From the NCBI GenBank assembly GCA_016234345.1, contig JACRFG010000034.1, positions 1 to 34,424 on the forward strand: 34,424 nt of DNA, in the 5' to 3' direction. Numbering within the stretch: position 1 is the stretch's first letter; each line of letters starts with the position of its first letter. Below, piece after piece: positions 1-34,424 of this stretch. This DNA comes from Candidatus Jorgensenbacteria bacterium. GTDB taxonomy: Bacteria > Patescibacteriota > Minisyncoccia > UBA6257 > GWB1-50-10. Made by a program: the position numbers and the translations under genes. The notes under the pieces were generated by a model. That model did not search any database. It was given only the letters and a program-made list of their open reading frames with translations, and was not told the DNA's origin.

Positions 1-2
1 CC

Positions 3-896
3 CAAAATTGCCGGTATTGCTTATGGCTTTTGGTAAAACCGGTAAAGGATTGCTGGGATTATACAGAGTTCGGGGACGGCGCAGAACGAGTGTATGAATG
101 CGCAACAGTTGGAAATGGAGCAACCAATGTGTCGTTTTCCATCTATGCTGGTAAGGCGTCCTTTAATATGGAATACGCAGCGTATTGTTTCGGCGTAAGT
201 CATGTTTTCGGTTGCGTAGGGCTCCGAAAAAAAGAGCATTGTATTCTAAACAAACAATATACGCCGCAAGCCTTTGAAGGATTACGCCAAAAGATAATCA
301 ATGGCATGCATGAAACCCCATATATAGATACAAAAGGCAGAGTTTATACGTACGGAGAGTTCTTCCCGGTAGAATTATCTCCGTTCGCTTATAACGAAAC
401 TTCTGCGCAGCAATTTTTCCCATTGGATAAGACTCAGGCAGACCAGTTTGGATTTCGTTGGACAGAATCAGAAGAAAAGAATTACAACATTGATGTGTTT
501 CCGGATGAATTGCCTGATGCGACTTCCGATACGACGGAAGAAATCACTAACAAGATAATAGGGTGCGAGCATAAAGGAACCTGTAAAGAGCAGTGCGCAA
601 CGGCATTCAAAATTACGCCTTCCGAGGTTATTTTTTACAAGAAATGCGGGCTTCCTCTTCCGCGACTTTGTCCGAACTGTCGTCACTATGAACGACTTCA
701 AGAACGTACTCCGCTTATTTTTATAAAACGCGTGTGCGCTTGTAACGGAGAGAAATCCAAAAATGGTGTATATACCAACTCAAGCGTTCACTTTCATGGC
801 GCCAGTAACTGTCCTAATGAATTCGAAACGTCCTATGCCACCGATCGCCTCGAAATAGTATACTGCGAACAATGCTATCAGGCCGAAGTGGCGTAA
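3..896 (+). CDS. Cys-rich zinc-ribbon protein of a type common in Patescibacteria, 5'-truncated by the window edge
   Basis: The reading frame is open to the left edge: the codons before the first TTG at 30 read Q-N-C-R-Y-C-L-W-L, in register with the Cys-rich pattern that follows, so the gene starts outside the window. The visible part has repeated Cys-containing blocks (KDCWDYTEFG, YAAYCFGVSHVFGCVGLRKK, EHCILNKQY), a YGEFFP...SPFAYNE segment, and a C-terminal region with several zinc-ribbon pairs (CEHKGTCKEQC, CPNCRHYERL, CACNG, CEQC). I recognise this layout from hypothetical proteins widespread in Parcubacteria. The cysteines suggest structural zinc and possibly nucleic-acid or protein binding, but no catalytic motif is visible and no function is assigned. 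Confidence 0.85.
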   Translation, partial: QNCRYCLWLLVKPVKDCWDYTEFGDGAERVYECATVGNGATNVSFSIYAGKASFNMEYAAYCFGVSHVFGCVGLRKKEHCILNKQYTPQAFEGLRQKIINGMHETPYIDTKGRVYTYGEFFPVELSPFAYNETSAQQFFPLDKTQADQFGFRWTESEEKNYNIDVFPDELPDATSDTTEEITNKIIGCEHKGTCKEQCATAFKITPSEVIFYKKCGLPLPRLCPNCRHYERLQERTPLIFIKRVCACNGEKSKNGVYTNSSVHFHGASNCPNEFETSYATDRLEIVYCEQCYQAEVA

Positions 897-1023
897 CCTA
901 AATTTAATCTTCAAACAGCAAAAACCTATGAATTCCTTATGATTCACTCCAAAACTAAAAAGACCAGTTTCTTAACCAATTCTTTGCTTTGTCTTAATTA
1001 GCACAATTGAAATTTGCTGTAAT

Positions 1024-1052
1024 TTGACAGTAAAAATCAGCGGAGTCATAAT
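1024..1052 (+). promoter_or_regulatory. Sigma70-type promoter for the 75-aa ORF
   Basis: TTGACA at 1024-1029, a 17-nt spacer and CATAAT at 1047-1052. The predicted transcript start near 1059 leaves about 35 nt of leader before the ATG at 1094. Apart from this promoter I see nothing in the 897-1093 gap, which is AT-rich and has no convincing terminator for the upstream gene. Confidence 0.7.
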
Positions 1053-1093
1053 TTTATCCTCAACTTTTACAAATAAACAATGAAAGAGTGTGA

Positions 1094-1321
1094 ATGGAAA
1101 AAACATTGACGTTCGGCAAACTCGCTGTTGGAGATAAATTCATTGGTTTACCGATCCCGGGCGACGACAAGGGGCACGGCGGACTGAAAGGCGTACATCT
1201 CATATTCATAAAAACAGAAGAGGCTGAAGCTGCTTTTGATTTAAAAGTTAATAGTGTGCAAGTATCTACCGGCATTCTTTCGCACATGCCAGACAATATG
1301 TCGGTTATCCACGTTAGATAA
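1094..1321 (+). CDS. Small conserved hypothetical protein (75 aa)
   Basis: A 75-aa ORF with its own consensus promoter upstream and a strong terminator 33 bp downstream, so it is a complete single-gene transcription unit. A weak purine-rich stretch (GAAAGAGTGTG) precedes the ATG. The protein begins MEKTLTFGKLAVGDKFIGLP and has a central Gly/Asp-rich patch (PIPGDDKGHGGLKG) followed by a beta-type segment and an Ala/Glu-rich stretch. It has no signal peptide, membrane segment or cysteines. Short 'xxVGDKFI..P.PGDD.GHGG..G' proteins are familiar from Parcubacteria genomes, where they are uncharacterised. No function is assigned. Confidence 0.7.
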   Translation: MEKTLTFGKLAVGDKFIGLPIPGDDKGHGGLKGVHLIFIKTEEAEAAFDLKVNSVQVSTGILSHMPDNMSVIHVR

Positions 1322-1353
1322 CCAGTAAGAAATTGTATGGTTTTAACATTCGA

Positions 1354-1383
1354 CCTCCTGAAGAATTCAGGAGGTTTATTTTT
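1354..1383 (+). terminator. Rho-independent terminator
   Basis: A perfect 9-bp stem, CCTCCTGAA (1354-1362) with TTCAGGAGG (1366-1374), has a 3-nt loop and is followed by TTTATTTTT. It closes the 75-aa gene and lies 30 bp before the next promoter. It also argues against starting the next gene at the TTG at 1333. Confidence 0.85.
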
Positions 1384-1410
1384 AAGATTGAGAAGGAGGC
1401 AAAACTAATT

Positions 1411-1419
1411 TGGTATAAT
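1411..1419 (+). promoter_or_regulatory. Extended -10 promoter set for a leaderless mRNA
   Basis: TGG-TATAAT: the TG at 1411-1412 is an extended -10 element and the consensus hexamer is at 1414-1419. The ATG follows after only 6 nt, so transcription should begin at or next to the start codon. An AAGGAGG at about 1393-1399 is too far upstream to serve as a Shine-Dalgarno site and would not be in the transcript. Confidence 0.65.
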
Positions 1420-1425
1420 ATACAT

Positions 1426-1830
1426 ATGGATCAAATTACTAATACGCCTTCAATCCCGGGCGAGACCTCTTTAAAATCCGCATGGTCGTGGGGAGCTTTT
1501 ATGTTCGATATACCATTTCTCATTGCAATTAAGAAATATGTCTGGCTTCTCTTTTATCTTCTGGCTTTTGTTCCAATCGTGAACGCCATATTTTTAATTA
1601 TCTTTAAAATAGTTATGGGAATGAAGGGCGCGGCGCTGGCTGCGCAGAGCCCTCAGTTTACAAACCAAGACGAATACAATGGTTTTATGAGAGCGCTAGA
1701 TCACGCAGGCAAAATTACATTCTTCGGCCTTATCGTTGTTTTTGTTTTGATTATCGGACTAGTACTTTTTGGATTCAAAACTTTCATCCCCTATCTACAA
1801 CCAAAAGTGCCTGGATTCATGACACAATAA
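1426..1830 (+). CDS. Small membrane protein with a W-x-W-G-A-F motif
   Basis: The start is the ATG at 1426. A longer in-frame ORF from a TTG at 1333 would read through a terminator and a promoter, so it is rejected. The 134-aa protein has a polar N-terminus, the segment SAWSWGAFMFDIPF, a strongly hydrophobic stretch at about residues 38-63, an amphipathic cytosolic or loop region (FTNQDEYNGFMRALDHAGK) and another membrane segment at about 97-118. The WSWGAF...MGMKG arrangement resembles small membrane proteins frequent in Patescibacteria that carry W-x-W-G-A-F and then G-x-K-G. The function is unknown. It is a single-gene unit bounded by a leaderless promoter and a terminator at 1861. Confidence 0.8.
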   Translation: MDQITNTPSIPGETSLKSAWSWGAFMFDIPFLIAIKKYVWLLFYLLAFVPIVNAIFLIIFKIVMGMKGAALAAQSPQFTNQDEYNGFMRALDHAGKITFFGLIVVFVLIIGLVLFGFKTFIPYLQPKVPGFMTQ

Positions 1831-1860
1831 AACCGCATTGATTTTAAATTGAACTCACAC

Positions 1861-1897
1861 ATCAAAAACGCCGTTACTTGACGGCGCTTTGATTTTT
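1861..1897 (+). terminator. Rho-independent terminator
   Basis: The core stem is CGCCGT (1869-1874) with ACGGCG (1881-1886) and a 6-nt loop. It extends through flanking ATCAAA/TTTGAT pairing and is followed by TTTTGT. It ends the small membrane protein unit. The TTGACG inside its 3' side may also serve as a -35 for the following gene, but the matching -10 is poor. Confidence 0.75.
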
Positions 1898-1949
1898 GTA
1901 GTATTTTATTAAACAGTCAAAGACTTTAACAAGAAAAAGGAGAGTAGTA

Positions 1950-2552
1950 ATGCAACGAATCAGAATGCGGGTTGTAGCTGTTGGTATTAAAGGTACCGAA
2001 TCAGTCCTTATTCTTCGAGAAGAAGGGGGTGAACGTTATTTACCCATCTTCATTGATCCGTTTACGGCTCAAGCAATCACGCGACATATGGGTGGAATTA
2101 AATCCAATCGTCCCCTTACGCACGACCTTATGAAAACCCTGATCGAATTCCTCGGATCACGTCTGGCTGAGGTCACAGTAACGAAAATAGAAAACGAAAC
2201 TTTCTATGCTGTGCTCTCTATCGAAGGCAGAGAAATCGACGCGAGACCAAGCGACGCGATAACGCTTGCCTTGAAATGCAACGTTCCCATATATGCGGCC
2301 AGAGAGGTAGTGGACGAAGGAAGCTGTACCCTCGATGAAATGAAATCTGGTTATCCCGCTACAGAGAGAAAGGGTGATCCCCAAGAGAAAACAAAACAGC
2401 CGCAACGCAAAACGGAGATTGTTCGAAAAACCAAGGAGCCCCAAAGCCTGGAAAGCCTTAAAAAACAGCTGGATAGCGCCATTAAACGAGAAGATTACGA
2501 AAAAGCCGCGGAACTGAGAGACGAAATAAAACAACTGGAGGATAAAGATTGA
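1950..2552 (+). CDS. Bifunctional-nuclease (BFN/DUF151) domain protein with a C-terminal UVR motif
   Basis: The ATG at 1950 is preceded by AAAAAGGAGAGTAGTA, a strong Shine-Dalgarno site. Residues 1-130 match the BFN/DUF151 domain in order: VVAVGIKGTESVLILRE, ERYLPIFIDPFTAQAI, RPLTHDLM, FYAVLSIEGREIDARPSDAI and ALKCNVPIYAA. A Lys/Gln/Pro-rich linker (about 135-167) leads to a C-terminal UVR-type helical hairpin (LESLKKQLDSAIKREDYEKA, then AELRDEIKQLE), the motif that links UvrB and UvrC and is also found in ClpC and McsA. BFN domains in plants have reported nuclease activity, but bacterial members are little studied. The overlapping downstream ORF (4 nt) suggests coupled expression. Confidence 0.88.
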   Translation: MQRIRMRVVAVGIKGTESVLILREEGGERYLPIFIDPFTAQAITRHMGGIKSNRPLTHDLMKTLIEFLGSRLAEVTVTKIENETFYAVLSIEGREIDARPSDAITLALKCNVPIYAAREVVDEGSCTLDEMKSGYPATERKGDPQEKTKQPQRKTEIVRKTKEPQSLESLKKQLDSAIKREDYEKAAELRDEIKQLEDKD

Positions 2553-3067
2553 AAAAATCTCTAATACCCAAAAAGCTAATTCGCTGTAATTGCTGCGGCT
2601 ACGCATTTCACCTACCGCTTATAGAAAACGCAACTAGCCATGATTTATCGAAAATAAAAAGATTCTTGGGCACTTTCATGAATAGAGGCCTCACCCCTGA
2701 AGAATTGAAACATATAATTATTCTTAAAGGTGGAGATGATCCTGACAATCAAATCATACTAGGATGCCTTGTAGCTCTCCCTATATCAGAAAAAACAATG
2801 TATTTGAGCCGCATGAAAATAGGCAAGCCGTTTCGGAAAAATAAGTTGGCGAGTGAACTCCTTGCTCACGCGTTGCACGATGCCAAAGACCGAAAATTTT
2901 CTTTTGCATTCGCTGTAACGCTTTCGGAAAAGGCCGCCCGACTACTCCAAAAGTTTAATGCGGAAGAAATAAACCGTTACGATTTTTTCAAAGAAATACC
3001 TCAATCCATAGCACAGCGAAATTGTCCATGCAGTGAAAACCACCGCTACTGGCGTATCCGCATATAA
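2549..3067 (+). CDS. GNAT-like N-acyltransferase-fold protein, translationally coupled to the BFN gene
   Basis: The start is TTG at 2549, overlapping the upstream TGA as TTGA. GGAGG at 2537-2541 lies 7 nt before it, which supports this codon. The 172-aa protein begins with a basic stretch and a CNCC pair (RCNCCGYAFHLP). The central part resembles the GNAT core: beta strands (IILGCLVALP, MYLSRMKIGKPF), then RKNKLASELLAHALHDAKDR, which looks like the acetyl-CoA loop and helix, and a later KAARLLQKFNAEEINRYDFF like the usual C-terminal 'gF..~y' region. A second Cys pair (CPCSENH) near the C-terminus might bind metal with the first. The GNAT call is an inference from pattern only, and the substrate is unknown. 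Confidence 0.6.
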   Translation: MKKSLIPKKLIRCNCCGYAFHLPLIENATSHDLSKIKRFLGTFMNRGLTPEELKHIIILKGGDDPDNQIILGCLVALPISEKTMYLSRMKIGKPFRKNKLASELLAHALHDAKDRKFSFAFAVTLSEKAARLLQKFNAEEINRYDFFKEIPQSIAQRNCPCSENHRYWRIRI

Positions 3068-3070
3068 TTC

Positions 3071-3098
3071 AGCCGAGTCTTTGACTCGGCTTTTCATT
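3071..3098 (+). terminator. Rho-independent terminator directly upstream of infC
   Basis: A perfect 9-bp stem, AGCCGAGTC (3071-3079) with GACTCGGCT (3083-3091), has a TTT loop and a TTTCATTTA tail. It ends the BFN/GNAT-like operon and is only about 12 bp from the infC extended -10 element. Confidence 0.85.
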
Positions 3099-3110
3099 TA
3101 AAATTTGGTG

Positions 3111-3119
3111 TGTTATTAT
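3111..3119 (+). promoter_or_regulatory. Extended -10 promoter of infC
   Basis: TGT-TATTAT: TG at 3111-3112 and the hexamer at 3114-3119, followed by exactly 6 nt and then the ATC at 3126. The geometry is the same as at the gene at 1426. The best -35 candidate, TTTTCA (3091-3096), is 17 nt upstream and overlaps the terminator tail. Confidence 0.6.
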
Positions 3120-3125
3120 AGTAAT

Positions 3126-3626
3126 ATCCATTACCGAGTCAACAGCCAAATAACCGCTAAGGAGCTTAGGGTTCTCGACGAAAAAGGGGATAATCTCGAC
3201 GTACTATCTAGAGAAGCGGCGTTGCGCTTAGCCGAAGAGCGTCACGTTGATCTTATTGAAATCGCTCCGAACGCAAACCCGCCTGTCGCGCGTCTCATGA
3301 GTTTCGACAAATTCCGTTACCTCAGAGAAAAAGCCGAAAAGAAACAGCGCCATCTTCAAAAAACCAAAGAGATGAAGCATGTCCGTATTTCACCTCGAGC
3401 CGCCCAGAACGATCTTCAAATTAAAGCGAGTAAAGCCGATGATTTTTTGAAAGAAGGACACGGAGTTGAAATCAGTCTTTTTCTCCGCGGACGAGAAAAA
3501 GGCAATCGCGATTGGAATCTTAAAAAACTTAACGAGTTTCTAACAATGGTCAAGGTTCCGCATCACGTAACGCTCACTCCGAAATTTGTAGGTAAGGGAT
3601 TTATAGTACAGATAGCTAAAAAGTGA
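3126..3626 (+). CDS. infC: Translation initiation factor IF-3, probably starting at AUC on a leaderless mRNA
   Basis: IF3 binds the 30S subunit and discriminates against non-AUG start codons and wrong initiator tRNA. The protein carries the N-domain pattern YRVNSQITAKELRVLDEKGD, then AALRLAEERHVDLIEIAPNA and PPVARLMSFDKFRY, and the C-domain KEMKHVRISPRAAQNDLQIK, FLKEGHGVEISLFLRGREK and KFVGKGFIVQI. No ATG lies near the conserved N-terminus. The in-frame TTG and GTG at 3105 and 3108 lie upstream of or inside the -10 element. The ATC at 3126 gives a 166-aa protein starting (f)M-H-Y-R-V-N and lies 6 nt after the -10. Non-AUG infC starts (AUU in E. coli) allow autoregulation. AUC in a leaderless position here is inference. 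rpmI and rplT follow. Confidence 0.93.
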   Translation: MHYRVNSQITAKELRVLDEKGDNLDVLSREAALRLAEERHVDLIEIAPNANPPVARLMSFDKFRYLREKAEKKQRHLQKTKEMKHVRISPRAAQNDLQIKASKADDFLKEGHGVEISLFLRGREKGNRDWNLKKLNEFLTMVKVPHHVTLTPKFVGKGFIVQIAKK

Positions 3627-3633
3627 CGGACGG

Positions 3634-3661
3634 TTGAAAAAAATATAGAGCAGGGTATAAT
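3634..3661 (+). promoter_or_regulatory. Internal promoter for rpmI-rplT
   Basis: TTGAAA (3634-3639), a 16-nt spacer and TATAAT (3656-3661) lie between infC and rpmI. The expected start near 3668 gives a leader of about 13 nt before the rpmI ATG at 3681. The two ribosomal protein genes can therefore be transcribed independently of infC. Confidence 0.7.
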
Positions 3662-3680
3662 AGGCTCTGCCTAAAAATCT

Positions 3681-3854
3681 ATGGCTAAAAACAGTATCGA
3701 TCATCGTATCAAAACAACCAGAACAGGCAAGGTGCTTCGCAGAGCTATGGCGCTCGGCCACTCCCGTGGCAACAAAAGCAGCGTACAAATGCAAAGAAAA
3801 AAACGATCAAGAAATCTGTCGCTTTCCCATCTTATTACAAAAAGAGGCTTATGA
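3681..3854 (+). CDS. rpmI: 50S ribosomal protein bL35
   Basis: A short 57-aa gene between infC and rplT, the usual position in the infC-rpmI-rplT operon. The protein is very basic and reads MAKNSIDHRIKTTRTGKVLR, then RAMALGHSRGNKSSVQMQRK, with a KKRSRNLSLSH tail. The 'K.T.TGKVLRR.mg.gH.r..Ks..q.rrKkr' core is the bL35 pattern (family K-R-F-K-x-T-x-x-G-K). The stop codon overlaps the rplT start as ATGA, so the two are translationally coupled. It is shorter than the usual 64-66 aa, and the N-terminal consensus is weak (KNSIDHRIK instead of K-T-x-K-S-x-x-K-R-F-K), so the identification rests partly on context. Confidence 0.9.
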   Translation: MAKNSIDHRIKTTRTGKVLRRAMALGHSRGNKSSVQMQRKKRSRNLSLSHLITKRGL

Positions 3855-4195
3855 GCCGAGTAAAAAGGGGCATAATCGCCCACAAAAAACGCGAGCGTTT
3901 GCTCCGATATACAAAAGGATTCAAATGGAGCAGAAAATCAAAAGAACGGGCCGCTAAAGAAGCGCTTCTTCATGCTTGGAGCCGAGCTTTCGAAGGACGC
4001 AAAGAAAAGAAACGCGTATATCGAACGTTATGGAATACGCAAATTAATGCTGCCGTGAGGGCCGAAGGGCTAACATACAGCGTCTTCATAAAAAAGCTCA
4101 AGACTAAAAAAATAGTCTTGGACAGAAAAATATTGGCTGATTTAGCCAAAAATGAACCGGCGGTTTTCAAAAAAATAGTGGCTCTGGTCAAATAA
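3851..4195 (+). CDS. rplT: 50S ribosomal protein bL20
   Basis: A 114-aa basic protein essential for early assembly of the large subunit. Signature parts are MSRVKRGIIAHKKRERLLRY, TKGFKWSRKSKERAAKEALL, HAWSRAFEGRKEKKRVYRTL and WNTQINAAVRAEGLTYSVFI, then KILADLAKNEPAVFKKIVAL. The length is normal for the family. It overlaps rpmI by 4 nt (ATGA) and is followed within a few bases by a strong bidirectional terminator, so it is the last gene of this rightward block. In E. coli, L20 represses its own operon by binding mRNA. I did not find a recognisable copy of that mRNA structure here. Confidence 0.97.
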   Translation: MSRVKRGIIAHKKRERLLRYTKGFKWSRKSKERAAKEALLHAWSRAFEGRKEKKRVYRTLWNTQINAAVRAEGLTYSVFIKKLKTKKIVLDRKILADLAKNEPAVFKKIVALVK

Positions 4196-4229
4196 AAATT
4201 CCAATCGCGTTGATTGGAATTTTTTTATT
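4194..4229. terminator. Bidirectional terminator between rplT and the convergent MGMT gene
   Basis: The stem AAAAATTCCAATC (4194-4206) pairs with GATTGGAATTTTT (4212-4224) around a 5-nt loop. A T-tract follows on the plus strand and an A-run on the left gives a T-tract on the minus strand. It separates the convergent operons. Confidence 0.88.
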
Positions 4230-4236
4230 TTATAGA

Positions 4237-4539
4237 TTAAACTCGCCAACCGAAAACATGTAAGTCGATCTTTTTACCGATAACAATAATTCCTTCCTGT
4301 TTCAAAAATTCAATTTTCTTTTTAGCGCCTCTCGCGTAACCGCCAACGGTTCCATCCGATCGGATTACGCGGTGACACGGGACTTGTGGCGCGTACGGAT
4401 TGCATTTCAAGGCATGACCAACGGCACGGCTCGCTCGAGGCTTATGAATTGCTCGGGCCACGGCTTGATACGTCGAAACTTTACCTTTGGGAATATTCTT
4501 AACGACTCGGTACGCTTTTTTTGCGAATAATGTTGTCAT
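4237..4539 (-). CDS. MGMT-type O6-alkylguanine DNA alkyltransferase, catalytic domain only
   Basis: Predicted to remove O6-alkyl groups from guanine by transfer to its own cysteine. The 100-aa protein starting MTTLFAKKAYRVVKNIPKGK is just the C-terminal DNA-binding/active-site domain. VSTYQAVARAI is the DNA recognition helix region, KCNPYAPQVPCHRVI carries the active-site Cys55 in PCHRV, and then comes SDGTVGGYARG. Because PCHR is kept rather than PWHR, this should be a true alkyltransferase and not an Atl1-type sensor. The N-terminal domain of Ogt/Ada is absent. I chose the Met at 4539; a longer frame begins inside the upstream NUDIX gene, and the two genes still overlap by 41 nt. It is last in the PolX operon. 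Confidence 0.87.
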   Translation of the reverse strand: MTTLFAKKAYRVVKNIPKGKVSTYQAVARAIHKPRASRAVGHALKCNPYAPQVPCHRVIRSDGTVGGYARGAKKKIEFLKQEGIIVIGKKIDLHVFGWRV

Positions 4540-4939
4540 AGGCTTTTTTAAGGTTCGACTTAAGATTAGGATACATGAGCATCCGCAAGGCATCTCTCAA
4601 TAAAAACCATCCGTATCCATGATGCTCGCTTGAAATCTTAATAATGGGATTATCAGTCTCCGCCAAATAGTACATTACTATTTTAAAAACTTTTTCTTTG
4701 TTTTTAGTAAACGTAAAGCGATCGTAAACCTTAAACCATTCTTTAAGTCTAAGCTCATTTGAGCTTAGGCCTGTTTCTTCCTTAACTTCCCGGAGTGCTG
4801 CTCGGAAACTTTTTTCACCCTGATCAAGTTTTCCTTTAGGGAAATTCCAATATCGACCTCCGTGATAAAGAAGTAAAAATTTAATACCTTCACTGGTTTT
4901 CCGGTAAATGATTATGCCGGCCGAAATTTCTTTAACCAT
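4499..4939 (-). CDS. NUDIX hydrolase, Ap4A-hydrolase-like
   Basis: A NUDIX pyrophosphohydrolase, 146 aa from MVKEISAGIIIYRKTSEG. The NUDIX box is complete: G-K-L-D-Q-G-E at the start, seven residues, then REVKEETGL, fitting GX5EX7REUXEEXGU. The preceding FLLLYHGGRYWNFPKGKLDQ resembles the 'W.fPKG..e.GE' of asymmetrical bis(5'-nucleosyl)-tetraphosphatases, so Ap4A or a related dinucleotide is a plausible substrate, though this is an inference. The start at 4939 is 10 nt from the PolX stop; an extended ORF would overlap polX. It belongs to the repair operon polX-nudix-MGMT and its 3' end overlaps the MGMT start. Confidence 0.88.
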   Translation of the reverse strand: MVKEISAGIIIYRKTSEGIKFLLLYHGGRYWNFPKGKLDQGEKSFRAALREVKEETGLSSNELRLKEWFKVYDRFTFTKNKEKVFKIVMYYLAETDNPIIKISSEHHGYGWFLLRDALRMLMYPNLKSNLKKAYDNIIRKKSVPSR

Positions 4940-4949
4940 AATAGATATT

Positions 4950-6719
4950 CTACCGTTTAAAGTATTGTAACATCTTCTCGAACGGCCAGGCATTCACAAT
5001 GTCCTCACGGGTAGCCCAGCCGCGGCGAGCCTGAGAGATACCATATTCAATATACGCAAGATGGCTTACCGAATGAGCATCGGAATCAATGGTCAATTTA
5101 ACGCCGGCATCAACGCATTTACGCACGTATTCGTCTTTCAAATCCAATCGATCCGGATAAGCATCTATTTCCAAAATAGTTCCTGTTTTTTTAGCTGACC
5201 GGATGATGTCGTCGATATCAATATCATATGCTTCTCTTTTCTTTATTATCCGGCCAGTCGGATGAAAAAGGATGTCTACGTGAGGATTTTCCATGGCTCG
5301 CTTGATTCGTTCGGTTTGTTCCTTTCGGGAAAGATTAAAATACGAATGCACAGAGACACCAACAACATCTAGCCTGGAAAGAACACTATCGGACAAATCC
5401 AACGATCCGTCTTTCAAAATATCACATTCGGTTCCTTTAAGGATTTTGAATTTTTTATTACCATTGGTCGATTTAAACTTTGAATTAACGGCGTCTATCT
5501 CTTTCCATTGATCCTTAATTCTTTCATCGTCTAACCCGTGAGTCATAGCAAGTCTTTTAGTGTGGTCGGTAATAGCAATGTACTCTAATCCCAAACCTCT
5601 GGCAGTCTTTGCCATCTCTTCGATGGAATTTGCGCCATCAGTCCAATTAGATTGAATCTGCAGATCACCGTATAAATCTCCGTAGCCGACAAGCTTAGGC
5701 AAATTTGATTTTTTATTTGCATCTTTTAGAATAGCTGCCTCGATTTCACCATTGTTTTCCCTAAGCTCAGGCTCAATATAAGCGAGGCCGAGCGCGTCAT
5801 ATAATTCTTCTTCTGTTTTACAGGCAATACGCATTTCTCTGTTCGATTTCTTTTTAAACAATCCGTATTCATTCAACTTCAATCTCCTCTTTATAGCCAT
5901 TTCTCTCAAGGCAACATTGTGTTCTTTAGAGCCGGTGAAATAATTTAATGCCGCACCATATGATTCTTGACCCACAACCCTCAAATCAACATCAAGTCCG
6001 TTATTAAGTTTAATTGCCGATTTTGTCTCACCATGCGCATAAACACGCGCCACTTCAGGCATCGCTACAAAAAAATCCATTACCGCATTCGGTTTTTTAG
6101 AAATAACCAGGATGTCTATATCGCCTATTGTTTCTTTGCGCCGCCGTACCGATCCGGCAACCACGATTTTATCCACCTCTTTCAAACCGCGTAACCTGGA
6201 TTCTATTTCACGAACGAGCGGCATAACAAACCCCAAAACGAACCGGCCGCTCGATTTCTTTACGAATTCAATGCCTTTCAAAATGTTTTCTTCTGATTTT
6301 TCGCCAAAACTTTCAACGGCTCTAATCTTATGGCTCAAGGCCGCTTTTTCTAAATCGGCGATATTTTTAACATTGAGGGCGCGGTATAACTTGGCAATGC
6401 TTTTAGCTCCTAGGCCTTCAATGCCACGAAAAGAATTGAGATCTACCGGCGTTTTTTTCTTAAGCTCTTTGTAGTATTTAAGACTGCCCGTACGCAAAAG
6501 CTCTTCAATCTTTTCAGCAATTGATACACCGACACCAGGAATTTCTCCAAGCGCTTTAGATCCTCCACGCTCATAAATTAAACCCGCTTCTTCATTCAAA
6601 TTCTCAATAACTTCGGCTACTTTTTCATAAGCGCGTGGCTTAAAAGGAACTGCCTGCATTTCTAAATAAGCGGCTATTTCATAAAACAATCTTGCGATAT
6701 CCCTATTTGTTATTTTCAT
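4950..6719 (-). CDS. polX: DNA polymerase X with C-terminal PHP domain (PolX)
   Basis: Family X gap-filling polymerase for base excision repair, 589 aa as usual. Order: 8-kDa helical domain with helix-hairpin-helix (IPGVGVSIAEKIEELL, about 60-75; IEGLGAKSIAKL, 100-111), palm with GSVRRRKETIGDIDI (catalytic D200, D202) and NGLDVDLRVV (D245), the nucleotide region NYFTGSKEHNVALREMA, and a PHP domain from about 345. PHP ligands are mostly present: ITDHT (D385/H386), E431, SVHSY (H458), FHPTGR (H486) and DSDAH (D547/H549). The first motif, usually D-L-x-x-H-S-x-x-S-D-G, reads DLQIQSNWTDG, so the expected His is Gln356. The 3'-5' exonuclease may therefore be weak or altered. PolX lies 12 nt after the MFS gene in a tight operon. 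Confidence 0.96.
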   Translation of the reverse strand: MKITNRDIARLFYEIAAYLEMQAVPFKPRAYEKVAEVIENLNEEAGLIYERGGSKALGEIPGVGVSIAEKIEELLRTGSLKYYKELKKKTPVDLNSFRGIEGLGAKSIAKLYRALNVKNIADLEKAALSHKIRAVESFGEKSEENILKGIEFVKKSSGRFVLGFVMPLVREIESRLRGLKEVDKIVVAGSVRRRKETIGDIDILVISKKPNAVMDFFVAMPEVARVYAHGETKSAIKLNNGLDVDLRVVGQESYGAALNYFTGSKEHNVALREMAIKRRLKLNEYGLFKKKSNREMRIACKTEEELYDALGLAYIEPELRENNGEIEAAILKDANKKSNLPKLVGYGDLYGDLQIQSNWTDGANSIEEMAKTARGLGLEYIAITDHTKRLAMTHGLDDERIKDQWKEIDAVNSKFKSTNGNKKFKILKGTECDILKDGSLDLSDSVLSRLDVVGVSVHSYFNLSRKEQTERIKRAMENPHVDILFHPTGRIIKKREAYDIDIDDIIRSAKKTGTILEIDAYPDRLDLKDEYVRKCVDAGVKLTIDSDAHSVSHLAYIEYGISQARRGWATREDIVNAWPFEKMLQYFKR

Positions 6720-6731
6720 GAGTATCGCCTA

Positions 6732-7361
6732 TTAACGATGGGGGCGATGTTCAGGTAACGCATTGGCTTCACGACGTTTCGGAAAAATGTGGCGCCGCAA
6801 ACCAAGAAGCAATAACGAGGAAGTAGAAGCAATGGTGCCGGCGGCAATAAAAAGCGAATTGAAACCAAACCGATCAACAACGTAACCGCCAAGAGCGGCC
6901 GCAATAGCAGTTGCTAATCCAACCGAAAAAACACTCTGAAGACTCCACTCGAAACTCACGCGCCATTTATCAACGTGGCGCGTAAAAATAGCGTACCAAC
7001 TTGGCACCGCCCAAGCCATACAAACACCATAAAAAGCCTGAAGAACATAAAGATGCCACGGCTCGCTCACAAATAGATAACCGAAGGGCAGAAGACCACC
7101 CAATAAATACCCGAAGAAAAGAGCCCAGAAATCATCAAACTCACCATCGGTTTTATCCAAAAATCGCGCAACAGGCAACTGAACCAAAGATTTAACAATC
7201 CAAAAGACCGAGGTGGCAAAACCAGCCACGCTCGCGCTACCGTTATGAATCTGACCGGTAATGAATATAGCAAAAATAGGCGCAAATGAACCGAATGCCG
7301 AGTTTACGAAAAAATCGGTCATGACCAAAACTTTTACAACTTTATTGATGTGTTTAAACAT
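6732..7361 (-). CDS. Half-length MFS-type membrane transporter (six-helix)
   Basis: A 209-aa integral membrane protein with about six hydrophobic helices, half of a normal 12-helix MFS carrier. It starts MFKHINKVVKVLVMTDFFVN, has a loop typical of the MFS helix 2-3 region (LPVARFLDKTDGEFDDF, comparable to the D-x-x-G-R family motif), a GGYVVDRFGFNSLFIAAG segment, and ends in a basic tail rich in Arg and His. The frame ends in an ordinary stop and the next gene follows after 12 nt, so there is no sign of a second half nearby. It would have to work as a homodimer or pair with another half. The start overlaps the ClpC-like stop by 8 nt. The substrate is unknown. Confidence 0.8.
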   Translation of the reverse strand: MFKHINKVVKVLVMTDFFVNSAFGSFAPIFAIFITGQIHNGSASVAGFATSVFWIVKSLVQLPVARFLDKTDGEFDDFWALFFGYLLGGLLPFGYLFVSEPWHLYVLQAFYGVCMAWAVPSWYAIFTRHVDKWRVSFEWSLQSVFSVGLATAIAAALGGYVVDRFGFNSLFIAAGTIASTSSLLLLGLRRHIFPKRREANALPEHRPHR

Positions 7362-9858
7362 GGTTTAAAATATTTAGCTCAAATTGATTGCCATTAAATG
7401 ATAGCTGAAGGGTGTTGCCACGGCTAACTTCGCGCCGCAGAATTTTTTCGGCCAGTGCGCTTTTAACTTTTTCCGAAATAACCTGGCGGAGAGGACGGGC
7501 GCCAAAAACAGGACTATACCCAAGTTCAGTTATCTTCTGAATGGCATTATCATCAACTTTAAGCTCGATTCCTTGAGATTCCTGTAAAATATCAACAACT
7601 TCTTTAATAAGCATAATTGTAATCTTATTGATCTCTTTCACGGTTAAATTACGGAAAACCATTACGTCTGAAAAACGATTAATAAGCTCCGGTTTAAAAT
7701 AATCAGTTAATTTTTTCTTGAGTTCCTCGGCAACCTCTTCGCTAGTCTTACCTTTTTCGATCTCTTCTTTAATAAAATTTGAATGGGCATTCGAAGTAGC
7801 GATTATAATCGTGTTTTCGAAACTCACCGTTCTTCCTAAAGTATCGGTCAGTCTACCGTCGTCGAAAACCTGCAAAAAAAGATTGAGGATGTCGGGATGA
7901 GCTTTTTCGAATTCATCAAGCAAAACCAAACTGTAAGGAGCGTGAAAAACCGCATCGGTTAAAGTTCCTGTTTGTTCACCGCTTGGAGTTCCTAAAAATC
8001 TGGAAATACTATCTTTGTTTTGATACTCAGTCATGTCAAAACGATGCATGAATTCTTTGGAACCAAACTGAGTTTGGGCTAAAATTTTGGCCAATTCGGT
8101 TTTTCCGACACCGGTTGGACCGACAAACAAAAATGCTGCGATTGGCCCTCCCCGACGGCTAAGACCACTTCGATACTCCCTGAGAGCTCGAGACACCGCC
8201 TTAACGGCCGCTTCCTGATTTACCAACCGATCATGAATAATCTTTTCAAGCTGTAGAAGTTTTTCGGCCTCGGCCGCCCCGGCTTTTTGTATAGGAATTT
8301 TGCTTTGGGTTTCGGCTACATCTATAACCATTTCCTCATCAAGCGCTTTGTGGCCCAGCTGATGGGCTTTGGCTAAGGCCTGTTTTAAAAGATCTAAAGC
8401 GCTACCTGGTAAAACCTTGTTTCTAAAATAGCGTTTGGCTATTTTTACTGCGGTGCGTACGGCGCTAAACGTTATGAATACATTAAATTCTCGTTCCAGA
8501 ATCAAACTCGAATATGTTAGGAACCTCAGACATTCTTCTTCGCTTATTTCTTCGACTTTAATCACCTCAAACTGCTCCAAAAAATCTGACCGCGGTTCAA
8601 TGTATTGTTTAAATTCGCGAGAATAAGTTTCGCCGATTACTGGTATAGCTTCGCTTTTCACGATCGGCAAGAGAAGATCAAGAGCGCTTAAGGCTTTGGT
8701 CTGACTGGTTCGAAAAAGATCATGAATGTTGGGTATAAAAAGAACGATGTTGCCGGCCAAAATAATTTCTTGTACAACTTTCTGAATACGTCCGGCCAGA
8801 ACTTCCGGCGGCGCATCAGCAACCAAATCGCCTATTTCTAGCGAAACCAGTCTTTTATCAAAAAGGATTGACGGAACTTGATCCTTAACCATTCTAAAGG
8901 CAAGGTGTGCGATCATGGTCGATTTGCCTATGCCAGCATCACCAACAAGAAGTGCGTTTGGTTTACCCGGTCTAGAAATAATAGAAAGAAGTTGATCAAA
9001 TTCCTTGGTATGACCTATAAGTAATCCGATCTGTTCGGCCCGGGCCATGTCGGTAAGATCCGTACTAAACTGATCAAGCATTGGCGTCGGCCGAGCTGTC
9101 CAAGCCCGGTTCATAACACGATGACGCAAAAAATACGGCCGATGAGCAAAACCGCCCAGTACAGCCGGCATGCGTCGAAGGCCGGCCAAGCGTTTTCGCC
9201 ATCGGCCGAAAATAATTGATTCTCGAAGATCAACTGCCGAAAGTTCAAAAAACTCGAAAAGCTTTACCAAATCGGGGTTTTGAACCGTGGTCAAGGCCAC
9301 GAAAAGATTGCGCGGCTCGATAAAACGCTCGTTAGTGTCGCGAGCAACGTAATAAGCGGTAACCATCAGATCTTTAATTAGTTTACTGCCGTCGCTTGCG
9401 TTCATCTTGGTTATGGCTGATTGTTGCAACGTTTCATCAATTTTCTTCGCAAGGTCGGACGGGGAAACGCCCAACCGACGAAGCGCTTCTTTTATATCTT
9501 CGCGGTCAAGTAGCGCTTTAAGAAAAATAATATAAAAATTCTGCCTGATCATCCGATGCTTACGCATAGTGTAATCAACAATACGATATGCTGCCGGCGT
9601 CACTGCTGCCGCACAATTAATCTTTTCGCCTTTTAACTCGTTCAGGGCGCGTTCGGCCTCACCAATATGAAAAACCCGATCAACAAGAAACAAACCAAAA
9701 AATACGCCCAGCCAAAACAGCTTGGAAATGTCACTGAAAAGCAAAATTATGGTTACAACCGAAAAGAAAATATACCAACAAGTTGTAATAAGCCTTATCG
9801 AAAATTCGCTAACAGCATTAAATTGTAATCTTGGTTCTTTATAATAGTATGTCTGCAT
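7354..9858 (-). CDS. Membrane-anchored ClpC/ClpB-like double AAA+ ATPase with a degenerate first ATPase domain
   Basis: 834 aa. Two adjacent hydrophobic segments at about 24-42 and 46-62 should anchor it in the membrane. A helical region (about 85-215) resembles a divergent Clp N domain. NBD1 has a Walker A (GDAGIGKST, 306-314), but its Walker B reads IVLFIPNIHD, so the usual D-E is P376-N377, and the L-E-R-R-F region is DFLEQFE. It probably binds but does not hydrolyse ATP. NBD2 is intact: GPTGVGKTEL (580-589), LVLLDEFEKAH (D648/E649), ELINRF (arginine finger) and FGARPLRQV (sensor 2). I see no I/V-G-F ClpP-docking tripeptide, so a remodelling or unfoldase role without ClpP is likelier. Small membrane protein and MFS genes flank it in the operon. 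Confidence 0.9.
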   Translation of the reverse strand: MQTYYYKEPRLQFNAVSEFSIRLITTCWYIFFSVVTIILLFSDISKLFWLGVFFGLFLVDRVFHIGEAERALNELKGEKINCAAAVTPAAYRIVDYTMRKHRMIRQNFYIIFLKALLDREDIKEALRRLGVSPSDLAKKIDETLQQSAITKMNASDGSKLIKDLMVTAYYVARDTNERFIEPRNLFVALTTVQNPDLVKLFEFFELSAVDLRESIIFGRWRKRLAGLRRMPAVLGGFAHRPYFLRHRVMNRAWTARPTPMLDQFSTDLTDMARAEQIGLLIGHTKEFDQLLSIISRPGKPNALLVGDAGIGKSTMIAHLAFRMVKDQVPSILFDKRLVSLEIGDLVADAPPEVLAGRIQKVVQEIILAGNIVLFIPNIHDLFRTSQTKALSALDLLLPIVKSEAIPVIGETYSREFKQYIEPRSDFLEQFEVIKVEEISEEECLRFLTYSSLILEREFNVFITFSAVRTAVKIAKRYFRNKVLPGSALDLLKQALAKAHQLGHKALDEEMVIDVAETQSKIPIQKAGAAEAEKLLQLEKIIHDRLVNQEAAVKAVSRALREYRSGLSRRGGPIAAFLFVGPTGVGKTELAKILAQTQFGSKEFMHRFDMTEYQNKDSISRFLGTPSGEQTGTLTDAVFHAPYSLVLLDEFEKAHPDILNLFLQVFDDGRLTDTLGRTVSFENTIIIATSNAHSNFIKEEIEKGKTSEEVAEELKKKLTDYFKPELINRFSDVMVFRNLTVKEINKITIMLIKEVVDILQESQGIELKVDDNAIQKITELGYSPVFGARPLRQVISEKVKSALAEKILRREVSRGNTLQLSFNGNQFELNILNHV

Positions 9859-9880
9859 ACGATAAATAGAAATTAAAATA

Positions 9881-10225
9881 TCACCATATTATTTTTGCGA
9901 TTACAAAAAGAGGAAATAGAACCCAAATAAGATATATGCCGATCGCCAACATAAAAATATTGAAATAAATGAGCGTTCCAATCATAAGCCGAAGAGATCT
10001 GAAAATAAAACCTAAGATGTGACCAAGCACACTGTAGTCCTTATACAAGGGCTGGAAAAGATGTTTTAACGTAATCCGCCAAGCAAGATAATAATCGAAC
10101 TGCTCCAACTGGCTAATCACGAAATGCCAATACATACGCATGCTCTTCACGTACCAATGACGCAAGAACTCAATAATATGGTAAAAAAAATGATAAATAA
10201 TATAACCGATCGCAAAATTACTCAT
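9881..10225 (-). CDS. Small aromatic-rich membrane protein upstream of the ClpC-like gene
   Basis: A 114-aa protein, first gene of the minus-strand operon, 22 nt before the ClpC-like ATPase. It begins MSNFAIGYIIYHFFYHIIEF and is rich in Tyr, Phe, Trp and His. A likely amphipathic middle (WRITLKHLFQPLYKDYSVLG) precedes a long hydrophobic C-terminal half (about 72-112) that can form one or two membrane helices. The F-x-P-L-Y-x-D-Y-x-x-x-G segment looks like a conserved motif. The family is not recognised. Position and shared membrane location suggest it is a partner or adaptor of the membrane-anchored AAA+ protein, which is an inference. Confidence 0.78.
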   Translation of the reverse strand: MSNFAIGYIIYHFFYHIIEFLRHWYVKSMRMYWHFVISQLEQFDYYLAWRITLKHLFQPLYKDYSVLGHILGFIFRSLRLMIGTLIYFNIFMLAIGIYLIWVLFPLFVIAKIIW

Positions 10226-10241
10226 AGAGGGTTTTGTCTTT

Positions 10242-10247
10242 ATTATA
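10242..10247 (-). promoter_or_regulatory. -10 element for the ClpC/PolX operon
   Basis: On the minus strand GGG-TATAAT lies 17 nt before the ATG at 10225, giving a predicted leader of about 9 nt with no good Shine-Dalgarno site. No clear -35 is seen. It lies between the terminator at 10279-10304 and the gene. Confidence 0.55.
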
Positions 10248-10269
10248 CCCGATTTTTAAGTCCTTCTCT

Positions 10270-10304
10270 AAACAAAATCCCGTTGATTCGAAAGAATCAA
10301 CGGG
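10270..10304 (-). terminator. Rho-independent terminator with GNRA-type loop
   Basis: A perfect 11-bp stem, CCCGTTGATTC (10279-10289) with GAATCAACGGG (10294-10304). On the transcribed minus strand the loop is TTTC (GAAA on plus), followed by ATTTTGTTT. It ends the 150-aa membrane protein gene. Confidence 0.85.
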
Positions 10305-10333
10305 ACGATAAACTGACGCCCGGCTTTTAACCG

Positions 10334-10786
10334 TCAGAACTTAGAAAACAGGAGCATGCCGGCGAGAAAAAGACATACGATCACAATAATTAAGGCTGTT
10401 GTGACGACCACAAACCCATCCTTCTCAAGCTGAACAACAATCTCGTGTGTTTTTGATTTAACCACGATCTTGCCGATCACTTGCCTAAACGAAGCAACGT
10501 TTGGTTTCGACGCGTAGTATACATCTCCTTCTTCGGTATAACCGAAAAAATTAAGATCTCCACCTTCGACCAATGCCTGAATTTCTTCAAAAGGGGTTTT
10601 TGTAAAATCGTGTAGCCGTGAATGCGCTGCTTGAACATCCGATGAATAATCCTCAATTACCGAGATCTTCTCTGCTTTGGGAAGCGCCATCGAAAAAATC
10701 TCTTTATGGTTTTCAGTGACAGTTTTGTACGCACCCGATAAACCCATAGCAAAAACTGCTATAGCAGACATTATACGTAGAAACAT
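10334..10786 (-). CDS. Small double-anchored envelope protein, unknown function
   Basis: A 150-aa protein beginning MFLRIMSAIAVFAMGLSGAY, a signal peptide or N-terminal membrane anchor. A polar domain of about 95 residues (EDYSSDVQAAHSRLHDFTKT, FFGYTEEGDVYYAS, EIVVQLEKDGFVVV) is followed by a C-terminal membrane helix (about 127-148, TTALIIVIVCLFLAGMLLF). The middle part should lie outside the membrane. The start has a strong Shine-Dalgarno site (TTAAGGAGATAACG before ATG), and the leader of roughly 45 nt comes from a consensus promoter with an inverted repeat in its spacer, so the gene is likely regulated. It is a single-gene unit closed by a strong terminator. I recognise no family. Confidence 0.75.
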   Translation of the reverse strand: MFLRIMSAIAVFAMGLSGAYKTVTENHKEIFSMALPKAEKISVIEDYSSDVQAAHSRLHDFTKTPFEEIQALVEGGDLNFFGYTEEGDVYYASKPNVASFRQVIGKIVVKSKTHEIVVQLEKDGFVVVTTALIIVIVCLFLAGMLLFSKF

Positions 10787-10836
10787 TCGTTATCTCCTTA
10801 AGATTGTTATTAAATAATACAAATGGACTAAAAATA

Positions 10837-10865
10837 AGCATAGCATATATTATGCTTTATGTCAA
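10837..10865 (-). promoter_or_regulatory. Sigma70-type promoter for the 150-aa envelope protein
   Basis: On the minus strand, TTGACA (10860-10865), a 17-nt spacer and TATGCT (10837-10842). The leader to the ATG at 10786 is about 45 nt and contains the Shine-Dalgarno site. Confidence 0.7.
10842..10856. promoter_or_regulatory. Inverted repeat inside the promoter spacer, possible operator
   Basis: AGCATA-TAT-TATGCT is a perfect 6-3-6 inverted repeat filling most of the space between -35 and -10 and touching the -10. That is a classic position for a repressor or activator site. No regulator gene is adjacent, and chance is possible in AT-rich DNA. Confidence 0.4.
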
Positions 10866-10900
10866 TAGATAAGATTATGCTTGTTTAGAAAACTCAACTC

Positions 10901-12181
10901 CTAAAACAATCCTTTTTGGGCAGCCAATTCATCACGTTCAGATTCATTAAAAATCTTTATTTTGCCATATTCGCCGTCATAACCCGGCTCAATATGGATC
11001 TTTCTCTCTCGTATACGAATAACGCCTTCAGCCACGGCCGGAGCAAGCCCGGCGCGAAGATCCGATTCGGTTGCATCCATAAGAATAGCGAACTCGGAAC
11101 CAAAACGTTCGACGGCTTCCTCATACGCTTGCCATACCGCTTTCGATTGCTTACCAACGCCGAGCGCCTCTCCGATAACTTCATCAAACGGCACAAAACT
11201 CCAATATGGTTTGCCTGAAGCCGACTTGAATCCTTCAGGACGTTTAGGATCGGCCAAGGCATCGATTCTCGCCATAACCCCTACCGTAACCTTCCTGCCA
11301 CATACACTGCATATACCTTTATTTTTTTTGGTTTCTTCGGGCTTCCACGAAACTTTGCAATCACGATGACCGTCATAATGATATTTACCTTCTTCAGGAA
11401 AAAATTCTACAGTACCGACAAAACGCTTATCTCGGGTTTTAATCGCTTCCATAATTCCGGTATAAGAAATTTCCGAATCAAATATGGTCGCCTCTCTGCC
11501 AATCCGCGGCAACGAATGAGAATCTGAACTGGAAATAATAGCTTTATTATCCAAAAACGGAATTCGCCAGTTCATGGGCGGATCGGAAGAAAGGCCTGTT
11601 TCTATAGCGAATACATGCGGCTCAAGCTCTTCAAAACATTCTTTAAGGGAATCGAATCCTGACGCGGAACCGAAAACTCCAAAATGAGGGGTCCAAACAT
11701 GAGCCGGAACGAGAACGCACTCCGGCGAAGCATCAAGAAGTATCTTTAAGAGGACTTTTGAATCAATGCCTATGATCGGCCGACCATCAGATGCAATGTT
11801 GCCTATTAAACTAAGCTGCACATTAACCCTTTCAGCGACTTCGATTGATGGGGCATAAACAAGATTATGAACTCGCCGCACTCTTCCACCTTTCGAGTAA
11901 ATACAACTGATCTCACCGGAGAGAAGAAATCGAGTGTTCAACGCATTGTGTTTATGAGCATCTCCGGATAAATACTCTTTTTTCAAACGAAAAAGTCCGA
12001 GCTCGGCTGGTTCCAGTTTTTCTTTAATTTCTTTCATCCAGCGGGGGTGGCTAAAATCACCCGTACCCAAAACAGTGATTCCTTTTTTAGCTGCCCAAAG
12101 AGCAAGATTTTCCAAAACCATTTGAGGACTTACGGCCCGGGCATATTTGGAATGAATCTCCAAGTCGGCGACAAAACGCAT
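10901..12181 (-). CDS. Endonuclease Q (EndoQ)-like DNA repair nuclease, PHP domain
   Basis: EndoQ cuts DNA 5' of deaminated bases (hypoxanthine, uracil, xanthine) and abasic sites; it is best known from Thermococcales and some Bacillus. The 426 aa match the family length. The PHP core is complete: FVADLEIHSKYARAVS (HxH-type motif), VLGTGDFSHPRWMKEIKE, LLSGEISCIY, VHNLVYAP, LVPAHVWTPHFGVFG, IETGLSSDPPMNWR and ISSSDSHSLPRIGREA. A zinc module follows, with HYDGHRDCKVSW and GICSVCGRKVTVGVMARIDA, and then an EGFKSASGKPYWSFVPFDEV region and a helical tail. The MRFVADLEIHS start at 12181 lies 7 nt after a -10 element. It is monocistronic and adds to the repair set here (PolX, MGMT, MutM). Confidence 0.9.
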   Translation of the reverse strand: MRFVADLEIHSKYARAVSPQMVLENLALWAAKKGITVLGTGDFSHPRWMKEIKEKLEPAELGLFRLKKEYLSGDAHKHNALNTRFLLSGEISCIYSKGGRVRRVHNLVYAPSIEVAERVNVQLSLIGNIASDGRPIIGIDSKVLLKILLDASPECVLVPAHVWTPHFGVFGSASGFDSLKECFEELEPHVFAIETGLSSDPPMNWRIPFLDNKAIISSSDSHSLPRIGREATIFDSEISYTGIMEAIKTRDKRFVGTVEFFPEEGKYHYDGHRDCKVSWKPEETKKNKGICSVCGRKVTVGVMARIDALADPKRPEGFKSASGKPYWSFVPFDEVIGEALGVGKQSKAVWQAYEEAVERFGSEFAILMDATESDLRAGLAPAVAEGVIRIRERKIHIEPGYDGEYGKIKIFNESERDELAAQKGLF

Positions 12182-12188
12182 AAATTTA

Positions 12189-12216
12189 ATAGTAACACCA
12201 GGGACAAACGCTGCAA
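12189..12216 (-). promoter_or_regulatory. Promoter of the endoQ-like gene, leaderless geometry
   Basis: On the minus strand, TTGCAG (12211-12216), a 16-nt spacer and TACTAT (12189-12194), then 7 nt to the ATG at 12181. The rest of the 12182-12295 gap holds no gene that I can see and no clear hairpin terminator for murB. Confidence 0.5.
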
Positions 12217-12295
12217 CAAACTTAAAAATTTAGTATGGTCTTAAATAAACCCCAATCAAACACAAACTAACCATTATTGATATAACGACTTGTTT

Positions 12296-13207
12296 TTAAA
12301 AATACCTGATTTCTTCTTCGAGTTGGATCTTGAATTTTTTGTAGACTTTTAATTTTAAAATTCTGGCCAGCCTTTTTACGTCTTTCGCGGTTGCGCCGCC
12401 CTGATTAATGAATAAATTTCCGTGAAAATCAGCGATTTTAATCCTACCAACCTTCATGCCTTTTGCACCGACTTGTTCTAATAAATAACCGGCTGGAATC
12501 TTACCGTCGATAATTTTTTCTTTAGGAATCATTCGAAGCGAACGCTTAGAAATATTCTTTACGAGAACGTTTTTAAAAAAACTCCCCGGGCATCGAAGTC
12601 CTGGCTTGTATTTTTTAAGACGGAGTTTGATAATCGTGCGCGAAATTCCACGAAGTTTTTTGGTGTTGCCTCTGTGAAACCTCAATACGGCCCGGAGCAC
12701 AAGAAATGGTTTGTATTTCAAAATGCTATCGCGGTACGCAAAACGACATTTATTTTTAGCAATCCATGCACACCTCGCTCCATCCCAAATCTCAACCTTT
12801 TCTACAACTTCAGCGATCGAATGTCCGTAAGCGCCAGCGTTTCCAACGATTGCTCCACCAATAGTTCCAGGAATCCCTGAAAGTGTTTCTAAACCACTCA
12901 ACTTTTTCGAAATTGATTTGCTTATAACATCGCGAAGCGGAGTTCCTGCATGCACGAGCAATCGACGACGAGGCAAAACCTGTATATTTACTCCATTATA
13001 CTGAACCAATAATCCTCGAAATCCTTCATCAGGAAACACAATGTTACTACCGCCGGCAAAAACCCTATACATCAGTCCCCGCTCCAGAGCCCACAAAACA
13101 ACCCACAAAAGATCTTCAGGTGTCTTAACTATACAAAAATATTCGGCTCGGCCTCCGATTTTAAATGTGCTGAATTTTGCTAAATTAACGTTTCTTTTTA
13201 TAACCAT
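12296..13207 (-). CDS. murB: UDP-N-acetylenolpyruvoylglucosamine reductase (MurB), type I-like
   Basis: An FAD enzyme that reduces UDP-GlcNAc-enolpyruvate to UDP-MurNAc in peptidoglycan synthesis. From the ATG at 13207 it is 303 aa. FAD-binding motifs are FKIGGRAEYF (about 16-24), VFAGGSNIVFPDEGF (49-63) and GIPGTIGGAIVGNAGAYG (111-128). The catalytic set is visible: Arg159 in YRDS, Ser209 in CPGSFFKN (proton donor) and Glu298/299 in LEEEIRYF. An in-frame TTG at 13213 overlaps the NUDIX stop and is an alternative start; I prefer the ATG, 2 nt after that stop. Cotranscribed with the upstream NUDIX gene. It shows the organism makes at least part of its own peptidoglycan precursor. Confidence 0.96.
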   Translation of the reverse strand: MVIKRNVNLAKFSTFKIGGRAEYFCIVKTPEDLLWVVLWALERGLMYRVFAGGSNIVFPDEGFRGLLVQYNGVNIQVLPRRRLLVHAGTPLRDVISKSISKKLSGLETLSGIPGTIGGAIVGNAGAYGHSIAEVVEKVEIWDGARCAWIAKNKCRFAYRDSILKYKPFLVLRAVLRFHRGNTKKLRGISRTIIKLRLKKYKPGLRCPGSFFKNVLVKNISKRSLRMIPKEKIIDGKIPAGYLLEQVGAKGMKVGRIKIADFHGNLFINQGGATAKDVKRLARILKLKVYKKFKIQLEEEIRYF

Positions 13208-13209
13208 AT

Positions 13210-13674
13210 TCAACTTATACGAACTCCGGAATCAGACTGCATAAAACTTAAAGCTGTGCTAACTGCCGGAGATAAAAAATCGGGAAGATCTTGAATCGGA
13301 AACCAGCAAGCCTCTCCAACTTCATTCCCGTCTATGCAAAAAATTCTTGAAGCCACTCTAGCATAAAAACAGAAGACTTGATCGCGTTTGTATTCGCAAG
13401 TATTCCAATACTGACCCAAGGATTTTACCGCATCAAGTTTTATACCAACTTCCTCCTCGACTTCACGCACTATACCGCACTCAGGCGATTCCATCTTTTT
13501 TACGCCGCCGCCAGGCAAAGTCCAGTGCATTCTTCCATACGTATTTCGTATAAGCAGGACCTCATCGCCATACTGAAGCAAACACTTAACTCCTTTTGTA
13601 TGCGGACGGAACGCAAACCAATACGCCTTACGAATCGGCCACGCAATTCTATAAAACATCTTTATAATAATCAT
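13210..13674 (-). CDS. NUDIX hydrolase with N-terminal basic/hydrophobic extension
   Basis: A 154-aa NUDIX protein. The box is complete: GGGVKKMESPECGIVREVEE followed by EVGI, with the expected G, E and REVxEEVGI residues. It is preceded by EVLLIRNTYGRMHWTLPGGG, the usual strand before the box. A basic, aromatic N-terminus (MIIIKMFYRIAWPIRKAYWF) could be an amphipathic membrane-contact helix; a second Met at 13659 is an alternative start. The substrate cannot be read from sequence; possibilities include nucleoside diphosphate derivatives or oxidised nucleotides. The stop lies 2 nt before the murB ATG and tRNA-Arg lies 32 bp upstream, so all three may share a transcript. Confidence 0.87.
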   Translation of the reverse strand: MIIIKMFYRIAWPIRKAYWFAFRPHTKGVKCLLQYGDEVLLIRNTYGRMHWTLPGGGVKKMESPECGIVREVEEEVGIKLDAVKSLGQYWNTCEYKRDQVFCFYARVASRIFCIDGNEVGEACWFPIQDLPDFLSPAVSTALSFMQSDSGVRIS

Positions 13675-13706
13675 GATCGCAAAAAGATTTAGGTATAACC
13701 GGAATG

Positions 13707-13778
13707 TACCCCCACGAGGAATTGAACCTCGATCTCAGGCTTCGGAGGCCTGCGCTCTATCCGTTGAGCTATGAGGGC
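13707..13778 (-). tRNA. tRNA-Arg (anticodon CCG)
   Basis: Read on the minus strand: acceptor GCCCTCA pairs with TGGGGGT (two G-U pairs), D arm GCTC...GAGC, anticodon stem CAGGC/GCCTG with 7-nt loop CTCCGAA (anticodon CCG, reading CGG), a 4-nt variable loop, and T arm CGAGG-TTCAATT-CCTCG. The discriminator is A and the next bases are CAT, so the 3' CCA is not encoded and must be added by a CCA-adding enzyme. Length is 72 nt. It lies 22 bp downstream of the O-antigen ligase gene and may be processed from that transcript. Confidence 0.95.
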
Positions 13779-13800
13779 TTACAAAAACCATAGTCTCACC

Positions 13801-15108
13801 TCAATTCGATTTAAGATGCTGATTTTTATACCCCATTAGTATTCCTAAAACAACCCAAAACATCAATCTGCCAGACTGCAAATCCCACGTAAAATGATCG
13901 AAAAGACCGAATACGAGAAGACCTATAAACATTATTGAAATGAAATCAAAGCTTCTCTTGATCAAAAGCCACCCAACCAACAACAAAAATGCTGCGAGAC
14001 CCAAAAAACCAATTTCTGAACCAATCAGCAAATAGATGTTATGAATCGGCTGCCAACTCCAGAACCACGTAAGGCCGTGTGATTTATAAATTCCTTCTTC
14101 TACTCCACTAACAAGCTGATTGCCAACGCCTACGCCAAAAGGGTGTTTTTGCATAAGCTCCCAGCCAATTTTGTTGTACTCCCACCTATGAGCAACCGAG
14201 AATTCATGCGAAGTAAAATGAGCTCGTGGAAATATTGCCCAATTTAAAGTGGAAAATAATAAACCTAAAATAAAAACCAGAACCAGAAAAAGGATTGCCG
14301 TTTGATTGCGTAGTTGTTTATTCAAAAAGCCGTAACACAAGGTCGCAACTGTGGCGATTCCAGCCACTATCCAACCCGAGCGAGAAAATGTAAATACAAG
14401 GCCAAGCCAAAGCATGAATATCGATAATACGATAAAAAGTTTATAAACCTTCTTCAAATCATTCGTTCTAAAATAAAGGCAATAAAAACTGACGAGGCCC
14501 ACGACTAAAAATGCGGCTAGAATATTCGCATGAGCCATGGTGCCATAAGCACGCAGAAGTTCAGCGCCTTCAACAGTTGCACGCGCCACCCCAACCGACG
14601 TCTCGGTAATGAACGATTCGCCTAATAATTTAAGGCCAACGCTCCGCTGGAATAAAAACTGAAGGAAGGCGGCAATAGCCTGAAATACGGCCGATGCTCC
14701 AAGAGCTGTCAAAATTCGCTCTATAGATGTGTAACCACTCTTTAAAGCTGCGGCCACGGCTAATGCCGCGAGAATCACGAAAACGAGACGTAAAGAAGCA
14801 TAGAGAGCGAGCGGTACGTTTAAGGCCTGAGAAATAGAAATCAATGATAACCCCACAAACACAGCTGTCATCCACCATTGTTTACATAACTCCGATAAAA
14901 CTTTGCGCAAAAACAAAAAAACCAGCACCACAAAAACAAAACCTATAATATCGGTTCCGTAGAGAAAAACCGATGAATACTCACCAACCGCATTATTCGT
15001 AAACGGGAATGGCAAAAAAAATAAAAACTTCTTGGTGCCAAACGGTATGGCAAATATAAACAGCAAACAAATCCAATTTATTAATTTCTTTCTAAAATTG
15101 CTGTTCAT
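13801..15108 (-). CDS. O-antigen ligase / Wzy-type polymerase family membrane protein
   Basis: A 435-aa protein with about ten to twelve hydrophobic helices. It is recognised by the Wzy_C-family core: YGTMAHANILAAFLVVGLVS (residues about 187-206), FTFSRSGWIVAGIA, a long extracytoplasmic loop with HPFGVGVGNQLVSGVEEG, and WQPIHNIYLLIGSEIGFLGL with the His-Asn typical of the family. Members ligate or polymerise lipid-linked glycans at the outer face of the membrane. In an organism of this type the product is more likely a surface polysaccharide or glycoprotein glycan than LPS, which is an inference. It overlaps the amino-acid permease gene by 4 nt (ATGA). No glycosyltransferase cluster is in this window. 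Confidence 0.88.
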   Translation of the reverse strand: MNSNFRKKLINWICLLFIFAIPFGTKKFLFFLPFPFTNNAVGEYSSVFLYGTDIIGFVFVVLVFLFLRKVLSELCKQWWMTAVFVGLSLISISQALNVPLALYASLRLVFVILAALAVAAALKSGYTSIERILTALGASAVFQAIAAFLQFLFQRSVGLKLLGESFITETSVGVARATVEGAELLRAYGTMAHANILAAFLVVGLVSFYCLYFRTNDLKKVYKLFIVLSIFMLWLGLVFTFSRSGWIVAGIATVATLCYGFLNKQLRNQTAILFLVLVFILGLLFSTLNWAIFPRAHFTSHEFSVAHRWEYNKIGWELMQKHPFGVGVGNQLVSGVEEGIYKSHGLTWFWSWQPIHNIYLLIGSEIGFLGLAAFLLLVGWLLIKRSFDFISIMFIGLLVFGLFDHFTWDLQSGRLMFWVVLGILMGYKNQHLKSN

Positions 15109-16214
15109 GAAAATATATTAATAATTTCATACGTTATGGCAGCAAAAAATATAAGATAAAGCGGCCAGACAACCCAACGCCAGCTATTCTCGGGGAATGC
15201 CTTGCGCCACATAGTTACAATGAATAATCCTTCAAGCGCCAGAAAAACGCTCCCCGTAAAACTCACCGCAGACAGAAAATCTTGAAAACCAAGAGAATAC
15301 AAAAACAACGGTATTCCGACAACAACGAGGCCAGCTACTGTTTTGGAAACCTTCATGTCAAAACGTAAAATATCTTTTACGTTTATACCGATCATGAAAT
15401 ACGAAGTCCAAAGGGTAACCAAACCCATTATCCCCAAAAGAGAAAAAATGGTCGGCGGAAGATAACCAAGACTATCTAACGCTTCGGGAGAAACTTGAGG
15501 ATTTAACTTAATAATACCGATCACGAAAAGCGTATACACAATAGCCGGTATTACTGTTCCCCAAACAATTGCTTTGCGCAAAGAAAAGTTTTTGCCGGAT
15601 AAACGGTGTTCTTCAACCATTTTGGAAACGGCCGGCCGGCCGGAAAGAGAGAATAGAAGCGGGCCGAACGGCAAGAAAAATGCCGAGAGCGGCATATTAC
15701 CTAGATTAACCGTGGTCGACGGAAATGGTTTGTCGACCGCTGCAATCAAAACCAAACCGATGATAAATAAAATCGCGACCGTGCCGGCTATTTCAGTTAT
15801 TCCAAGCCACGATAGCCTGACAAACATAAAAACCGACCCAAGAATCCAAAAAATCAAAAGAGCTGTTTTACCACCCACACCAAAAGCTATTTCAAAAAAC
15901 GTCGGAGCAAGAATCAAATAAACAACGAGTACAAGAAGCAGTTCACCAAGAACCGCAAATGTCGCTACACGCGCTGTTAATTTGGATAGATATGTTTTGG
16001 CAAGATAGAAAAATTGATGCTCGCCTTCAAATTTTTCCGAGAGATCTCCGTACATTATATGAATCACCGAATATACGGCGGTAAAAATAGACATATAAAC
16101 CAGACTCGGAATCAGTCCTATTTGATTAAAAACATATGGTAAAGAAAAAATGCCCGCGCCAATAATGGTACCCGCGAGCAATCCTGTCGCTAGGATAAAG
16201 CTTTTACCCTTCAT
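15105..16214 (-). CDS. Amino-acid permease (aromatic/HAAAP-like, APC superfamily)
   Basis: A 369-aa transporter with about eleven membrane helices. The first helix carries GLLAGTIIGAGIFSLPYVFN, the glycine-rich unwound segment with G-A-G-I-F-S-L-P-Y typical of tyrosine/tryptophan and serine permeases of the HAAAP/Aa_trans group. Later segments include PLLFSLSGRPAVSKMVEE, which resembles the helix 6 region, and FMIGINVKDILRFDMKVSK. An import role would suit an organism with reduced amino-acid synthesis. Substrate specificity cannot be told. It starts 24 nt after the EF-like gene and its stop overlaps the O-antigen ligase start, so it is within one operon. Confidence 0.88.
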   Translation of the reverse strand: MKGKSFILATGLLAGTIIGAGIFSLPYVFNQIGLIPSLVYMSIFTAVYSVIHIMYGDLSEKFEGEHQFFYLAKTYLSKLTARVATFAVLGELLLVLVVYLILAPTFFEIAFGVGGKTALLIFWILGSVFMFVRLSWLGITEIAGTVAILFIIGLVLIAAVDKPFPSTTVNLGNMPLSAFFLPFGPLLFSLSGRPAVSKMVEEHRLSGKNFSLRKAIVWGTVIPAIVYTLFVIGIIKLNPQVSPEALDSLGYLPPTIFSLLGIMGLVTLWTSYFMIGINVKDILRFDMKVSKTVAGLVVVGIPLFLYSLGFQDFLSAVSFTGSVFLALEGLFIVTMWRKAFPENSWRWVVWPLYLIFFAAITYEIINIFS

Positions 16215-16238
16215 AAAGACTTGATTTGTCCCTTTGAT

Positions 16239-16499
16239 TTATTCGGCGTCGTAAATCTCATCGCCTTCGCGAACCTTATCACCGACTTTTATGCCTACCT
16301 CTTGGCCCTTTTTAGCTGACGAAATATCCTTATGGTCATACTGCATTGATTTTATAGTTTCTTCAAAATCGGTTGTTGCTCCCTTGAAGCGGACCTCCGC
16401 ACCGACAGCAACGGCTTTCTTAAACTTAACAATGGCAACGCCGATAGCGCTGTAATAGTGGGTAACTTCACCAATGGGTTTTGGTTCTTTTGAAGCCAT
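16239..16499 (-). CDS. Translation elongation factor-like beta-barrel protein (EF-Tu domain 2 type)
   Basis: An 86-aa protein: IGEVTHYYSAIGVAIVKFKK, then VGAEVRFKGATTDFEETIKS, MQYDHKDISSAKKGQEVGIK and VGDKVREGDEIYDAE. This is the pattern of stand-alone proteins annotated 'translation elongation factor-like', corresponding to the second beta barrel of translational GTPases (S-M-Q-x-x-H-K, then G-Q-E-V-G-I-K). There is no GTPase domain. Such proteins occur in many archaea and Patescibacteria, sometimes linked to U32 peptidases. None lies in this window. The start at 16499 is 9 nt after the LOG-like gene. The biological role is unknown. Confidence 0.88.
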   Translation of the reverse strand: MASKEPKPIGEVTHYYSAIGVAIVKFKKAVAVGAEVRFKGATTDFEETIKSMQYDHKDISSAKKGQEVGIKVGDKVREGDEIYDAE

Positions 16500-16508
16500 A
16501 CGCGTTTA

Positions 16509-17132
16509 TTAAATAATTCGACCTTTTACACCGTTTTTTTCTTCTTCTGATTCGATCATATCGAGAAGTTTATCCAAAAGTTCCGACGGATTTTTAGAAA
16601 AAACGACTTTGCCCGGTCCGCGATGCACGTTTTCCAATAAATTCGACACAAGATCGGCCGTACCGCCGGTTCCTTCAAGAATACCAACCGGTTTTTGATC
16701 TTCAAAACCTATGGTAAATTCGTTCAATGTTCCCATTCTGCCGCAAATAACAATTATGGCATCGGAAGATCTCGTAAGAATCAAATTACGGCCAGTGTAC
16801 TCGAATCCCGTATAAACTATTACATCATGGTAATCGAGCGGTAAATGATACGTACGCACATGCTGTGCTTTGGAAGAAGCTGGCGAAAAACCAATCACAA
16901 TACCACTTTCTTCTTTAACTCCTTTGGCTGCCCAATAAGGAATACCGGTGGTGGCTCCGGTTACAAGAACCAATCCTCTCCGCGCGATTTCTCGGCCAAG
17001 CTCTTCGGCTTTCTCAAGCGCATCTTTGGCACAATGACCGGTTTCAGCCGCGCCGGATACGCAGATTTTATACTTTAATTTATGGCTATGATTTGAGTGA
17101 TACTGAGGCGGAATGGTCTTTTTAGGCGGCAT
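16509..17132 (-). CDS. LOG/SLOG-fold Rossmann protein (TIGR00725-like)
   Basis: From the Met at 17132 it is 207 aa; longer frames run into the upstream nuclease gene. It shows the SLOG-type Rossmann pattern: KICVSGAAETGHC, AEELGREIARRGLVLVTGAT, TGIPYWAAKGVKEESGIVIG, TGRNLILTRSSDAIIVICGR and GRMGTLNEFTIGFEDQKPVG. The last block corresponds to the P-G-G-x-G-T-x-x-E site of LOG phosphoribohydrolases but lacks the double Gly, so nucleoside-monophosphate hydrolysis is uncertain. Other possibilities are nucleotide binding or sensing, as in DprA-like proteins. The gene sits 16 nt behind the beta-CASP nuclease. A TATAAT overlapping that gene's stop may add a second promoter. Confidence 0.82.
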   Translation of the reverse strand: MPPKKTIPPQYHSNHSHKLKYKICVSGAAETGHCAKDALEKAEELGREIARRGLVLVTGATTGIPYWAAKGVKEESGIVIGFSPASSKAQHVRTYHLPLDYHDVIVYTGFEYTGRNLILTRSSDAIIVICGRMGTLNEFTIGFEDQKPVGILEGTGGTADLVSNLLENVHRGPGKVVFSKNPSELLDKLLDMIESEEEKNGVKGRII

Positions 17133-17148
17133 ACGTATGATCAATCTA

Positions 17149-18504
17149 TTATAACACCACCGATTCTCCGAGCGAAGGAACTTCTGCTTCAACAGCCAAT
17201 TCATCTTTTATCTTTTGAGCCAACGGTACGGCTTGATCTTCTTCACCCTGCACAATAAAAAGTCTTTTGAGATTTAATCTCATAGGCGAAACCCACTTTA
17301 ATAACTGTGTTTGATCGGCATGAGCTGAATAACCGCTGATAGATTTTACCCGGCAACGAACCGGTATTTCATTACCGTATATGCGCACCGATTTTGCTCC
17401 ATCCAGAATTTGCCGACCTAAAGATCCTTTGGCTTGATGACCAACTATAAGAATTGAATTGCGATGATCGGAAAGATACTGTTCTTCGTGACGCAGAATT
17501 CTCCCCGCATTCGACATGCCCGATCCGGCAATGATAACTTTTGGTGGCGGTACCTCGCTTATTTCTTTGGATTGATGCCTGGTTAAGGTCATCCGGAGAC
17601 CCGGAAAATTGAAGATCGCATCCCCTTTCTCAATAAGGTGCATAGAATCGGAATTAAAATACGTGGGATCTTGAGAATATTTCTGGTACACCGAAGTAAG
17701 TCTTATCGCCAAAGGACTATCAATAAAAACAGGAATGCGGGGAATTCTGCCGTTTTCCACAAGTTCGTTTAATTCGAAAATCATTTCTTGCGTACGCTCA
17801 AGAGCAAAAGCCGGTATCATAAACGTTCCTTTGGTTTTAACCGTCTCTTCAATCATGTCTTCAAGAATATCCTTCCGTTTAGCCAGATCTTCATGCAAAC
17901 GGTTGCCATAAACCGATTCGATAAGAGCGTAATCGGCGTTTTCTATGTACTCGGTGGATTTTATAAACGGCGATGGATTATTGCCCAGATCTCCGGAAAA
18001 CACTATTTTCTTTCCTTCGGCCTCAATGAATATGGAAGCGGAACCTAAAATATGGCCGGCATCGTAAAATTCGATAACAAAGTTTCCAATAGTAACCCGG
18101 TTATGATATGAAACCTTATGCCACAAAGGCATAAGACGGATAACATCATTAATATCATAAAGCGGCGGCCGTTTATGCTTCTCAGCTTCCTCATAAAGAA
18201 TGTGTTCGGAGTCCAATAACAAAACCTCGCTAAAATCTTTGGTTGGTGGGGTTGAAAATATTTGGCCGCGGAAACCAGCGCGGTAAAACTGCGGCAGTCG
18301 ACCGACGTGATCAATGTGGGCATGAGTTATGAAAACCGCTGTAATTTCACTCGGCTTATAAGGAAATGGCTCGAAGTTCTGTTTTTCAGAATATGAACCC
18401 CCCTGATGCAAACCACAATCAATTAAAATTTTGGTGTCACCGGACTCAAGTAAATAATTGGCTCCCGTAACCGACCGGGCACCGCCACAAAAAGTTAATC
18501 GCAT
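17149..18504 (-). CDS. Metallo-beta-lactamase/beta-CASP RNA-processing nuclease
   Basis: A 451-aa protein of the bacterial and archaeal CPSF-like, beta-CASP group that cleaves RNA. Metal-binding motifs are in order: FITHAHIDHVGRLP (H61, H63, D65, H66), FYDAGHILGSAS, VFSGDLGNNPSP, and then the beta-CASP motifs MIPAFALERTQEMIFEL (motif A/B region), VIIAGSGMSNAGRILRHEEQ and SGYSAHADQTQLLKWV (motif C). It is smaller than RNase J and lacks the RNase J C-terminal domain, so it matches the 450-aa 'MBL-fold exonuclease' type. First gene of the minus-strand operon; its -10 lies 12 nt before the ATG. Confidence 0.94.
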   Translation of the reverse strand: MRLTFCGGARSVTGANYLLESGDTKILIDCGLHQGGSYSEKQNFEPFPYKPSEITAVFITHAHIDHVGRLPQFYRAGFRGQIFSTPPTKDFSEVLLLDSEHILYEEAEKHKRPPLYDINDVIRLMPLWHKVSYHNRVTIGNFVIEFYDAGHILGSASIFIEAEGKKIVFSGDLGNNPSPFIKSTEYIENADYALIESVYGNRLHEDLAKRKDILEDMIEETVKTKGTFMIPAFALERTQEMIFELNELVENGRIPRIPVFIDSPLAIRLTSVYQKYSQDPTYFNSDSMHLIEKGDAIFNFPGLRMTLTRHQSKEISEVPPPKVIIAGSGMSNAGRILRHEEQYLSDHRNSILIVGHQAKGSLGRQILDGAKSVRIYGNEIPVRCRVKSISGYSAHADQTQLLKWVSPMRLNLKRLFIVQGEEDQAVPLAQKIKDELAVEAEVPSLGESVVL

Positions 18505-18516
18505 AATATATTAGCT

Positions 18517-18522
18517 ATTATA
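18517..18522 (-). promoter_or_regulatory. -10 element of the beta-CASP nuclease operon
   Basis: TATAAT on the minus strand, 12 nt before the ATG at 18504, predicts a leader of about 5 nt, too short for a Shine-Dalgarno site. No -35 is convincing. Confidence 0.5.
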
Positions 18523-18574
18523 TGCTCAATTGTTTCGAAAGAAAAACCTAGATAGATTATGTTTATCGATTATC

Positions 18575-18603
18575 TTGACATTCTATCAATAGTAGTATAT
18601 TAT
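18575..18603 (+). promoter_or_regulatory. Sigma70-type promoter for the 18642-19216 operon
   Basis: TTGACA (18575-18580), a 17-nt spacer and TATTAT (18598-18603). The transcript would start near 18610 with a leader of about 32 nt. Divergent from the nuclease promoter. Confidence 0.75.
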
Positions 18604-18641
18604 TATAATTAGTACTTAACAAACTCTGCGGAGAAAACATC

Positions 18642-18941
18642 ATGATGTCTGACTTCTTATCCGAACAACCAGGTTCGTTCATGTTCTGGTTTCAAATTGT
18701 ATTCAGTATTGTTGGAAATTTCTGTCTTTCTTATTTCTTCCCCTCTCGCCGTTTACAATCAATAAAATGGCGAACTCGTGTTATTGGAAACGCATTTCCT
18801 GCAATAGTAATACCCTTCGCTCTTATTTTCTTCTTCAATACCCAACCACTACTTTCATGCGCTATCGGCTTTGCCTTTTTTGTAGGCGGAACGGTGGCCG
18901 ATCTTATGCTATATGCAAAAGAAAGGGGTAAAATATTGTGA
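18642..18941 (+). CDS. Small three-helix membrane protein, unknown function
   Basis: A 99-aa protein with hydrophobic segments at about 13-33 (FMFWFQIVFSIVGNFCLSYF), 46-65 (GNAFPAIVIPFALIFFF) and 69-88 (PLLSCAIGFAFFVGGTVADL), joined by a basic loop (PSRRLQSIKWRTR). CGGAGAAAACATC precedes the ATG-ATG start, giving a fair ribosome-binding site; the second ATG is an alternative. It has a near-consensus promoter and overlaps the next gene by 4 nt (GTGA), so the two products probably act together. No family is recognised. Confidence 0.68.
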   Translation: MMSDFLSEQPGSFMFWFQIVFSIVGNFCLSYFFPSRRLQSIKWRTRVIGNAFPAIVIPFALIFFFNTQPLLSCAIGFAFFVGGTVADLMLYAKERGKIL

Positions 18942-19216
18942 AACAGAATCCAGAAGTATTTGTAGAAACAGTTGCCTCTGATGGTTCTTCGGTAAAAATA
19001 TGGGCTGGGAGTGTATTCTTTGTTTTTGGTTTAGATGAAAAGGGCCAACCGAAAGAATTGTCTCGTGGAAGCTTGAGCCAATATTTCGATCGTAGCGCCC
19101 TCCGAACACCACCCAAACTCTACGCCGACGCCATAAAACAAGCCGCAGGAATCTTGAGAGATCGAAGAAAAACCATTAAGGTCAAATCATTGCAACTATC
19201 ATTCGTATTTTCATAA
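18938..19216 (+). CDS. Small soluble hypothetical protein coupled to the membrane protein
   Basis: 92 aa from a GTG start (18938) that overlaps the preceding stop as GTGA, with GAAAGGGG upstream as ribosome-binding site. The sequence begins MKQNPEVFVETVASDGSSVK, has a beta-rich stretch (IWAGSVFFVFGLDEKGQPKE), then a Ser/Arg region (LSRGSLSQYFDRSALRTPPK) and an amphipathic helix (YADAIKQAAGILRDRRKTIK). It is soluble, with no cysteine or metal site. A closely spaced pair of small genes can be a toxin-antitoxin system, but nothing specific supports that. It is followed at once by a strong terminator. Confidence 0.62.
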   Translation: MKQNPEVFVETVASDGSSVKIWAGSVFFVFGLDEKGQPKELSRGSLSQYFDRSALRTPPKLYADAIKQAAGILRDRRKTIKVKSLQLSFVFS

Positions 19217-19245
19217 AGCCCCATGTTTCATGGGGCTTTTGTGTA
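19216..19245 (+). terminator. Rho-independent terminator
   Basis: The stem AAGCCCCATG (19216-19225) pairs with CATGGGGCTT (19229-19238) around a TTT loop, followed by TTGTGTATT. It begins at the stop codon of the 92-aa gene. Confidence 0.88.
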
Positions 19246-19290
19246 TTACACCAAAACACTTAATCGTTCTCATGGATTTAAAAGAGGACC

Positions 19291-20574
19291 TTAAATGCTT
19301 TTATTGCTAGTGTTTTTTAAAGCTTCTTCCACAGCACACCGTTCACTCCAAGAAATCTTTTTACCGCGCGCCACATGAATCCATCGCTCGCTACCCTTGC
19401 CTGTAATCACTACCACATCTCCTTTTTTAGCGATGGAAACGGCTTTTTGAATAGCCTCCTTGCGATCAAGAACGCAGAAATAATGATCCGGCCTCAACCG
19501 AGGATGGTCAATCTCAAGAAAACCGTCCTCAACTTCTTTTATTATTTCCATAGGATCTTCGTCGTAAGGATCTTCGTTGGTTAATATAATTTTGCTGCAA
19601 TGGGTTGCGGCAATTTTACCCATAGCCGAACGTTTCCACTTGTCACGACCTCCGCCAGCCGACCCCAAAACACAAATTAATTCTCCTCCTGATCGCGGAG
19701 TAAGGGCTACCGGATCAAGTGCTTGATACACTTTCTCAAGCGAATCCGGCGTATGCGCATAATCAATCACCACAGAAAATGGCTGCTTCTGAACAAATTC
19801 AAGCCGGCCGGGAACACCACGAAAACTATCGAGAGCGCGCTGGATACTCGGCCAATCAACTCGTAAAGTGCGTGCAATCGCAACCGCTGCAGCCGCATTC
19901 TCAAGATTAAAATCAGCCAAAAGCCAGTCGCCTATGACGCGACGGCTCGCTTGAGACCTCAAATCATAATGCCGTCCTAATTCCTCTTTTATGAAACGGT
20001 CACGGCTGAAAAAATTTATTTTGGCATCGGGTACCCGACGAGCAGCTTCTTCAAAATAGTGGTGATTTGCGTCGTTTTCATTAATAAAAAAATGCTTCGT
20101 TGTTTTCTTTGATTTGGCTAAATACCGGAAAAAATCTACCTTAGCTTCGCGATATTCCTCAAATGATCCGTGAGACTCTATGTGTTCCGGCGCCAAATTA
20201 ATAAAGACTGCCGCATCCCAATCAATAAAACGGTGGCGGTGCTGTGTTACGCCCTGAGAAGTAACTTCAATGAGCGCGAACTCGCATTTGGCCTTAACCG
20301 CGTCTTTCAAAAAACCTTGTATGGCCAACCTCCCCGGCATGGTGTTATCCGAAAGGTTGGCCGCATCATGCGCACACACTTTTCGGCGCACCGAAGAAAG
20401 GAGCGCTGTCCGCTTGCCAGCCGCCTCAAGCGTAGCATTGATAAGTTCAAGTACGGTTGATTTACCTTTGGTGCCGGTAACGCCTATCACAAAAAGTTTG
20501 CGACTCGGAAAACCGAACAATAAATTACCTAAAAAAGCCAGGATTAAGTGATAATACGATTTAATAAATTGCAT
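19291..20574 (-). CDS. MurE-like Mur ligase lacking the N-terminal UDP-binding domain
   Basis: A 427-aa ATP-dependent amino-acid ligase of the Mur family. Central domain: VIGVTGTKGKSTVLELINAT (P-loop), EVTSQGVTQHRHRFID, FINLAPEHIESHGSFEEYRE (family N-L-T-x-D-H-L-D-x-H-G). C-terminal domain: VPGRLEFVQKQPF, VIDYAHTPDSLEKVYQAL, VLGSAGGGRDKWKR, TNEDPYDEDP and VVITGKGSERW. The N-terminal domain that holds UDP-MurNAc in classical MurE (about 490 aa) is missing and is replaced by a short hydrophobic lead (YYHLILAFLGNLLFGFPSRK). The residues at the D-N-P-R site that selects meso-diaminopimelate read E-D-P-Y, so a different amino acid or substrate is likely. It starts 3 nt after ruvA, in one operon. 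Confidence 0.88.
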   Translation of the reverse strand: MQFIKSYYHLILAFLGNLLFGFPSRKLFVIGVTGTKGKSTVLELINATLEAAGKRTALLSSVRRKVCAHDAANLSDNTMPGRLAIQGFLKDAVKAKCEFALIEVTSQGVTQHRHRFIDWDAAVFINLAPEHIESHGSFEEYREAKVDFFRYLAKSKKTTKHFFINENDANHHYFEEAARRVPDAKINFFSRDRFIKEELGRHYDLRSQASRRVIGDWLLADFNLENAAAAVAIARTLRVDWPSIQRALDSFRGVPGRLEFVQKQPFSVVIDYAHTPDSLEKVYQALDPVALTPRSGGELICVLGSAGGGRDKWKRSAMGKIAATHCSKIILTNEDPYDEDPMEIIKEVEDGFLEIDHPRLRPDHYFCVLDRKEAIQKAVSIAKKGDVVVITGKGSERWIHVARGKKISWSERCAVEEALKNTSNKSI

Positions 20575-20577
20575 GGT

Positions 20578-21162
20578 TTAGGCATGCCGTGGGCGACCAA
20601 GTTCTTTAAGGGCTAGTTTTAGCTTATCTTCTACTGTTTTAGCCTCTCCTACCTGTTCCAAAGCTTGTCGCACTTCATGCCTAGAGTATCCCAATCCCGT
20701 AAGCACGTCCTCTGCTTCTTGATTAATGTTGATTGCTTGAACCGCTGTTTTTGAACGGGAATTTTTTATTTTACTTTCGAGATCAAGTATGATGCGCTCG
20801 GCTGTTTTTCGACCAATGCCCGAGGCATGCGTTAAAAGATCGCTTCTTTTTTCAATAATCGCGGCCATAATATTAGGGACGGAGTCAACATCAAGAACAG
20901 ATAATGAGGTCCTAGGGCCAACTCCGGCCACCGCATTCAAAAGCTCAAAAAGCCTAAGTGCTTCTTCTTCCAAAAACCCAAAAAGCTCTATCCTCTCTTC
21001 GCGAACATATAAAAAAGTATAGAGATCTATCTCGCTACCCAATGACGGAAGCTTGGTTAGTGTTCGATTGTTGGTAGTTACCTTAAATCCAATGCCGCCA
21101 ATTCGTACCACCAAAAGATTTTCACCGCACTCAACTAATTCACCGTGCAAAGTGTAGATCAT
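20578..21162 (-). CDS. ruvA: Holliday junction DNA helicase subunit RuvA
   Basis: RuvA binds four-way junctions and loads the RuvB motor. The Met at 21162 gives the standard MIYTLHGELVECGENLLVVR start and 194 aa; a longer frame would begin upstream of the -10. Domain I is the OB fold (GGIGFKVTTNNRTLTKLP, YVREERIELFGFLEEEALRL). Domain II has two helix-hairpin-helix motifs (LNAVAGVGPRTSLSVL and ASGIGRKTAERIILDLESKI). Domain III, which contacts RuvB, is DVLTGLGYSRHEVRQALEQV. The partner genes ruvB and ruvC lie about 7-13 kb away on the other strand rather than in one ruvCAB cluster. Cotranscribed with the MurE-like gene. Confidence 0.97.
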   Translation of the reverse strand: MIYTLHGELVECGENLLVVRIGGIGFKVTTNNRTLTKLPSLGSEIDLYTFLYVREERIELFGFLEEEALRLFELLNAVAGVGPRTSLSVLDVDSVPNIMAAIIEKRSDLLTHASGIGRKTAERIILDLESKIKNSRSKTAVQAININQEAEDVLTGLGYSRHEVRQALEQVGEAKTVEDKLKLALKELGRPRHA

Positions 21163-21171
21163 CTTTTTTAC

Positions 21172-21177
21172 ATTATA
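21172..21177 (-). promoter_or_regulatory. -10 element of ruvA
   Basis: TATAAT on the minus strand, followed by 9 nt (GTAAAAAAG) and the ruvA ATG at 21162. The predicted leader is 2-3 nt, effectively leaderless. No clear -35. Confidence 0.55.
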
Positions 21178-21205
21178 TATTAGAAAAGGCCTAGCTGCAC
21201 TCACC

Positions 21206-21234
21206 TTGACGCCATGCTTAATTTACTCTATCTT
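21206..21234 (+). promoter_or_regulatory. Promoter for the 130-aa zinc-binding ORF
   Basis: TTGACG (21206-21211), a 17-nt spacer and TATCTT (21229-21234), with a leader of about 40 nt that contains AAGGAGACAATAAA before the ATG at 21282. Confidence 0.55.
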
Positions 21235-21281
21235 GATCAAAGCCTTAATTTTATTTAAAAACAGACCAAGGAGACAATAAA

Positions 21282-21674
21282 ATGTCGACAAAACAAGCCA
21301 AAGAAAGCATAGAAATAAAATGCGTCTTCTGTCCGGATACAATATTCGTACCCGTATATATACCTACAGATAAAAATCTGCCGGTCTTACCACAATATTT
21401 TGAAAAGCGCTCTGGGCTTTCGGGACGAGATCCGTTCCTCGGTTTTTATATATTCAAAGAAAATGGGTTCGGCGTACAACTGTATAACCCCGAATATAAC
21501 CCGAAACTACCGGAACGCCCAATCGTTCCAAGGCTCGGCCTTGGCAAAGGGTTGGTTTTTTGGCTCTGCGACCATTGTAAAGATTTATTGAATCACGACC
21601 TAGAAAACATCTGGAGCGAGATTATAACCTGTAACCAAAAATACGTAGAATTTCGCATAAGAGGGGCAAATTAA
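21282..21674 (+). CDS. Hypothetical protein with two CxxC pairs (probable zinc site)
   Basis: A 130-aa protein with a strong Shine-Dalgarno site (AAGGAG). CVFC at residues 14-17 and CDHC at about 95-98 could form a four-Cys zinc site that brings the ends of the chain together. The intervening part is aromatic and proline-rich (VPVYIPTDKNLPVLPQYFEK, DPFLGFYIFKENGFG, YNPEYNPKLPERPIVPRLGL) and looks like a beta-rich insert. There is no signal peptide or membrane helix. I do not recognise the family. It is a single-gene unit whose terminator starts within its last codons, followed directly by the rpsT promoter. Confidence 0.72.
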   Translation: MSTKQAKESIEIKCVFCPDTIFVPVYIPTDKNLPVLPQYFEKRSGLSGRDPFLGFYIFKENGFGVQLYNPEYNPKLPERPIVPRLGLGKGLVFWLCDHCKDLLNHDLENIWSEIITCNQKYVEFRIRGAN

Positions 21675-21690
21675 TGCCTCTCTTTATTTT
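21659..21690 (+). terminator. Rho-independent terminator overlapping the stop codon
   Basis: AAGAGGGGCA (21659-21668) pairs with TGCCTCTCTT (21675-21684), 10 bp with one G-U, around a 6-nt loop that contains the stop codon of the 130-aa ORF. A TATTTTTA tail follows. The rpsT -35 begins 13 nt later. Confidence 0.8.
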
Positions 21691-21702
21691 TAGTTTTTGT
21701 AG

Positions 21703-21731
21703 TTGACTCAAAAAGCGTACATCGCTATAGT
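21703..21731 (+). promoter_or_regulatory. rpsT promoter with leaderless geometry
   Basis: TTGACT (21703-21708), a 17-nt spacer and TATAGT (21726-21731), then 7 nt (AAACGTT) to the rpsT ATG at 21739. Both hexamers and the spacing are near consensus, making this the clearest leaderless example in the window. Confidence 0.75.
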
Positions 21732-21738
21732 AAACGTT

Positions 21739-22005
21739 ATGCCAAGAATAGCTTCAGCCAAAAAAGCTCTCAGGCAAAACGTCCGGCGCCGAACCCGTAA
21801 CCTAGAACGCCAGAAAAATCTTAAAACAGCCTTAAAAGATTACCGTAAGCTTCTCACAGGCAATAAAACCGAGGAAGCCAAACGATATCTTTCTAGCGTC
21901 TATAAGACACTCGACAAAATGGCTAAGGTTGGTTTTATCAAAACCGGCAGAGCTAATCGCCTTAAATCAAGGCTTTCTAAAAAACTCAAGACAGATAAGA
22001 AATAA
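21739..22005 (+). CDS. rpsT: 30S ribosomal protein bS20
   Basis: An 88-aa highly basic helical protein that binds 16S rRNA near the 5' domain. MPRIASAKKALRQNVRRRTR is the canonical N-terminus (family M-P-x-I-x-S-A-K-K-R-x-R), followed by NLERQKNLKTALKDYRKLL, KRYLSSVYKTLDKMAKVGFI and KTGRANRLKSRLSKKL, matching the K-N-x-A-x-R-x-K-S-R-L ending. The start is at the Met at 21739; an upstream in-frame TTG at 21703 is the -35 element itself. Convergent with holA, with only 20 bp between the two stops and no obvious terminator there. Confidence 0.96.
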   Translation: MPRIASAKKALRQNVRRRTRNLERQKNLKTALKDYRKLLTGNKTEEAKRYLSSVYKTLDKMAKVGFIKTGRANRLKSRLSKKLKTDKK

Positions 22006-22025
22006 CGGTTTGGGGATCTTTGCGC

Positions 22026-22835
22026 CTATTTACCGATGGCAAAATCGGTCAACGCTTCTTCGTACTCTAGAGAGCCACTTTTTATCGATATATCATAATC
22101 AGCCAGAAGATTAATATCATTGCTCCGGGCTTGATAAGCCATTGAATTAAAAATATACGCTGGAGCATCACCTTGAACCAATGCCTGTTCAAGTAAACAT
22201 AGTTTTTTTGAAACTTGAGAAGTTCCCAAAAATTCTCGAGCCAGACCAAAAACTTCGCTCCGCGGCAACCATTGAACCAGCGAACGTAGATCGAGTAATG
22301 TGATTGGTTGAGAAAAATTAGCCAACGAAATTTTGTCTAATTCATTAATCAACATCCAACTACGGTTTTCAAGTGATTGAACGTATTCGAAGAAAAACCG
22401 TTCCGCCTCCGGAGCAAATACAAGATTCCTTATAAAGGATTCTTTTTTTATAAAACTTTCGAGCAAGCGGCCATCGGGATAATCAAATAATTGTGATTTA
22501 ACTGGATCTTTGAGCAGAAAAGAAAACTTTTTGGTTGGTTTGTCTTCGTCGGAAATTATAACAAAAGTCTTTGTTGTTTTAATTTCAGCCTTAAGAGCTG
22601 AAACCCATTCCGGTTCATCGACTGATCCACCATCTTTCACTATTAAAACTTTCGATTCTACGAACATTGAAGGCTGTGACAAAAAATTCTTGGCTCGCGT
22701 CCAATCAACCGAATCATGACCTAAATCAACTCCATAGAGATCAATAACTTGATTCTTCCTACGATATTCTGAAATAAATTCTTGTGTTTTTTTATGACGC
22801 CGGTACGAATCCGAACCGTAAAGATAAATGATCAC
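22026..22835 (-). CDS. holA: DNA polymerase III delta subunit-like clamp-loader protein (HolA)
   Basis: A divergent delta subunit that would open the beta clamp for loading. A frame open further upstream runs through a terminator hairpin, so I place the start at GTG 22835, giving 269 aa that begin with VIIYLYGSDSYRRHKKTQEF. This fits the family start (I-Y-L-x-G-x-D-x-F/Y). Other matches are FLSQPSMFVESKVLIVKDGG (family S-L-F-x-x-r-r-l-v-i-v), TFVIISDEDKPTKKFSFLLK, FFFEYVQSLENRSWMLINEL for the family 'L...~gdd...l..Ele', and a C-terminal helical bundle. The overall sequence is poorly conserved, as usual for HolA. The GTG lies 6 nt after a -10 (TATACT). Genes for delta' or tau are not in this window. 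Confidence 0.8.
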   Translation of the reverse strand: MIIYLYGSDSYRRHKKTQEFISEYRRKNQVIDLYGVDLGHDSVDWTRAKNFLSQPSMFVESKVLIVKDGGSVDEPEWVSALKAEIKTTKTFVIISDEDKPTKKFSFLLKDPVKSQLFDYPDGRLLESFIKKESFIRNLVFAPEAERFFFEYVQSLENRSWMLINELDKISLANFSQPITLLDLRSLVQWLPRSEVFGLAREFLGTSQVSKKLCLLEQALVQGDAPAYIFNSMAYQARSNDINLLADYDISIKSGSLEYEEALTDFAIGK

Positions 22836-22841
22836 TGAATA

Positions 22842-22847
22842 AGTATA
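22842..22847 (-). promoter_or_regulatory. -10 element of holA, leaderless geometry
   Basis: TATACT on the minus strand followed by 6 nt (TATTCA) and the GTG start at 22835. It lies 8 nt beyond the hairpin of the SPFH terminator, so terminator and promoter form one compact module. Confidence 0.6.
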
Positions 22848-22886
22848 AAACAAAGCCCCCCCGCCTTCGAATGAAGTGTGGGAGGG
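22848..22886 (-). terminator. Rho-independent terminator of the SPFH gene
   Basis: On the minus strand, CCCTCCC (22880-22886) pairs with GGGGGGG (22856-22862), and an inner CTTC/GAAG stem closes an ATTC loop beyond a small internal loop. A CTTTGTTTT tail follows. The run of seven G is the most GC-rich tract in the region. Confidence 0.75.
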
Positions 22887-22905
22887 AATTAATCGATTTT
22901 GCAAA

Positions 22906-23847
22906 TTATTTGTTCTTAGCTGTCTTCTCGCCTGATATATCCATGGTTCCTACAATCGGCACGCCCATCGGGCCAACCGGAAGATAAATAGTCGTATGAT
23001 TCGGGGAATTAACCATTGCTTTCTGAGCATCAATGGCTTCATGCTGAAGATACTGTGATGTAAGTCTGGCATTGATGATCTCCATAGCTTTAGCAATCCC
23101 CTCGGCATCAACGATCCGTTTTTGTTTCTCTTTCTCCTGAATCTTAATCTCGATATCTTTCCGTTCCAATTCTTGGGAAGCGGCTAATTTTTGTGCTACC
23201 GCGTTTGATACCTGCGGCGGATACTGAATGTTCCCGACAACAACGTTTGTAATCTCAAAAGGAGTGTTAATGAATCTTTTTTGAAGCCTCTCGGTAAGAT
23301 TCTTACCGATTTGATCAATCTTATCCTTGATCTCCAAGGCCCTTAAAGATTGGATTTCGCTACGGGCCATTGTCCGCAAAGGCTCTTTAAGATTGTTGTT
23401 GTAGGCAATTTGAGCAACTTGATCGGATTGCTGACCAGCCTCAAGAATAGTAAATCCTTCTACGAAGGATTGAATGCGTTCCGGATTTATCCTGAAAATG
23501 GTATGAATTTTGAAACTAACCTTCAGATTATCACTCGAGAGAACGTCTTGGTCATTCGAGAATTCTTCGGTATAGGTATACGGCGTGATACTCACATTAG
23601 TCACCTCATACATCCAGTTTCTACCAGGTGATCCCGGTCCTTTTTGAAGACCGATGAATTTGGCTTGCCCGAAAACCGCTCCTTGAGTAACGTACCCAAC
23701 ATAGCCAGCCGGCGTATAGGGATTTCCTGACCCCACAAACCAGACGATCGAAACAATGAAAGTAATGACTGCGAACACGATCGCGCCTATCATCATTCTC
23801 TTCCTGTTTCGTGTTTTCTGCTCTTCTTTCACATAATCATCGCTCAT
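22906..23847 (-). CDS. SPFH/Band 7 (prohibitin-like) membrane protein
   Basis: 313 aa with one N-terminal membrane helix (about 18-40, MMIGAIVFAVITFIVSIVWF) and then the SPFH domain: PAGYVGYVTQGAVFGQAKFI, SSDNLKVSFKIHTIFRINPE, LREPL-like NNLKEPLRTMARSEIQSLRA, RLQKRFINTPFEITNVVVGN. A charged coiled-coil (VAQKLAASQELERKDIEIKI, QEKEKQKRIVDAEGIAKAME) precedes a C-terminal tail. Such proteins oligomerise into membrane-associated rings and are linked to protease regulation or membrane organisation. GAAAGGATAAG before the ATG is a Shine-Dalgarno site. It lies 96 bp downstream of mutM; the gap is AT-rich, and I see no convincing promoter or hairpin in it. Confidence 0.92.
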   Translation of the reverse strand: MSDDYVKEEQKTRNRKRMMIGAIVFAVITFIVSIVWFVGSGNPYTPAGYVGYVTQGAVFGQAKFIGLQKGPGSPGRNWMYEVTNVSITPYTYTEEFSNDQDVLSSDNLKVSFKIHTIFRINPERIQSFVEGFTILEAGQQSDQVAQIAYNNNLKEPLRTMARSEIQSLRALEIKDKIDQIGKNLTERLQKRFINTPFEITNVVVGNIQYPPQVSNAVAQKLAASQELERKDIEIKIQEKEKQKRIVDAEGIAKAMEIINARLTSQYLQHEAIDAQKAMVNSPNHTTIYLPVGPMGVPIVGTMDISGEKTAKNK

Positions 23848-23943
23848 TGACTTACTTATCCTTTCTTACTTTTTAATGATTGATTTGATTAATTAGATTG
23901 TTAAGGATTGCAAAAACTATTGTGCGTCAATATATTTTATATG

Positions 23944-24822
23944 TCAATGCCTCTGACATTTTGGACAAAAATGGGCTGAACGGCCACCGACCACAATTCG
24001 TTTGATCGGCTGCTTACAACGCGGACAAGGTTCGCCGGTTCGCTGATAAGCGTAACGAACCACATCATATCCGCCCCGCCGACCGCTTACGTCACGATAA
24101 TTATCAATAGAGCTACCATGAAGCGCAAGCGCTTTTTTTAAAATTCTCTTGATTGAGGCGTAAAGACGCTTTAATTGTGCTTCGTTTAATTTCTCGGCCC
24201 TACTTAAAGGGTGTATTCTAGCCAACCATAAAGCCTCATCGGCATATATATTGCCGATACCGCTTATAAAATCCTGATCCATTAACACTGGTTTAATTCT
24301 GCCTCGTTTATTATTGAATAGCGCTTTAAAATTCTTGTAATAAAAGGTTGGCTCGAGTGGTTCCGGCCCGAGTCCTTTTATTTCTGGTAATGAAATTATT
24401 GTTTGGGTAGGTCCAAAACGAACCTTAGCTAACCGACGGACATCCGAAAGACCAAGAGCTTCGTTGTTATCGAAAAACAATATTAACCGGAGATATTGAT
24501 TGATTTTATCCTCTCGAAGAGGCCCGCTTTTTAAGCTTAGCCATTTACCGTTAACCGACTTCCATTTACCAAAAAGCAAATGACCGGTAATTTTTTGATG
24601 TACTAGAAGCATACAATCATCGGAAAGGCTAAATAAAATGTTTTTACCGCGTCTTTCAATCTTTAAAATCTTCTTCCTTATAACGCATTTTCTAAGTGCG
24701 TTTTCTCCGCCGGACGCACGTAAGTATTTGCGCCAATCAGTCCATATTTTCTTTATCTTTCGACCAATAATGCGTTGTTTAAGACCACGAACAATTGTTT
24801 CAACTTCAGGTAATTCGGGCAT
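23944..24822 (-). CDS. mutM: Formamidopyrimidine-DNA glycosylase (Fpg/MutM)
   Basis: A bifunctional glycosylase/AP lyase that removes 8-oxoguanine and formamidopyrimidines. The Met at 24822 is the required start, because catalysis needs Pro2 after Met removal: MPELPEVETIVRGLKQRIIG. Other catalytic and binding residues are Glu3, Lys60 in RRGKNILFSL, HQKITGHLLFGKW, LSDVRRLAKVRFGP, LMDQDFISGIGNIYADEALW and the helix-two-turn-helix region. The C-terminal zinc finger is intact (CPRCKQPI and HFCPKCQ), with Arg in VGGRSAHF. Length 292 aa is slightly long, with an insert near DNNEALGLSDV. The start codon lies 6 nt after a TACAAT -10, so the mRNA is probably leaderless. Confidence 0.97.
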   Translation of the reverse strand: MPELPEVETIVRGLKQRIIGRKIKKIWTDWRKYLRASGGENALRKCVIRKKILKIERRGKNILFSLSDDCMLLVHQKITGHLLFGKWKSVNGKWLSLKSGPLREDKINQYLRLILFFDNNEALGLSDVRRLAKVRFGPTQTIISLPEIKGLGPEPLEPTFYYKNFKALFNNKRGRIKPVLMDQDFISGIGNIYADEALWLARIHPLSRAEKLNEAQLKRLYASIKRILKKALALHGSSIDNYRDVSGRRGGYDVVRYAYQRTGEPCPRCKQPIKRIVVGGRSAHFCPKCQRH

Positions 24823-24828
24823 GCTTCT

Positions 24829-24834
24829 ATTGTA
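24829..24834 (-). promoter_or_regulatory. -10 element of mutM, leaderless geometry
   Basis: TACAAT on the minus strand, then 6 nt (AGAAGC) and the ATG at 24822. It begins 6 nt after the hairpin of the upstream terminator. No good -35 is visible, because the hairpin occupies that place. Confidence 0.55.
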
Positions 24835-24868
24835 AAACATATAGCCCCATTCTTCCGAATGGGGCTAT
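24835..24868 (-). terminator. Rho-independent terminator of the secreted-protein gene
   Basis: A perfect 12-bp stem, ATAGCCCCATTC (24841-24852) with GAATGGGGCTAT (24857-24868), with a 4-nt loop. The T-tract after it (ATGTTTTAC) is short and runs into the mutM -10. Confidence 0.75.
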
Positions 24869-24880
24869 TGATAAACATGA

Positions 24881-25696
24881 TCAATACATACGATGGAGGT
24901 CGCTGGGACCGAAAAGATATTGAACCGCGTGAGGATGGCTATCTTTGAGATTGCCTGCCTCAACATAAAAAGATCCATAATCTTTGGTACCACCGGTGTG
25001 TAAGAGGTCGCCACTTGGAGTCCGCTGCACAAATCGAACAACAAGCTTACGCTCAATACGGTAATCCCTATCGTTCGCATCAGCCGTAAAAAATACCTCA
25101 CCAGGTCCAACCACGTAAACGTCGGATGCGCCATCGATATCAACGTGAGCTTCGTAATTAGTTGCATTCGCAAACTGCTCACCGGTAATCGAACGAATCG
25201 GAAGTGTCGGAAACTTTATTTCCTTTGGCGCGTACAACACGGTTGCTGGATACGGACTCGCAGTACCCCAGTTTTGCCAATACTCAACGCGATTATCTAT
25301 ATAGACAATCTCGTTCTTGTAGAGCGGCCATTTCTCGATGAACTCTTGACCTGGCCCAGGATTACCTTGAACCCACAACACTTTTGCAGCCATTCCGATA
25401 AAATTCTTGTGGCAACTGTCGGAATATATCCGACGAACAATAGAGAGGGGCACTCTTTGAAAACCGGTGCTTACATAACCAAACGCTTCCTGACCGGGGT
25501 TTAGCCAACCCACGATTTTTCCCTCAACCACCACGTCTTCGTAAAAAGGCGTGTGGCTTTCGAGAACCACTCTGGTCTTCGGACCAATACCGAAAATCTG
25601 AGTCGGACCGGAAATAGTTACCTTGACGCCAAATTCGATTTGCGCTGACGCCATAAGAGGTATAAATAGAAAACTTAACAATATTAAGTGTTTCAT
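24881..25696 (-). CDS. Secreted protein of unknown function
   Basis: 271 aa with a clear Sec signal peptide (MKHLILLSFLFIPLMASAQ, likely cleaved after ASA or nearby). The mature part is beta-rich: EFGVKVTISGPTQIFGIGPK, VVLESHTPFYEDVVVEGKIV, GWLNPGQEAFGYVSTGFQRV, AHVDIDGASDVYVVGPGEVF and RKLVVRFVQRTPSGDLLHTG. Two glycine-rich, similar-sounding segments (GPTQIFGIGPKTRVV and GASDVYVVGPGEVFF) suggest an internal duplication of a beta-sandwich domain. It has a strong promoter, a leader of about 45 nt and a good Shine-Dalgarno site (AAAGGAG). It is divergent from pilB. No family is recognised; a surface or adhesin-like role is only a guess. Confidence 0.78.
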   Translation of the reverse strand: MKHLILLSFLFIPLMASAQIEFGVKVTISGPTQIFGIGPKTRVVLESHTPFYEDVVVEGKIVGWLNPGQEAFGYVSTGFQRVPLSIVRRIYSDSCHKNFIGMAAKVLWVQGNPGPGQEFIEKWPLYKNEIVYIDNRVEYWQNWGTASPYPATVLYAPKEIKFPTLPIRSITGEQFANATNYEAHVDIDGASDVYVVGPGEVFFTADANDRDYRIERKLVVRFVQRTPSGDLLHTGGTKDYGSFYVEAGNLKDSHPHAVQYLFGPSDLHRMY

Positions 25697-25747
25697 TTCT
25701 GAACTCCTTTGTTGGTTAATGAAAAAGAATGAAATTTACTAATATAT

Positions 25748-25775
25748 ATTATACTATAAAATCAACATTTGTCAA
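25748..25775 (-). promoter_or_regulatory. Sigma70-type promoter for the secreted-protein gene
   Basis: On the minus strand, TTGACA (25770-25775), a 16-nt spacer and TATAAT (25748-25753). Its -35 lies 16 bp from the -35 of the divergent pilB promoter, so the two promoters are back to back. Confidence 0.75.
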
Positions 25776-25791
25776 ATTACCTGTATTTTCC

Positions 25792-25820
25792 TTGCATTTA
25801 AGGCGTTAAAAAGATACACT
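25792..25820 (+). promoter_or_regulatory. pilB promoter, leaderless geometry
   Basis: TTGCAT (25792-25797), a 17-nt spacer and TACACT (25815-25820), then 7 nt to the ATG at 25828. A TATAAT overlapping that ATG (25824-25829) is a competing -10, but it would start transcription inside the gene. Confidence 0.5.
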
Positions 25821-25827
25821 GGATATA

Positions 25828-27507
25828 ATGCTCAAGGCTTCAAAAGACCTCGAAGAGCAATTATTAAAACAGCGACGGCAAGCCGAAGAAAATGACGCTA
25901 AACGCAGAGCCGATCGTTTAGGACTCGCTTACATCGATCTTATTTCGGTTAAGGTACCCACGGAAATAAAAGCTATGCGGCTTGTTCCTGAAGAAGAAGC
26001 AAAAAGGGCACTGCTTGTCCCTCTTCAGGTACTCCGTAAAAAACTTATTGTTGCCGCATTCGACCCCGATATACCTGAGGCTAAAAAAGCTATTGAAAAA
26101 CTTAGGAAAATATACGAAACCGAGGTTGCTGTTGTTTCCATGACAAGCCTTAAACACGCGTGGTCATATTACCACTATGTTATTAAAGAAGAAGGTGAAA
26201 TTAGCGGCAAAATAGAAATAGACGAAACAAAACTTCAGAGCCTCCAAGCGACCATCAAAAATCTGGAGCAACTCAAAGAAACCATCAGATCATTCAAGAG
26301 TCCGCTCGTGTCGCAAACTCTGGAAATTATAATTGCCGGAGCTTTATCGCTTAAGGCGTCTGATATCCATCTTGAACCCAACGACGAACGCGGCGCAATC
26401 AGATTACGCATTGATGGGCTCTTGCATGCCGCTTACGAAGAGTTTACTCCAGCAACTTATCATTCAGTCGTCACGCGCATAAAACTCCTCTCGAATTTGA
26501 AATTGAATATAACCGACCAACCGCAGGACGGCAGATTCACCATCGGCCTCAAGGATCGGGATATAGAAATAAGAACTTCGGTTATACCATCGGAATACGG
26601 CGAAACAGTTGTGCTCAGAATTCTCGATCCTCTGGCACTTAAGGTTAATTTGGAGGAACTCGGCTGGCGACCGGACGATTTAGCTATCGTAAAGGCTGAA
26701 ATTGCCAAACCAAACGGCTTGATACTCAATACCGGACCAACTGGATCTGGAAAAACAACAACCCTCTATGCTTTCTTAAAATACGTGTTCAGACCGGAAA
26801 TTAAAGTGATCACCGTAGAAGACCCAATAGAGTATCATCTGGACGGCATTTCACAAACCCAAGTCGACCCTGGCGCCGGCTACACTTTTGCATCAGGCTT
26901 ACGTTCAATTCTAAGACAAGACCCTAACGTCATACTCGTCGGCGAAATAAGGGATAAGGAAACGGCCGAAATTGCTATGAACGCGGCCTTAACCGGACAT
27001 ATCGTATTTTCCACACTACACACAAACGATGCGGTCGGAGCAGTACCAAGATTAATCGATCTCGGCGCCAAACCGCAGATATTAGGACCGGCTCTCGCCT
27101 TAGTTATAGCTCAACGCCTGATCAGAATACTCTGTCCACAATGTAAAACGACAAAACCCAACGATTCTAAATTCAAAACAAAAGCCGAGGAATTTCTGAA
27201 AAATCTCCCGTCTCGAGTCGACCGAACGCTTTATAAGCAATTATCTATCTACGAACCGAAAGGATGTGATCAATGTGGAAGTTTAGGTTACCGCGGGAGA
27301 ATTTCGATATTCGAACTTTTCGTGGTAAATGAAAATATAGAACAAGCAATCTATGCCAATCCTACCGAATTAACCTTAACCGACTTGGCAAAAAAGCAGG
27401 GCATGACTACAATGCAGGAAGACGGAATTTTGAAAATGTTCATGGGGATTACAAGCCAAGCCGAAGTCGAACGGCTAACCGGACCAATTAACTGGCTTAA
27501 GGACTAA
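25828..27507 (+). CDS. pilB: Type IV pilus assembly/secretion ATPase (PilB/GspE family)
   Basis: A hexameric motor ATPase that drives pilin polymerisation. 559 aa: N-terminal MshEN-like region (about 25-125), a linker, then the core with LKASDIHLEPN, Walker A GPTGSGKTTT (303-312), the Asp box around ITVEDPIEYHLDGISQTQVD, Walker B NVILVGEIRDKETAE (368-376) and the His box GHIVFSTLHTNDAVGAVPRL. The four zinc-binding cysteines are at C436/C439 and C480/C483 (CPQC and CDQCGSLGYRGR), typical of PilB/GspE and absent from PilT. Other pilus genes are not in the window, so the partner platform and pilins lie elsewhere. Type IV pili in Patescibacteria are thought to serve host attachment and DNA uptake. 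Confidence 0.95.
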   Translation: MLKASKDLEEQLLKQRRQAEENDAKRRADRLGLAYIDLISVKVPTEIKAMRLVPEEEAKRALLVPLQVLRKKLIVAAFDPDIPEAKKAIEKLRKIYETEVAVVSMTSLKHAWSYYHYVIKEEGEISGKIEIDETKLQSLQATIKNLEQLKETIRSFKSPLVSQTLEIIIAGALSLKASDIHLEPNDERGAIRLRIDGLLHAAYEEFTPATYHSVVTRIKLLSNLKLNITDQPQDGRFTIGLKDRDIEIRTSVIPSEYGETVVLRILDPLALKVNLEELGWRPDDLAIVKAEIAKPNGLILNTGPTGSGKTTTLYAFLKYVFRPEIKVITVEDPIEYHLDGISQTQVDPGAGYTFASGLRSILRQDPNVILVGEIRDKETAEIAMNAALTGHIVFSTLHTNDAVGAVPRLIDLGAKPQILGPALALVIAQRLIRILCPQCKTTKPNDSKFKTKAEEFLKNLPSRVDRTLYKQLSIYEPKGCDQCGSLGYRGRISIFELFVVNENIEQAIYANPTELTLTDLAKKQGMTTMQEDGILKMFMGITSQAEVERLTGPINWLKD

Positions 27508-27526
27508 AAAATGCATTTTTAATAAT

Positions 27527-27706
27527 AAAAAGCACCCCACCCTAAGATCTGTGGGCAATTGCCTTACGGCATGTTTCGAAAACTTTTCTGAAATGAATTT
27601 CAGAAAAGGTAGGATATTCCCGAGGAGTTCTCCAGCGTAAAGCCAGGGAGTCCTGAGACGTGAGGATGATATCCATATGCCCACAGATCTTAGTTTAGGA
27701 TGCTGT
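27527..27706 (-). ncRNA. Structured stand-alone RNA of unknown family
   Basis: The 264-bp gap between pilB and ruvB holds no protein gene. On the minus strand it has a promoter, a long closing helix and a terminator. AGCATCC (27704-27698) pairs with GGGTGCT (27537-27531), and CTAAGATCTGTGGGCA (27693-27678) pairs over 16 bp with TGCCCACAGATCTTAG (27557-27542); TTTTTATTATT follows. Inside are an irregular arm closed by GGATAT/ATATCC with AGGA-CTCC/GGAG-TCCT further in, a perfect 11-bp hairpin CTTTTCTGAAA-TTCA-TTTCAGAAAAG, and TGCC-GTAA-GGCA with a GNRA loop. The size of about 180 nt and closed rod base recall 6S RNA, but the extra hairpins on the 3' side do not fit simply. I see no match to tmRNA, RNase P or SRP RNA. 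Confidence 0.72.
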
Positions 27707-27710
27707 ATAA

Positions 27711-27739
27711 AGTCTAGCATAAATGTAATAATTTGTCAA
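27711..27739 (-). promoter_or_regulatory. Promoter of the structured RNA
   Basis: On the minus strand, TTGACA (27734-27739), a 17-nt spacer ending in TGC, and TAGACT (27711-27716), so both a consensus -35 and an extended -10 are present. The predicted start (about 27704-27706) coincides with the base of the closing helix. Confidence 0.75.
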
Positions 27740-27771
27740 TCATCAACGTCACGCATTAAAAATACCTAACA

Positions 27772-28770
27772 ATGCAAGAAATAACCAACTTAAATCCGGA
27801 AGATCAAACAGTTGATCTTGCTCTACGCCCCAAAACCTGGGATGAGTACGTCGGTCAGGACAAGGTAAAATCTAACCTCCGTCTAATTATTGATGCCGCC
27901 AAACAACGAAGTGAGGCGTGCGACCATTTACTCTTCTATGGTCAAGCTGGCTTAGGCAAAACCACCTTAGCTTATCTCATTGGCAAAGAAATGGGCGTAA
28001 ACATTAGGCCGACCACCGGACCTACACTAGAACGGGCCGGTGATGTTGCCGCGCTTCTATCAAACCTGGAACCTTATGAAATACTATTTATTGACGAAGC
28101 TCACCGCCTAAACAAACTTGTTGAAGAAATTCTATACCCAGCCATGGAAACGCGCCGCCTACATCTGATTGTCGGAAAGGGCCCTTCAGCTAGAACTTTT
28201 TCCATTGACCTGCCACCATTTACCATTGTCGCCGCAACCACCAAAGTTAATCTTCTCTCCGGTCCTCTTCGCTCCAGATTTGGCGCCACATTTAGACTTG
28301 ATTACTATCAACATTCGGATATAGAAAAAATAATCAAAAGATCAGCTAGCATGCTTAATGTAAGTATATCCTCCGAAGCGGTAGCGACGTTAGCTAAGGC
28401 TGCCCGGTTTACACCACGAGTAGCCAATCGCCTTCTCAAACGCACGCGTGACTACGCCCAAGTAAACAATCTTAAACAAATCGACGAGACGACAATAAAT
28501 CAAACACTCGAACTTCTTGATGTTGATACGCTGGGCCTAGAAAACGCGGACCGCCAACTTCTTACTACCATAATTAAAAAATTCAACGGTGGACCGGTGG
28601 GCTTAAAAGCCTTGGCCGCAGCATTGAATGACGAAGTTGGAACAATAGAAGACGTATACGAACCATTTTTGATGAAATTGGGCTTTATTCATCGCACGCC
28701 AACCGGCCGAATCGCTACCGCTTTAGCCTACGAACACTTAAATCTCCCCAATCGCGCAACTCTAGTTTAA
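27772..28770 (+). CDS. ruvB: Holliday junction branch migration ATPase RuvB
   Basis: Hexameric AAA+ motor of branch migration, 332 aa. Motifs: LRPKTWDEYVGQDKVKSNL, Walker A GQAGLGKTTLAYLIG (the usual G-P-P-G-L-G-K-T-T with P-P changed to Q-A, key Gly/Lys/Thr kept), TTGPTLERAGDVAALLSNLE, Walker B ILFIDEAHRLN, the beta-hairpin GPSARTFSIDLPPFTIVAAT that contacts RuvA, sensor 1 ATTKVNLLSGPLRSRFG with arginine finger, sensor 2 RFTPRVANRLLKRTRDYA, and the winged helix GGPVGLKALAAALNDEVGTI ending EPFLMKLGFIHRTPTGRIAT. It is followed by tsaE after 24 nt. I see no strong promoter directly upstream, so the -10 here is undefined. Confidence 0.97.
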   Translation: MQEITNLNPEDQTVDLALRPKTWDEYVGQDKVKSNLRLIIDAAKQRSEACDHLLFYGQAGLGKTTLAYLIGKEMGVNIRPTTGPTLERAGDVAALLSNLEPYEILFIDEAHRLNKLVEEILYPAMETRRLHLIVGKGPSARTFSIDLPPFTIVAATTKVNLLSGPLRSRFGATFRLDYYQHSDIEKIIKRSASMLNVSISSEAVATLAKAARFTPRVANRLLKRTRDYAQVNNLKQIDETTINQTLELLDVDTLGLENADRQLLTTIIKKFNGGPVGLKALAAALNDEVGTIEDVYEPFLMKLGFIHRTPTGRIATALAYEHLNLPNRATLV

Positions 28771-28794
28771 TTTACCGAAAACGGCGATATCCCT

Positions 28795-29283
28795 ATGACC
28801 CACTACGTAAGCCGTTCCTCAAACACAACCAAGAAAATAGGGGCTGTTTTGGCCGCTGAAGCATCTAGTCATCTCCGCAGAACCAACCAATCCCTAGTTA
28901 TAGCTCTAGTTGGAGAATTGGGGTCAGGCAAAACAACTTTTATACAAGGGTTTGCTCGCGGCCTCGGCATAAAACAACGCCTTACAAGTCCCACCTTTTT
29001 AATATTAAAACGTTATTATTTACCTAAAAAACAAAAGGGCGTTAAATCTCTCCTATCAATAAATAAAAACTCGCTTTTCCACATTGACGCTTACCGAATC
29101 AAAAGATCGAGGGATTTAAATTTTGTTGATCTTAAAAAGATAATCAATAACGGAAAATGTATATTATTAATCGAGTGGGCCGATAAAATAAAACGTCTGA
29201 TGCCTAAAAGCACTCTCTGGATTTATTTTCGTCATGGATCGGACGAACATGAAAGACTAATCGATTTCAGCACCAAACCATGA
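28795..29283 (+). CDS. tsaE: tRNA threonylcarbamoyladenosine biosynthesis ATPase TsaE
   Basis: TsaE works with TsaB and TsaD to make t6A37 on ANN-decoding tRNAs. The 162-aa protein has the full motif set: GELGSGKTTFIQGFARGLGI (P-loop), LTSPTFLILKRYY (family S-P-T-F-x-L/I), FHIDAYRIKRSRDLNFVDL (family H-x-D-x-Y-R) and CILLIEWADKIKRLMP (family E-W-x-x). A Lys-rich insert (about residues 77-90, LPKKQKGVKSLLSINKN) makes it slightly longer than E. coli TsaE. The stop overlaps the polA start as ATGA, indicating translational coupling. tsaB and tsaD are not in this window. Confidence 0.95.
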   Translation: MTHYVSRSSNTTKKIGAVLAAEASSHLRRTNQSLVIALVGELGSGKTTFIQGFARGLGIKQRLTSPTFLILKRYYLPKKQKGVKSLLSINKNSLFHIDAYRIKRSRDLNFVDLKKIINNGKCILLIEWADKIKRLMPKSTLWIYFRHGSDEHERLIDFSTKP

Positions 29284-31763
29284 AAACCTTTCTGCTCATT
29301 GATGCAAACGCCTTAATACACAGATCGTTCCATGCCTTGCCACCGTTAACCACGCCTGATGGTAGAGCGGCTGGTGCGCTTTATGGCCTCTCAAGCACGC
29401 TTCTTAAAACACTGAAGGATCAACCTCCCGAATACATCGCCGCCGCCTTTGATCGTCCCGAACCTACCTTCCGGGACGAAATCTTCGATGATTACAAAGC
29501 CCACCGACCGCCGGCCGCTCAAGAACTTATAGATCAAATTATTGCTGCACACGAACTCTTTAAACGATTCGGCATAACCACATTCGAACAGCCCGGCTTT
29601 GAAGCTGACGATATTATCGGCACCCTAGTTCAACAATTTAAAACAGAAAAAGATCTCCGTGTTGTTATACTTACCGGCGATCTCGACACGCTTCAGCTAG
29701 TAGAAAATGATAAGGTGCTTGTCCAAACCATGAAAAAGGGTGTAAGCGAAACCGTTCTATATAATGAAGAAGCAGTTAAACTGAGATACAATCTTTCGCC
29801 TCTACAACTTCCCGATTATAAAGGCTTGGTCGGTGATCCTTCTGACAACATTCCTGGAGTTTTAGGAATTGGACCTAAAAGCGCCTCCAAGCTCCTTAAT
29901 GAATATCAAACCTTAGAAAATGTATATGCTCATCTATCAGTTTTAAGCGATGTCCTACACAAAAAATTGGCGCCGCAAAAGGAACAAGCATTATTGTCAA
30001 AAAAATTGGCCATCATCCGCCGCGATGTGCCGATCGAAACAAACCTAGAGACGCTAAAATTCGACAAGATCGATCCAGTAAGCCTTGTTAATTATTTTAA
30101 CAAACTGGGTTTTGAAAGCTTGATTAAACGATTTGATAAAATTAATACTAATGAAACGGATAACGGAACCGTTGATTCTCGATCGATGATCGAAACATCA
30201 GATATAATAGTAGTTACAGACGAAAAAGACGCACGCGAAAAAATAAAATCTATTACCACCGACGACGGGTTAAAAGTGGCATTTGATTGGAAATCTATCA
30301 TCAAAAACATGGAATCTCCGCGGTTGGCCATTAAGCCGCCTATTTTCGATATACAAATAGCTGGCTGGTTACTTGATCCGGATCAAAAAGATTTTTCTAT
30401 TAAAGCTCTCAGTCGTCGTCTCTTAAAAAAATCGGTGTTGGACGATCTTTATCCAAGCAAAAACGCTGTTGTTGATCTTTTTTTATTTCTTGATAAAAAG
30501 ATTAAATCTTATGAACTTGATCATGTATTCAAAAATATAGAAATGCCGCTTATTCCTATATTAGCGGCTATGGAACGAAGCGGCATTGCGGTACACACCA
30601 AAACTCTCTCGTCGCTAAAAAATGCCCTGGATTCAGAACTTAGTTCACTAACTTCACAAATTTATAAAGAAGCGGGTGAAGAATTCAATATCAACTCACC
30701 TCAACAAGTGGCTCATATTCTATTCGAAGTATTAGGTCTGAAACCCAAAAAACGGGCTGGTAGCGGACACCACCGTACCGACAAAGAAGTGCTCTCTACG
30801 CTTGTAGAAAAACATCCCATTATCTCCTTAATGCTTAATTACCGGGAAGATTTCAAAATAAAAACAGCTTTTATTGAGCCTTTAATAAAATCGATCGAAG
30901 AAGACGGAAGAATACGTACTACCTTCCTGCAAACCGGAACAGCTACCGGACGCTTAGCCTCCGAAAAACCAAATCTTCAAAACATTCCTCAAGAATCAAA
31001 ATGGTCCAAAGAGATAAGAAAGGCTTTCGAAGCCACTCCGGGTTACACCTTGCTCTCCTTTGATTATTCTCAACTTGAACTCCGCGTACTTGCTCATTTA
31101 TCAAACGACAAAAATCTTATACGGGCGTTTTGCGACAATCGCGACATCCATCAACACACCGCCTCAAAAGTTTTCAATGTTTCTCTAGACCAAGTAACAC
31201 CGGCTATGAGGAGAACCAGTAAAACCTTAAACTTTGGAATAGTTTACGGCATGGGAGTGCGCGCCTTCAGCCGTGAAAGTGGTTTTAATCTAGATGAAGC
31301 CGAACGGTTTATGGACGAATATTTTATGGAATTTCCCACCATAAAAGAATGGCAAGACCGAATTAAAGCTGACGCACAAACTTTCGGCTACATAAAAAAT
31401 GAAAATGGGCGGCGGCGTTGGTTTATTAAAATGGCTGGTAATGGTTTGTTTTCAGGGGAGTTTGAGCGGGCGGCTATAAACATGCCAATTCAATCTCTCG
31501 GAGCCGATATCTTGAAATTGGCTATGATCAAAATAGCCGCAATGGTTAAAAAGAACGATTGGAACGAAAATATTCTAAGATTACTTCTTACCATACACGA
31601 TGAATTGCTCTTCGAAGTACGCGATGATATGCTTAAAATTATAGCGCTAACTATTAATAAAATAGCAGAAGAGGCATATCCCTTAAACGTGCCATTGGTA
31701 GTGGAAGCGAAACACGGTAAAAATTGGGGAATGATGAGCAAATTATCCGTAAACGCATCGTGA
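29280..31763 (+). CDS. polA: DNA polymerase I with 5'-3' exonuclease and inactive proofreading domain
   Basis: 827 aa, similar in size to Taq polymerase. Residues 1-290 are the 5' nuclease: FLLIDANALIHRSFHALPPL, FDRPEPTFRDEIFDDYKAHR, QPGFEADDIIGTLVQQF, ILTGDLDTLQLV, GLVGDPSDNIPGVLGIGPKS. The 3'-5' exonuclease-like domain (about 300-420) lacks the D-x-E metal site (VAFDWKSI instead), so proofreading is probably absent. The polymerase domain is intact: TGTATGRLASEKPNLQNIPQ, LSFDYSQLELRVLAHLS (motif A), RRTSKTLNFGIVYGMG (motif B, O helix with Arg/Lys/Tyr) and LLTIHDELLFEVRDD (motif C). It fills gaps in repair and removes RNA primers. It lies in a co-oriented run with ruvB-tsaE upstream and a kinase gene downstream. 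Confidence 0.97.
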   Translation: MKTFLLIDANALIHRSFHALPPLTTPDGRAAGALYGLSSTLLKTLKDQPPEYIAAAFDRPEPTFRDEIFDDYKAHRPPAAQELIDQIIAAHELFKRFGITTFEQPGFEADDIIGTLVQQFKTEKDLRVVILTGDLDTLQLVENDKVLVQTMKKGVSETVLYNEEAVKLRYNLSPLQLPDYKGLVGDPSDNIPGVLGIGPKSASKLLNEYQTLENVYAHLSVLSDVLHKKLAPQKEQALLSKKLAIIRRDVPIETNLETLKFDKIDPVSLVNYFNKLGFESLIKRFDKINTNETDNGTVDSRSMIETSDIIVVTDEKDAREKIKSITTDDGLKVAFDWKSIIKNMESPRLAIKPPIFDIQIAGWLLDPDQKDFSIKALSRRLLKKSVLDDLYPSKNAVVDLFLFLDKKIKSYELDHVFKNIEMPLIPILAAMERSGIAVHTKTLSSLKNALDSELSSLTSQIYKEAGEEFNINSPQQVAHILFEVLGLKPKKRAGSGHHRTDKEVLSTLVEKHPIISLMLNYREDFKIKTAFIEPLIKSIEEDGRIRTTFLQTGTATGRLASEKPNLQNIPQESKWSKEIRKAFEATPGYTLLSFDYSQLELRVLAHLSNDKNLIRAFCDNRDIHQHTASKVFNVSLDQVTPAMRRTSKTLNFGIVYGMGVRAFSRESGFNLDEAERFMDEYFMEFPTIKEWQDRIKADAQTFGYIKNENGRRRWFIKMAGNGLFSGEFERAAINMPIQSLGADILKLAMIKIAAMVKKNDWNENILRLLLTIHDELLFEVRDDMLKIIALTINKIAEEAYPLNVPLVVEAKHGKNWGMMSKLSVNAS

Positions 31764-31765
31764 AT

Positions 31766-33100
31766 ATGAATAACGTCTCTACAAAATCTTCCCAAACGCT
31801 CCAAGAACACTTGCGAAATCCTGAGATACTTTCACTGTTCATACTCATCGGCATATCTTTTATTTTGTCGGTAATTACTCTGTTTGTAGCCCCGCTTTTT
31901 ATCGGCGCTATTCTTATCATGACCGTTGCCGGTCTCGGATTTTCGGTAGTACGGATAACCCTAAAGACCTTATCCGTAGAACGGGGCTTGATATTAACTG
32001 GCAGCGAGCTCGATGCTATTATCAAACACTTAAAAGACGGTGTGGTTATTTATAGCCCGAACTTCACCATACTTTCGATGAACCGGGCGGGTGAAGAGAT
32101 TTTCAACGTAGAAACCAAAGACGTTGTCGGAAAATCCATAGACCCAAGCTTAGTCAAAAACCCCAAGCTCCGTACCCTAACACAGGTTATTTTCCCTTCG
32201 TTGGCTCCGACCGTCCGACAAACATCCGAAGCTGATACCTGGCCTCAAATAATTGATATATCTCTGGATGAACCGAGATTGGAACTAGAAACAACCTTAC
32301 ACCGTCTGGCTGACCAAAATGGCAAATCTATTGGCTTTCTAAAAATAGTGAGGGATAGGACTCGGGAAAAAACTATTATCGAATCCAAAACAGAATTTAT
32401 CAATGTAGCAGCCCATCAACTAAGAACGCCTCTTACGGCTATGAATTGGGCTCTGGAAAACCTTAAAAAAATGGCTGCTTCAGGATCCCAAGAGATGCGA
32501 GACTTAATTGACCAAGCTTTCCAAATATCCGAACGCTCTCTCAAAATCACCAACGATCTTTTGGATGCTTCGAAAATAGAGGACGGTAAATTCGGATACC
32601 AATTCAAGGCTATTAATCTTTCCGAACTTATACAAAAAGTTGTGGGCGCCGCAACTCCCATAGCCAACCAATACTCTGTCCGCCTTTATATAGATTTAAA
32701 AACTATCCCATCACTCGAGATACATGCCGACCACGATCGCATAATTACCGCCCTTTTAAACCTTATCGAAAATTCAATTAAATATAACGTTAAAAATGGT
32801 AAGGTTGTAATTACTACAGAATCTAGCTCTGGTGCACCCTTTGTTAAAATAAGCGTTGAAGACAGCGGCATCGGCGTACCAGAAGAAGATCTAAAAAAGG
32901 TATTTCAAAAATTTCATCGCAGCTCAAACGCAGTTCAAGTCGAACCCAACGGCACTGGCTTAGGACTATACATAACCAAAAACATAATAGAGCGTCATGG
33001 CGGAATAATCGGCTTTACATCAACCCTAAACAGAGGCACCACTTTTTGGTTCACCCTACCACTAAACCCGGATTTAATACCTCACAAAGAGTTTGTTTAA
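31766..33100 (+). CDS. Membrane-bound PAS-domain sensor histidine kinase
   Basis: 444 aa from the ATG at 31766, 2 nt after the polA stop; a GTG at 31760 is an alternative overlapping start. Two membrane helices at about 22-40 and 45-63 with almost no loop between them, so no large outer sensor domain. A PAS domain follows (about 78-200, ELDAIIKHLKDGVVIYSPNF, MNRAGEEIFNVETKDVVGKS), then HisKA with FINVAAHQLRTPLTAMNWAL (phospho-acceptor His217) and a complete HATPase: N box NLIENSIKYN, G1 VEDSGIGVPEEDLKKVF, F box FQKFHRS, G2 NGTGLGLYITKNI. There is no response regulator gene in the window, so the partner is elsewhere. Sensing is likely at or inside the membrane. Confidence 0.94.
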   Translation: MNNVSTKSSQTLQEHLRNPEILSLFILIGISFILSVITLFVAPLFIGAILIMTVAGLGFSVVRITLKTLSVERGLILTGSELDAIIKHLKDGVVIYSPNFTILSMNRAGEEIFNVETKDVVGKSIDPSLVKNPKLRTLTQVIFPSLAPTVRQTSEADTWPQIIDISLDEPRLELETTLHRLADQNGKSIGFLKIVRDRTREKTIIESKTEFINVAAHQLRTPLTAMNWALENLKKMAASGSQEMRDLIDQAFQISERSLKITNDLLDASKIEDGKFGYQFKAINLSELIQKVVGAATPIANQYSVRLYIDLKTIPSLEIHADHDRIITALLNLIENSIKYNVKNGKVVITTESSSGAPFVKISVEDSGIGVPEEDLKKVFQKFHRSSNAVQVEPNGTGLGLYITKNIIERHGGIIGFTSTLNRGTTFWFTLPLNPDLIPHKEFV

Positions 33101-33123
33101 ATAGAAAATAATTATATTATCCT

Positions 33124-33657
33124 ATGGCCGGACATAGCCACTGGAAACAAATAAAAACTCATAAGGGGGTGGCCGATCAGAAAAGAGGAATAGCTTTTTC
33201 TAAACTATTGAATGCTGTAGCTATTGCGGCCAAAAGCGAACCTAACCCCGATTTTAATCCTCGCCTCCGAACCACTATTAATAAAGCACACACAGCCGGA
33301 GTTCCAAACGAAAACATCGAACGGGCCATAAAGCGAGCATCAAGTCAAAACGATAACCTAGAAGAAATTATGGTCGAGGCGTATGGACCCGGCGGCACCG
33401 CTATAATAATCGAAGCGATCACCGACAGCCGAAACAGAACCATACAAGAACTTAAGGCCTTACTTAAAGAACTGGGAGCAAAATGGGCCGAACAAGGAAG
33501 CGTACGATGGGCCTTCGAATTCCAATCGCAAACCAATGGTTGGTTGGCAAAATTTTCTCAACAAATTTCACCCGAAGATATGACAAAATTAAAATCGCTG
33601 ATTCAAACAATCGAAAATCACGGTGACGTACAATCTGTTTACGCCAACGCTATCTAA
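33124..33657 (+). CDS. yebC: YebC/PmpR-family protein with internal deletion
   Basis: YebC-type proteins bind nucleic acid; members act as transcription regulators, and some help ribosomes through proline stretches. The N-terminus is canonical: MAGHSHWKQIKTHKGVADQK, RGIAFSKLLNAVAIAAKSEP, NKAHTAGVPNENIERAIKRA, EEIMVEAYGPGGTAIIIEAI, TDSRNRTIQELKALLKELGA, GSVRWAFEFQSQ. The family then normally has a further domain of 60-70 residues before a C-terminal D-x-D-V-Q-x-V-Y-x-N. Here the chain jumps to LKSLIQTIENHGDVQSVYAN, so the 177-aa protein lacks most of that region. The reading frame is clean, so this looks like evolved shortening, not a frameshift. It is 1 bp before ruvC, an arrangement common in bacteria. 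Confidence 0.93.
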   Translation: MAGHSHWKQIKTHKGVADQKRGIAFSKLLNAVAIAAKSEPNPDFNPRLRTTINKAHTAGVPNENIERAIKRASSQNDNLEEIMVEAYGPGGTAIIIEAITDSRNRTIQELKALLKELGAKWAEQGSVRWAFEFQSQTNGWLAKFSQQISPEDMTKLKSLIQTIENHGDVQSVYANAI

Positions 33658-33658
33658 T

Positions 33659-34129
33659 ATGGTCATACTTGGTATCGATCCAGGAACAACCAGGGTTGGT
33701 TACGGCGTAATTAAAAAGAGTGGACCAACTATTTCGTATATAGATGCTGGACTTCTAGATATACCGAAAGCAGCGCCAAAAACTACTAAGCTTGTTATAC
33801 TTGATCGTGAAATAAATGATCTACTTGACCGTTTCTCACCAGCACGAGTCGGCATAGAACGTATTTTTTTCTCAAAAAATCAGAAAACTGCTTTAGACGT
33901 GGCCGAAGCCCGTGGGGTAATCATGACTTCAATAGTGAAAAAATCCATACCAATGCTTGAGTTTACGCCGTCCAGCGTCAAAGCCGCCCTAACTGGCGAC
34001 GGACGGGCCTCAAAAACAGGGGTGGCCAAGATAGTATCATATATTCTCAAACGCGATGTAGGGCTTATTGACGACGTAACCGACGCTCTAGCAATCGCCA
34101 TTGTAACTAGTAATGAACCTTGGAACTAA
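33659..34129 (+). CDS. ruvC: Holliday junction resolvase RuvC
   Basis: RuvC nicks four-way junctions symmetrically after RuvAB migration. The Met at 33659 gives MVILGIDPGTTRVGYGVIKK and 156 aa; the longer frame from 33623 lies inside yebC. The acidic catalytic residues are visible: Asp7 in GIDPGT, Glu in VGIERIFFSKNQKTALDVAE, and the Asp pair near the C-terminus in DDVTDALAIAI. The conserved EARGVIMTS and SSVKAALTGDGRASKTGVAK (family K-x-x-v-t-G-x-G-x-A-x-K) are also present. It closes the rightward block yebC-ruvC. A promoter for the next small ORF begins 23 bp after it, and I see no terminator hairpin between. Confidence 0.97.
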   Translation: MVILGIDPGTTRVGYGVIKKSGPTISYIDAGLLDIPKAAPKTTKLVILDREINDLLDRFSPARVGIERIFFSKNQKTALDVAEARGVIMTSIVKKSIPMLEFTPSSVKAALTGDGRASKTGVAKIVSYILKRDVGLIDDVTDALAIAIVTSNEPWN

Positions 34130-34151
34130 CATCCGTCCACTTGGTTGGGGA

Positions 34152-34179
34152 TTGACACCCACAAAACCCTAGTTATACT
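34152..34179 (+). promoter_or_regulatory. Sigma70-type promoter near the right end of the window
   Basis: TTGACA (34152-34157), a 16-nt spacer and TATACT (34174-34179). The predicted start near 34186 is followed by a small hairpin CCGCA-TT-TGCGG (34194-34205) and about 50 nt of leader with no obvious Shine-Dalgarno site. Confidence 0.65.
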
Positions 34180-34238
34180 ATCCCCAAGTAATCACCGCAT
34201 TTGCGGAAAAGGTCGTTTGAGCAACAACGAATTACACT

Positions 34239-34403
34239 ATGGTAAGCACGCTACCCTCATCAACAAAAACACCGTGGTTAAACTACAGCGCCGACGACGA
34301 TCTAGACACCAACGACGACGCGCTCACAGACGATGAAGAAGACGACTTAAAACCACAGGAAGATGCTGAGGAATTAGAAGAATCACCAGAAGATCAATAT
34401 TAG
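34239..34403 (+). CDS. Short highly acidic protein (54 aa), tentative
   Basis: An ATG at 34239 opens a 54-aa frame: MVSTLPSSTKTPWLNYSADD, then DLDTNDDALTDDEEDDLKPQ, then a Glu/Asp-rich tail ending EDQY and TAG-TAG. About 40% of residues are Asp or Glu, so it should be disordered. The acidic frame beats the Arg-rich frame on the same strand (from 34145), which is simply GAC/GAA repeats read out of register. A TACACT directly abuts the ATG, and a better promoter lies 60 bp upstream. No ribosome-binding site is visible, so a start elsewhere or a non-coding leader is possible. Function unknown. Confidence 0.45.
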   Translation: MVSTLPSSTKTPWLNYSADDDLDTNDDALTDDEEDDLKPQEDAEELEESPEDQY

Positions 34404-34424
34404 TAGTGTAAATTAAAGTTTTAA

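Follow-up and report, generated by a model that had tools for sequence, protein, structure and literature searches.

The gene for initiation factor 3 (IF3), infC, in a Candidatus Jorgensenbacteria genome very probably starts at an AUC codon, and its transcript is quite probably leaderless or carries a leader of a few nucleotides (nt) at most. The likely overall explanation is that this leaderless AUC gene has been kept under repression by its own product after the lineage lost the anti-Shine-Dalgarno (anti-SD) sequence of its 16S rRNA.

The infC locus and its start codon

The window, which is the whole 34,424-nt stretch of DNA that was analysed, contains the following features in and around infC.

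3071..3095, + strand: intrinsic terminator that ends the GNAT gene upstream: 9-bp stem with a TTT loop, then a T-rich tail
3091..3096, + strand: weak -35 element TTTTCA, 17 nt from the -10 element and overlapping the terminator tail
3105..3110, + strand: TTG (3105) and GTG (3108), rejected as infC starts
3111..3119, + strand: extended -10 element TGT-TATTAT (TG at 3111-3112, TATTAT at 3114-3119)
3126..3128, + strand: proposed +1 (A3126) and AUC start codon of infC, a codon position at which ATC, ATT or ATA is conserved
3126..3626, + strand: infC, encoding both domains of IF3 (matches to PF05198, PF00707 and TIGR00168)
3634..3661, + strand: promoter of rpmI itself, TTGAAA-16-TATAAT, ahead of the ATG at 3681
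3681..3854, + strand: rpmI (bL35), ATG start, the downstream neighbour of infC, assigned from its position and its sequence MAKNSIDHRIKTTRTGKVLRR
3851..4195, + strand: rplT (bL20), ATG start (PF00453, E = 6e-32)

The product of infC contains both the N-terminal and the C-terminal domains of the IF3 family (PF05198, E = 1.3e-24, and PF00707, E = 1.6e-14, in Pfam), reaches 137 bits for TIGR00168 (NCBIfam; cut-off 60), and matches IF3 chains among solved structures. The closest named relatives by infC are Candidatus Jorgensenbacteria and other Patescibacteria. The gene is followed by rpmI and then by rplT; the identity of rpmI was assigned by reading, as its product had no Pfam match at E 0.001. 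An intrinsic terminator (stem at 3071-3091, -15 kcal/mol, z -6.0) closes the GNAT gene and isolates infC from upstream transcription, and infC therefore needs a promoter of its own.

The open frame that holds infC runs from 3105 to 3626. The initial annotation had claimed that no ATG exists near the IF3 N terminus, and this was borne out: the in-frame stop TAA at 3099-3101 leaves the frame open from 3102, the in-frame starts upstream are limited to TTG 3105 and GTG 3108, and the next ones downstream are TTG 3222 and ATG 3297, well within the conserved IF3 N-domain. TTG 3105 and GTG 3108, which had already been tied to the promoter, both lie in its spacer and are not conserved, and many relatives have a stop between that region and the IF3 core. 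If ATC 3126 were instead an internal isoleucine codon, translation would have to begin at one of these two codons, on a longer transcript made by read-through of the terminator. Both codons are in frame and the frame ahead of them is open, but they stand in a promoter spacer behind a strong terminator, the residues that they would add are not conserved, and L003, L004, L008, L112, L128 and other relatives have no ATG, GTG or TTG (NTG) to use, all of which makes this reading very improbable.

Among 114 non-redundant infC genes from the order and its near relatives, almost all have ATT, ATC or ATA (ATH; AUH in the mRNA) where the conserved core begins. In 59 of these genes the stretch from the upstream stop to the core contains no NTG, and 55 of the 59 have an ATH codon within three codons. 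In the five loci named above, and in others, it is a close upstream stop that leaves no NTG; in L003, the stop lies two codons ahead of ATA. The three codons also interchange, with at least 19 changes over 48 infC genes on the IF3 tree and at least 11 over 29 infC genes of the family to which the window's gene belongs. G was never reached in 11 third-base changes, for which the chance is about 1% if changes are spread evenly among bases, a rough figure in that C-T transitions are commoner. The control gene, rplT, has an ATG start in 70 of 72 loci of the same kind; rpmI was set aside as a control because the start of its alignment is ragged. When the start is assigned by the -10 rule, 29 of 30 genes in the own family begin with AUH and 1 of 30 with GUG. 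The window's gene has the attributes of the AUH-start class, in that AUH opens the conserved core and a usable NTG is absent, and this arrangement is conserved across most of the order.

Promoter geometry in the window and among relatives

ATC 3126 lies exactly 6 nt after TATTAT, at the coordinates originally given for it, and a promoter scan of the plus strand gave TTTTCA-17-TATTAT with the TG extension as the only candidate for infC, with a score of 9/12. Because 1.3 promoter-like sites are expected from shuffles of the region, this site is weak evidence alone, and it is conservation in the family, not the single site, that lifts the infC promoter above chance. TANNNT occurs exactly 6 nt before ATH in 25 of 35 own-family infC genes, whereas 2000 shuffles gave a mean of 1.15 and a maximum of 6. 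The number of sites expected in this one AT-rich region would by itself allow a -10-like hexamer to have arisen near ATC by chance, but the comparative counts contradict such an accident and leave it with next to no probability.

Twenty-seven own-family infC genes share a sigma-70 layout in which +1 coincides with the A of ATC, ATT or ATA in every case. The profile of these genes (n = 27) consists of a TTG-like, T-rich -35 element (T in 20/27 at -35 and in 21/27 at -34), a 17-nt spacer, an extension with T in 23/27 and G in 19/27, a TATTAT-like hexamer at -12 to -7, and a pyrimidine at -1 in 26/27, which sets a YR initiator on the ATH. Three loci (L131, L141 and L150) encode an N-terminal extension of 12 to 13 codons, and their first codon is ATC, again 6 nt after TA(C/G)TAT. 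Families f27 and f14 have the same layout with a spacing of 7 nt instead of 6. A -10 element 6 to 7 nt before the start codon is thus common to the orthologues, and conservation of AUC or AUU at that distance in related genomes, which had been suggested as a check, was found. The window's gene has no SD sequence before its AUH codon, and the same holds for 35 of the 36 own-family members. The spacing, the YR initiator, the stops that exclude NTG and the interchange of ATC, ATT and ATA together argue strongly for the AUC start and leaderless transcript that the initial annotation proposed.

The difference in spacing between the own family and families f27 and f14, and the apparent use in family f18 of a UUG located 3 nt further in, could also reflect a very short leader of 1 to 5 nt with a start point that varies, in which case AUC would be the first usable codon and not the exact 5' end. 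The spacing within the own family is nearly invariant, however, with the YR step placed precisely at ATH; such a leader, which would differ little in function from a leaderless transcript, is considered unlikely.

On the minus strand, a strong promoter-like sequence, TTGACT-16-TATAAT, faces the opposite way across the infC start (3115-3142) and may be a by-product of an AT-rich near-palindrome.

About 7 of 36 own-family genes do not have the pattern (L011, L015, L017, L018, L023, L027 and L028); from their sequences, L017, L023 and L028 probably start at UUG, L018 is likely to start at GUG, and L027 perhaps starts at AUG. In family f18 (L129, L132, L148, L153, L156, L159, L161, L167 and L173), a TTG (once ATG) located 3 nt past the ATH position is conserved in 9/9 members, and the ATH position turns to ACA or TAA in three of them; the likelier start in this family is therefore UUG with a leader of about 0 to 3 nt rather than AUH. 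Family f17 has kept ATH and family f26 has mostly ATT or TTG with no SD; most members of both have no -10 element at 6 nt. In most f26 and f21 members, infC has no SD and follows directly, in the same orientation, behind ssrA, the tmRNA gene (L123, L126, L130, L134, L136, L138, L143-L145, L149, L155, L166 and L181 in f26; L133, L140 and L162 in f21), as it does in L019 and L177 (f10) and in L244, L247 and L249. Behind ssrA, processing of the 3' end of tmRNA might generate the 5' end of infC.

Anti-SD loss and leaderless genes

The 16S rRNA 3' end of the own genome, which was located by pattern, reads GGATTAACTAAACTTAG (G000:C84:6909-6949, locus L327) and contains no CCUCC. Six own-family genomes have tails of the form ...GTGGATCAATTA... 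or similar in place of GGATCACCTCC, and the GGAUCAAUUAA-type tail is conserved in most of the order. Among the fully read 16S tails in the order (loci L288-L346), 56 of 57 contain no CCTCC, and a search of 244 order genomes found the CCTCC pattern in 1 and the same pattern without CCTCC in 85, the own genome included. The sole order tail with CCTCC (L296; G093:C18) has a helix 45 unlike all others, and its contig is probably contamination of that draft genome. In Patescibacteria outside the class, ACCTCC is kept in 54 of 54 phylum genomes with a match, and within the class the anti-SD state is mixed. From the sequence of the genome, the anti-SD has almost certainly been lost; since it is missing from the 16S rRNA of the order, the SD site is absent generally and not at infC alone. 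The own genome shares the two properties of the anti-SD-less class, with no CCUCC in its 16S tail and SD motifs hardly enriched before its genes.

The sample of start sites covered 406 kb of this genome (41 of 91 contigs of a 0.91-Mb draft, with crude open reading frame [ORF] calls). A strong -10 element lies 6 to 7 nt ahead of 6.7% of first ATGs versus 0.9% of inner ATGs, and SD-like motifs precede 12.7% versus 9.0%. These proportions indicate that leaderless genes are a real minority class in this genome, normally with ATG. AUH leaderless starts as a genome-wide habit were not supported: where a codon near an ORF start follows a strong -10 at 6 to 7 nt, ATG is enriched (32 instances), whereas ATT, ATC and ATA (14, 13 and 14) are at the level of TTT, AAT and AAA. 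The use of ATH is, as far as tested, special to infC. The gene at 1426, for which the same spacing as at infC had been claimed, does have TATAAT at 1414-1419 followed after 6 nt by ATG; it encodes a small membrane-protein-like product with no Pfam match and is likely a leaderless AUG gene (window 1414-1428).

An initiator tRNA with a CAU anticodon and C1xA72 is present, and no special initiator tRNA was seen in the 406 kb scanned. The anticodon stem of the initiator tRNA (L206:1521-1593, G000:C20) has A-U/G-C/G-C and not three G-C pairs. At L201:2600-2676 (G000:C15), ARAGORN also reports a CTA-anticodon tRNA under the label Pyl, possibly an amber-reading tRNA or a mis-call.

In a sample of the phylum, SD sequences precede ATH in 14 of 30 infC genes, and since infC genes with an SD ahead of AUH are spread across the phylum, AUH is probably ancestral. 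The simplest history would be that the ancestral gene was SD led with ATH, the anti-SD was lost, and infC turned leaderless while the non-AUG codon stayed, that codon thus appearing to have outlived SD initiation.

Proposed IF3 feedback and known systems

The identity of infC, its promoter geometry, the conservation of AUC, AUU or AUA and the loss of the anti-SD are all read from sequence; from them we infer the actual 5' end and initiation at AUC, and from Escherichia coli biochemistry the feedback. In the proposed mechanism, the extended -10 promoter of infC would set +1 at the A of AUC, and the resulting leaderless mRNA would open with AUC, which the ordinary initiator tRNA with its CAU anticodon would decode as fMet. 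SD-led initiation would be unavailable after the anti-SD loss, and the non-AUG codon would have been kept. When IF3 is plentiful, near-cognate AUC complexes would be destabilised and 70S ribosomes kept apart, and infC would be repressed; when IF3 is scarce, 70S ribosomes would accept the 5'-terminal AUC and more IF3 would be made.

In E. coli, IF3 destabilises AUU and AUC complexes and so represses its own gene (PMC5472188). Leaderless mRNAs start on 70S ribosomes; in E. coli they are inhibited by raised IF3 and enhanced in infC mutants whose start-codon choice is relaxed (PMC9031893). A leaderless AUC would therefore be expected to be doubly sensitive to IF3. By analogy with E. coli, repression of the infC mRNA by IF3 in this lineage seems reasonably probable. 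The main difficulty is that, according to PMC9031893 with reference to Van Etten and Janssen 1998, E. coli leaderless mRNAs require AUG, and the ribosomes of this lineage would therefore have to differ; they do differ from those of E. coli in the 16S tail.

The leaderless AUC could also be real with no feedback attached, as a weak AUH start retained from an SD-led ancestor, either for no reason beyond a low need for IF3 or because an A at +1 suits RNA polymerase. The SD-led AUH genes in the phylum sample fit such a retention, and promoters are known in general to prefer A at +1. Promoter strength alone, however, could set a low level of IF3, and the repeated exchange among ATT, ATC and ATA with almost no ATG suggests active avoidance of AUG, making retention without feedback a somewhat unlikely account. 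If IF3 feedback does operate as proposed, the ribosomes of this lineage can initiate at near-cognate codons of leaderless mRNAs, whereas those of E. coli reportedly do not; the IF3 level is sensed in two ways at the same time, by codon choice and by the availability of 70S ribosomes; the leader and the SD site are dispensable for feedback; and the near-cognate codon is a circuit part that evolution keeps. Gene callers limited to ATG, GTG and TTG would then put the start of IF3 in the wrong place throughout this group, here at TTG 3105 inside the promoter, and the order-wide anti-SD loss offers a natural system for initiation without SD pairing.

Non-AUG infC genes, leaderless genes and anti-SD loss are each known, and no paper combining them turned up in the literature open to search, which covers few subscription papers. 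Neither a leaderless AUU or AUC infC nor anti-SD loss in Patescibacteria was found in the open literature; prior mention of either is possible. That IF3 self-control moved, after the loss of SD and anti-SD, onto a leaderless mRNA with AUC, AUU or AUA as its first codon is a proposition that we hold to be evenly poised.

The closest known system is the autoregulation of E. coli infC, which likewise has a near-cognate AUH start (AUU) in the gene for IF3 and the same proposed effector, acting through start-codon discrimination (Butler 1986/1987 and Sacerdot 1996, as cited in PMC5472188); the infC of Streptomyces starts with ATC, as here. In E. coli the gene carries a leader and a strong SD (PMC1805508), whereas the gene described here probably has no leader, and both the SD and the 16S anti-SD are absent; the AUH infC genes of both E. 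coli and Bacillus subtilis have an SD in front of the codon, unlike that in the window. Leaderless genes in Deinococcus-Thermus (PMC12340547) and mycobacteria (PMC4633059) share the -10 geometry of 6 to 7 nt and the lack of a leader but use AUG or GUG, the starts typical of the leaderless class, in contrast to the AUC of the window and the AUU and AUA of its relatives. Streptomyces sigR, with a GTC start repressed by IF3 (PMC5472188), is likewise a case of a non-canonical codon under IF3 control, although its target is not IF3 itself and the text of PMC5472188 does not mention leaderless mRNA. The passages found in PMC6107199 describe 16S rRNA without an anti-SD in 128 taxa (Chryseobacterium, some Mycoplasma and Carsonella among them), with the same loss of CCUCC and SD motifs; here, the loss spans an entire order of Patescibacteria, which those passages do not mention.
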